From the NCBI GenBank assembly GCA_020072765.1, contig JAIQGD010000013.1, positions 1 to 39,263 on the forward strand: 39,263 nt of DNA, given 5' to 3'. Under the pieces are notes generated by a model. It was given only the letters and a program-made list of their open reading frames with translations. It was not told the origin of the DNA and searched no databases. The position numbers were made by a program, and so were the translations under genes. Shown here piece by piece: positions 1 to 39,263 of this stretch (its first letter is position 1; the number at the start of each line of letters is the position of its first letter). The DNA is from Terriglobia bacterium. GTDB lineage: Bacteria > Acidobacteriota > Terriglobia > Acidiferrales > UBA7541.

Positions 1-90
1 GACGGCGCGCACACCCCGCGCGAGCATGTCCTCATCGCTTCGCTCCCCGAACGCGCCGCTCTGCTCGCCGGACTGCTTGCAGCGGTTTGA
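1..90 (+). CDS. C-terminal end of a probable M20-family metallopeptidase (partial)
   Basis: Only the last 29 codons are present, read in frame from base 1 to a TGA at 88-90. The tail contains GAHTPREHV followed by a leucine- and alanine-rich helix. That resembles the end of M20/M28-type zinc peptidases, where a late His-Thr/Ala-Pro-x-Glu segment lies near the active site and is followed by a final helix. The assignment rests on this short tail only, so the exact family and substrate cannot be given. It converges on the GIY-YIG gene, 34 bases away. Confidence 0.45.
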   Translation, partial: DGAHTPREHVLIASLPERAALLAGLLAAV

Positions 91-124
91 AGCGAAAGGT
101 GTGTAGTCGCTAGTACCCAGAGAT

Positions 125-541
125 TTACTTGCTCTTTGATTTTCTTCTTTTTCTTCTTGGCGGTGCAAGATGAGGTTTCTTTACGATGTCCGGCGTCGGG
201 TTTTTGGCTTTGAATTTGTGTGATCCTGGCAGATGGCCCCGCTGCTTATTGAGGCTTCGCAAGTAAAACGGGAGCAGACGAAGAAGCAAAGATTCAATGT
301 CCTTCCTGTGTTTCTCGCTTTGAATTTCGTACCATGTAAAGTGATCCCAATACTGTCCCTTCGACTTACCACGAGTATGGCTCTTAATCCGTGATGCAAT
401 CCTGCCTCTGCCGACATACAGCGGCATGGAGCCATCACACAGGATATACACGCCGCGAGGATTTCCCGCGGCACTTCTTAGTTCTTGGAAGTTTTCTTTG
501 TTCCTGGCCCAACGTTCACCGTGTTTGTTCACCAAACCCAT
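125..541 (-). CDS. GIY-YIG nuclease-like small protein
   Basis: A 138-residue protein starting at an ATG at 541, preceded by a clear GGAGGA ribosome site. Residues about 30-56 carry the two hallmarks of the GIY-YIG fold: GVYIL (GIY position) and LYVGRG (YIG position), followed by RIKSH, where the conserved arginine is expected. A glutamate-containing helix (DIESLLL) follows at about 81-87. The C-terminus is a highly basic Lys/Arg tail that could bind DNA. Family members cut DNA as repair enzymes, homing endonucleases or stand-alone nucleases; the substrate here is unknown. The coding sequence is visibly AT-richer than its neighbours and runs of TTC/TTT replace the usual GC-rich codons, which suggests transfer. 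It lies 23 bases downstream of the broken TPR/peptidase gene on the same strand. Confidence 0.7.
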   Translation of the reverse strand: MGLVNKHGERWARNKENFQELRSAAGNPRGVYILCDGSMPLYVGRGRIASRIKSHTRGKSKGQYWDHFTWYEIQSEKHRKDIESLLLRLLPFYLRSLNKQRGHLPGSHKFKAKNPTPDIVKKPHLAPPRRKRRKSKSK

Positions 542-564
542 AATCGATCCTCCTTAACCGAGCG

Positions 565-1979
565 TTACCGGACGTATTCCCGCTTGAGATAGGCGACCGT
601 CTGCTGCAGGAGATCGTCGCAATTGGTGCGCAGCGCGTCGTCCAGCGCCGCGGCGGTGGAGGGTGCCGTGGCGATGCGGTCAAGCAGGCGGCTGATGTCG
701 CCGACGCCGCCGGTGCTGATGATCGATTCCACCGCCGCCAGCGACCACGCGTAGGCGATCGCGGCGGTCGCATCCGAAAGACTCATCCAGGAACCTTCCA
801 GGACAGACAACGGCGGGGCCACGCCCCCAGCGCGGCGGCAGCGGCATTGCTGCGGCGGCCTTCCATCCACTGCGCGATGCCTTCCTGGAGCCACACCGGA
901 GCGTGGCCGCGCGATTTCTGCCCCACGAAGCTGTGCGTGAGTTCGTGCATCAGCACGCGCGCCAGCTCCGGCGTCACGTCGTTCAATCCCTGCACGGGAA
1001 TGCGCAGGCGTCCGTCGTTGAGCGCGCCCACCCATCCCGGCGCGCGCGTGATGTCGGCAAAGGCCTGCTCGGTGTAAAGGATCACGGAGATGGGCTCGGG
1101 CGGCGTGTAATCGAGCTGCGCTTCGAGGTTGCGGAAGTCCTCCTCGAGCGCGCGCAGCACGCCGCGTGCCAGGCCGGGCGCCGCCCCGCCATAATATTTC
1201 AGGGCGAAGTGGGCGGTTTCCCCTTCGCGGTAGCTTTCTTCCTCGGCCTTGTCCCGCTCGGCTTTTTCCACGGCGCGCTGGACTTCCGGATCGGGACGCA
1301 ACCGCTCGGCGCGCTTCCACTCGTCAATGGCCTGATCGATTTTGTTCGTGGAGTAATACGCCCAGCCCATGAGCTTGGCGGTGTCGGCGGAATCGGGAGC
1401 GACGCGACGGGCGTGTTCGAGCGGGCCCAGCGCCGCCGTGAACTGATTTTCGCGAATGTCCAGGACGGCGAGGTTCAGCAGCAGGCCGATATTATCCGGC
1501 GCGAAGATCAACGCGCGGCGATAGTGAGCGATGGCGGCATCCGTGTCGCCCTGGCCCAGCAGGAATTGCGCGGCGGCGTGATGCGCGGCGGCGACCCGGG
1601 CGATGCTGACCGCCGTGCCCGCGAGCGCGTCGGAGTCCAGGCGCGCCAGATACGCCGAATCGACGGCCTTATCATGGACCGCGAGGCGTTCCACATCTTC
1701 GTAGCCGGGGACCGGCTGAACCTGCGGCGCGGACACCAGAGCGTCCGCGGCGCCATGCGATGCGGGGAAAGGCCCAAAATCGCCGCGGTCGATGCGCGCG
1801 ACGATCGATCGCGGGATCGATAGCTCGCCCGCCGAAGTCTGATAGGTGACGTGCGCGGCGTCTTCGGTGACGTTGGAGGCTTCGATGCTCCGGCCGTTTT
1901 TCAGGACAATGGTGTCCGCCGCGGCGCACGACGACACGGCAAGCAGAAACGCGGCGGTTGCGGACGTTGCCAGGCGCAC
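565..1979 (-). pseudogene. Exported TPR / HExxH peptidase-like protein, interrupted by one frameshift
   Basis: Reading on the minus strand from a GTG at 1979, the protein has a signal peptide (to about residue 21), a short beta-rich segment starting DTIVLKNGR, TPR-like helices at about 150-240, and a gluzincin-type motif HELTHSF with downstream LQEGIAQWMEG (zinc ligands His, His and probably the Glu of QEG). This frame ends in WKVPG at 783. The missing C-terminus continues in another frame from about 800 to 565 (PPLSVLEGSWMSLSD to YLKREYVR), which matches the family layout after the metal site. One extra G in the GGGG run at 815-818 (plus strand) would fuse both parts into GAWPPPLSVLEGS. The break is therefore a 1-base loss in a homopolymer, either a real mutation or a sequence error. 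Function is probably periplasmic, but the substrate is unknown. Confidence 0.75.
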
Positions 1980-2392
1980 GGTGTCATCTTACCAATCGGC
2001 CCGCCGCGGCGCCGCGTTCGCTTGCCCCGCGATGTCCTAACCAGCACAGCCACGGCGGAAGTCCCTCTCTCACGCGTTTCATGGTTGCCGATGCGTGGCG
2101 GTGCCGATGGCCGCGGAAAACAGCCTGAGAATGATCTGAAAATTTTTTGATTTGCACCCTTGCGTAATCGCGCCTTCGGCCTTATTCTATCTCGGCTTAA
2201 GCGAACCGGCCGGATCAGGGAAACTTGGTTCAACCGCGAGGCGCGGATGGGCGTTGCGCCTGCGGGACCCCGGACGCTTCTGGGATCGAGAGTCGCGCAG
2301 CTCACGCGTGGTGGCTGCCGGTTCGAAACCTGCGGTGCCCCAATAGATTGTGCAGGGCATACATACTGGTATTTTAAAATCGGGGATGGTGC
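1980..2392. other. 413-bp divergent intergenic region before the ACIII operon
   Basis: This lies between the divergently read TPR/peptidase gene and actC, so it should hold promoters for both. I find no convincing gene. A TTGTGC (2348-2353) and TATTTT (2370-2375) pair with a 16-base spacer is a possible sigma70-like promoter, but it would start transcription close to the GTG of actC and leave little room for a ribosome site. A GGTTCGAAACC block at 2320-2330 looks like a tRNA T-arm, but no full tRNA fold is present. Confidence 0.4.
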
Positions 2393-3781
2393 GTGGATCC
2401 TCAGGGCTCTAAAAATATAGTTGCATCTCCAGAGCCCGAGCCGATTATTCGGCCGGGCCATACGTTTGAGACGGTCACCGACAAGATCAGCGCCATCGTG
2501 CTCAGTCGCGGCACGACGCCGGGCTGGGCCTTCGGACTTCTGATCGGCTTTTCCCTGTTGATGCTGTTGAACCTCGTCGTCACCCTCTTGATGGTGAAGG
2601 GCGTGGGGATCTGGGGCATCCGTGTGCCCACGGCCTGGGGCTTCGCCATCGTCAATTTCGTCTGGTGGATCGGAATCGGCCATGCCGGCACGCTGATCTC
2701 CGCCATCCTTCTCCTGCTGCACCAGAAGTGGCGCACCTCGATCAACCGGTTCGCCGAGGCCATGACCATTTTTGCCGTCATGTGCGCGGGAATGTTTCCG
2801 CTGCTGCACATGGGCCGCCCCTGGCTGTTCTTCTACCTCATGCCGTATCCCAATCCCATGTGGCTGTGGCCGCAGTTCCGCAGCCCGCTGGTCTGGGACG
2901 TTTTCGCGGTTTCCACCTACTTCACGGTCTCGCTGCTGTTCTGGTTCGTGGGGCTGATTCCGGACCTGGCGACGCTGCGCGATCGCGCCAAGCACCCGGC
3001 GGTGAAAACGATCTACGGCATCTTTTCGTTGGGCTGGCGCGGGTCGGCGGTGCACTGGTCGCGCTACGAAATGGCTTCGCTGCTGCTGGCGGGCCTGGCC
3101 ACGCCGCTGGTGGTTTCGGTCCACACGGTCGTCAGTCTCGACTTCGCCAGCTCGCTGATTCCCGGCTGGCACAGCACGATTTTTCCTCCCTACTTCGTGG
3201 CCGGGGCCATCTATTCGGGCTTCGCCATGGTGCTGACGCTGGCCATTCCGATCCGCAGCGTGTATCACCTGGAAGACCTCGTCACCGACCGGCATCTCGA
3301 CATCATGGCCAAGGTCATGCTCGCCACCGGCATCATCGTGGCCTACGGCTACGCCACGGAAACGTTCATGGCGTTCTACAGCGGCAGCGAGACCGAACGC
3401 TTCATGATGATGAACCGCCTGGCCGGGCCCTACGCGGGGCTGTACTGGATGCTGATCGCCTGCAACATCGTGATTCCGCAGCTTCTCTGGATTCGGCGGG
3501 TCCGGCGGAGCATCGCGTTTTTATTCGTCATTTCGCTGGTGGTCAACGTGGGGATGTGGCTGGAGCGGTTCGTGATCGTCGTGATCAGCCTGCACCGCGA
3601 TTTCATCCCTTCCTCGTGGGGGATGTACTACCCGACGAAGTGGGACTGGGCGACCTACGCGGGCACGTTTGGGCTGTTCATCACCATGTTCTTTCTCTTT
3701 ATCCGGTTCCTGCCGATGATCTCGATCGTCGAAGTGCGCTCGCTGGTGCACGAAACGAACGAAGAAAAATCGCATTCATAG
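2393..3781 (+). CDS. actC: ACIII subunit ActC, NrfD/PsrC-like quinol-oxidising membrane protein
   Basis: 462 residues starting at GTG 2393 (weak GGGGA upstream). It is a polytopic membrane protein with about ten hydrophobic helices and long NrfD/PsrC-type features: the N-terminal RPGHTFETVTDKIS segment, FVWWIGIGHAGTLISAI in an early helix, RFAEAMTIFAV, and a C-terminal WLERFVIVV helix. These match the ActC/ActF pair of Alternative Complex III, which replaces the bc1 complex in many bacteria by oxidising quinol and passing electrons to ActB/ActA. ActC carries the quinol site facing the periplasmic Fe-S subunit. It is first in this operon, 21 bases before actA, whereas the commonly described order is actA-actB-actC. 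There is no second NrfD-like gene other than actF, so this is the only ActC. Confidence 0.9.
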   Translation: MDPQGSKNIVASPEPEPIIRPGHTFETVTDKISAIVLSRGTTPGWAFGLLIGFSLLMLLNLVVTLLMVKGVGIWGIRVPTAWGFAIVNFVWWIGIGHAGTLISAILLLLHQKWRTSINRFAEAMTIFAVMCAGMFPLLHMGRPWLFFYLMPYPNPMWLWPQFRSPLVWDVFAVSTYFTVSLLFWFVGLIPDLATLRDRAKHPAVKTIYGIFSLGWRGSAVHWSRYEMASLLLAGLATPLVVSVHTVVSLDFASSLIPGWHSTIFPPYFVAGAIYSGFAMVLTLAIPIRSVYHLEDLVTDRHLDIMAKVMLATGIIVAYGYATETFMAFYSGSETERFMMMNRLAGPYAGLYWMLIACNIVIPQLLWIRRVRRSIAFLFVISLVVNVGMWLERFVIVVISLHRDFIPSSWGMYYPTKWDWATYAGTFGLFITMFFLFIRFLPMISIVEVRSLVHETNEEKSHS

Positions 3782-3802
3782 GGAGAGGTTTCAGGGAATT
3801 CG

Positions 3803-4453
3803 ATGGCACAGATCTTTCATCGCAGCATGAACCTGCTCTCGCGGGTCAGCATCTACGGCGCGATTTTGGTCGTCGGCGCCTTGGGCTACGCGCTGTACGC
3901 GCTGGCGCTCTCCCCGTGGTACACCGAGCAGACCATGGTGCGGCCGCAACCGGTGCCGTTCAGCCACCGCCACCACGCCGGCGAACTCGGCATTGACTGC
4001 CGCTACTGCCATTCTTCGGTCGAGAAATCGTCGTTTGCGGGCCTTCCGCCCACGCAGACCTGCATGACCTGCCATTCGCAGATCTGGACCAATGCCGCGA
4101 TGCTCGAGCCGGTGCGCGCCAGCTACCGCGACGACACCTCGCTGGCCTGGACGCGCGTGAACGCCCTGCCCGATTTCGTCTATTTCGATCACAGCATCCA
4201 CGTCTCCAAGGGCATTGGCTGCACCACCTGCCACGGCAAGATTGCGGACATGGCGCTGACCTACCGCGCCGGGACGCTCTACATGTCCTGGTGCCTGGAG
4301 TGCCACCGCCAGCCCGAGAAATACGTCCGGCCGAAGTCCGAAGTGTTCAATGCGTTTTACGAGCCGCCCTCGAATCAGATCGAGAGCGGCAAGAAACTCG
4401 TGAAGGAATACGACATCCAGAGTCTGCAACATTGCTCGGTGTGTCACCGGTGA
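3803..4453 (+). CDS. actA: ACIII subunit ActA, membrane-anchored pentaheme cytochrome c
   Basis: 216 residues starting at ATG 3803. One N-terminal membrane helix (about residues 15-35) anchors a periplasmic domain with exactly five CxxCH heme sites: CRYCH, CMTCH, CTTCH, CLECH and CSVCH, the last at the extreme C-terminus. Extra histidines (HRHHAG, FDHSIHV) are candidates for axial ligands. The pattern is that of ActA of Alternative Complex III, which takes electrons from the Fe-S clusters of ActB and passes them toward ActE or a terminal oxidase. It sits 21 bases after actC and 10 bases before actB, so translation is probably coupled within the operon. Confidence 0.93.
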   Translation: MAQIFHRSMNLLSRVSIYGAILVVGALGYALYALALSPWYTEQTMVRPQPVPFSHRHHAGELGIDCRYCHSSVEKSSFAGLPPTQTCMTCHSQIWTNAAMLEPVRASYRDDTSLAWTRVNALPDFVYFDHSIHVSKGIGCTTCHGKIADMALTYRAGTLYMSWCLECHRQPEKYVRPKSEVFNAFYEPPSNQIESGKKLVKEYDIQSLQHCSVCHR

Positions 4454-4463
4454 AAGCGAAACG

Positions 4464-7400
4464 ATGAGCGAAGACTCCAGCCTGAAAAATTCAATCGACC
4501 TGGCCGCCGTGCGCGCCAAGCTCGCCCAGGAAGACGGCAAGCGCCTCTGGCAAAGCATCGGGGAATTGTCGGGGACGCCGGAGTTCCGCGATTTTCACGA
4601 GCATGAGTTTCCCCTCGCCGCGCAGAAAAACGCCGGCGATGGCGTGAACCGCCGCGACGTCTTGAAGCTGATGGCCGCCTCGGCCGCGCTGACCGGGCTG
4701 AGCGCCTGCACCCGGCTGCCGGCGCAGAAAATCGTTCCCTATGTGCGCGCCCCGGAAGAAATCGTTCCCGGACGCCCCCTGTTTTACGCCACGGCCATGC
4801 CGCAGGGCGGCGTTGCCACCGGCGTGCTGGTGGAAAGCCACATGGGCCGGCCCACCAAGATCGAAGGCAATTCGGATCATCCCGGCAGCCTCGGCCGCAC
4901 CGACGTTTTCGCCCAAGCCTCCATTCTGACGTTGTACGACCCGGACCGCTCGCAAGCGGTGATGTTTGAGGGGCGCGTCAGCACCTGGGGTGATTTTGTC
5001 GCCGCGATGGGGAATAGCCGGGCACGGCCCACTCCTCGGGGCGGCGGCATGCGCATTTTGACCACGACGGTGACGTCTCCGACCCTGGGGGCGCAACTCC
5101 GCTCGCTGCTCACCCAGTTTCCCGAGGCCAAGTGGCACCAGTATGAACCGTGCAGTCCGGACGCGGCCCGCGATGGCGCGCGCCTGGCATTCGGCAAGCC
5201 GGTCAACACGGTATATCGCCTCGATCAGGCGGACGTCATTGTTTCGCTCGACGCCGAATTCCTGGCCTCCGGCGCGGGACACGTGCGCTACGCGCGCGAC
5301 TTTTCTACCCGCCGGGATTTGGCCGCGGGACCGGCCTCGAAACTGAACCGCCTCTATGCCGTCGAAAGCATGCCGACCGGCACGGGCGCCATGGCCGATC
5401 ATCGCTTGCCGCTGCGCTCGTCGGAAGTGGAGGATTTTGCGCGCCAGCTCGCGGCCGCGGTCGGCGTCGCTGCGCCGGCGAACGGGAACGCGGGCGGGAA
5501 GATTCCGGCCGGATGGGTCGCCGCGATTGGGCGGGACCTGAGCGCGCATCGCGGGTCGAGCCTCATCGTCGCGGGCGAGCAGCAGCCGCCAGTTGTGCAT
5601 GCCCTGGCGCATGCCATGAACGCGGCGCTGGGCAACGCCGGCAAGACGGTGCTCTACACCGAGCCGATCGAAGTGAACCCGGTCAACCATCTCGAATCGT
5701 TGCGCGAACTCGTGACCGATCTGAATGCCGGGCAGGTCGATTTCCTGGTGATTTTGGGCGGCAACCCGGTCTATGACGCGCCCGCCGATTTTGATTTTGC
5801 CAATGCCCTGGGCAAGGCCAAACTGCGCGTCCACAGCGGCCTCTACCAGGATGAGACGGCCGAGCTGTGCCACTGGCACGCGCCCGCCGCGCACTATCTC
5901 GAGTCGTGGAGCGATGCTCGCGCGTTCGACGGCACCATCAGCATCATCCAGCCGCTGATCGCGCCTCTCTACGGAGGCCACTCGGCCCACGAAGTTATCG
6001 CCCTGTTTACCGGCGACGCCGAAAAATCCGGCTACGACCTGGTCCGCGGCTACTGGCAAGGCCAGCGCCCGGAGAAGGACAAGGCGTTCGAAAAATTCTG
6101 GGAGATTTCCCTGCACGACGGTCTGATGGCCGGCACCGCTTTGCCTGCGATCTCCGTGGCCGTGCGTCCGGATTTCGCCGCGCAGGCGCATGCGCAGGCC
6201 GCCGGGGACGCGAGCGCGCTCGAAATCGTGTTCCGCCCCGACCCTTCGATTGGCGATGGTTCGTTCGCGAACAATTCCTGGCTGCAGGAGCTTCCCAAGC
6301 CGGTCACCAAGCTCACCTGGGACAACGCCGCGATGGTCAGCCCGGGAACGGCTCAGCAGATGAGTCTTTCGACGGGCGATTATGTGACGCTGCGCCTGGC
6401 GGGCCGCGAAATGCACGCCGGCGTTTTCATCGTGCCGGGCCATGCGGATCGCGCTGTCACGTTGCACCTCGGCTACGGCCGGAGCCGCGCCGGCAGCGTG
6501 GGCACGGGTCCCGGCTTCAACGCCGGCCTGCTGCGCGTATCGTCCTCGCCGTGGGTGGCCCGCGGGCTGCAGATTGAAAAGACCGGCAAGCAATATTCCT
6601 TCGCGTCGACGCAGCAGCAATACACGATTGACGCCCAGGGCGAGAAGAAGGAAGAGGAAAGCGTCGCCGCCTTCCGCCGCGACCTCGTGCAGATCGCCAC
6701 GCTCGACGAATTCCGTAAGAACCCCAGCTTCGCCAAGAATCCCGAGGAGGAAGCGCGGAAGGACCTGTCGCTCTATCCCGGTTTCAAGTACGAAGGGTAC
6801 GCCTGGGGCATGGCGATTGACCTGAATCGCTGCACCGGCTGCAACGCCTGCGTGGTGGCCTGCCAGTCGGAAAACAACATCGCTGTCGTCGGCAAGGATC
6901 AGGTGGCGCGCGGCAGGGCCATGCACTGGCTCCGCATCGATACCTATTTCCGCGGCGGCCTGGAAAATCCGGAGATATACCACGAGCCGATGCCCTGCAT
7001 GCAGTGCGAAAACGCTCCGTGCGAGTATGTCTGCCCGGTCGGCGCGACGGCCCACACGCCCGAGGGCCTGAACGACATGACCTACAATCGCTGCGTGGGC
7101 ACTCGGTATTGCTCCAACAACTGCCCGTACAAGGTGCGGCGCTTCAACTACTATCTATACTCCGACTACACGACGCCGAGCCTGTACGCCATGCGCAATC
7201 CCAACGTCACCGTGCGCAGCCGCGGCGTGATGGAAAAGTGCACCTATTGCGTGCAGCGCATCAATGCGGCGAAGATTCAGTCCACCGAAGAGAACCGCAG
7301 CGTGCGCGACGGGGAAATCGTCACCGCCTGCGAAGGCGCCTGCCCGGCCGGCGCGATCGTGTTCGGCAACGTCAACGATCCGGCCAGCCGCGTCTCGAAG

Positions 7401-7508
7401 CTCAAGGCGCAGTCGCGCAATTACAGCTTGCTCGATGAATTGAACGTGCGGCCGCGCACCACCTATCTGGCGCGCGTGCGCAACCCGAATCCGGAGATTC
7501 GGGACTAG
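4464..7508 (+). CDS. actB: ACIII subunit ActB, fused molybdopterin-oxidoreductase-like and Fe-S protein
   Basis: 1014 residues starting at ATG 4464. An internal twin-arginine signal (NRRDVLKLMAA, Arg63-Arg64) leads to LSAC, with Cys82 in a lipobox-like position, so the folded protein is probably exported by Tat and may be lipid-anchored. Residues about 85-740 resemble a molybdopterin oxidoreductase large subunit. In characterised ACIII this domain carries no molybdenum cofactor, and I see no reason to assume one here. The C-terminal third is a ferredoxin-like domain with cysteine groups starting at Cys790 (CTGCNAC), Cys845 (CMQC), a group around CVGTRYCSNNC and a last group CTYC/ACEGAC. This fits three [4Fe-4S] clusters and one [3Fe-4S] cluster. 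It relays electrons from the quinol site of ActC to the hemes of ActA. The stop is followed by a 111-base gap before actD. Confidence 0.93.
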   Translation: MSEDSSLKNSIDLAAVRAKLAQEDGKRLWQSIGELSGTPEFRDFHEHEFPLAAQKNAGDGVNRRDVLKLMAASAALTGLSACTRLPAQKIVPYVRAPEEIVPGRPLFYATAMPQGGVATGVLVESHMGRPTKIEGNSDHPGSLGRTDVFAQASILTLYDPDRSQAVMFEGRVSTWGDFVAAMGNSRARPTPRGGGMRILTTTVTSPTLGAQLRSLLTQFPEAKWHQYEPCSPDAARDGARLAFGKPVNTVYRLDQADVIVSLDAEFLASGAGHVRYARDFSTRRDLAAGPASKLNRLYAVESMPTGTGAMADHRLPLRSSEVEDFARQLAAAVGVAAPANGNAGGKIPAGWVAAIGRDLSAHRGSSLIVAGEQQPPVVHALAHAMNAALGNAGKTVLYTEPIEVNPVNHLESLRELVTDLNAGQVDFLVILGGNPVYDAPADFDFANALGKAKLRVHSGLYQDETAELCHWHAPAAHYLESWSDARAFDGTISIIQPLIAPLYGGHSAHEVIALFTGDAEKSGYDLVRGYWQGQRPEKDKAFEKFWEISLHDGLMAGTALPAISVAVRPDFAAQAHAQAAGDASALEIVFRPDPSIGDGSFANNSWLQELPKPVTKLTWDNAAMVSPGTAQQMSLSTGDYVTLRLAGREMHAGVFIVPGHADRAVTLHLGYGRSRAGSVGTGPGFNAGLLRVSSSPWVARGLQIEKTGKQYSFASTQQQYTIDAQGEKKEEESVAAFRRDLVQIATLDEFRKNPSFAKNPEEEARKDLSLYPGFKYEGYAWGMAIDLNRCTGCNACVVACQSENNIAVVGKDQVARGRAMHWLRIDTYFRGGLENPEIYHEPMPCMQCENAPCEYVCPVGATAHTPEGLNDMTYNRCVGTRYCSNNCPYKVRRFNYYLYSDYTTPSLYAMRNPNVTVRSRGVMEKCTYCVQRINAAKIQSTEENRSVRDGEIVTACEGACPAGAIVFGNVNDPASRVSKLKAQSRNYSLLDELNVRPRTTYLARVRNPNPEIRD

Positions 7509-7619
7509 CCCGCCGTCCAGTCGGGCGGCAGGCGTGGGTTTTTGTAAACGGTAAGCGGAAAACAACCGGCGGCATCGAGGCTTTTGAATCGATCGCCGGG
7601 TGGAGCGGAACAGGCAACG
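7509..7619 (+). other. 111-base gap inside the ACIII operon with a short hairpin
   Basis: This is the widest gap between genes of the operon. A GCCCG/CGGGC inverted repeat (7508-7512 and 7522-7526) begins at the actB stop. In the commonly described gene order actC would stand here. No gene remnant is readable. Confidence 0.35.
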
Positions 7620-8156
7620 ATGAAGCGCGAGTCCATTTACGGATTGATGGCTGAATTCGAGACGCCCGACCAGGTGCTCGAAGCGGCGCGCCGCACCCAC
7701 GCGGCCGGCTATCGCCGCATTGATGCGTTTACGCCCATCCCGGTCGAGGGCCTGGCCGAGGCCGTGGGCTTTGATTGGACGGCCCTGCCGGCGCTGGTGT
7801 TCGTGGGCGGCTTGCTGGGCGGCCTGAGCGGCTTTGGGATGTGCTGGTACGCCAACGTCATCAGCTTCCCCATGAACATCGGCGGCAAGCCCTACAATAG
7901 CTGGCCGTCGTTTATTCCGATTACGTTTGAGCTGACCATCCTGGGAGCGGCGCTGACCGCGGTGTTCGGCATGCTGGCGCTCAACGGCCTGCCCACGCCC
8001 TATCACCCGACGTTCAACGTGGAGCGCTTCGAACTGGCTTCGACCGATCGCTTCTTCCTCTGCGTCAAGTCGAAGGACAAGCAATTCGATCTGGCGCAGA
8101 CCAAAGCGTTTCTGGAAAGTTTGAAACCGCATGGAGTGTTTGAAATTGAGAACTGA
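7620..8156 (+). CDS. actD: ACIII subunit ActD (DUF3341 family)
   Basis: 178 residues. I place the start at ATG 7620, giving the typical MKRESIYGLMAEFETPDQVLEAA N-terminal region; a longer TTG-initiated reading from 7584 adds only unconvincing residues. The N-terminal ferredoxin-like domain (about 1-55, including AAGYRRIDAFTPIPV) is followed by two membrane helices (about 60-80 and 105-125) and a short cytosolic tail. This is the DUF3341 architecture of ActD, a structural membrane subunit of Alternative Complex III without redox centres. The reading frame overlaps the start of actE by 26 bases, which indicates translational coupling. Confidence 0.9.
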   Translation: MKRESIYGLMAEFETPDQVLEAARRTHAAGYRRIDAFTPIPVEGLAEAVGFDWTALPALVFVGGLLGGLSGFGMCWYANVISFPMNIGGKPYNSWPSFIPITFELTILGAALTAVFGMLALNGLPTPYHPTFNVERFELASTDRFFLCVKSKDKQFDLAQTKAFLESLKPHGVFEIEN

Positions 8157-8835
8157 AATCGATCCGGGCAAGCCCGCAGCGCGGCCGGGCGCGACAGGCG
8201 TCCGCTTGCGGGCGCGTGGCCTGGGCCTGGCGTGCCTCGGCGCCGTCATGATGCTGGTCTCCGGCTGCCGGCTCGACATGCATCTCCAGCCGAAGTATCT
8301 GCCCTACGAGCCGAGCGAGTTTTTCGCCGACGGGCGTTCGGAGCGGCAGCCGGTTCCCGGAACCGTCGCGCGCGGTCATTTGCGCATTGACGAACTCCTG
8401 TACACCGGCCGGGAAAACGGCGTCGAAGCCGATCGCTTCCCGTTCCCCATCACGCGCGCGGATCTGCAGCGCGGCCAGCAGCGCTACAACATCTATTGCG
8501 CGCCGTGCCACGATTATTCGGGCAGCGGCCGCGGCATGATCGTGCAGCGCGGCTTCCCGCAGCCGCCGTCCTATCACGTCCCGCGCCTGCGCCAGGCCTC
8601 GGTCGGCCACTTTGTCCAGGTGATGACCAATGGTTTCGGCGCCATGTACAGCTACGCCGCGCGCGTCGAGCCCGCCGATCGCTGGAGAATCGCCGCTTAT
8701 ATCCGGGCTCTGCAGTTGAGCCAGAACGCCTCGCTTCAGGATGTGCCGGAAGCCGAGCGCGCGAAATTGACGCAGGCCCCGGCGCACGAATCGTCGCCCG
8801 AGGGCGCCAAGCAAGCAGCGGGGGAATCGAGATGA
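8131..8835 (+). CDS. actE: ACIII subunit ActE, monoheme cytochrome c lipoprotein
   Basis: 234 residues starting at ATG 8131, inside the end of actD. A hydrophobic signal ends in LVSGC, a lipobox that predicts lipid attachment at the cysteine (about residue 46). One heme site, CAPCH, lies at residues 123-127, followed by glycine-rich and proline-rich segments. GFGAMYSYAARVEPADRW is a C-terminal signature of this family, and a methionine there could be the sixth heme ligand. ActE is the peripheral cytochrome c that passes electrons out of the complex. The C-terminal 30 residues are Ala/Glu-rich and probably disordered. The stop overlaps the actF start as ATGA. Confidence 0.9.
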   Translation: MECLKLRTEIDPGKPAARPGATGVRLRARGLGLACLGAVMMLVSGCRLDMHLQPKYLPYEPSEFFADGRSERQPVPGTVARGHLRIDELLYTGRENGVEADRFPFPITRADLQRGQQRYNIYCAPCHDYSGSGRGMIVQRGFPQPPSYHVPRLRQASVGHFVQVMTNGFGAMYSYAARVEPADRWRIAAYIRALQLSQNASLQDVPEAERAKLTQAPAHESSPEGAKQAAGESR

Positions 8836-10037
8836 GTTCGGTGGACACAGCCCAGGTGCGGATCGGCCGCGCGCAGAAGCGGGCGCTGGCGTTGGGCGTC
8901 GTGGGTTTCTTGGTGGCCGTGATTTTGGGCTGGACGGCGTCGCAGAAAGCGGGCGCCGTGGCCTGGCAGGCCTTCGTGCAGTCCTATATTTTCGCCTACG
9001 TGTTCTGGGTCGCGATTCCTCTGGGCTGCCTCGCGATTCTGATGCTGCATCACCTGACCGGCGGCTGGTGGGGGCTTCCGATCCGGCGGATTCTGGAGGC
9101 CGGCTCGCGCACCCTGCTCCTGATGGGCGTGTTGTTCATCCCCATTCTCGCGGGGTTGTCGCGGCTCTACTCCTGGGCGCGGCCGGAGGTGGTGAAGGAC
9201 GACGTTCTGCTCCAGCACAAGCTGTGGTATCTGACCACGAGGTTCTTCACCCTGCGCGCCGTGATCTACTTCGCCATCTGGGTGATCCTCGCCTCCTTCT
9301 TGAACCGCTGGTCGGCCGAGCAGGATCGCACCGGTGATCGCCGCTTCAAGGACCGCATGGAGGCTCTGGCCGGGCCTGGCCTGGTTCTCTGGGGGTTGAC
9401 GGTGACGGGCGCGGCGATCGACTGGGTGATGTCGCTCGACCCGCACTGGTACTCGACCATCTACGGAATGATTTTCATGGTCATCGGGTGTCTGGCGGCC
9501 ATGTCGTTCTCCGTGGTGGTTCTGAGCAGGCTGTCCGATAGCGAGCCATTGATGGATTGCGTCCAGCCGAAACGTTTCCTGGACATCGGCAACTTGATGC
9601 TGGCCTTCGTGATGCTCTGGACCTACATGTCGTTCTCGCAATTCCTGATCATCTGGTCCGGCAACCTGCGGAGTGAGATTCCCTGGTATCAGCAGCGCGT
9701 GTTCGGCAAATGGGCGCCCATTGCAGTAACCTTGCTGGTGCTGCACTTCTTCGTTCCGTTCTTGTTGTTGCTTCAGCGGGGTGTCAAGCGCCGCTTGCAC
9801 GTGTTGTCGCGCGTGGCGGGCTTGTTGCTGGTTCTCACGCTGGTGGACATCTACTGGCTGCTGGTGCCCTCCTACGAGACGCTGGCTCCGCAGTTCCGGC
9901 TGCTGGATATCTTTGCCGTGATGGGAATCGGCGGGGTGTGGCTGGCGGCCTTCCTGGGCCAGCTCAAGAAGCTGCCCCTGCTGCCGCTGCATGACCCGCG
10001 TTTTGAGGGAGTTTTGGAGCATGGGCATGGCGACTAA
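8832..10037 (+). CDS. actF: ACIII subunit ActF, second NrfD/PsrC-like membrane subunit
   Basis: 401 residues starting at ATG 8832, fixed by the ATGA overlap with the actE stop. It is polytopic with about ten predicted helices. Recognisable family segments are HHLTGGWWGLPIRRILEAG after the second helix, LQHKLWYLTTRFFTLR in the middle, AIDWVMSLDPHWYSTIYGM and MLWTYMSFSQFLIIWSGNL. These are typical of ActF, the partner of ActC. In structures of the complex ActF lacks a functional quinol site and may form part of a proton path; that role is known for the family and not shown here. It overlaps the next gene by 11-17 bases. Confidence 0.9.
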   Translation: MSSVDTAQVRIGRAQKRALALGVVGFLVAVILGWTASQKAGAVAWQAFVQSYIFAYVFWVAIPLGCLAILMLHHLTGGWWGLPIRRILEAGSRTLLLMGVLFIPILAGLSRLYSWARPEVVKDDVLLQHKLWYLTTRFFTLRAVIYFAIWVILASFLNRWSAEQDRTGDRRFKDRMEALAGPGLVLWGLTVTGAAIDWVMSLDPHWYSTIYGMIFMVIGCLAAMSFSVVVLSRLSDSEPLMDCVQPKRFLDIGNLMLAFVMLWTYMSFSQFLIIWSGNLRSEIPWYQQRVFGKWAPIAVTLLVLHFFVPFLLLLQRGVKRRLHVLSRVAGLLLVLTLVDIYWLLVPSYETLAPQFRLLDIFAVMGIGGVWLAAFLGQLKKLPLLPLHDPRFEGVLEHGHGD

Positions 10038-10563
10038 GCATCCGAAGCCGGATTCACCGGCCGATCGCGGAGCCGGCTACGAGCGCACCGACGCGCATAT
10101 CGGCTCGCTGCTGCAATTTGCCTTTTGGATGGCCGTTGTGATCGCCGTGGTCATGGTGGGTATGAAGTGGACCTTCGACTATTACGCGCGCACGCAACCG
10201 CTGGGTGCGCCGGCCTCCCCGCTGGTCGCCGGGCGCGAGCTTCCGCCCAGCCCGCGCCTGCAGGTTCAGCCGCGTCTCGAGCTGAAGGATTACTGCGAGG
10301 CCCAGCAGCAGGACGTGAACAGTTACGCCTGGGTGGACCGTTCCAGCGGCGTCGTGCGCGTTCCCGTGGACCGCGCCATGGATCTGCTTCTGGCGCGCGG
10401 CTTGGCTGCTCGCCCCGTCAGTGAGGCGCCCGACGGCACCGCCGCGGCTGCGGCAGCGACTCCGGCGATCGCCGGCGGAATGGATTTGCAGGGGCCGTGC
10501 GGTTACCTGACCGAGAAGTCGGCCACTGAGACGCCGGCCGAGGGCTCCGGCGAACGCAAGTAG
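10021..10563 (+). CDS. Small single-helix membrane protein between ACIII and SCO
   Basis: 180 residues from ATG 10021, or 178 from ATG 10027, which is better spaced from the GGAG at 10014-10018. A charged N-terminus (ERTDAHIG) precedes one membrane helix (about 30-50). The soluble part contains LKDYCEAQQQDVNSYAWVDRSSGVVRVPVDRAMDLL before an Ala/Pro-rich tail. The segment of type YxWVDRxxGVVRVPxDRAMDLL recurs, as I remember, in proteins found next to SCO and ACIII genes in Acidobacteria and related phyla, but no function is assigned. Its position suggests an assembly or linking role between ACIII and the oxidase. The topology places the conserved part outside the cytoplasm if the N-terminus is inside. 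It overlaps actF and ends 3 bases before the next frame. Confidence 0.8.
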   Translation: MGMATKHPKPDSPADRGAGYERTDAHIGSLLQFAFWMAVVIAVVMVGMKWTFDYYARTQPLGAPASPLVAGRELPPSPRLQVQPRLELKDYCEAQQQDVNSYAWVDRSSGVVRVPVDRAMDLLLARGLAARPVSEAPDGTAAAAAATPAIAGGMDLQGPCGYLTEKSATETPAEGSGERK

Positions 10564-10566
10564 TCG

Positions 10567-11478
10567 TTGTCCGCGAGCGAATCCGGTGCGGTAGTGGAAA
10601 ATGAGGGAAGAGCATTGTTCTGGCGAAACACCAACGTGAGGAGACTGTCGCTGCTGGCCGTGGTCCTGGCCGGCGCGCTGCTGGCACGCCCGCAGATCGT
10701 CGCCGCGCAGTTCCAGGATCCCACGCAAGGAATGGGCGTTCGTCCGGATCTGCTAAAAGATGTCGGCATCGACCAGAAACTCAACGATTCGATTCCGCTC
10801 AACCTGAAGTTTCGCGATGAGCACGGCAAGCCGGTCGAGCTGGCGCAATATTTCGGCAGCAAGCCCGTGATTCTCTCTCTGGTCTATTACAACTGCCCCA
10901 TGCTCTGCACCCAGGTGCTCAATGGACTCACGCGCAGCCTGAAGCAGATCCCCATGGGCATCGGGAAGGATTTTAACGTGGTCACCGTGAGCATCGACCC
11001 CACCGAGCGCACGGTGCTCGCCGATGCCAAGCAGACGCTCTACACCAGCATGTACGCGCGGCCGGGCGGGGCGCAGGGCTGGCATTTTCTGACCGGCGAG
11101 GACGATCAGATCAAGCGCCTGGCGCAAGCCGTGGGCTTCCGCTACGCCTACGATCCGGACTCGCACCAGTACGCCCACGCCAGCGGGATTATGGTGCTCA
11201 CGCCGGAAGGAAAGATTTCGCGCTACTTCTACGGCATTCAATATCCCGAGCGCGACCTGCGCCTCGGGCTGGTCGAAGCCTCCGAGGGGAAGATTGGCTC
11301 GCCTGTGGATCAGGTGCTCCTGTTCTGCTATCACTACGATCCGCATACCGGGAAGTACGGCCTGCTGATTTCCCGCGTCATTCAGCTGGCCGGAGCGATA
11401 ACGGTGCTGCTCGGCGGGATCGCTCTGGGCTTCCTGTTCTACGGCGAGCATGAGCGGCTGCACGGAAAAAAGGCATGA
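10567..11478 (+). CDS. SCO1/SenC/PrrC-family copper chaperone
   Basis: 303 residues if read from TTG 10567. GTG at 10636 would start directly at the signal peptide (VRRLSLLAVVLAGALLARP) and is a good alternative; the start is unsettled. The periplasmic thioredoxin-like domain has the copper-binding NCPMLC motif (CxxxC) and the distal histidine in YAHASG, the three ligands used by SCO proteins to deliver copper to the CuA site of cytochrome c oxidase. Unusually for short SCO proteins, a second membrane helix lies near the C-terminus (about 270-290), so the domain is held between two membrane anchors. The gene directly precedes coxB, whose CuA site it would load. Confidence 0.9.
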   Translation: MSASESGAVVENEGRALFWRNTNVRRLSLLAVVLAGALLARPQIVAAQFQDPTQGMGVRPDLLKDVGIDQKLNDSIPLNLKFRDEHGKPVELAQYFGSKPVILSLVYYNCPMLCTQVLNGLTRSLKQIPMGIGKDFNVVTVSIDPTERTVLADAKQTLYTSMYARPGGAQGWHFLTGEDDQIKRLAQAVGFRYAYDPDSHQYAHASGIMVLTPEGKISRYFYGIQYPERDLRLGLVEASEGKIGSPVDQVLLFCYHYDPHTGKYGLLISRVIQLAGAITVLLGGIALGFLFYGEHERLHGKKA

Positions 11479-11530
11479 ACCGGGCGCCGCGGCAGACGCA
11501 AACGCTGCAAAGGATCATAACGGAACGGTG

Positions 11531-12523
11531 ATGATGGGTCTGATTCAATCCGGCTTCAATTGCATGGGCGTCGCCTGGGCGACGATCCCTTTTCAGCCGC
11601 CCGCGGCGTCGTCCATTGCCGAGGGTATCGATAAACTTTATCTGTTCTTGACCGGCATCACGCTGTTCTTCACCGTGCTGGTCTTTTCCATCGTCTTCTA
11701 CTTCATGGTGAAGTACCGCCGCCGCGAGGAGCACGAACGCCCGGCCGAAACGCGCACGTACCTGGCGCTCGAGCTGACGTGGACGATCGTCCCGTCGCTG
11801 ATCTGCGTCGTCATCTTCGTCTGGTCCGCCAGCCTCTACGTGCAGAATTCGCGCCCGCCCGCCGCCTCGATGGAAATGTTCGTCATCGGCAAGCAGTGGA
11901 TGTGGCACATCCAGCATCCGGAAGGGCCGCGCGAGATCAACGCGCTGCACGTCCCGGTGGGCGTCCCGGTGAAGCTCACCATGACCTCCCAGGACGTCAT
12001 TCACGACTTCTATATTCCCGCGTTCCGCGTGAAGAAAGACGCCCTGCCGGGCCGCTACACCTCGCTCTGGTTCCAGGCCACCCAGACCGGCACGTTTCAT
12101 TTCTTCTGCGCGCAATATTGCGGCACCAGCCACTCCGAAATGATCGGCTGGGTCTACGTCATGAGCCCGTCGGACTACGCCGCGTGGCTCGCCGCCGGCG
12201 AAAAGACCGACTCCATGGCGCAACAAGGCGCGCGGCTGTTTGATCACCTGGGCTGCGGCAGTTGCCACGTCGCCGAAGGCAATGGCCGCGGGCCGTCGCT
12301 GGCCGGGGTCTACGGCAAGCCGGAAAAGCTCCAGAGCGGCGAAACGCGCGTGGTGGACGAAGGGCTGATTCGCCAGGCCATCATGGTCCCCAACTCCGTG
12401 CAGTTGCCCAATTACGCGCCCATCATGCCCACCTATCAGGGCCAGGTGAACGAGGAGCAGGTGCTCCAGTTGGTCGCTTACGTCAAGTCGCTCGGATCGC
12501 AAGAAAGGAAAAACGGTAAATGA
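11531..12523 (+). CDS. ctaC: Cytochrome c oxidase subunit II with fused heme c (caa3 type)
   Basis: 330 residues from ATG 11531; an upstream in-frame ATG at 11450 lies inside the SCO gene and adds a charged, unconvincing leader. Two membrane helices (about 30-55 and 80-105) are followed by the cupredoxin domain with the CuA ligands: a histidine in [10 protein letters not shown] and the loop [12 protein letters not shown] starting at residue 193. A C-terminal cytochrome c domain carries CGSCH at residues 242-246 and a late methionine (PIMPTY) as probable sixth ligand. It accepts electrons, plausibly straight from ActE or ActA, and passes them through heme c and CuA to subunit I. The stop overlaps coxA as ATGA. 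Confidence 0.94.
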
Positions 12524-14154
12524 GTACGGCCACTGCGGGGGCCCACGACGGCCCCCCCGAATCTGGCGTGAACTATCTCAACGCCAGCTACGGCATCAAA
12601 TCCTGGCTTTTGACGACGGACCACAAGCGCATCGGGCTGCTCTACCTGGTCTCGGTGACCTTCATGTTCCTGGTGGGCGGGCTCGCCGCGGTGGTGATGC
12701 GCCTGCACCTGGTCGAGCCGCAAGGCGCTCTTCTCGAGCCGGAAACCTACAACAAGTTCTTCACCATGCACGGGATCATCATGGTGTTCTTCTTCACCAT
12801 TCCGGCGGTGCCCGCCACACTCGGCAATTTCCTGATTCCCATCATGATCGGCGCCCGCGACGTCGCCTTTCCCAAGCTCAACCTCCTGAGCTGGTACGTC
12901 TTCATCGTCGGCGCGATCATCACGCTGGGCGCCATCCTGTCGGGCGGCGTGGATACCGGCTGGACCTTCTATCCCCCGTACAGCAGCTTGTATTCGCAGT
13001 CCCACGTTGCCGCCGTGGCCATCGGAGTTTTCATCACCGGCTTCTCCTCGATCCTCACCGGGTTGAACTTCATCGTCACCATTCACAAAATGCGCGCCCC
13101 GGGCATGACCTGGTTCCGGATGCCGCTGTTCATCTGGGCGTCGTACGCCACCAGCCTGATCGCCGTTCTGGGCACCCCGGTCGTGGCCATCACCATCGTC
13201 CTGCTCGGGCTTGAGCGCCTTCTGCACGTCGGCATTTTCGACCCGGCGGTGGGCGGTGATCCGCTGCTGTTTCAGCACATGTTCTGGTTCTACTCGCACC
13301 CGGCCGTCTACATCATGATTCTGCCTCCCATGGGGGTGGTCAGCGAGTTGATCACGGCGTTTTCGCGCAAGCGCGTCTTCGGCTACAGCTTCGTAGCCAT
13401 GTCGAGTCTGGCCATCGCCGTCATCAGCTTCGTCGTCTGGGGGCACCACATGTTTGTCACCGGCCAGTCGATCTACGCCGGGCTGGTTTTTTCGGTGCTG
13501 AGCTTTATGGTCGCCATTCCCTCGGCCATCAAAATCTTCAACTGGACCGCGACCCTGTATAAGGGCTCAATCTCCTACGAAGCTCCCATGCTCTACGCCA
13601 TGGGCTTTATCGGCCTGTTCACCATGGGCGGCCTCACCGGGCTGTTCCTGGCGGCCTTGGCCACCGACGTTCATCTGAACGGCACCTACTTCATCGTCGC
13701 GCACTTCCACTACGTCATGGTGGGCGGCGCGGTGATTGCCTATTTGGGCGGGATTCACTTCTGGTGGCCGAAAATCACGGGCCGCCTCTATCCCGAACGG
13801 TGGGCACGCCTGGCGGCGCTGCTGGTGTTCGTCGGCTTCAATCTCACCTTCTTCCCGCAATTCCTGATGGGCTATATGGGGATGCCCCGCCGCTATGCGG
13901 TCTACCCGGCGGAGTTCCAGGTGCTCAACGTGCTCTCCTCGGCCGGGGCTTCCGTGCTGGGCGTGGGCTATTTTATTCCGCTGATCTATTTGATCTGGTC
14001 GCTGCGCTACGGCAAGCCGGCGGGCCCCAACCCGTGGGGCGCCAAGGGGCTGGAATGGACTATCGCTTCGCCGCCGCCCACGGAGAATTTCCTGACGCCT
14101 CCCGTGGTGGAAGAAGCGTACAACTACTCCGGGACGGGAGGGAGCCATGACTGA
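12520..14154 (+). CDS. ctaD: Cytochrome c oxidase subunit I (heme-copper oxidase, type A2-like)
   Basis: 544 residues with about twelve membrane helices. Heme a and CuB ligands are visible: MHGIIM (low-spin heme His), SHPAVYI (CuB His, with the cross-linked Tyr position), WGHHMFVTG (two CuB His) and [10 protein letters not shown] (heme a3 and heme a His). The helix VI motif reads YSHPAVYI (Tyr258-Ser259-His260) instead of the GHPEVYI of mitochondrial-type enzymes. The proton-channel glutamate is thus replaced by the Tyr-Ser pair that marks A2-type oxidases such as those of Thermus and Rhodothermus. The enzyme reduces oxygen to water and pumps protons. It starts at ATG 12520, overlapping coxB, and its end overlaps coxC by 8 bases. 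Confidence 0.95.
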
Positions 14155-14827
14155 AGCAGCCGCGCACGGCGCGCACCCGCCGGGCTTCGCGCATCAGTTC
14201 GAGGACATGCAGCAGCAGCGCGAGGCCGGCAACCTCGGCATGTGGGTCTTCCTGGTCACCGAAATTCTGTTTTTCGGCGGCATGTTCACCGCCTACATCG
14301 TCTACCGCTTGCTGCACTATGAATCGTTCGTTACGGGCAGCCATTTGCTCGAGGTCAAGTTCGGCGCCACGAACACCTACGTGCTGATCTGCAGCAGCTT
14401 GACGATGGCGCTGGCCATCCGATCCGCGCAGACCGGCAAGCGGAAGGGCCAGATTATCTTCTGGCTGATTCTGACGATGATCTTCGGCGCGCTATTCCTG
14501 GGCCTCAAGTTCACCTTTGAGTGGCGCCACGACTACATCGAACACATCGTGCCCGGTTTTGGCTTTCAATACAGGCCGGAGTGGGGTTCGCTCGGCCCGG
14601 GAGTGCAGATGTTCATGTGTTTCTACTTCTTCATGACCGGCATGCACGCCGTGCACATGATCGTCGGGCTCGGCATTCTCACCGTGCTGGTGATCATGAC
14701 GGCGCGGAACAAGTTCTCGCCGGGATACTACGCGCCGCTGGAGATCAGCGGGCTGTACTGGCACTTCGTCGACATTGTCTGGATTTTCCTTTTCGCCCTT
14801 CTGTACCTGATTGGCGGGCGATACTAA
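14147..14827 (+). CDS. ctaE: Cytochrome c oxidase subunit III
   Basis: 226 residues from ATG 14147 with GGAGGGAGCC just upstream. The N-terminus [18 protein letters not shown] is followed by a first helix, and further segments [26 protein letters not shown] and [13 protein letters not shown] are the family hallmarks; the His-x-x-Asp of the last helix is conserved in subunit III. It is a membrane subunit without redox centres that stabilises proton pumping by subunit I. It starts inside the end of coxA and is followed after 14 bases by subunit IV. Confidence 0.94.
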
Positions 14828-14841
14828 GGGGGTCGCTACTG

Positions 14842-15195
14842 ATGTCTGAGCATTCTGAGCACACCGGACACGTCGTGCCCGTCCGCACGTATCTCCTTGT
14901 TTTTTTCGCCTTGATGGCTGGCACCGCGCTCACGACCGCAGTGGCCTACATCGACCTTGGGCGATGGAACACGGTCGTGGCACTCGCCATCGCCTTCACC
15001 AAGATGTGTCTCGTCATTCTCTTCTTCATGCACGTCAAATACGCCACCGGCCTGACTCGCGTCGTCATTCTCTGCGGCTTCTTCTGGCTCGCCATCATGA
15101 TCACGCTCACCCTGTCCGATGAGCTCACCCGCGTCTGGGAAATCAACCCCTCCGGCTGGAGCGCCCTCCTGCCTTTCGCCTCCCGCCTCTTGTAG
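14842..15195 (+). CDS. ctaF: Cytochrome c oxidase subunit IV (CtaF-like small subunit)
   Basis: 117 residues from ATG 14842, with AAGGGGG about ten bases upstream as ribosome site. A histidine-rich start (SEHSEHTGH) leads into three membrane helices, including LLVFFALMAGTALTTAVAY and ALAIAFTKMCLVILFFMHVK. The segment KMCLVILFFMHVK is the typical signature of the prokaryotic subunit IV (COX4_pro) family. It is a small accessory subunit of the caa3 oxidase and the last gene of the operon; a stable hairpin follows 36 bases later. Confidence 0.88.
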   Translation: MSEHSEHTGHVVPVRTYLLVFFALMAGTALTTAVAYIDLGRWNTVVALAIAFTKMCLVILFFMHVKYATGLTRVVILCGFFWLAIMITLTLSDELTRVWEINPSGWSALLPFASRLL

Positions 15196-15460
15196 CAAAT
15201 TTATTCGGCAGGTATTCCGGGCAAAGCGTGGCGCAGCCACTCCTGGCTGCGCTCTTCGTTTGTGTAGCCTTGGTCTCCAGCACTGCGGACCCACGAGCGC
15301 CCTGCTTCGCTCCGCGCAGGAATCCAAATTCTAGCCAGAATGATTGCCCGGCGGACCTGCCTTTTTCACGCGTTTCCGAGGTTTGGCCGGCTACGGCAGC
15401 GGCGCGGTGGCCGTCGCACACACCGGCGTCGCGCAACCTGCCGCGTGGGCGGGCGCGGGG
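15196..15460. other. Convergent intergenic region without a gene
   Basis: Apart from the hairpin at 15231-15252 I see no readable gene. The region separates the oxidase operon from the oppositely oriented VanZ/LamG gene. Confidence 0.4.
15231..15263 (+). terminator. Hairpin after the oxidase operon
   Basis: GCGCAGCC (15231-15238) and GGCTGCGC (15245-15252) form a perfect 8-bp stem with a 6-base loop, followed by TCTTCGTTTGTG. The position 36 bases after the last oxidase gene fits a transcription terminator, although the T run is weak. Since the neighbouring gene converges, it could serve both strands. Confidence 0.55.
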
Positions 15461-17011
15461 TTAGTTGACGCTGCCGCTTTTCCTCGCGCCGTCGGCGTTG
15501 ATCCACAGAGCGCCTCCGGCGGCCAGCGCCAGCGAGAGAGCCACAATTTCCAGATGCACCGGGCGTCCGCTCACCCAGACCAGTAAGCACTCGAGAATCC
15601 AGGGAGGCAGGAGCCAGTTGGTGCCCAGCACGAGCCAGGCGCCCCTATCGCGCCGGGTGAGGCGTCTGGCGGCCAGTCCAAGCAGGACGCCGGCGGGGAA
15701 GAATACCAGGGCATAGTAGACGCTGCTGTAAGCATAAAGCTCGGCGGGCTTCACTCTGCGGGGGAGGGCGGCCAAAGCGGCTCCGGGCCCCAGCCGGTAC
15801 ATCTGAGGGATTCTCTTGCCGTCCACGTACAGAGAAAGATCCGAGCCGTCGTAGGAATAGAGGATGTCGTGGACTTGGTTGGTCGCTAGGACATCGGCGA
15901 CGTGCCAGGTCAGGGAGGTTCGCTTGACGGAAAGCGGACTCCGGAACCAAAAAACCAGATTGCCATTTTCCTGGCGGAGGCTCAGATCAGCGATCCCGGA
16001 AGGGCGGGAGATGGAAACAATTCGGCCGGATGCGCCGATGCCGCCGGCGGGCGCGCAGACGATCCGCATGGCAAACTGGTTGGTCCGCTGCACGGCCGCC
16101 GCGAAGGCGGCCACGGGCGCTTCCGAGACCACCCAAGAGGTAGCATCCGGCACGAGCCCCGTGGAGTCGGCTTGCGCGGGCGTGGCGGTTCTTCGCGAGA
16201 GATCGGGAAGAAATTGCCTCTGATCCCGAAACGGCGGAGGGCCTGAGAATGTGTACGCCGCGCGCGGTTCGGCCGAGACGCCGCCGGGTGTTTTGCCGGC
16301 AGTCAATGCCGATACCTGTGCATCCGGCAATGCGCGATCCCACAACTGCAGACGGAGCACCTGGCCCTTCCAGGCGTTCCCCGGCCGGCCCGAAGCGTCG
16401 TTTCCCACCACCAGGAAGGAGTCCGGGCCCCAGTGCTCAAGCCGCGTCTGTATTTGCAGGGGGAGCGAAATCGCGAACCAGCCTCCCAAATAGAGGACGA
16501 TGAGCCAGCAGGCGCGCTGCAGTGTCAGGAACGACTCCAGCAACTCCTCGATTCGTGACAGAGGTCGCAGCAATACGGAGCCGCACAGTTCAAAGAGGGC
16601 GGCGCCGGCGACGGAACCGGCCGTATTGGTGAACACATCGAGCCAACCTGAATCGCGGCCAGGGATATAAAGCTGAAGGAACTCCACGCTGTAGGAAGCC
16701 GCGGCGCCCGCCACCAGGCTCAGAGCCAGCGGGGCGGTTCGGGACCGGCCCCATTTGCGAATTACTTCGGCGAGGCCGAACCCGAATGGCACGAAGAGCA
16801 GGATATTCAGAAAATTGTCGAGTGTCCCCGCATTCTTTTCTCTCACGCCAAGAAGAAAAGGCGACGCATTCGCCGGCAGCTCCGTCTGAAGCGAGAATCG
16901 GAAAGGGAAGAGGGTGAGAAATACGATTCCAATTGCCGCCGCGATCAGGATACGCCTTGACCATTGCGGCACGGGGGGTTGGGATCTAGGACCGGTCATC
17001 TGACTGTGCAT
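15461..17011 (-). CDS. VanZ-like membrane protein with an embedded LamG-type domain
   Basis: 516 residues from ATG 17011 (a second ATG at 16999 is equally possible). The N-terminal part is a VanZ-like domain: a first helix (about 19-37), then NFLNILLFVPFGFGLAEV, SYSVEFLQLYIPGRDSGWLDVFTNTAGS and further helices to about residue 185. The middle (about 190-400) is soluble with alternating hydrophobics, WDRALPDAQVSAL, and DILYSYDGSDLSLYVDGKRI, typical of a concanavalin/LamG beta sandwich as found in cell-surface proteins. Three to four helices close the protein (about 425-510). VanZ proteins are linked to teicoplanin resistance, but most homologues have no known role. The LamG part probably faces the periplasm and could bind a carbohydrate. 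It stands alone, convergent to the oxidase operon. Confidence 0.75.
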   Translation of the reverse strand: MHSQMTGPRSQPPVPQWSRRILIAAAIGIVFLTLFPFRFSLQTELPANASPFLLGVREKNAGTLDNFLNILLFVPFGFGLAEVIRKWGRSRTAPLALSLVAGAAASYSVEFLQLYIPGRDSGWLDVFTNTAGSVAGAALFELCGSVLLRPLSRIEELLESFLTLQRACWLIVLYLGGWFAISLPLQIQTRLEHWGPDSFLVVGNDASGRPGNAWKGQVLRLQLWDRALPDAQVSALTAGKTPGGVSAEPRAAYTFSGPPPFRDQRQFLPDLSRRTATPAQADSTGLVPDATSWVVSEAPVAAFAAAVQRTNQFAMRIVCAPAGGIGASGRIVSISRPSGIADLSLRQENGNLVFWFRSPLSVKRTSLTWHVADVLATNQVHDILYSYDGSDLSLYVDGKRIPQMYRLGPGAALAALPRRVKPAELYAYSSVYYALVFFPAGVLLGLAARRLTRRDRGAWLVLGTNWLLPPWILECLLVWVSGRPVHLEIVALSLALAAGGALWINADGARKSGSVN

Positions 17012-17418
17012 CGTGTCTGGTGGATAATTCCCCGCCGGTCCGGTGCGAGGCTGGCGTGACCTCAGTTCGGGCCATTCCCGCCGGCCCGCGGCCAACGCCG
17101 CACTTCCGGCGTCATCACTCCCGGTACAATTAGACCGAACTGCACGGACAAAGTCGAGGCCGAAGCCGCGTGCGAAAGCCCGAACGGTTTCAGGGGGCGA
17201 TCCGACAGCATTTGCGCGATGGACGATTCCTCAGGTTTCAAGGCGCCACATAATTGAAACGGTATCGAGACCTGTTCCCGCTGACAAATTTCGTGTACTT
17301 CGCGTTGCGCCGAGGACAGGTGACCGATAGGTCCCGCGAACAGGCTGGCGTACTGCTCTTCTTTGGTTCTCCTGTCCAGTAGATACGGATACCGGGAAGT
17401 TCTTAGACTGCGTGTGCC
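17012..17418. other. 407-bp divergent intergenic region
   Basis: This lies between the starts of the VanZ/LamG gene (minus) and the six-ASH lipoprotein (plus), so it should contain both promoters. I cannot identify clear -35/-10 pairs. A minus-strand open frame from 17448 that includes a CVQCH stretch crosses it, but it looks accidental. No RNA gene or repeat is visible. Confidence 0.35.
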
Positions 17419-19713
17419 ATGACACTGCACGCACCTAATCGCAATCACCGGTCTCTTGTTTCAAAACGACACAGAGAAAGCGGCGCCTGGTTTTGCCGGG
17501 CGTCCCTCAACGTTCTGGCGGTTTGTGCCGTCGCCCTGATGGTAATCGGTCTCTCCAATTGTGCGGGCTATACGACTGCCGCCAAAACGCAGCCGGCAAC
17601 GCCGGGCGCAGGAGTTCTGACCGCCAGTCCCACCAGCGTCAGCTTTGGAAGTGTGGCCGTCGGAAGTTCGGCCACGCAGAGCCTGAGCGTGACGAACACG
17701 GGAACGGCTACGGTGAACGTATCGCAGGTGACGATTTCGGGGGCGGGCTTCAGCTTGCTCAGCGGAAGCTCCGCCACGGCCATCGCGGTGGGCCAGAGCG
17801 CTACCGTGCAGATTCAGTTCGCGCCGCAATCCGCCGGCAGCGCCAGCGGCACGCTCACCGTGACCAGCGACGCCTCGAATTCCCCGCTCGCGGTCGCGCT
17901 GAGCGGCACGGGGACGCTGGGGACGCTGGCGGCGAGCCCGGCGAGCGTCAGCTTTGGCAATGTGGTGGTGGGGAGCAGTGGATCGGCGACGGTGACGTTG
18001 AACAACACGGGCACGGCGAGCGTGACGATTTCGGCGGAGAGCGTTTCAGGGACAGGATTCAGCATCAGCGGAATCACCGCGCCGGTGACGATCAATGCGG
18101 GGCAGAGCGCGTCGTTCACGGCGGGCTTTGCGCCGGTGGCGACGGGGAGCGCCAGCGGGAGCATCTCGGTCACGAGCACCGCGCCGGGATCGCCCTCGGC
18201 GATCACGCTGAGCGGGACGGGTACGCAGGGCGGGCTGAGTGCGAACCCGGGGAGCGTCAACTTTGGCAATGTGGTGGTGGGGAGCAGTGGATCGGCGACG
18301 GTGACGTTGAACAACACGGGCACGGCGAGCGTGACGATCTCGGCGGCGAGCGTGACGGGTACGGGGTTCAGCATCAGAGGGATCACCACTCCGCTGACGA
18401 TCAACGCGGGGCAGAGCGCGTCGTTCACGGCGGGATTCGCGCCGGCGGCGACGGGAAGCGCGAGCGGGAGCATCTCTATCACGAGCAACGCGCCGGGATC
18501 GCCTTTGGGGATCGCGCTGAGCGGGACGGGCATCCAGGCTACGCTGGGGGCAAGCCCTGCGAGCGTGAGTTTTGGCAATGTGTTGGTGGGGAGCAGTGGA
18601 TCGGCGACGGTGACGTTGAACAACACGGGCACGGTGAGCGTGACGATATCGGCGGCGAGTGCTACCGGTACGGGCTTCAGCATCAGCGGAATCAGCACTC
18701 CGGTGACGATCAACGCGGGGCAGAGCGCGTCGTTCACGGCGGGATTCGCGCCGGCGGCGGCGGGGAGCGCGAGCGGGAGCATCTCGATCACGAGCAACGC
18801 GCCGGGATCGCCGTTGGGGATAGCGCTGAGCGGCACGGGGACGCAGCCTCAGATTTCAGTTACGCCGGCCAGTGTGAGTTTCGGCAGCGTGGTGGTGGGG
18901 ACGAGTAATTCGCAGGCGATGACTTTGAAGAACACGGGCGCGGCCAGCCTGACGATCACACAGGTGAGCGTGACGGGGGCGGGTTTCAGCCAGACGGGGC
19001 TTTCGGCGCAGACGATTGCGGCGGGAGCCAGCGTGTCGTTCACCGCTGCCTTTGCGCCGGCGGCGGCGGGGAGCGCGAGCGGGAGCATCTCGATTACGAG
19101 CAACGCGCCGGGATCGCCTTTGGCGATTGCGCTGAGCGGGACGGGCGTGGCAGCAACATATGTGATGACGGCCAATCCCACGAGCTTGAGTTTCGGCAGC
19201 GTCAACGTCGGAAGCAGCAGCTCTCTGAGCGTGACCCTGACGAACACGGGCAACTCGAACGTCACGATCTCGGGTGCGGCGGTTTCCGGCGCGGGTTTCA
19301 GCGCCAGCGGCGTCGCTTCGGGAACCACCCTGACGCCCAATCAGTCCACGACGCTCAACGTGGTGTTTGCGCCGGCGGCGGCGGGAAGCGTGAGCGGCAC
19401 CGTGACGGTGAATAGCAACGCGAGTTCACCGGCAACGGTCTCGGTGTCCGGCACGGGCGTTCAGGCGACGGCCCATTCGGTGGCGCTATCCTGGACGGCC
19501 AGCACGTCGAGCGGAGTGACCGGGTACAACGTCTACCGCGGCGCGGTGTCCGGCGGCCCTTATGCGATGGCGAGCTCTTCGCTGGTGGCGGCGACGCAGT
19601 ATACGGATTCGGCGGTGCAGTCGGCCCAGACCTACTACTACGTGATCACGGCCGTCGATTCCAGCAACGCGGAAAGCGCCTACTCCAATGAGGCCTCGGC
19701 TGTAATTCCATAG
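17419..19713 (+). CDS. Lipoprotein with six tandem ASH (choice-of-anchor D) modules and a C-terminal Fn3 module
   Basis: 764 residues from ATG 17419. A long basic leader (30 residues) is followed by a hydrophobic segment ending in GLSNC, a lipobox. Six modules of about 103 residues follow, each opening with (S/A)xPxSVSFGxVxVGSS and holding (N/K)NTG or TNTG, FTAGFAP and a closing ALSGTG. These are ASH/SPD-2/Hydin-type immunoglobulin-like domains. The last 80 residues are a fibronectin type III module (VALSWTASTSSGVTGYNVYR, then YYYVITAVDSSNAESAYSNEAS). The protein is predicted to be anchored at the surface or outer membrane and to act in adhesion or as a spacer; no ligand is known. It has no visible enzyme domain. 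Its 3' 240 bases reappear in the next gene. Confidence 0.85.
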   Translation: MTLHAPNRNHRSLVSKRHRESGAWFCRASLNVLAVCAVALMVIGLSNCAGYTTAAKTQPATPGAGVLTASPTSVSFGSVAVGSSATQSLSVTNTGTATVNVSQVTISGAGFSLLSGSSATAIAVGQSATVQIQFAPQSAGSASGTLTVTSDASNSPLAVALSGTGTLGTLAASPASVSFGNVVVGSSGSATVTLNNTGTASVTISAESVSGTGFSISGITAPVTINAGQSASFTAGFAPVATGSASGSISVTSTAPGSPSAITLSGTGTQGGLSANPGSVNFGNVVVGSSGSATVTLNNTGTASVTISAASVTGTGFSIRGITTPLTINAGQSASFTAGFAPAATGSASGSISITSNAPGSPLGIALSGTGIQATLGASPASVSFGNVLVGSSGSATVTLNNTGTVSVTISAASATGTGFSISGISTPVTINAGQSASFTAGFAPAAAGSASGSISITSNAPGSPLGIALSGTGTQPQISVTPASVSFGSVVVGTSNSQAMTLKNTGAASLTITQVSVTGAGFSQTGLSAQTIAAGASVSFTAAFAPAAAGSASGSISITSNAPGSPLAIALSGTGVAATYVMTANPTSLSFGSVNVGSSSSLSVTLTNTGNSNVTISGAAVSGAGFSASGVASGTTLTPNQSTTLNVVFAPAAAGSVSGTVTVNSNASSPATVSVSGTGVQATAHSVALSWTASTSSGVTGYNVYRGAVSGGPYAMASSSLVAATQYTDSAVQSAQTYYYVITAVDSSNAESAYSNEASAVIP
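17635..19470 (+). repeat. Six tandem ASH repeat units, period 309 bp
   Basis: The aligned Phe codons of the SFG/NFG motif fall at 17644, 17953, 18262, 18571, 18880 and 19192, giving four exact 309-base steps and one of 312. Units 2, 3 and 4 share long, nearly identical DNA blocks (for instance the codons for VGSSGSATVTLNNTGT), while units 1, 5 and 6 have diverged. Such an array can gain or lose 103-residue units by recombination without breaking the frame. Confidence 0.9.
19474..19713 (+). repeat. 240-bp Fn3 module, copy 1 of a direct repeat
   Basis: The first copy runs from CATTCGGTGG to the stop codon. It aligns without gaps to 20411-20650. By eye, about twenty mismatches cluster in the first half, while the last 120 bases or so are almost identical, including the final codons before the stop. 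Confidence 0.9.
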
Positions 19714-19803
19714 CCGGAGATGCCTGTCGCGTCGCGCGGCGAGACCCTGCTCGGGGAAGGAAGGTGCGGTTGGTCTTTGGTACAGGAAATGGCTGTTCCT
19801 GCC

Positions 19804-19824
19804 GGACAGGTTCCATGCCTGTCC
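19804..19824 (+). promoter_or_regulatory. 7-bp inverted repeat upstream of the second ASH lipoprotein gene
   Basis: GGACAGG (19804-19810) and CCTGTCC (19818-19824) are perfect inverted repeats around a 7-base centre. It lies 62 bases before ATG 19886 and 91 bases after the preceding stop. It may be a weak terminator hairpin or an operator; there is no T run. A TACACT at 19862-19867 could be a -10 element for the next gene. Confidence 0.35.
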
Positions 19825-19885
19825 AAGGTCTGTACCTCAGGCCAGTAGTCTGCCAGCGTGGTACACTCCACAATCGTTTGCAGCC

Positions 19886-20650
19886 ATGACGTGTGGGGGC
19901 ACCGACGGCAAAGTGACGGTACGCGGACGCTGGAGGTCTGCGCGGCTGAGGCAGGGAACCGGCCTGCATGGGCTGCCAACCGCCGTGGCTTTGGCGGCAC
20001 TGCTGAGTTTGGCGGGCTGCGCGGGACTGACTGGGAATCCAGGCCCCAAGACCAGCGGCGGAGGCACACCCGGCACTGGTTCACCGGTGATCAGTGTAAC
20101 TCCTTCGCCGGTCAGCTTTGGAAACGTTACCGTGGGCAGCAGCGCCCCGCAGTCGATGAGTGTTTCCAACCCAGGCACGGCGGACCTGACGATTACGAAC
20201 GTCGTGACCTCGGGTACGGGTTTCAGCATTTCGGGTCTCTCCGTTCCTCTTACTGTGGGAGTCGGGCAAAGCCATTCGTTCACCGCCTCGTTCCAGCCGG
20301 CTTCCGCTGGCAGTGCCTCGGGAAGCATCGCGTTCACGAACAATGCTACTTCGGGGGCTTATCTGGTTAACATGAGCGGCACAGGAGCCGCGGCGCCGTC
20401 GCCGAGCCCTCATTCGGTGGCGCTCTCCTGGACGGCGAGCACCTCGAGCGGCGTGACCGGCTACAATGTCTACCGCAGCCCGGTTTCCGGCGGCCCGTAT
20501 GCGATGGTGAGCCCCTCGCGGGTGGCGGCGACGCAGTATACGGATTCGACGGTGCAGTCGGCCCAGACCTACTACTACGTGATCACGGCCGTCGATTCCA
20601 GCAACGCGGAAAGCGCCTACTCCAATGAGGCCTCGGCTGCGATTCCCTAG
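19886..20650 (+). CDS. Lipoprotein with one ASH module and a C-terminal Fn3 module
   Basis: 254 residues from ATG 19886. A basic leader and hydrophobic segment end in LAGC, a lipobox, followed by a Gly/Thr/Pro-rich linker. One ASH module (about 68-170) starts ISVTPSPVSFGNVTVGSS and ends with NMSGTG. The C-terminal 80 residues are an Fn3 module nearly identical to that of the preceding gene. This looks like a short paralogue of the six-module lipoprotein, formed by duplication with later exchange between the 3' ends. The function is probably surface attachment or spacing and cannot be specified. The gap to the first lipoprotein gene is 172 bases, so they could be co-transcribed. Confidence 0.83.
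   Translation: MTCGGTDGKVTVRGRWRSARLRQGTGLHGLPTAVALAALLSLAGCAGLTGNPGPKTSGGGTPGTGSPVISVTPSPVSFGNVTVGSSAPQSMSVSNPGTADLTITNVVTSGTGFSISGLSVPLTVGVGQSHSFTASFQPASAGSASGSIAFTNNATSGAYLVNMSGTGAAAPSPSPHSVALSWTASTSSGVTGYNVYRSPVSGGPYAMVSPSRVAATQYTDSTVQSAQTYYYVITAVDSSNAESAYSNEASAAIP
20411..20650 (+). repeat. 240-bp Fn3 module, copy 2 of a direct repeat
   Basis: The second copy of the module found at 19474-19713, with the same length and the same end at the stop codon. The copies lie in the same orientation, 937 bases apart, so recombination between them could fuse the two lipoprotein genes. Confidence 0.9.
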
Positions 20651-20845
20651 CCGGCCGCCTAGCACGCTCTGGAGTGATCCTCCCCGTGTGGGCAACGTCT
20701 CCCATGCTCCTACAGCGATTGTGGCGTAGCTTTGCGCAACCCCAGCAGCCGATCCCGCCCGGGAAAGGCGAGCCTGCTGTGGCATAATAGTAGGCACTGG
20801 GAGGAGGCGGGGCAGGCGGTTAGCCCGCTTCTTTTCGCGAAATCC

Positions 20846-21883
20846 GTGACCCGCCCAAAAACAATTCGCAAACGTTTCCTAGCGGCGCACCGCAAGCTGC
20901 GGGAACTGCGCATGATCGTGAAGGGGATCGTCTCGACTCGCCATCCGCTTTTGGCGCACATCATTCCCACGCGGCGCTGCAATCTTTCCTGCTCGTATTG
21001 CAACGAGTACGACGATGTCTCGAAGCCCGTGCCGATCGAAGAGATGTTCCGGCGCATCGACCTGCTGGGCGCCATGGGCACGTCGGTGGTCACCATCAGC
21101 GGCGGGGAGCCTCTGCTGCATCCGGAGCTCGACGCGGTGATCGCGCGCATCCGGAGCAACGGAATGATGGCCGGGCTGATCACCAACGGGTATCTGCTCA
21201 CCGCCGGGCGCATCGAGGGGCTGAACCGCGCGGGCCTGGAATATCTGCAGATCAGCATCGACAACGTGCAGCCGGATGAGGTCTCGAAGAAGAGTCTGAA
21301 GGTGCTGGACCAGAAGCTCGCGCTGCTGGCCGAGCACGCGGAATTTCACGTCAACATCAACTCGGTGCTTGGCAGCGGTGTGCGCAATCCGGAAGACGCG
21401 CTGACGGTAGCGCATCGGGCCAGCGCTTGCGGCTTTACGTCCACCGTCGGCATCCTGCACGATGGCAACGGACAGCTCGAGCCGCTGGGGCCGCGCGAGC
21501 AGCAGATTTTCGAAGAGATCATGTCGCTGGGCAAGCGATCGTTCACGCGCGTGAACCGCTTCCAGCACAACATTGCGGCGGGCCGCGAAAATCAATGGCG
21601 TTGCCGGGCCGGCTCGCGGTACCTCTACATTTGCGAGGAGGGTCTGGTGCATTATTGCTCGCAGCAGCGCGGCAATCCCGGCGTCCCGTTGGGCGACTAC
21701 ACCGCCGATCGCCGCCGCCGCGAGTTCCTGACCAAGAAGGGCTGCGCGCCGCGCTGCACGGTCTCCTGCGTCCACCAGATCTCCGTGGTGGATGGCTGGC
21801 GCGCCCCGCAGACGATCGAGGCCAGTTCATCGTCCTCCCCGGGCTCGCTCGTGCAAGTCACGGGCGCGGCCACCCGCGACTAG
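20846..21883 (+). CDS. Radical SAM protein with C-terminal SPASM/Twitch-like cysteines
   Basis: About 345 residues from GTG 20846; ATG 20912 is an alternative start. [13 protein letters not shown] gives the radical SAM CxxxCxxC motif for the catalytic [4Fe-4S] cluster, followed by the GGEP motif ([12 protein letters not shown]) that contacts S-adenosylmethionine and LITNGYLL. The C-terminal part has a further set of cysteines ([29 protein letters not shown]) arranged like the auxiliary-cluster region of SPASM or Twitch proteins. The enzyme therefore generates a 5'-deoxyadenosyl radical and probably modifies a peptide, protein or small metabolite, but the substrate is not evident. No short precursor-peptide gene is visible nearby. 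Exporter genes (MATE, MFS) follow on the same strand. Confidence 0.85.
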
Positions 21884-21987
21884 AACCGCAGCACACTTTC
21901 CTTCCTTCGGCTGCTCTGGCCTTTTTGTTTGCCCAAGTGCCAGCAACACGAAATCCGATTTGTGTTCGGCGGGACGGGCGCAGGCGA

Positions 21988-21993
21988 TACAAT
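21988..21993 (+). promoter_or_regulatory. Possible -10 element of the MATE gene
   Basis: TACAAT at 21988-21993 matches the sigma70 -10 consensus in five of six positions and lies 30 bases before ATG 22023, with GGAGAG between as ribosome site. The region 17 bases upstream (TTCGGC) is a poor -35. Confidence 0.35.
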
Positions 21994-22022
21994 TTCTCGG
22001 ACCACCGGAGAGATTGCCGATC

Positions 22023-23429
22023 ATGCTCAAGCGACTCTTCTCTCACTACATCGCCGACGAAGTGCGGCCCATGCTGCGGCTGGCCCTGCCGCTGGTGATG
22101 GCGGAGCTCGGCTGGACGACCATGGCGATCGTGGACACGATCATGGTGGGGCGCCAGGCGAATAGCGCCGTGGCCATCGCCGCGGTCGGCTTGGCCGGCA
22201 ATCTGTACTATGCCGTGGCCATTTTCGGCACGGGATTGATGCTGGGACTCGATACCCTGGTCTCCCACTCCTACGGAGCCGGCGATCTGGAGGACGCGCA
22301 TCGATCGCTGGTGAACGGAAATTATCTGAGCCTGGGCATGGCGCCGGTCCTGATGGGATTCATCTGGCTCTGGGAACCTGTTTTGCGGGCCCTGCATATC
22401 CAGGGAGCGGTCTTGAGCCAGGCCATTCCGTACCTGCGCGCCATCAACTGGAGCACCTTGCCGCTGCTGTTTTTCTTCGTGTTTCGCCGCTATCTGCAGG
22501 GAATCAACCTGGCCAAGCCGGTGATGTTCGCGATCATTTCGGCCAATTTGATCAACGTCGTAGGCAACTGGGCCCTGATCTACGGCCACCTGGGGTTTGC
22601 TGCCATGGGCACGGTAGGGTCAGGCTGGGCCACCTGCTTCGGGCGCATTTACATGGCGGTGGTCCTGGCCATCTACTGCGTGTACTACGACCTGCGGTAC
22701 AAGACTGGATTCCTCAATGCCTCCCGGCTGCCGCACCTGCCGCGCGTGCGCCAGCTCGTGCGCCTGGGATTTCCCGCCGCCATGCAGCTCGCGCTCGAGG
22801 TGGCCGTATTTGCGGCGGCCACCGCGCTCATCGCCAAACTCGGAGCGGTGGCGCTGGCCAGCAATCAAATCGCGCTCACCGTGGCGACGTTCACCTACAT
22901 GGTGCCTCTGGGGATCAGTTCCGCGGCCGCGGTGCGCGTGGGGCAGGCGCTCGGGCGCAGCGACGCGCACGCCGCGAGCCGGGCGGGGTGGACTGCGCTT
23001 GCTCTGGGCGCGAGCTTCATGAGTTGCACGGCGGTTGCGTTTTGGCTCCTGCCGCGATGGATCGTGCGCATTTACACGGGCGATCCGCTGGTGATTGAAG
23101 CAGCCAGCAGCCTGCTCTTCGTGGCGGCGTTTTTTCAACTATTCGACGGCCTGCAGGCAGTGGCTACCGGAGCGCTGCGCGGGGCGGGCGATACGCGCAC
23201 GCCCATGGTCTGCTCGGCGGCTTTTTACTGGCTGCTGGGGCTGCCCCTGGGCGCTTATCTTTGCTTCCGCCTGGGCTGGGGTGCGGTGGGATTATGGACC
23301 GGGCTGTGCGTTGCGCTGATCCTGATGGGCAGCATGCTGCTCTATTTCTGGCGCCGCCGGGAGCGTTCCTTTGCATCTGGAACCGCGCGGCACGCCGGCC
23401 GTAGCTTGAGCCATCAGGAGAGCCAGTGA
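22023..23429 (+). CDS. MATE-family efflux transporter (NorM-like)
   Basis: 468 residues from ATG 22023 with about twelve membrane helices. Typical MATE segments are ALPLVMAELGWTTMAIVDTIMVG in the first helix, GTGLMLGLDTLVSHSYGAGD after the second, and the matching second-half repeat with FPAAMQLALEVAVFA, ALASNQIALTVATFTYMVPLGIS and RVGQALGR. The late segment GALRGAGDTRTPM is also characteristic. MATE proteins export cationic drugs or metabolites in exchange for sodium or protons; the substrate cannot be told from sequence. The gene follows the radical SAM gene by 139 bases and precedes a second exporter. Confidence 0.9.
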   Translation: MLKRLFSHYIADEVRPMLRLALPLVMAELGWTTMAIVDTIMVGRQANSAVAIAAVGLAGNLYYAVAIFGTGLMLGLDTLVSHSYGAGDLEDAHRSLVNGNYLSLGMAPVLMGFIWLWEPVLRALHIQGAVLSQAIPYLRAINWSTLPLLFFFVFRRYLQGINLAKPVMFAIISANLINVVGNWALIYGHLGFAAMGTVGSGWATCFGRIYMAVVLAIYCVYYDLRYKTGFLNASRLPHLPRVRQLVRLGFPAAMQLALEVAVFAAATALIAKLGAVALASNQIALTVATFTYMVPLGISSAAAVRVGQALGRSDAHAASRAGWTALALGASFMSCTAVAFWLLPRWIVRIYTGDPLVIEAASSLLFVAAFFQLFDGLQAVATGALRGAGDTRTPMVCSAAFYWLLGLPLGAYLCFRLGWGAVGLWTGLCVALILMGSMLLYFWRRRERSFASGTARHAGRSLSHQESQ

Positions 23430-23561
23430 TATTCTCGCTGCCGGAAGGGCGCCGACGCTTCGTGCCGGACTCGCGAGGTTCCGTCCGCTCCATTCCTGCA
23501 CGGCGGAATCAGTTGCTCTGTCTCGATGTGCCGTTCGACGAATTTCCACGCTTGAGGATTT

Positions 23562-25145
23562 ATGGAAGCTGTCGCTGAACGCCCTCAATATCTGCCCACC
23601 GTGAATCCGTGGATTATTGCGGGCGCCGTGATGCTGGCGACGTTCATGGAAGTGCTGGACACCAGCGTCGCCAATGTGTCTCTTCCGCATATTGCCGGCA
23701 ATCTCTCGGCCAGCGTGGACGAGAGCACCTGGGTGCTCACCTCCTACCTGGTTTCCAACGCGATTGTCCTGCCGCTCAGCGGCTGGTTCACCACGCTGTT
23801 CGGGCGCAAGCGGTTCTATATCGGATGCGCCGTGATCTTCACGATCAGCTCCCTGCTGTGCGGGCTGGCGCCTTCGCTGGGGTGGCTGGTTTTCTTTCGC
23901 GTGGTGCAAGGGGCTGGCGGCGGCGGTCTCCAGCCGGTTTCGCAGGCCATCCTGATGGACAGCTTTCCGACGGCGAAGCGGGGCATGGCGATGGCGGTCT
24001 ACGGCATGGGCGTGGTCTTCGCGCCGACCGTTGGCCCGACGCTCGGCGGCTGGATCACCGACGACTTCTCCTGGCGATGGATCTTCTTGATCAACGTGCC
24101 GGTAGGAATCATCTCCGTGCTGGTGACTTCCATCCTCATCTTCGACCCGCCGCACCTGATTCGCAAGACCTTCAAGCAGGGCCTGAAGATCGATTTTATC
24201 GGCCTGGGATTCGTGGCCGTGGGGCTCGGCTTTTTGCAGATCGTGCTCGACAAGGGGGAACGGGAGGATTGGTTCAACTCTCCGTTCATCATCTGGGCGA
24301 GCGTGATCGCTGTGGTGGCGCTGGTGGCGGCGGTGTTCCGGGAGTGGAACGCCGAGGACCCGGTGGTGGATTTGCGGCTGCTGCGGGATCGGAACTTCGT
24401 CATCTCCGTGTTCATGATGTACACGCTCGGTCTGGTCTTGTATGGCACGCAGGTGCTGGTCCCGATTTTGCTGCAGACGCTAATGGGTTACACGGCGATG
24501 AAGAGCGGTCTGGCCCTGTTGCCGGGCGGAATGGTCTTGATGATGATGCTGCCGTTTGTGGGATGGCTGCTGGGCCGGATGCAGCCGCGGTGGATCGTGG
24601 TGGCCGGGCTATTCATCGCCGCGGTGGCGCTGTTCCAGCTGGCCCAATTCAATACGCAAGCGGGGATGCGGACGATGGTGTACGACTGGATCGTGTCGCG
24701 CATGGGGACGGCCTGTCTGTTCGTGCCCATCAACGTGATGGCGTTTTACTTCGTGCCGCGGGAGAAGACCAGCGCCGCCACCGGGCTGATCAATCTGGCG
24801 CGCAACGTCGGCGGGAGCACCGGTATTTCCTTCATGGCCACGATGCTGACGCGGCGCGCGCAGTTTCACCAGGGCACGCTCGTCGCCAAACTGCAGAACG
24901 GCAATCCCGATTACCGCGCGGCGCTGCAGTCGCTGACGCATGTGATGATGACCCGTGGAGCCGATGCCGCCCGCGCCGCGATGGAAGCGCAGGGACTGCT
25001 GTATCGGGAAATGCAGCGCCAGTCGATGATGCTGGCCTTCGCGGACAGCTTCTGGTTCATCGGGGTCATCTGCCTGGCGGTGGTCCCGCTGATTTTCATG
25101 ATGAAGATGCCGAAGGGGCCGCAGGTGCGCGGCGGCGGCCACTGA
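23562..25145 (+). CDS. MFS drug exporter of the DHA2 (EmrB/QacA) family
   Basis: 527 residues from ATG 23562 with GAGGA a few bases upstream. About fourteen membrane helices fit the DHA2 family. The first helix carries FMEVLDTSVANVSLPHIAG (motif D1 with the conserved Asp), then STWVLTSYLVSNAIVLPLSGW, LFGRKRFY (motif A) and GPTLGGWITDDFSWRWIFLINVPVG (motif C). It is a proton-driven exporter of the inner membrane. EmrB proteins normally work with an EmrA adaptor and a TolC-like channel; neither is encoded here, so it may act alone or with partners elsewhere. It is followed 9 bases later by the deaminase gene. Confidence 0.9.
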   Translation: MEAVAERPQYLPTVNPWIIAGAVMLATFMEVLDTSVANVSLPHIAGNLSASVDESTWVLTSYLVSNAIVLPLSGWFTTLFGRKRFYIGCAVIFTISSLLCGLAPSLGWLVFFRVVQGAGGGGLQPVSQAILMDSFPTAKRGMAMAVYGMGVVFAPTVGPTLGGWITDDFSWRWIFLINVPVGIISVLVTSILIFDPPHLIRKTFKQGLKIDFIGLGFVAVGLGFLQIVLDKGEREDWFNSPFIIWASVIAVVALVAAVFREWNAEDPVVDLRLLRDRNFVISVFMMYTLGLVLYGTQVLVPILLQTLMGYTAMKSGLALLPGGMVLMMMLPFVGWLLGRMQPRWIVVAGLFIAAVALFQLAQFNTQAGMRTMVYDWIVSRMGTACLFVPINVMAFYFVPREKTSAATGLINLARNVGGSTGISFMATMLTRRAQFHQGTLVAKLQNGNPDYRAALQSLTHVMMTRGADAARAAMEAQGLLYREMQRQSMMLAFADSFWFIGVICLAVVPLIFMMKMPKGPQVRGGGH

Positions 25146-25154
25146 GCGCGTCCC

Positions 25155-25622
25155 ATGCACAATCACTTCATGGCGCGCGCCATCGCGCTTTCGATTGAAA
25201 ATGTCCGCTCGGGCCGCGGCGGCCCGTTTGCGGCGCTCATTGTGGAAGATGGGAAGGTAGTCGCCGAGGCGGTGAATTGCGTCACCGCGTCGAACGATCC
25301 GACGGCCCACGCCGAAGTCACGGCGATCCGGGCGGCTTGCGGGGCGGCGGGGAAATTCGATCTTGCGGGCAGCGTGATGTACGCCAGCTGCGAGCCGTGC
25401 CCGATGTGCCTGGGCGCGATCTACTGGGCGCGGCTGGACCGCGTCTATTTCGCCAACACGGCCGCGGATGCCGCGAACGCCGGTTTTGATGATGCGTTGA
25501 TTTATCGGGAACTGGCCCGCCCCTTCGCGGATCGCAAAATCCCCCTAATCCCCCTGATGCGCGACGAGGCTCTGGAAGCCTTCCGGGCCTGGGAAGCGCA
25601 GCGCGACAAAATCGGCTACTGA
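25155..25622 (+). CDS. Nucleoside/nucleobase deaminase, guanine-deaminase-like
   Basis: 155 residues from ATG 25155. The zinc-dependent cytidine/deoxycytidylate deaminase fold is shown by HAEV (zinc His and catalytic Glu) and CEPCPMC (two zinc cysteines), with the region PFAALIVEDGKVV before them. The overall length and the C-terminal segment ARLDRVYFANTAADAANAGFDDALIYREL resemble Bacillus-type guanine deaminase (GuaD), which converts guanine to xanthine; tRNA adenosine deaminase (TadA) is the main alternative but usually lacks this tail. It lies 9 bases after the MFS gene and its end overlaps the convergent DUF6986-type gene by 7 bases. Confidence 0.8.
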   Translation: MHNHFMARAIALSIENVRSGRGGPFAALIVEDGKVVAEAVNCVTASNDPTAHAEVTAIRAACGAAGKFDLAGSVMYASCEPCPMCLGAIYWARLDRVYFANTAADAANAGFDDALIYRELARPFADRKIPLIPLMRDEALEAFRAWEAQRDKIGY

Positions 25623-27061
25623 CCGCGTCCCGCCAGGATCTTCACGAACGACGCGTTGCGCAACTCGGCCGGAGTCAGGGTCGTCAGCGCCTGTACTTCC
25701 TCGGCGGTTGCGGCGCCGCAGGTGATGGCCTGCAGAAAGTAATTCAACAGTCCCTGGGCCATGGCGGCGTCGTCGAAGACGCGCCCGATGCGCGTGGCCT
25801 GCGCGGCCTTCTCGATGAAATTGCGCAAGCGTTCCGAAGCCGAGTCGAGATTCTCCAGAAAGAACGAATAGACGGCCGCGAATCGCGCCGGCAGCTGCGC
25901 GGGGTGCAGGTCCCACCCCTGGTAAAAACCGCGCTCGATGGACCGCCGGATGTGCTCGAAGTGCAGTTTCCAGGCGTGCTGCACGGCGGCGCGATTCTCC
26001 TCGGCCTGGCGCTGGGAAAGCGGCGGACCGCCCGGCGCGGGCCGGTGCGGGGGAATCGGCAGAATGTTCAGCGGGCCGTCGGAGAGCCGCAGGCCGGTTC
26101 CCGCCAGCGAGGCTTGCATCAGGCCGCGCGCCAGATCGGAAGCGAAGTGCACCGGGGCTTCGTGCAACGCCGCGATATTCAGGGACGCGGTGTAGTCGTA
26201 GGGCCCGAAGTGCACGGCGGCGCAGCGACCGCGCGCCGCGCTCACCAGCGGCAGGAGATTGGTTTCGCCGCGTTCGTTGAGAATGGACTGCGCGGTTTCA
26301 ATCATCAGCTCGATGCTCAAGGCGCCGGGCGCCAGGCCGAGCACCGGTTCCAGCAGCGAGCAGATGTCCGCCAGGGCCGCGACTTCGTCCGCCAAGGTCA
26401 CCTTCGGCAAGGTGATGTAGAACTGGGGCGGCAATTCGCCGCGCGTCTTCGCCGCCAGCTCCGTCAGAAAAATATCCAGCGTGCGGACGCTGCGCTCGCG
26501 CAGTTCCTCGCTGAACGGCTTGATGCGGATGCCGAAGAAGGGAGGTAGGGCGCCCGCGTTCATGGCCGTGGCCACCTCCGCAGCCGCGGCGACGGCGTGG
26601 CCGTCTTCTTCGTCGTCGGGCCGGTTGCCATAGCCATCCTCGAAGTCAATGCGGAAGTCCTCGACGGCCTCGCGGCGCAGCTTTTCCCGGACGCGGCGAT
26701 GGATGGTGTGCGCGAACCATGCGGGGCGGTTGTCGCGGCGCGCGGCCAGCGGGTCGGCCTCCAGCGCGGCGGCCAGCGAGGCGGCGGCGTCGGGCGAGCC
26801 GGGCAGGCGGTCCGCTCCGGGCAGGCCGATGGCTTTGGCGAATACGGTGAAATCAGGTGCGAACTCGTCGAGCGAACGCAGCGCGAGTTCGCCCAGGCGT
26901 CCCGTCGTCCCCGAACGGAACAGGTGCGCGCCGCCGTACACCACATGCACGGGCTGGCGCTCGCCGGAAGGGCCGGGATAGCGGCGCTGGAACGCCTTGT
27001 GAGCTAGTTCAAGCCGCGTCGTGATTTCCCGCAGCGACTCCTGGGAGAGCGTTCTGTTCAT
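25616..27061 (-). CDS. HpcH/HpaI aldolase-like protein (DUF6986 type, sometimes called phosphoenolpyruvate kinase)
   Basis: 481 residues from ATG 27061. The N-terminus contains VVYGGAHLFRSGTTGRLGELAL, followed by IDFEDGYGNRPDDEEDGHA with an acidic pair typical of metal-binding TIM-barrel lyases, then IRIKPFSEE, YITLPKVT, IELMIETAQSI and VHFGPYDYTASL. These fit the CitE/HpcH phosphoenolpyruvate-binding barrel superfamily, in which Arg, Glu and Asp residues bind a Mg-enolate. The family is often annotated as phosphoenolpyruvate kinase or DUF6986; the reaction is not established as far as I know. It stands alone, divergent to the HD-GYP regulator and convergent with the deaminase, whose last 7 bases it overlaps. 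Confidence 0.75.
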   Translation of the reverse strand: MNRTLSQESLREITTRLELAHKAFQRRYPGPSGERQPVHVVYGGAHLFRSGTTGRLGELALRSLDEFAPDFTVFAKAIGLPGADRLPGSPDAAASLAAALEADPLAARRDNRPAWFAHTIHRRVREKLRREAVEDFRIDFEDGYGNRPDDEEDGHAVAAAAEVATAMNAGALPPFFGIRIKPFSEELRERSVRTLDIFLTELAAKTRGELPPQFYITLPKVTLADEVAALADICSLLEPVLGLAPGALSIELMIETAQSILNERGETNLLPLVSAARGRCAAVHFGPYDYTASLNIAALHEAPVHFASDLARGLMQASLAGTGLRLSDGPLNILPIPPHRPAPGGPPLSQRQAEENRAAVQHAWKLHFEHIRRSIERGFYQGWDLHPAQLPARFAAVYSFFLENLDSASERLRNFIEKAAQATRIGRVFDDAAMAQGLLNYFLQAITCGAATAEEVQALTTLTPAELRNASFVKILAGRGQ

Positions 27062-27127
27062 GGGACCTCGCGCGATCCGTTCCGCCCGTCCTGTCTGCAA
27101 CGGGTTGTCCCGGCGTGCGATTCGGGA

Positions 27128-27156
27128 TTGTTCCGGACTCCGGGACAGGATACATT
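27128..27156 (+). promoter_or_regulatory. Putative sigma70-type promoter of the HD-GYP gene
   Basis: TTGTTC (27128-27133) and TACATT (27151-27156) are separated by 17 bases. The start would fall near 27163, about 100 bases before ATG 27267. The elements sit in the divergent gap to the DUF6986-type gene. Confidence 0.4.
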
Positions 27157-27266
27157 TGTTGACCCGTGGAGTGAAAGCTCTCAGCGAAATATCAGCGGGC
27201 GGCGCCGGCGTATTCCGCGCCTCCGGCGAGGCGTTACCCCATGGCACGGCGAATGAGGCTCGGCTT

Positions 27267-28256
27267 ATGCCCGCACGCATTCTGATCGTCGACGATGAGT
27301 TGGCCGCGCGCGCCGCGCTCGCCACGCTGTTGCGCCGCGAAGGATACGAGGTGGGCGAGGGCAGCGATGGCGCCGCGGCCCTGGCCCAGTGCGCGTCGTT
27401 CCTCCCGGACCTGGTCCTGCTCGACATCGTGATGCCGGGCATGACCGGGTTCGACGTCTGCCGGCGAATTAAAGCGACGCCGGCAACCCGGCTTACGCCG
27501 GTCGTCCTGATCACGGGGCTTTCCGCCACCGAAGACCGCATCCAGGGCATCAATGCGGGCGCCGACGATTTTCTGAGCAAGCCCATCGATTTCAACGAAC
27601 TCCTGGCCCGCACGCGTTCGCTGCTGCGCCTGAAGGAATTCACCGACGAACTCGAACACGCCGAAGCCGTCCTTTTTAGTCTCGCGCAAAGCATCGAGGC
27701 GCGCGACCCCTATACGCTGGGGCATTGCGAGCGGCTCGCGGAAATGTCCGCGCGCCTCGGGCAAAAAGTGGGCGTTCCCGAAGATCACATCACCGCCCTC
27801 CGCCGCGCGGGGATCGTGCACGACATCGGCAAAGTGGCCGTGCCGGATGCGATCTTGCTGAAGCCGGGGCCTCTGTCGCCCGAGGAGATGCAGATCATGC
27901 GGAAGCATCCGGTGGTGGGAGAGCGCATCTGCGCGCCCCTGCGGACGTTCCGCTTGGTCCTGCCCATCATCCGCCACCATCACGAGCGCCACGACGGCTC
28001 CGGTTACCCCGACGGCTTGCGCGGCGGCGAAATTCCCGTGACCGCCGCCATCCTGCAACTCGCGGACGTCTACGACGCGCTGACGACCGAACGGCCCTAC
28101 CGGGCGGCCCTGGCGCCGGAGACTGCTTTGAAGATCATGGAGGAAGAAACCGCGCGCGGATGGTGGCACCGCGCCCTATTCGACGCCCTGCGCGAAATGA
28201 TCCGCAACGGGCCTCCCGCCGCCAGCCCCGCGAAACCCGGCCCACCGCCGAAATAA
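27267..28256 (+). CDS. Response regulator with HD-GYP domain (probable cyclic-di-GMP phosphodiesterase, RpfG-like)
   Basis: 329 residues from ATG 27267. The receiver domain (1-125) shows the acidic pair Asp9-Asp10, phospho-acceptor Asp53 (LVLLDIVMPG) and the KP pair (FLSKPID). A helical linker leads to the HD-GYP domain (about 145-310) with AGIVHDIGKVAVPD (HD pair) and HHHERHDGSGYPDGLRGGEIP (GYP motif), followed by LADVYDALTTERPYR. Proteins of this type degrade cyclic di-GMP when phosphorylated by a partner histidine kinase. No kinase gene is adjacent, so it is an orphan regulator here. An upstream in-frame extension to 27021 reads through the divergent promoter region and is not coding. Confidence 0.9.
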   Translation: MPARILIVDDELAARAALATLLRREGYEVGEGSDGAAALAQCASFLPDLVLLDIVMPGMTGFDVCRRIKATPATRLTPVVLITGLSATEDRIQGINAGADDFLSKPIDFNELLARTRSLLRLKEFTDELEHAEAVLFSLAQSIEARDPYTLGHCERLAEMSARLGQKVGVPEDHITALRRAGIVHDIGKVAVPDAILLKPGPLSPEEMQIMRKHPVVGERICAPLRTFRLVLPIIRHHHERHDGSGYPDGLRGGEIPVTAAILQLADVYDALTTERPYRAALAPETALKIMEEETARGWWHRALFDALREMIRNGPPAASPAKPGPPPK

Positions 28257-28258
28257 GC

Positions 28259-28393
28259 CTACAACCTGTCTCAGAAATGGTTTTTAGGGGGTCGGAGCTT
28301 TAGCTCCGACATCAAAACGTTCCTAAACGTGGGGCTTTAGCCCCTGAGGTTAGGCTGAGAAACCTGGCAGACCATTTATGAGATGCGTTGTAG
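28259..28393. repeat. Nested palindromic element (about 135 bp) with 23-bp imperfect terminal inverted repeats
   Basis: The ends 28259-28281 and 28371-28393 are inverted repeats matching at 19 of 23 positions (left end starts CTACAAC and ends AAATGGT). Inside lie two perfect short palindromes: GTCGGAGCTTTAGCTCCGAC (28291-28310) and GGGGCTTTAGCCCC (28331-28344), plus TTTAGG/CCTAAA flanks between them. No protein is encoded. It looks like a REP/REPIN or MITE-type non-autonomous element placed between the convergent HD-GYP and fdhD genes, where it could also end transcription from both sides. Confidence 0.8.
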
Positions 28394-28415
28394 TGGGCAG
28401 CGCGGCCGCGAATCG

Positions 28416-29243
28416 TCACGATTTCGAGATCCGCTCCGCGCCCGCGTACATCACGAAGCGCCGGCCACGCACAAACCCGATGAGCGTCAGGCTGAGTTCG
28501 CGCGCCAGCTGCACAGCCAGGCTCGAGGGTGCGGACACCGATGCGAGAACCGGGATCCCGGCCATAATGGCTTTCTGCACGATCTCGAAGCCGCCCCGGC
28601 CGCTCACCAGCAGCACACTGCGCGATAGCGGCAGCCGCTCTGCGAGCAGCGCCCAGCCGATCACCTTGTCCACGGCGTTGTGCCGCCCGATGTCCTCGCG
28701 CAGCACCAGCATCGTGCCGTGCTCGTCGAACAGCGCGGCGGCGTGCAGCCCCCCGGTGCGCCCGAAGACCGCCTGCGACTCCTCGAAGGCCTTGGGCATG
28801 CGAACCAGCGTCTCCGCGCTGAGACGAAAATCGGGGTTGGGCGGTTCGAGCGCCCGCGCGCGCACGGCATCAATGGCGGTCTTGCCGCAGACGCCGCAGC
28901 TTGACGTCGCAAAAAAATTGCGGCGGAGCTTCTCAAAATCCGGCGCGGCATCGGCAGCCAATTCCACGCGCACGACGTTTCCGCGATTCTTGGGATCATC
29001 CCCCGGATTCTCTTCCAGTGCCACGATGTGCGCGCGGCGGCGCACCAGGCCTTCGGTGAACAGGAACCCGGCGGCCAGCTCGAGGTCGTGCCCCGGCGTG
29101 CGCATGGTGACGATCAGAGGCTCGGCGCCCAGGCGGATTTCCAGGGGCTCCTCGGCGGCCAGGTAGTCCTCCTTGCGGCGCACCTTGCCGTCGCTCCATT
29201 CCGTGACCTGCGTCAGATGGACGCTGCGGGGCTTGCGAGCCAA
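28416..29243 (-). CDS. fdhD: FdhD, sulfurtransferase for formate dehydrogenase maturation
   Basis: 275 residues starting at TTG 29243, chosen because GAGGAG (29252-29257, minus strand) sits 8 bases upstream. Family features are EEPLEIRLGAEPLIVTMRTPGHDLELAAGFLFTEG in the first third, SSCGVCG (the CxxC pair used for sulfur transfer) and REDIGRHNAVDKVIGWAL, with LVSGRGGFEIVQKA later. FdhD takes sulfur from a cysteine desulfurase and inserts it as the sulfido ligand of the molybdenum cofactor of formate dehydrogenase. No formate dehydrogenase or other molybdenum enzyme gene lies in this window. The nearest upstream gene on the same strand is the solute-binding-like gene, 184 bases away. Confidence 0.93.
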   Translation of the reverse strand: MARKPRSVHLTQVTEWSDGKVRRKEDYLAAEEPLEIRLGAEPLIVTMRTPGHDLELAAGFLFTEGLVRRRAHIVALEENPGDDPKNRGNVVRVELAADAAPDFEKLRRNFFATSSCGVCGKTAIDAVRARALEPPNPDFRLSAETLVRMPKAFEESQAVFGRTGGLHAAALFDEHGTMLVLREDIGRHNAVDKVIGWALLAERLPLSRSVLLVSGRGGFEIVQKAIMAGIPVLASVSAPSSLAVQLARELSLTLIGFVRGRRFVMYAGAERISKS

Positions 29244-29427
29244 GCGGCTATCTCCTCAGTGCATGGGATGACGTCTGCCAAGCGAAGAAGCAAGCATACC
29301 CCGAGATGCCGGGGCAGGGCGCCGGAATTCGTGGCGCTGCGATCGGGCTGTTCGAGACCAGTGGCGAGGGAGGTGGAACCCTCAGTGGCCAAGGGGCCGC
29401 GCAGGTGGCGCTCGGCCTTGGCCGGAT

Positions 29428-30345
29428 TCAGTGTCCCCGTATTCTTCGTTGCTTGGCGAGTTCCTCGATGCTGGGATAGGGGTGTGCTTCGACGAATGTC
29501 TGTTCGAGCGGCTGTGTCCCGGTCCTGAGCGCTTGCACGAGCATTTCCATGGCCTGGTCCGCGGTCAGGCTGGTCAGCACGGAGGCGCACAGTGCGCCTT
29601 GATCTACCAGCGGCTTGAGCTGTTTGGCGATACCGACGCCCATGCACGGCAGGGAAAGCCACTTCGAGCGGTCCGGTTCGCGCGTATGGGCCTCGAAGGC
29701 CTTTCTCGCGCCTGTAATGAAATCGGCGTTTTGCGACACGATCAGTTTCGTTGCTTCGGGCCGCGTGGTCGAGAGTGCCAGCCAGGAGGCGACGGCCTGC
29801 TGGGCGTTTTCCGCCGTCGCGCCATGGACCTTCACGATTTTCATTTCCACGTTTTTGGGCCGGGCCGCGTCCAAGCCCTCCAAGCGCTTCGTGGCCACGT
29901 TGCTCGTCGCCGGTCCGCGCAGATAGAGGACGGAACCGCCTTCCGGCAGAAGGGCGCCGATCTGCCGCCCCTGCATCCGTCCGACTTCCACGTGGTCCTG
30001 CGACACCAGGAACACGGGCACCTTGGCCTTGTCGCGAAGAGTTCCCAGGTAGTCGACGCGCGCGTTGCTCACCACCCACGCGATTCCCGCGGCCACCGCG
30101 GCCTCGGCCACGCGCGGCAATCCGGTGGTGTTGACCGGCTCCAGGAGAATGGCGTCCGGCCGGGTGTCGACTGAAGATTGCACAAAACTCAGCACTTGCT
30201 GGCTTTGTGTTACGGGGTCCATCTGGGCATTCACAACCGTCAATTCCACGCCCAGGCGTTCGGCGGCCCCCTGCGCCGCCAGGATCTGTTCGCTTAAGTA
30301 GCGGGCGTCGCCAGGAACAGCCATCACACACTTCCACTTTTTCAT
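29428..30345 (-). CDS. Sugar-type solute-binding-protein fold without signal peptide
   Basis: 305 residues from ATG 30345, preceded by TAGGAG at a good distance. The protein has the periplasmic binding protein type I fold (Peripla_BP_4): alternating segments such as AAQGAAERLGVELTVVNAQMDP, RPDAILLEPVNTTGLP, AAVAAGIAWVVSNARVDY, VFLVSQDHVEVGRMQGRQIGALL and VLYLRGPATSNVATKRLEGL. Unlike transported relatives it starts MKKWKCVMAVPGDARYL with no signal peptide or lipobox, and it has no helix-turn-helix as in LacI regulators. No ABC permease or ATPase gene is near. It is predicted to be cytosolic and to bind a sugar or similar ligand. A sensor or partner of an unlinked signalling protein is possible but unproven. 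Confidence 0.75.
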   Translation of the reverse strand: MKKWKCVMAVPGDARYLSEQILAAQGAAERLGVELTVVNAQMDPVTQSQQVLSFVQSSVDTRPDAILLEPVNTTGLPRVAEAAVAAGIAWVVSNARVDYLGTLRDKAKVPVFLVSQDHVEVGRMQGRQIGALLPEGGSVLYLRGPATSNVATKRLEGLDAARPKNVEMKIVKVHGATAENAQQAVASWLALSTTRPEATKLIVSQNADFITGARKAFEAHTREPDRSKWLSLPCMGVGIAKQLKPLVDQGALCASVLTSLTADQAMEMLVQALRTGTQPLEQTFVEAHPYPSIEELAKQRRIRGH

Positions 30346-30536
30346 AATTGCTCCTAGGGTCCGGGAATAAATCGTATAGCTAACAAGTACCTCCACATCC
30401 TGCTTCCGGCAACACCAAAGATGCTTTGTGTTTCTGTTGGGGCAAGAACCACTTCTCCATGTGACTGGACAGCCAGCCGAAGTTTTCGCCAGTGGCCGGG
30501 CGGCCGCACCACAGGCCCGGTTGCACCGGCAATCTC

Positions 30537-30565
30537 TTGCCTGTTGTTTGCGCGGCTGCTACACT
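30537..30565 (+). promoter_or_regulatory. Putative sigma70 promoter of yebC
   Basis: TTGCCT (30537-30542) and TACACT (30560-30565) with a 17-base spacer are a good match to the sigma70 consensus. Transcription would begin near 30572, about 50 bases before ATG 30623. Confidence 0.55.
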
Positions 30566-30622
30566 AGCGCGGCAAGGGCTAATCCGTTGCTCCTGCAATA
30601 CTTCCCGATAGAAGGTTGACTC

Positions 30623-31375
30623 ATGTCCGGACACTCAAAATGGGCCACAATCAAGCATAAGAAGGCGGCCACCGATGCCCGCCGTGGCAAGATTTTCACC
30701 AAGATTATCCGCGAACTGACGATCGCGGCGCGCGTGGGCGGCGCCGACGCGGTCTCCAATCCCCGTCTGCGTACGGCGATTGCCGCGGCTAAAAACGAAA
30801 ACATGCCCAACGACAACATCGAGCGGGCCATCCAGCGCGGCGCCGGGCAACTGGAAGGCGAGACCCTCGACGAAATCACCTACGAAGGCTACGGGCCGGG
30901 CGGCGTGGGGATGCTCGTGCAGATCGTAACCAGCAACAAGAACCGCACGGCCAGCGAAATCCGGCATCTTTTTGCCAAGAATGGCGGCAATTTGGCGGAA
31001 GCCGGCGCGGTCGGCTGGATGTTCCACCGCAAGGGCGACATCGTCATCCCCAAGGAACAGGCGGACGAAGATAAGCTGATGAGCATCGTGCTCGATGCCG
31101 GCGCCGAAGACCTGCGCGACGACGGCTCGACCTGGGAAGTGACCACCCCGCCCGAAGCCATGGAAAAAGTCCGCGAGGCGCTGGCGGCGGCGAACATCAA
31201 GCCGGCGTCCGCCGAGGTGTCCTGGCTCCCCCAGAATTTCGTGAAGCTGACCGGGGCGCAGGCGCAGCAGATGCTGCGCATGATGGAAGCGCTCGAGGAT
31301 CACGATGACGTCCAGCACGTCTACGCGAACTTCGATATCGACGAAAAGGAAATCCAGGCCGCCGTGGCCGGGTAG
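30623..31375 (+). CDS. yebC: YebC/PmpR family protein
   Basis: 250 residues from ATG 30623. The start MSGHSKWATIKHKKAATDARRGKIF is nearly invariant in the family, and GGADAVSNPRLRTAIAAAKNENMPNDNIERAI, EGYGPGGVGMLV and EAGAVGWMF follow. Family members were named as transcriptional regulators; recent work on relatives links them to translation of proline-rich stretches. The length is usual. The gene is followed 76 bases later by ruvC, a neighbourship found in many bacteria. Confidence 0.95.
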   Translation: MSGHSKWATIKHKKAATDARRGKIFTKIIRELTIAARVGGADAVSNPRLRTAIAAAKNENMPNDNIERAIQRGAGQLEGETLDEITYEGYGPGGVGMLVQIVTSNKNRTASEIRHLFAKNGGNLAEAGAVGWMFHRKGDIVIPKEQADEDKLMSIVLDAGAEDLRDDGSTWEVTTPPEAMEKVREALAAANIKPASAEVSWLPQNFVKLTGAQAQQMLRMMEALEDHDDVQHVYANFDIDEKEIQAAVAG

Positions 31376-31451
31376 TTTCCTTCGCGTCGCGCGACCCGCA
31401 AAAAACACTACCCGGTGTTTCCGGCCCGCACGTACACTTGTGCGGACCAGC

Positions 31452-32057
31452 ATGTCTCTCCATTCCGAACATTCCGCCCCGAAGGGCCGCCCGCTGCGCG
31501 TGCTGGGCGTGGACCCGGCGGTGAAGGGCGCGACCGGCTACGGCGTCATCGAAATCGACGGCGCGCAGGCGCGGCCCATGCGCTTTGGAGCCTGGAAGCT
31601 TCCAGCCAACGCCACGTTTGCGGTGCGCCTGCGCGAAATTCATTTTCTGGTTTCCGGGCTGGTCGAGCAATTCGCTCCCGATGCGGTGGCCGTGGAGTCG
31701 GTATTCGCGGCGATCAACGTGGGGACGGCCCTGAAGCTGGCGGAGATGCGCGGCGTGGTCCTGCTGGCCGCCGCCCAGGCGCAGATCCCGGCGCACAGCT
31801 ACTCGCCGCGGGAGGTGAAGGCCAGCATCGCCGGATTCGGCGGCGCCTCGAAGCAGCAGATGCAGCAGATGGTGCGCTCCCTGCTGGGCTTGCCGTCGAT
31901 CCCCGAGCCCGCCGATGCGGCCGACGCGCTGGCCGTGGCCCTTTGTCACGCGCAGGTGTCGCGGGCGCGCGAGCGCATCGCGGTAGCCACGGGAGTGCCG
32001 GCTGCGGCCGGCCGGCCCGCGGTCACCGGGCATATTTCCATCCCGCGCGGGCGATGA
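31452..32057 (+). CDS. ruvC: Crossover junction endodeoxyribonuclease RuvC
   Basis: 201 residues from ATG 31452. The RNase H-like fold shows the catalytic acids in LGVDPAVKGATGYGV (first Asp), AVESVFAAINVGTALKLAEMRG (Glu, with the DNA-contacting loop) and PADAADALAVALCH (last acidic pair and His). RuvC resolves Holliday junctions together with RuvAB. Here ruvA and ruvB do not follow; an exported protein gene comes next. The C-terminal 35 residues are loosely conserved and Ala/Pro-rich. The N-terminus is about ten residues longer than in the Escherichia coli protein. Confidence 0.92.
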   Translation: MSLHSEHSAPKGRPLRVLGVDPAVKGATGYGVIEIDGAQARPMRFGAWKLPANATFAVRLREIHFLVSGLVEQFAPDAVAVESVFAAINVGTALKLAEMRGVVLLAAAQAQIPAHSYSPREVKASIAGFGGASKQQMQQMVRSLLGLPSIPEPADAADALAVALCHAQVSRARERIAVATGVPAAAGRPAVTGHISIPRGR

Positions 32058-32133
32058 ATTGCGTTCGCCGGGGTTCGGGTGGCCGGGCGCGTCGAAGCGG
32101 GTTGGGAGTTTGCAGCACGCTGGTGGGAGTGGA

Positions 32134-32799
32134 ATGAATTCGCCGAGGAATCGCCGGGCCCTGTTGTTGTTCGTTCTTCTCGCTACTGTCACGCTGGTGC
32201 CGGCCCGGGCGGATGCCGCGGCGGGCGGCGCCACGATCACCTTCCGCAAAGTGTTCAAGATGAGCTCGCCGGAGTTCATGGAAATACGGGTGAGCGAATC
32301 CGGGTCCGCCACCTGCGACATCCGCCAGCTCGACGAAGAGTCGAGTCCCCAGCCCCTGGAGATCGGCGCGCCGGTCGTGCAGCGGATCTTCGGCCTGGCC
32401 GGGAAGCTCCACAACTTCAATGGCGTCGACCTGGAGATGCACCGGCGCATCGCGAACCTGGGCGAGAAAACGTTCCGGTACGAACGCGGGGCGGAAACCC
32501 ACAGTGTCACATTCAATTTCACGCTCGACGATTCCGCGCGACAGTTGCTGGATATCTTCGAGGGCCTGGCGCGCCAGCAGAGCGACCTTTCCGAACTCCA
32601 GCGCGCCATGCGTTACGACCGGCTGGGCGTCAACGACGTCGTCCGGCAAATCGACGCGGATTACACCCGCAATCTGCTTCCCGATCCCGATCGGCTCCTG
32701 CCCGCGCTCGACCAGGTGGCCGCCGACATGCATTTCGTCGACATCGCCCGGGACCGCGCCCGCGCTCTGGCGGCTCGCATCCGCTCGTCGTCGAAATAA
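32134..32799 (+). CDS. Exported protein of unknown function
   Basis: 221 residues from ATG 32134 with GGGAGTGG just upstream. A signal peptide (RRALLLFVLLATVTLVPARADA) with a probable cleavage site near residue 28 is followed by a soluble domain with beta-rich first half (TITFRKVFKMSSPEFMEIRVSESG, ATCDIRQLDEE) and a helical second half (ARQLLDIFEGLARQQSDLSELQRAMRYDRLGVNDVVRQID). I do not recognise a family with a known role, although similar proteins next to ruvC seem familiar from Acidobacteria. It probably acts in the periplasm. It converges with the MEMO gene, the stop codons being 3 bases apart. Confidence 0.8.
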   Translation: MNSPRNRRALLLFVLLATVTLVPARADAAAGGATITFRKVFKMSSPEFMEIRVSESGSATCDIRQLDEESSPQPLEIGAPVVQRIFGLAGKLHNFNGVDLEMHRRIANLGEKTFRYERGAETHSVTFNFTLDDSARQLLDIFEGLARQQSDLSELQRAMRYDRLGVNDVVRQIDADYTRNLLPDPDRLLPALDQVAADMHFVDIARDRARALAARIRSSSK

Positions 32800-32802
32800 A
32801 AA

Positions 32803-33612
32803 CTACCGGAAAATGACGCCCGCGTAGCCCACGACGCGTTCGCGGTCGCCGTTGATGTCGCCCGACGTGGCGTACCGCACCAGTTGCGCTCCCGCCGCGC
32901 CCAGGTCGCGCAGGGCCACGAGCAGGGCCACGGTGGCGGCGTAACCGCACATGGAGATCTCCTCGTAGCGCACGGTGTCGTAGAGTCCCCGCGGATCGAG
33001 CGCCAGAATGCGCGCGATGGCGCGGTGGTCCTTGGCGCGCGTGACCGCATCGTTTTCGTAGTGATTCATGTCGCTGCTGGCGATCACCAGGACCGGCTCG
33101 CTCTGCGCCGCCACCACCTGCGCCACGGCGTGACCCAATTCCTCGATCGCCGGATACCGGTCGGTTCCCAGCACCACCGGCACCAAGCGAACATCCCCGG
33201 CGAGCCGCTGGAGAAAGGGAATCTGCACTTCGAGCGAATGTTCGCGCTCGTGCGCCACCGCGTCTTCCCGCAGCCGGGGGCACGCGCGGGCCAGCTCGGC
33301 GGCGAGAGCGGAATCGATGCGCGCTTCGCCAAACGGTTCCGCAAAACTTCCCTCGGTCAAGATGGCCATGGATTCGCCGCGCGGGTAATGCCGCGGACCC
33401 AGCAGGATGCACCGTGCGGGAATTTCGAGCGAAGCATAGACCGCGCCGGCGACATGCCCCGAGTACATATAGCCGGCGTGCGGGACGACGCAGCCGCGCG
33501 CGGCCGTTTTGGGCGCGTTGCCCGTGTCTGAGACATATGCGTCAATCTGGCGGGCAAGTTCCCGCGGGTCGGCAGGGTAAAAGCTTCCGGCAACGGCAGG
33601 GGAGCGAACCAT
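32803..33612 (-). CDS. amrB: MEMO-family protein (AmmeMemoRadiSam system protein B type)
   Basis: 269 residues from ATG 33612, giving the usual start MVRSPAVAGSFYPADPREL. Characteristic elements are VPHAGYMYSGHVAGAVYASL, LLGPRHYPRG, AHEREHSLEVQIPFLQ, IASSDMNHYENDAVTRAKD and EISMCGYAATVALL; the histidines and cysteine form the presumed metal site of this dioxygenase-like fold. In many prokaryotes MEMO genes occur with an AMMECR1 protein and a radical SAM protein; neither is adjacent here, so this is a lone copy or the partners are elsewhere. The function is not settled. Two small genes and recQ precede it on the same strand. Confidence 0.9.
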   Translation of the reverse strand: MVRSPAVAGSFYPADPRELARQIDAYVSDTGNAPKTAARGCVVPHAGYMYSGHVAGAVYASLEIPARCILLGPRHYPRGESMAILTEGSFAEPFGEARIDSALAAELARACPRLREDAVAHEREHSLEVQIPFLQRLAGDVRLVPVVLGTDRYPAIEELGHAVAQVVAAQSEPVLVIASSDMNHYENDAVTRAKDHRAIARILALDPRGLYDTVRYEEISMCGYAATVALLVALRDLGAAGAQLVRYATSGDINGDRERVVGYAGVIFR

Positions 33613-33681
33613 GGATTTCAACTGTGCGGCATCTGATCCGGCAGGCGCAAGCAAGCGGCCGGGAGCGCCGGGTCCACGAAT

Positions 33682-34032
33682 TCAGCGTGGCTTGGACGGC
33701 TTGCCGTGGATCTTGAGCGCCACCGTCTGTCCCGGCTGATGCAGGATCGAAACTTTGTCGCCGTATTGATAGCCGGCCCCGCCCTGGATCTTCCAGATTA
33801 TCGGTTGGACGCGCGGCGCGTAGGTGAAGGTGTGAAGCTCCAGCGGATTGTCCCGCTCGCGCACCGTCATCGAATAGTCGTCCACGCGCATGACTTCGCC
33901 TTTCAACCAGACGGGCTTGGGAGAGGTTTCCTGGTTGGCCTGCGTGCTTCGGTGCGCGCGAACCGGGACGGCCGCGAATGCCAGGGCAATGGCCAGGGCG
34001 AGGATGCCGGCGCGGGTTCTAGAGCTCTTCAT
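33682..34032 (-). CDS. Small exported protein of unknown function
   Basis: 116 residues from ATG 34032, which lies inside the end of the upstream gene (14-base overlap). A signal peptide (AGILALAIALAFAAVPVRAH) is followed by about 85 residues with VWLKGEVMRVDDYSMTVRERDNPLELHTFTYAPRV and KIQGGAGYQYGDKVSILHQPGQTVALKIHGK. The alternation and the GEV/KV pattern suggest a small beta barrel of the OB or DUF5666 kind. No function can be assigned. The overlap with the preceding gene implies translational coupling. Confidence 0.7.
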   Translation of the reverse strand: MKSSRTRAGILALAIALAFAAVPVRAHRSTQANQETSPKPVWLKGEVMRVDDYSMTVRERDNPLELHTFTYAPRVQPIIWKIQGGAGYQYGDKVSILHQPGQTVALKIHGKPSKPR

Positions 34033-34357
34033 CAAAGGAAATTTTCAGCGACTTCAAAAACTTAATGTCTTGCGGAGTGATTTCTACTCGGGCGGCGTCC
34101 TGCTCTTCGTCGAGCACCTCTTCGTCGACGCGAATGTGCAGAGCTTCCAAGAAACGCCGGTCCTGCGACGTCATCTTGGCGTCCTGCGCCGAGCGGCGCG
34201 CCAGTCCGATGGTGGCGTCCAGCTTCAACACGATATCGAAGCCGGCCGCGCGAATGTTGGCAATTGCTTCGGCGATGCGCTGGGACTCCGACACGCTGTC
34301 GTTGATCGCGTGCCCCAGCTCGCGCAGCAACTGCTTCATCCGGTCGTCGAGTTGCAA
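34019..34357 (-). CDS. Small helical cytosolic protein of unknown function
   Basis: 112 residues. I prefer a TTG start at 34357, because the strong AGGAGG (minus strand of 34366-34371) lies 8 bases upstream; a GTG at 34366 would touch the ribosome site. The protein is mostly helical: DDRMKQLLRELGHAINDSVSESQRIAEAIANIRAAGFDIVLKLDATIGL, then a charged part ending in EITPQDIKFLKSLKISFDEEL. The repeated pattern TSQDRRFLEALHIRVDEE and TPQDIKFLKSLKISFDEE is an internal duplication of about 18 residues. No family is recognised. It is downstream of recQ (95-base gap) and overlaps the next exported-protein gene. Confidence 0.72.
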   Translation of the reverse strand: MQLDDRMKQLLRELGHAINDSVSESQRIAEAIANIRAAGFDIVLKLDATIGLARRSAQDAKMTSQDRRFLEALHIRVDEEVLDEEQDAARVEITPQDIKFLKSLKISFDEEL

Positions 34358-34452
34358 GGGCGTCACCTCCTGTGAAAAGCCCTTCGTACCCTAATTCTAG
34401 AGCCGGCGCAAGCAGGAAACAAGGTAACCCCGTGGGGAAAGGTCCTTGGCAG

Positions 34453-36357
34453 TTACCTGTCCTCCGGAGCGGGTGCCGGCTGTTTCTGGCGGCGCAGGTG
34501 GGCCACCACCAGACGGATCTCGTCAAACGTGGTTTCGGACGGCAGAGCGTCCTTGAGCGCCCGGAGCCGCGCCAGGCCCAGCTGCGCGCAGGCCGCCTCG
34601 ATCTTCAACCGCTGTTCCCCGCCGACCCAGCCGGGCTGCAGCTCGAGTTCGCCGGCTTCGATCATGTCGGCGACCATGGCGGTGACGGTGGAAAGCTGCC
34701 GGCCGCGAATCGCGGCGATTTCCGCGAGCGTGCGCCCCTCGGCCAGCAGCCGCAGGGTTTCCTCGGCGGGTTTCGCTGCCGGTTGGGCCGCAGCCGCCGC
34801 CCGGACTCCCTGATGAAAGCGCGCCAGGGCCTCAAGGATTTGCTGGCCGTACAGATCGAGTTTGCGTTCGCCGAACCCCGGCACGCGGAGCAGCGCGGAG
34901 AGCGATTTCGGCTGCGCCCGGCAGAGTTCGTCGAGCGTCGTGTCGTGCATGACGACGTAGGCGGGCACGCCGCGCTGTTGGGCGGTGGTGCGCCGCCATT
35001 CGCGCAGATACTCGTGCAATTCGGTGTGCGCGTCTGTGGAGGCGCCCGCGACGGCCGCCGCCGGTTGCGGTGCGCGTGCCACGCGGGAGGCGGATTTGCC
35101 GCGCTTGCGCCGCACCGGTTCGGAAGGGGCCGCCAGCCAGTCGGGCACGCCGATGCACGCATCGCAGGCGCCGCACGACTTCCACTTGGGAGTCTCGCCG
35201 AAATGGGAGCAGATCTGGCGATGGCGGCAGGCTCCGGATTCGGCGAAGCGCCGGATCTCGTGGTAGCGCTGCCAGGCGCGTTCGCGTTCCGCCGGATCGG
35301 TGATCTCCTTGATGAAGTGCGCGAGCAGCGCGGCGTCGCGCTTCTGCCAGAGCAGCAGGCAATCGGAGGGATGGCCGTCGCGCCCGGCGCGGCCCGCCTC
35401 CTGGTAATACTGCTCGATCGATTTCGGCAGCGAGAGATGAATGACGGCGCGCACGGCCGCCTTGTTGATGCCCAGCCCGAAGGCGATCGTGCCCACCAGC
35501 ACGCGCACCTCGTCGGACATCCACCGCTCCTGGTTGTCGCTGCGCGCGGCGGCGTCCATCCGTCCGTGATAGGGAACGGCGGGGATGCCGCGCTCGGCCA
35601 GAAAATCCACGGTCTCCTCGACGCGCGCGATGGTCGGCGCGTAGATGATGATGTTGCCGCCGGCGTGTTTCCGCAGCGCCTGCAGCAGCAGGGCGGGCTG
35701 CGTTTGCGCGTTGCACTCCTGCACGAGGTAGCTCAGGTTCGGCCGGTGAAAGCTGGCGATGTACTTGTCGGGCTCGCGGAGCTTCAGCTGGTCGATGATG
35801 TCGTGGCGCACGCGCCGCGTGGCGCTGGCGGTGAAGGCGGCGATGGGGCGCTCCGGAAAGCGCTCCCGCAAGCGGCTCAGCTGGCGGTACTCCGGCCGGA
35901 ACTCGTGTCCCCATTCGGAGATGCAGTGCGCCTCGTCGATGACGAAACACGAGATCGGGACGCGATCCAGCCAGCCCAGCGTGTCCGTGCGCGCCAGCCG
36001 CTCCGGGGAAACGTACAGCAGGCGGTAGCGGCCCGCCTGAGCCTGGCGAATCAGCTCCGCCTGCTCCTTTTCCTTTAGCACGCTGTTGAGCGCCGCCGCC
36101 TCGATTCCCATCTGCGCCAGTTGCGCCACCTGGTCCTGCATCAGGGCGATCAAGGGCGAAATGACGATGGCGGTTTTCCCCGCCAGCAGCGCGGCGGGAA
36201 GCTGGTAGCAGAGCGATTTTCCTCCGCCCGTGGGCATCACCACGCACGCGTCGCGGTTGGCGAGCAGGCTGCGGACGATGTTGTGCTGCAAGGGGCGAAA
36301 CGAGCTGTATCCCCAGTAGCGGCGCAGGGCTTCCAGGATTTCCGTCTCGGGGATCAC
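34453..36357 (-). CDS. recQ: ATP-dependent DNA helicase RecQ
   Basis: 634 residues from GTG 36357. Superfamily 2 helicase motifs are in order: FRPLQHNIV (Q/motif 0), MPTGGGKSLCYQLPA (Walker A), DEAHCISEWGHEFRPEY (Walker B, RecQ loop), AFTASATRRVRHDI, IIYAPTIARVEETVDFL, GTIAFGLGINKAAVRAVIH and QEAGRAGRDG. The zinc-binding domain has C-RHRQIC-SHFGE and CGACDAC. An HRDC domain (about 450-525) and a C-terminal winged or helix-turn-helix segment (ETLRLLAEGRTLAEIAAIRG) complete the enzyme. RecQ unwinds DNA 3' to 5' in recombination repair. A Pro/Ala-rich linker precedes HRDC. Confidence 0.95.
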   Translation of the reverse strand: MIPETEILEALRRYWGYSSFRPLQHNIVRSLLANRDACVVMPTGGGKSLCYQLPAALLAGKTAIVISPLIALMQDQVAQLAQMGIEAAALNSVLKEKEQAELIRQAQAGRYRLLYVSPERLARTDTLGWLDRVPISCFVIDEAHCISEWGHEFRPEYRQLSRLRERFPERPIAAFTASATRRVRHDIIDQLKLREPDKYIASFHRPNLSYLVQECNAQTQPALLLQALRKHAGGNIIIYAPTIARVEETVDFLAERGIPAVPYHGRMDAAARSDNQERWMSDEVRVLVGTIAFGLGINKAAVRAVIHLSLPKSIEQYYQEAGRAGRDGHPSDCLLLWQKRDAALLAHFIKEITDPAERERAWQRYHEIRRFAESGACRHRQICSHFGETPKWKSCGACDACIGVPDWLAAPSEPVRRKRGKSASRVARAPQPAAAVAGASTDAHTELHEYLREWRRTTAQQRGVPAYVVMHDTTLDELCRAQPKSLSALLRVPGFGERKLDLYGQQILEALARFHQGVRAAAAAQPAAKPAEETLRLLAEGRTLAEIAAIRGRQLSTVTAMVADMIEAGELELQPGWVGGEQRLKIEAACAQLGLARLRALKDALPSETTFDEIRLVVAHLRRQKQPAPAPEDR

Positions 36358-36363
36358 TGAGGG

Positions 36364-36392
36364 AGTATAGACGGGCCTGGTGCAAACGTCGA
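36364..36392 (-). promoter_or_regulatory. Putative recQ promoter giving a leaderless transcript
   Basis: On the minus strand TCGACG (36392-36387) and TATACT (36369-36364) are 17 bases apart; the -10 matches the consensus in five of six positions. Only six bases separate it from the GTG at 36357, so transcription would start at or near the start codon. No ribosome site is present, in agreement with a leaderless message. Confidence 0.45.
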
Positions 36393-36469
36393 CACGCGGC
36401 GCCCGCGCGCGGCATCACCCGCGCAGAAAAAAGTGTGGCCGGGGCGCGAATTCACACTAAAATCATCGC

Positions 36470-36727
36470 ATGTCGGCTAGCTTGCTTCCGGCGTTGTGGC
36501 GTTCGTCCCGGGTGACGCTGCGCGTGCTCTGGCGCGTCACGCGGCAGCTGTTCCACGAGGCCACGGGAGCGCTCTTCGGCGTGTTCGCGGCCTATGGAGC
36601 GTACGCCGCCTGGAAGCAATGGAAACAGGGCCGTATCCTGTGGGTCATGGGCTTCGCCGTCGCCTACGCCATTATGATGGCCGCCTTTGCCTTCGGGGCG
36701 TTTCGCCGCGCGCGGCGCGTCCGCTGA
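36470..36727 (+). CDS. Small two-helix membrane protein
   Basis: 85 residues from ATG 36470. An arginine-rich N-terminal part with amphipathic character (WRSSRVTLRVLWRVTRQLFHE) precedes two membrane helices (about 30-48 and 57-77) and an Arg-rich end. No family is recognised. It is divergent from recQ, and a TAAAAT at 36458-36463 lies six bases before the ATG, the same short spacing as on the recQ side. It may be a small membrane-bound factor; the role is unknown. Confidence 0.65.
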   Translation: MSASLLPALWRSSRVTLRVLWRVTRQLFHEATGALFGVFAAYGAYAAWKQWKQGRILWVMGFAVAYAIMMAAFAFGAFRRARRVR

Positions 36728-36730
36728 GTT

Positions 36731-36860
36731 TGGAAAATGGAAAAGAGAAATTGGAAAATGGGCCGGCGCGCGGAGTGTAACGCGGTGGAGGTAAGGGGCG
36801 CTTCCCGCGCTGGTTTGCCACTTTCTATTTTCTATTTTCTATTTTCCAATTTCATTTCTT
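36731..36860. repeat. Degenerate heptad repeats forming an inverted repeat before the mutase gene
   Basis: The left arm (36731-36761) is purine-rich and built from degenerate TGGAAAA heptads. The right arm (36823-36857) contains three exact TTCTATT heptads followed by TTCCAAT and TTCATTT. GAAATTGGAAAAT (36747-36759) and ATTTTCCAATTTC (36841-36853) are perfect reverse complements of 13 bases around an 81-base centre. The right arm ends a few bases before ATG 36865. Confidence 0.8.
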
Positions 36861-36864
36861 TGCC

Positions 36865-38484
36865 ATGACGGAAGACACCAAGAAGCGCGCCGAAACCGCC
36901 GAGCGCAAAGCCGCCTCGACGACGGGCCTGCCCATGGAGACGGTCGTCACGCCGGAAGACCTGTCCGGCTGGGACGCGGAGCGCGAGCTTGGCTATCCCG
37001 GCCAGTTCCCGTTCACCCGCGGCGTCTATCCCACGATGTACCGCGGGCGGCTGTGGACCATGCGGCAATATGCCGGCTTCGGCTCCGCCGCCGAATCCAA
37101 CCGCCGCTACCGCTACCTGCTCGAAAAGGGCCAGACGGGACTCTCCGTGGCCTTCGATCTGCCCACGCAGATCGGCATGGATTCCGATCACGCGCTGGCG
37201 CTGGGCGAGGTCGGCAAAGTGGGCGTGGCGATTGATTCGCTCGAGGACATGCAGACGCTGTTCGACTCGATTCCCCTGGAGCGCGTCTCCACCTCGATGA
37301 CCATCAATTCCACGGCGGCCATCCTGCTGGCGCTCTATGTGGCGGTGGCCAAGCAGCAGGGGGCGAATCTCGCGCGCCTGGCAGGGACGGTGCAGAACGA
37401 TACGCTGAAGGAATATATCGCGCGCGGGACGTACATCTACCCGCTGCGGCCCGCCCTGCGCATCGTCACGGACATTTTTGCCTGGTGCCGCCGCGAGCTT
37501 CCCAACTGGAACGCCATCTCGATTTCCGGGTACCACATCCGGGAGGCCGGCTCGACCGACGTGCAGGAAGTGGCCTTCACGCTGGCCAACGGCATCGCCT
37601 ACGTCGAAGCAGCCGTTGCCGCCGGATTGCAGGTGGATGAATTCGCGCCGCAGCTTTCGTTTTTCTTCAACGCGCACAACGAATTTCTGATGCAGATCGC
37701 CAAGTTCCGCGCGGCCCGCCGCCTCTGGGCGCGCACCATGCGTGACCGCTTCGGCGCGCGCGACCCGCGCTCGATGATGCTGCGGTTTCACGCGCAGACG
37801 GCGGGGTCGGCGCTCACCGCGCAACAGCCGGAAAACAACCTCGCCCGCGTCGCGCTTCAGTGCCTGGCCGCCGTGCTGGGCGGTTGCCAGTCGCTGCACG
37901 CCAACGCCCTCGATGAGGCGCTCGCGCTCCCCACCGAGGAAGCGGCACTGCTGGCCCTGCGCACGCAGCAGATCATCGCCCACGAAACGGGTGTCGCCAA
38001 TACCGTCGATCCGGTGGGAGGCTCCTACGCCATCGAGAAGCTGACCGGCGAAATCGAATCGGCGGCGCAGGAGTACATCGCTCGGATCGACGCCCTGGGC
38101 GGGATGCTGCGCGCCATCGAGACCGGCTACGTGCAGCAGGAAATCCAGAAGTCCGCGTACGATTATCAGCGGGCCATCGAGCGCGGCGAGCAGATCGTGG
38201 TCGGCGTGAACCGTTTTCAGTCCGAACAGGGGGCGCCCATTCCCACGTTGCGCATCGACCCTGCATTCGAGCGCGCTCAGGTGGCTCGGCTGCAGGCGCT
38301 GCGCGCCCGGCGCTACGCGGCGCGCTCCCGCGCGGCCCTCGAGGAGGTCGAGCGGCGGGCGCGCGGAAGCGAGAATCTGATGCCCGCGATTCTGGCGGCG
38401 GTCGAGGCCCATGCCACGGTCGGCGAAATCTCCGACGCGCTGCGCCGCGCTTTCGGCGAGTACCGCGAATCCGTGGTGGTATAG
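36865..38484 (+). CDS. Methylmalonyl-CoA mutase large-subunit-like protein without B12-binding domain
   Basis: 539 residues from ATG 36865. It is the TIM-barrel catalytic part of an acyl-CoA mutase: [121 protein letters not shown] and [16 protein letters not shown]. The C-terminal cobalamin-binding domain with its DxHxxG motif is absent, so a separate small subunit must supply it, as in split mutases. The usual reaction is methylmalonyl-CoA to succinyl-CoA. Isobutyryl-CoA mutase and ethylmalonyl-CoA mutase are close alternatives. No partner gene is in the window. No ribosome site is obvious; pyrimidine-rich repeats lie directly upstream. Confidence 0.88.
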
Positions 38485-38579
38485 CGGTTGCGTTGGTTCA
38501 GGCTGAAATGGGAAGAGCGGGTTCCCCATTAGGGACTATTCCGTTGTTCGGGCGGGGATTGCCAATCCATGGAGGAGCC

Positions 38580-39053
38580 ATGAAGTACACCTACGATGGC
38601 CCGCGAACATCCGTGAGCGTCACGCGCCGCTTTGCCGCCTCGCCGCAGCGCTTGTTTGACGCCTGCGTCGAACCGGAGACCGCCAGCCAGTGGCTCTTCA
38701 CCACGAAAACGAGCAAAACGGAGTACGATCTCGACCCGCGGGTGGGCGGTTCCTACACCATTACCCGACGGAGCGGCGGCAAGAAATACGTGGCGGTCGG
38801 CAAGTATCTAAAGGTCGCCCGCCCGCGCCGTTTGGTGTTTACCTTCGGCATGCCGCAATTCGCGGCGGATTTTGACACCGTCATTATCGAGATCGAACCG
38901 GACGGCGATGGCTGTGTCCTGACCCTGACCCACGAGGGCTTGCGGCCAGGCTATGAGAAATCCACCATAAATGGCTGGAAGAAGATGTTCGACGCGCTGG
39001 CCAAGGCGCTCAAGCAGGGCGCGAGTGGCCGGACTATCTCCAAGAAATCCTAA
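38580..39053 (+). CDS. SRPBCC/AHSA1-family protein
   Basis: 157 residues from ATG 38580, preceded by GGAGGAG at the right distance. The START-like ligand-binding fold is recognised by SVTRRFAASPQRLFDACVEPETASQWLF at the N-terminus, DLDPRVGGSYTI in the middle, and CVLTLTHEGLRPGYEKSTINGWKKMFDALAKAL at the end; these are typical of the AHSA1 (activator of Hsp90 ATPase-like) group. Such bacterial proteins bind hydrophobic ligands or act with stress systems, often next to ArsR regulators; none is present here. The role is therefore open. It stands 95 bases after the mutase gene on the same strand. Confidence 0.85.
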   Translation: MKYTYDGPRTSVSVTRRFAASPQRLFDACVEPETASQWLFTTKTSKTEYDLDPRVGGSYTITRRSGGKKYVAVGKYLKVARPRRLVFTFGMPQFAADFDTVIIEIEPDGDGCVLTLTHEGLRPGYEKSTINGWKKMFDALAKALKQGASGRTISKKS

Positions 39054-39155
39054 CGAACCAGAAGTTGCAGCAGACGGCGGGGCACGATCGCCCTCCGGGC
39101 ACGCCGTGTTCTCCGTGCCTCGCTGCGATCTCTGTGTTAAGTTTTTGTTCTCCCG

Positions 39156-39263
39156 ATGTCACCGGCCCTCACGCGCGAAAGGGAAGTCCGCTGGCCGCGG
39201 CGCATCGCCACGCCGGCCGAGGCGGTGAAGTATATCGACGCGACGGGCTGCTGCATGCTCTTT
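39156..39263 (+). CDS. N-terminal 36 codons of an unidentified gene, cut by the window end
   Basis: From ATG 39156 the frame stays open to the last base. The residues run MSPALTREREVRWPRRIATPAEAVK, then YIDATGCCMLF. The RRIATPAEAVKYIDATGCCMLF part resembles the start of proteins annotated as AlkZ-related winged-helix proteins in Acidobacteria, from memory only. Codon choice fits its neighbours. No clear ribosome site precedes the ATG. Confidence 0.45.
   Translation, partial: MSPALTREREVRWPRRIATPAEAVKYIDATGCCMLF

Follow-up and report, generated by a model that had tools for sequence, protein, structure and literature searches.

The analysed stretch of 39,263 nucleotides (hereafter, the window) carries two convergent genes separated by a short non-coding gap: a gene of a response regulator with an HD-GYP-type domain (27021-28256, forward strand; Pfam PF00072 and PF13487), the true start of which may be located further in, and a gene of the FdhD/NarQ family (28416-29243, reverse strand; PF02634). 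The original prediction placed in this gap, at 28259-28393, a block with 23-nt inverted-repeat ends and two inner palindromes. We found its location and coordinates to be correct: the ends match at exactly 19 of 23 positions, and each palindrome is a perfect inverted repeat around a TTTA loop. The borders could be refined to an element of 129 bp without coding capacity (28262-28390, forward strand; the listed ORFs merely overlap its edges), flanked by TA on the left (28260-28261) and on the right (28391-28392). These strandless dinucleotides are presumed target-site duplications, given the TA excess at the borders of the whole family and the TA that borders a related insertion sequence (IS L139, see below). 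Within the element, type A terminal inverted repeats at 28262-28281 (forward) and 28371-28390 (reverse) enclose a conserved two-hairpin core (28286-28350, forward strand; model R1), composed of hairpin 1 (GTCGGAGC TTTA GCTCCGAC; 28291-28310, forward, stem of 8 bp) and hairpin 2 (GGGGC TTTA GCCCC; 28331-28344, forward, stem of 5 bp).

The inverted ends by themselves are only moderately improbable, as ends matching at 19 of 23 positions appear somewhere in the gap in 22 of 2000 Markov-simulated gaps (about 1 in 90). The fold of the whole block is far from chance, with z-scores of -6.2 as DNA and -6.5 as RNA and none of 200 shuffles folding equally well. An Rfam scan of the element gave no family above the gathering score, the one sub-threshold match reaching 17.9 bits vs 118.

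We found FdhD orthologues in 18 of the 20 genomes of the genus (own included), and in 17 congeneric genomes other than the own one the gene is accompanied by the HD-GYP neighbor. The element is missing from this junction in all 17, where the two genes are separated by 7-120 nt (16 genomes) or overlap (one genome); the own gap of 159 nt corresponds to 28 + 129 + 2. Thus, the element is an insertion in the own lineage. Its flanking TA dinucleotides presumably arose by target duplication, although the nearest empty sites belong to relatives with FdhD proteins 70-79% identical to the own one, which are too distant for base-level proof of the duplication at this exact site.

The decisive point for the reality of the element is its copy number. 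The own genome, a metagenome-assembled genome (MAG) of a soil acidobacterium with 3.78 Mb in 152 contigs (96.6% complete), contains 42 BLAST matches of the block, of which 5 span at least 90 nt including an end. The part common to the copies is the core of about 65 nt. A covariance model of this core built on 32 copies yielded 127 matches in the own genome at E <= 0.01, with the best 150 of 1499 first-look candidates scored, so that weak copies may be missed. The predicted mobile, non-autonomous MITE family is thus supported: instead of a single copy confined to one genome, which would have refuted it, the search revealed a multi-copy element that is also present in relatives. By BLAST, it was detected in 24 of 61 genomes (own included), all but one of the same family, while the core model gave matches in 80 of the 151 genomes of the class Terriglobia. 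Among named records, those that match the core exactly are acidobacterial MAGs, and several of them bear the label Terriglobia, Candidatus Acidiferrales or Candidatus Acidiferrum; plasmid and phage collections gave no match to the element. Across the 32 distinct copies, drawn from relatives as well as from the own genome, pairing holds in 99.5% of paired cells (100% for the 8 pairs of hairpin 1 and 98.8% for the 5 pairs of hairpin 2). Both-side changes occur in 6 of the 13 pairs, 4 in hairpin 1 and 2 in hairpin 2, and amount to 35 such cells vs 9.0 in shuffles. Compensatory changes in both hairpins mean that pairing is conserved, beyond sequence alone. The main hairpin-1 types are GTCGGAG..CTCCGAC, GCCGGGG..CCCCGGC and GTCGCGG..CCGCGAC.

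Hairpins between convergent genes could also represent a transcription terminator, local or bidirectional, that the host maintains, and among the 35 copies not located between tandem genes, 26 are convergent vs 9 divergent (p = 0.006). We nevertheless regard this explanation as most unlikely. The hairpins lack a U-tract, and an intrinsic terminator was rejected, as a scan for a GC-rich hairpin followed by a U-tract over 28150-28550 returned 0 sites on both strands. The copies lie at many loci, with terminal inverted repeats and TA borders, and the element is missing from the same junction in the 17 congeners. According to a rough codon-based gene caller, which certainly errs at some places, 85 of the 90 copies that could be classified are intergenic, 50 of them between tandem, 26 between convergent and 9 between divergent genes. 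Convergent positions thus comprise only 26 of 85, and there is no clear preference in orientation relative to the tandem genes (29 vs 21). The distribution fits selection against promoter insertions.

The ends of the element, in turn, point to IS5-type transposons. A transposase-first search revealed partial IS5 copies with the end sequence CTAGARGYYATCTCATAAA in two congeners (G015 and G010), and a PF13340 search of the family identified two elements with both ends (L139 and L141). These are about 853 bp long and bordered by TA, and their orfA and orfB overlap but are read in different frames; the partial copies belong to the same IS as L139. Both orfA and orfB of L139 reach the curated cut-off of NF033580 (NCBIfam IS5_3, IS5 family). 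A second IS group is represented by L144, with the left end CTACAACCTGTTTCAAAACTGG. The right end of the window element (CTACAACGCATCTCATAAATGG, reverse complement, from 28393) agrees with that of L139 at 19 of 22 positions, and its left end (CTACAACCTGTCTCAGAAATGG, from 28259) with that of L144, likewise at 19 of 22. Of 200,000 random 19-mers, none matched the right end in its inner part at 16 or more positions, the maximum being 13. Autonomous elements with matching ends, i.e., IS5_3 elements, hence occur in the same genus and family.

The transposase driving the family, which the original prediction left unknown, can therefore be assigned to a type, the IS5 family (NF033580), based on matching ends in congeners, while the own assembly has yielded no such gene. 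Searches of this assembly detected one PF01609 gene and no PF13340 (IS5_3-type), PF05598 or PF13358 gene; this is weak evidence against a resident driver, because MAG assemblies often lose repeated IS. Type A ends followed in relatives (L073-L095) delimit miniature elements with no transposase gene; the driver type emerged solely from searches that began with transposases. Type A ends carry other cores too: in relative G109, the stretch of about 150 bp that they enclose (L085, 1369-1519) has an interior without GCTTTAGC hairpins. The MITE core was not found inside the IS copies L139, L141 and L341. Since the complete IS has nothing like it, the MITE did not arise from the matching IS simply by internal deletion.

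The original prediction had also considered a REPIN. Acidobacterial TIRYTs (TIR-associated Y1 tyrosine transposases) with families of terminal inverted repeats are on record (PMC3733652), the hairpins of the element are REP-like, and the own genome has two Y1_Tnp genes (L023 and L024), one of which scores 75.9 bits with the REP-associated family, where the cut-off is 80. Upon inspection, however, both genes proved to be flanked by unrelated palindromes (GCGGCGGCTTGCCGCCGC and GCCCAACCCGCAAGGGTTGGGC), and the nearest core lies about 1.1 kb from one of them. The element itself has IS5-type ends with TA borders, and its hairpins 1 and 2 differ in stem length and sequence, and so do not form an inverted pair of one REP. 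No GTAG/CGTC tag was found beside the hairpins, where the flanking bases are AGGGG/ATCAA and ACGT/TGAGG; the GTAG at 28390-28393 represents the border of the element, and other copies do not retain it. A tblastn search for RAYT homologues among 365 loci retrieved, besides the two Y1 genes and a contig-edge piece of that of L023, a single match (24% identity, E 4e-4) in L077, beside a related MITE. The RAYT flanks and the loci inspected consequently lend no support to a RAYT driver, the REPIN designation is not supported, and movement of the element as a REPIN or REP-type repeat by a RAYT or other Y1 tyrosine transposase, TIRYTs included, seems very improbable.

The Y1 genes are noteworthy for their own surroundings. 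In L024 (1228-1364, G000:C49), a classical inverted pair GCGGCGGCTTGCCGCCGC / GCGGCGGCAAGCCGCCGC precedes the REP-type Y1 transposase gene, and the same palindrome recurs in loci L215, L260 and L278, so that a RAYT-REPIN system distinct from the present family seems to exist in the own genome. In L023 (1170-1329, G000:C65), the second Y1 (IS200-like) gene adjoins two copies of GCCCAACCCGYRAGGGTTGGGC, which represents another unrelated palindrome family.

We classified 110 own copies by end and core type and found the same two-hairpin core between four types of ends, corresponding to IS5_3, IS5_4 (two types) and IS630, all at TA. Left ends were assigned to type A in 9 copies, B in 14, C in 14 and D in 28, with none recognised in 45; shuffled flanks yield almost no recognised ends. 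Type C ends match an IS630 element of relatives (L341, NF033545), and those of types B and D match their IS5_4 elements (L288 and L289, NF033581). Of the 129 ends recognised in the own genome, 78 have TA at the predicted border, compared with a window-wide TA frequency of 1.7%. This excess is most evident for types D, C and A; it is weak for type B, the exact border of which may be misplaced. The hairpin-1 type tracks the end type (D with GTCGCGG, C with GCCGGGG and B with GTCGGAG), and type A ends enclose both GTCGGAG and GCCGGGG cores. In one copy (C50:40252), the ends and the right arm are of type A, but the core and spacer are those otherwise found with type C ends. Ends of two types were detected in 12 copies, comprising seven B/D, four C/D and one A/C pair; since B and D are similar in sequence, only the four C/D and the one A/C are clear hybrids. 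The simplest reading of the hybrids would be recombination between copies via the common core.

Other arrangements were also observed. In relative G093 (L288, 1-1720), the IS5_4 element adjoins an end similar to type A and a miniature element of type C that is complete, which suggests repeated insertion into CTAG-like sites made by earlier insertions. A core subtype GTCAGGGCACGGCTTYAGCCGTGCC...GCGGCTTTAGCCGCTGAGGGACGTAAATTCCAGTTGCC has none of the four modelled ends, and its right flank is conserved in the own genome, while a GGGCACGG-type core is present in the distant genome G195 (loci of these cores: L242, L253, L255, L260, L262; L348:19342-19405).

Such a wide occurrence of one core, in 80 of 151 Terriglobia genomes and with four end types, could mean that the two-hairpin core is an independent, self-spreading REP-like repeat trapped within IS-type ends several times. 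In line with this, 31 of 110 own copies have no recognised end on either side, and the single inspected copy in a distant family (G195) has no obvious ends. Yet such ends may be decayed or of types outside the models, no enzyme was found for the core alone, and the correlation of the hairpin-1 type with the end type indicates that core and ends mostly travel together. We therefore consider an autonomous core rather unlikely.

The hairpins themselves are the site of further insertions. Long cores occur in 41 of the 110 own copies, and in about 39 of the 110 the core holds a further hairpin of about 33 nt (such as CGCGCCTTTTGCGTCCCGAC...GTCGGGA or CGCG..TTTTGCGTCCCGA..TCGGGA), e.g., at C39:2696-2795 (L015), C123:6671-6769 (L218), C122:4040-4136 (L245) and C133:64054-64186 (L265); two long-core copies hold a different insert. 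The additional hairpin is positioned at the tip of hairpin 2 (GGGGCTTT^AGCCCC, GGGGTTTT^AACCCC) or within hairpin 1, or at both sites in one copy, and at the loop tip it is inserted cleanly, without duplication. It may represent a second mobile palindrome, with hairpin loops as its target. Clean insertion of this kind would resemble HUH/Y1 transposition. We tentatively propose, as a conjecture with perhaps a modest chance of being correct, that the hairpin pair found across the class Terriglobia is a passenger that switches between unrelated TA-targeting ends (IS5_3, IS5_4 and IS630) and also serves as the loop-tip target of the 33-nt hairpin, as expected of single-strand (HUH/Y1) insertion. 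The recurrence of a second hairpin within the hairpins is a testable hint of single-strand transposition.

Taken as a whole, we consider it likely that 28262-28390 is a non-autonomous MITE with IS5_3-type ends, located at TA, mobilized in trans by an IS5 transposase and belonging to a modular family. It would have entered a TA (CTAG-like) target within the short gap that separates the two convergent genes. Since its ends are those of small IS5_3 (orfA/orfB type) IS, an IS5 transposase acting in trans is the most likely agent of its movement. The conserved core would be packaged between the ends of the TA-targeting groups IS5_3, IS5_4 and IS630, and the hybrid copies suggest that copies have exchanged modules by recombining with one another. 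With only about 80% identity among them, the three type A copies of full length show no sign of recent activity; the element in the own genome is presumably inactive at present and probably a fossil, or dependent on occasional IS5 invasion. In open-licence papers we found no description of the repeat family in Acidobacteriota. Exact ends and a driver type can be named for a high-copy, apparently so far undescribed repeat family of a major soil phylum. The modular superfamily is less ordinary than the single element: its miniature elements seem to swap the ends of different transposase families, which could explain how they outlive any single driver.

Several known systems share some of these traits. 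With REPINs, RAYT-associated REPs and acidobacterial TIRYT repeats (PMC3116915, PMC3733652), the family has in common intergenic hairpin repeats at high copy number, and it differs from them by its IS5-type ends and by having no matching Y1 transposase, conserved GTAG/CGTC tag or inverted REP pair. IS5-family IS (NF033580 IS5_3; L139 and L141) have similar terminal repeats and TA borders, but carry orfA/orfB, whereas the element has no reading frame or detectable IS interior. Bacterial IS-derived MITEs (PMC10969869) are likewise short, non-coding, multi-copy, intergenic and strongly folding, with IS-matching terminal repeats and TA borders; in contrast to them, the core described here is common to elements with the ends of different IS groups and is no deletion derivative of the matching IS. 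As for the pneumococcal RUP and BOX elements (PMC3049150), they resemble our family in their copy number of about a hundred, extensive folding, modular composition (BOX) and proposed trans-mobilization by an IS, which for RUP is IS630-Spn1 (PMC3049150), yet their sequences and hosts are different, and here one core is combined with the ends of three IS groups.
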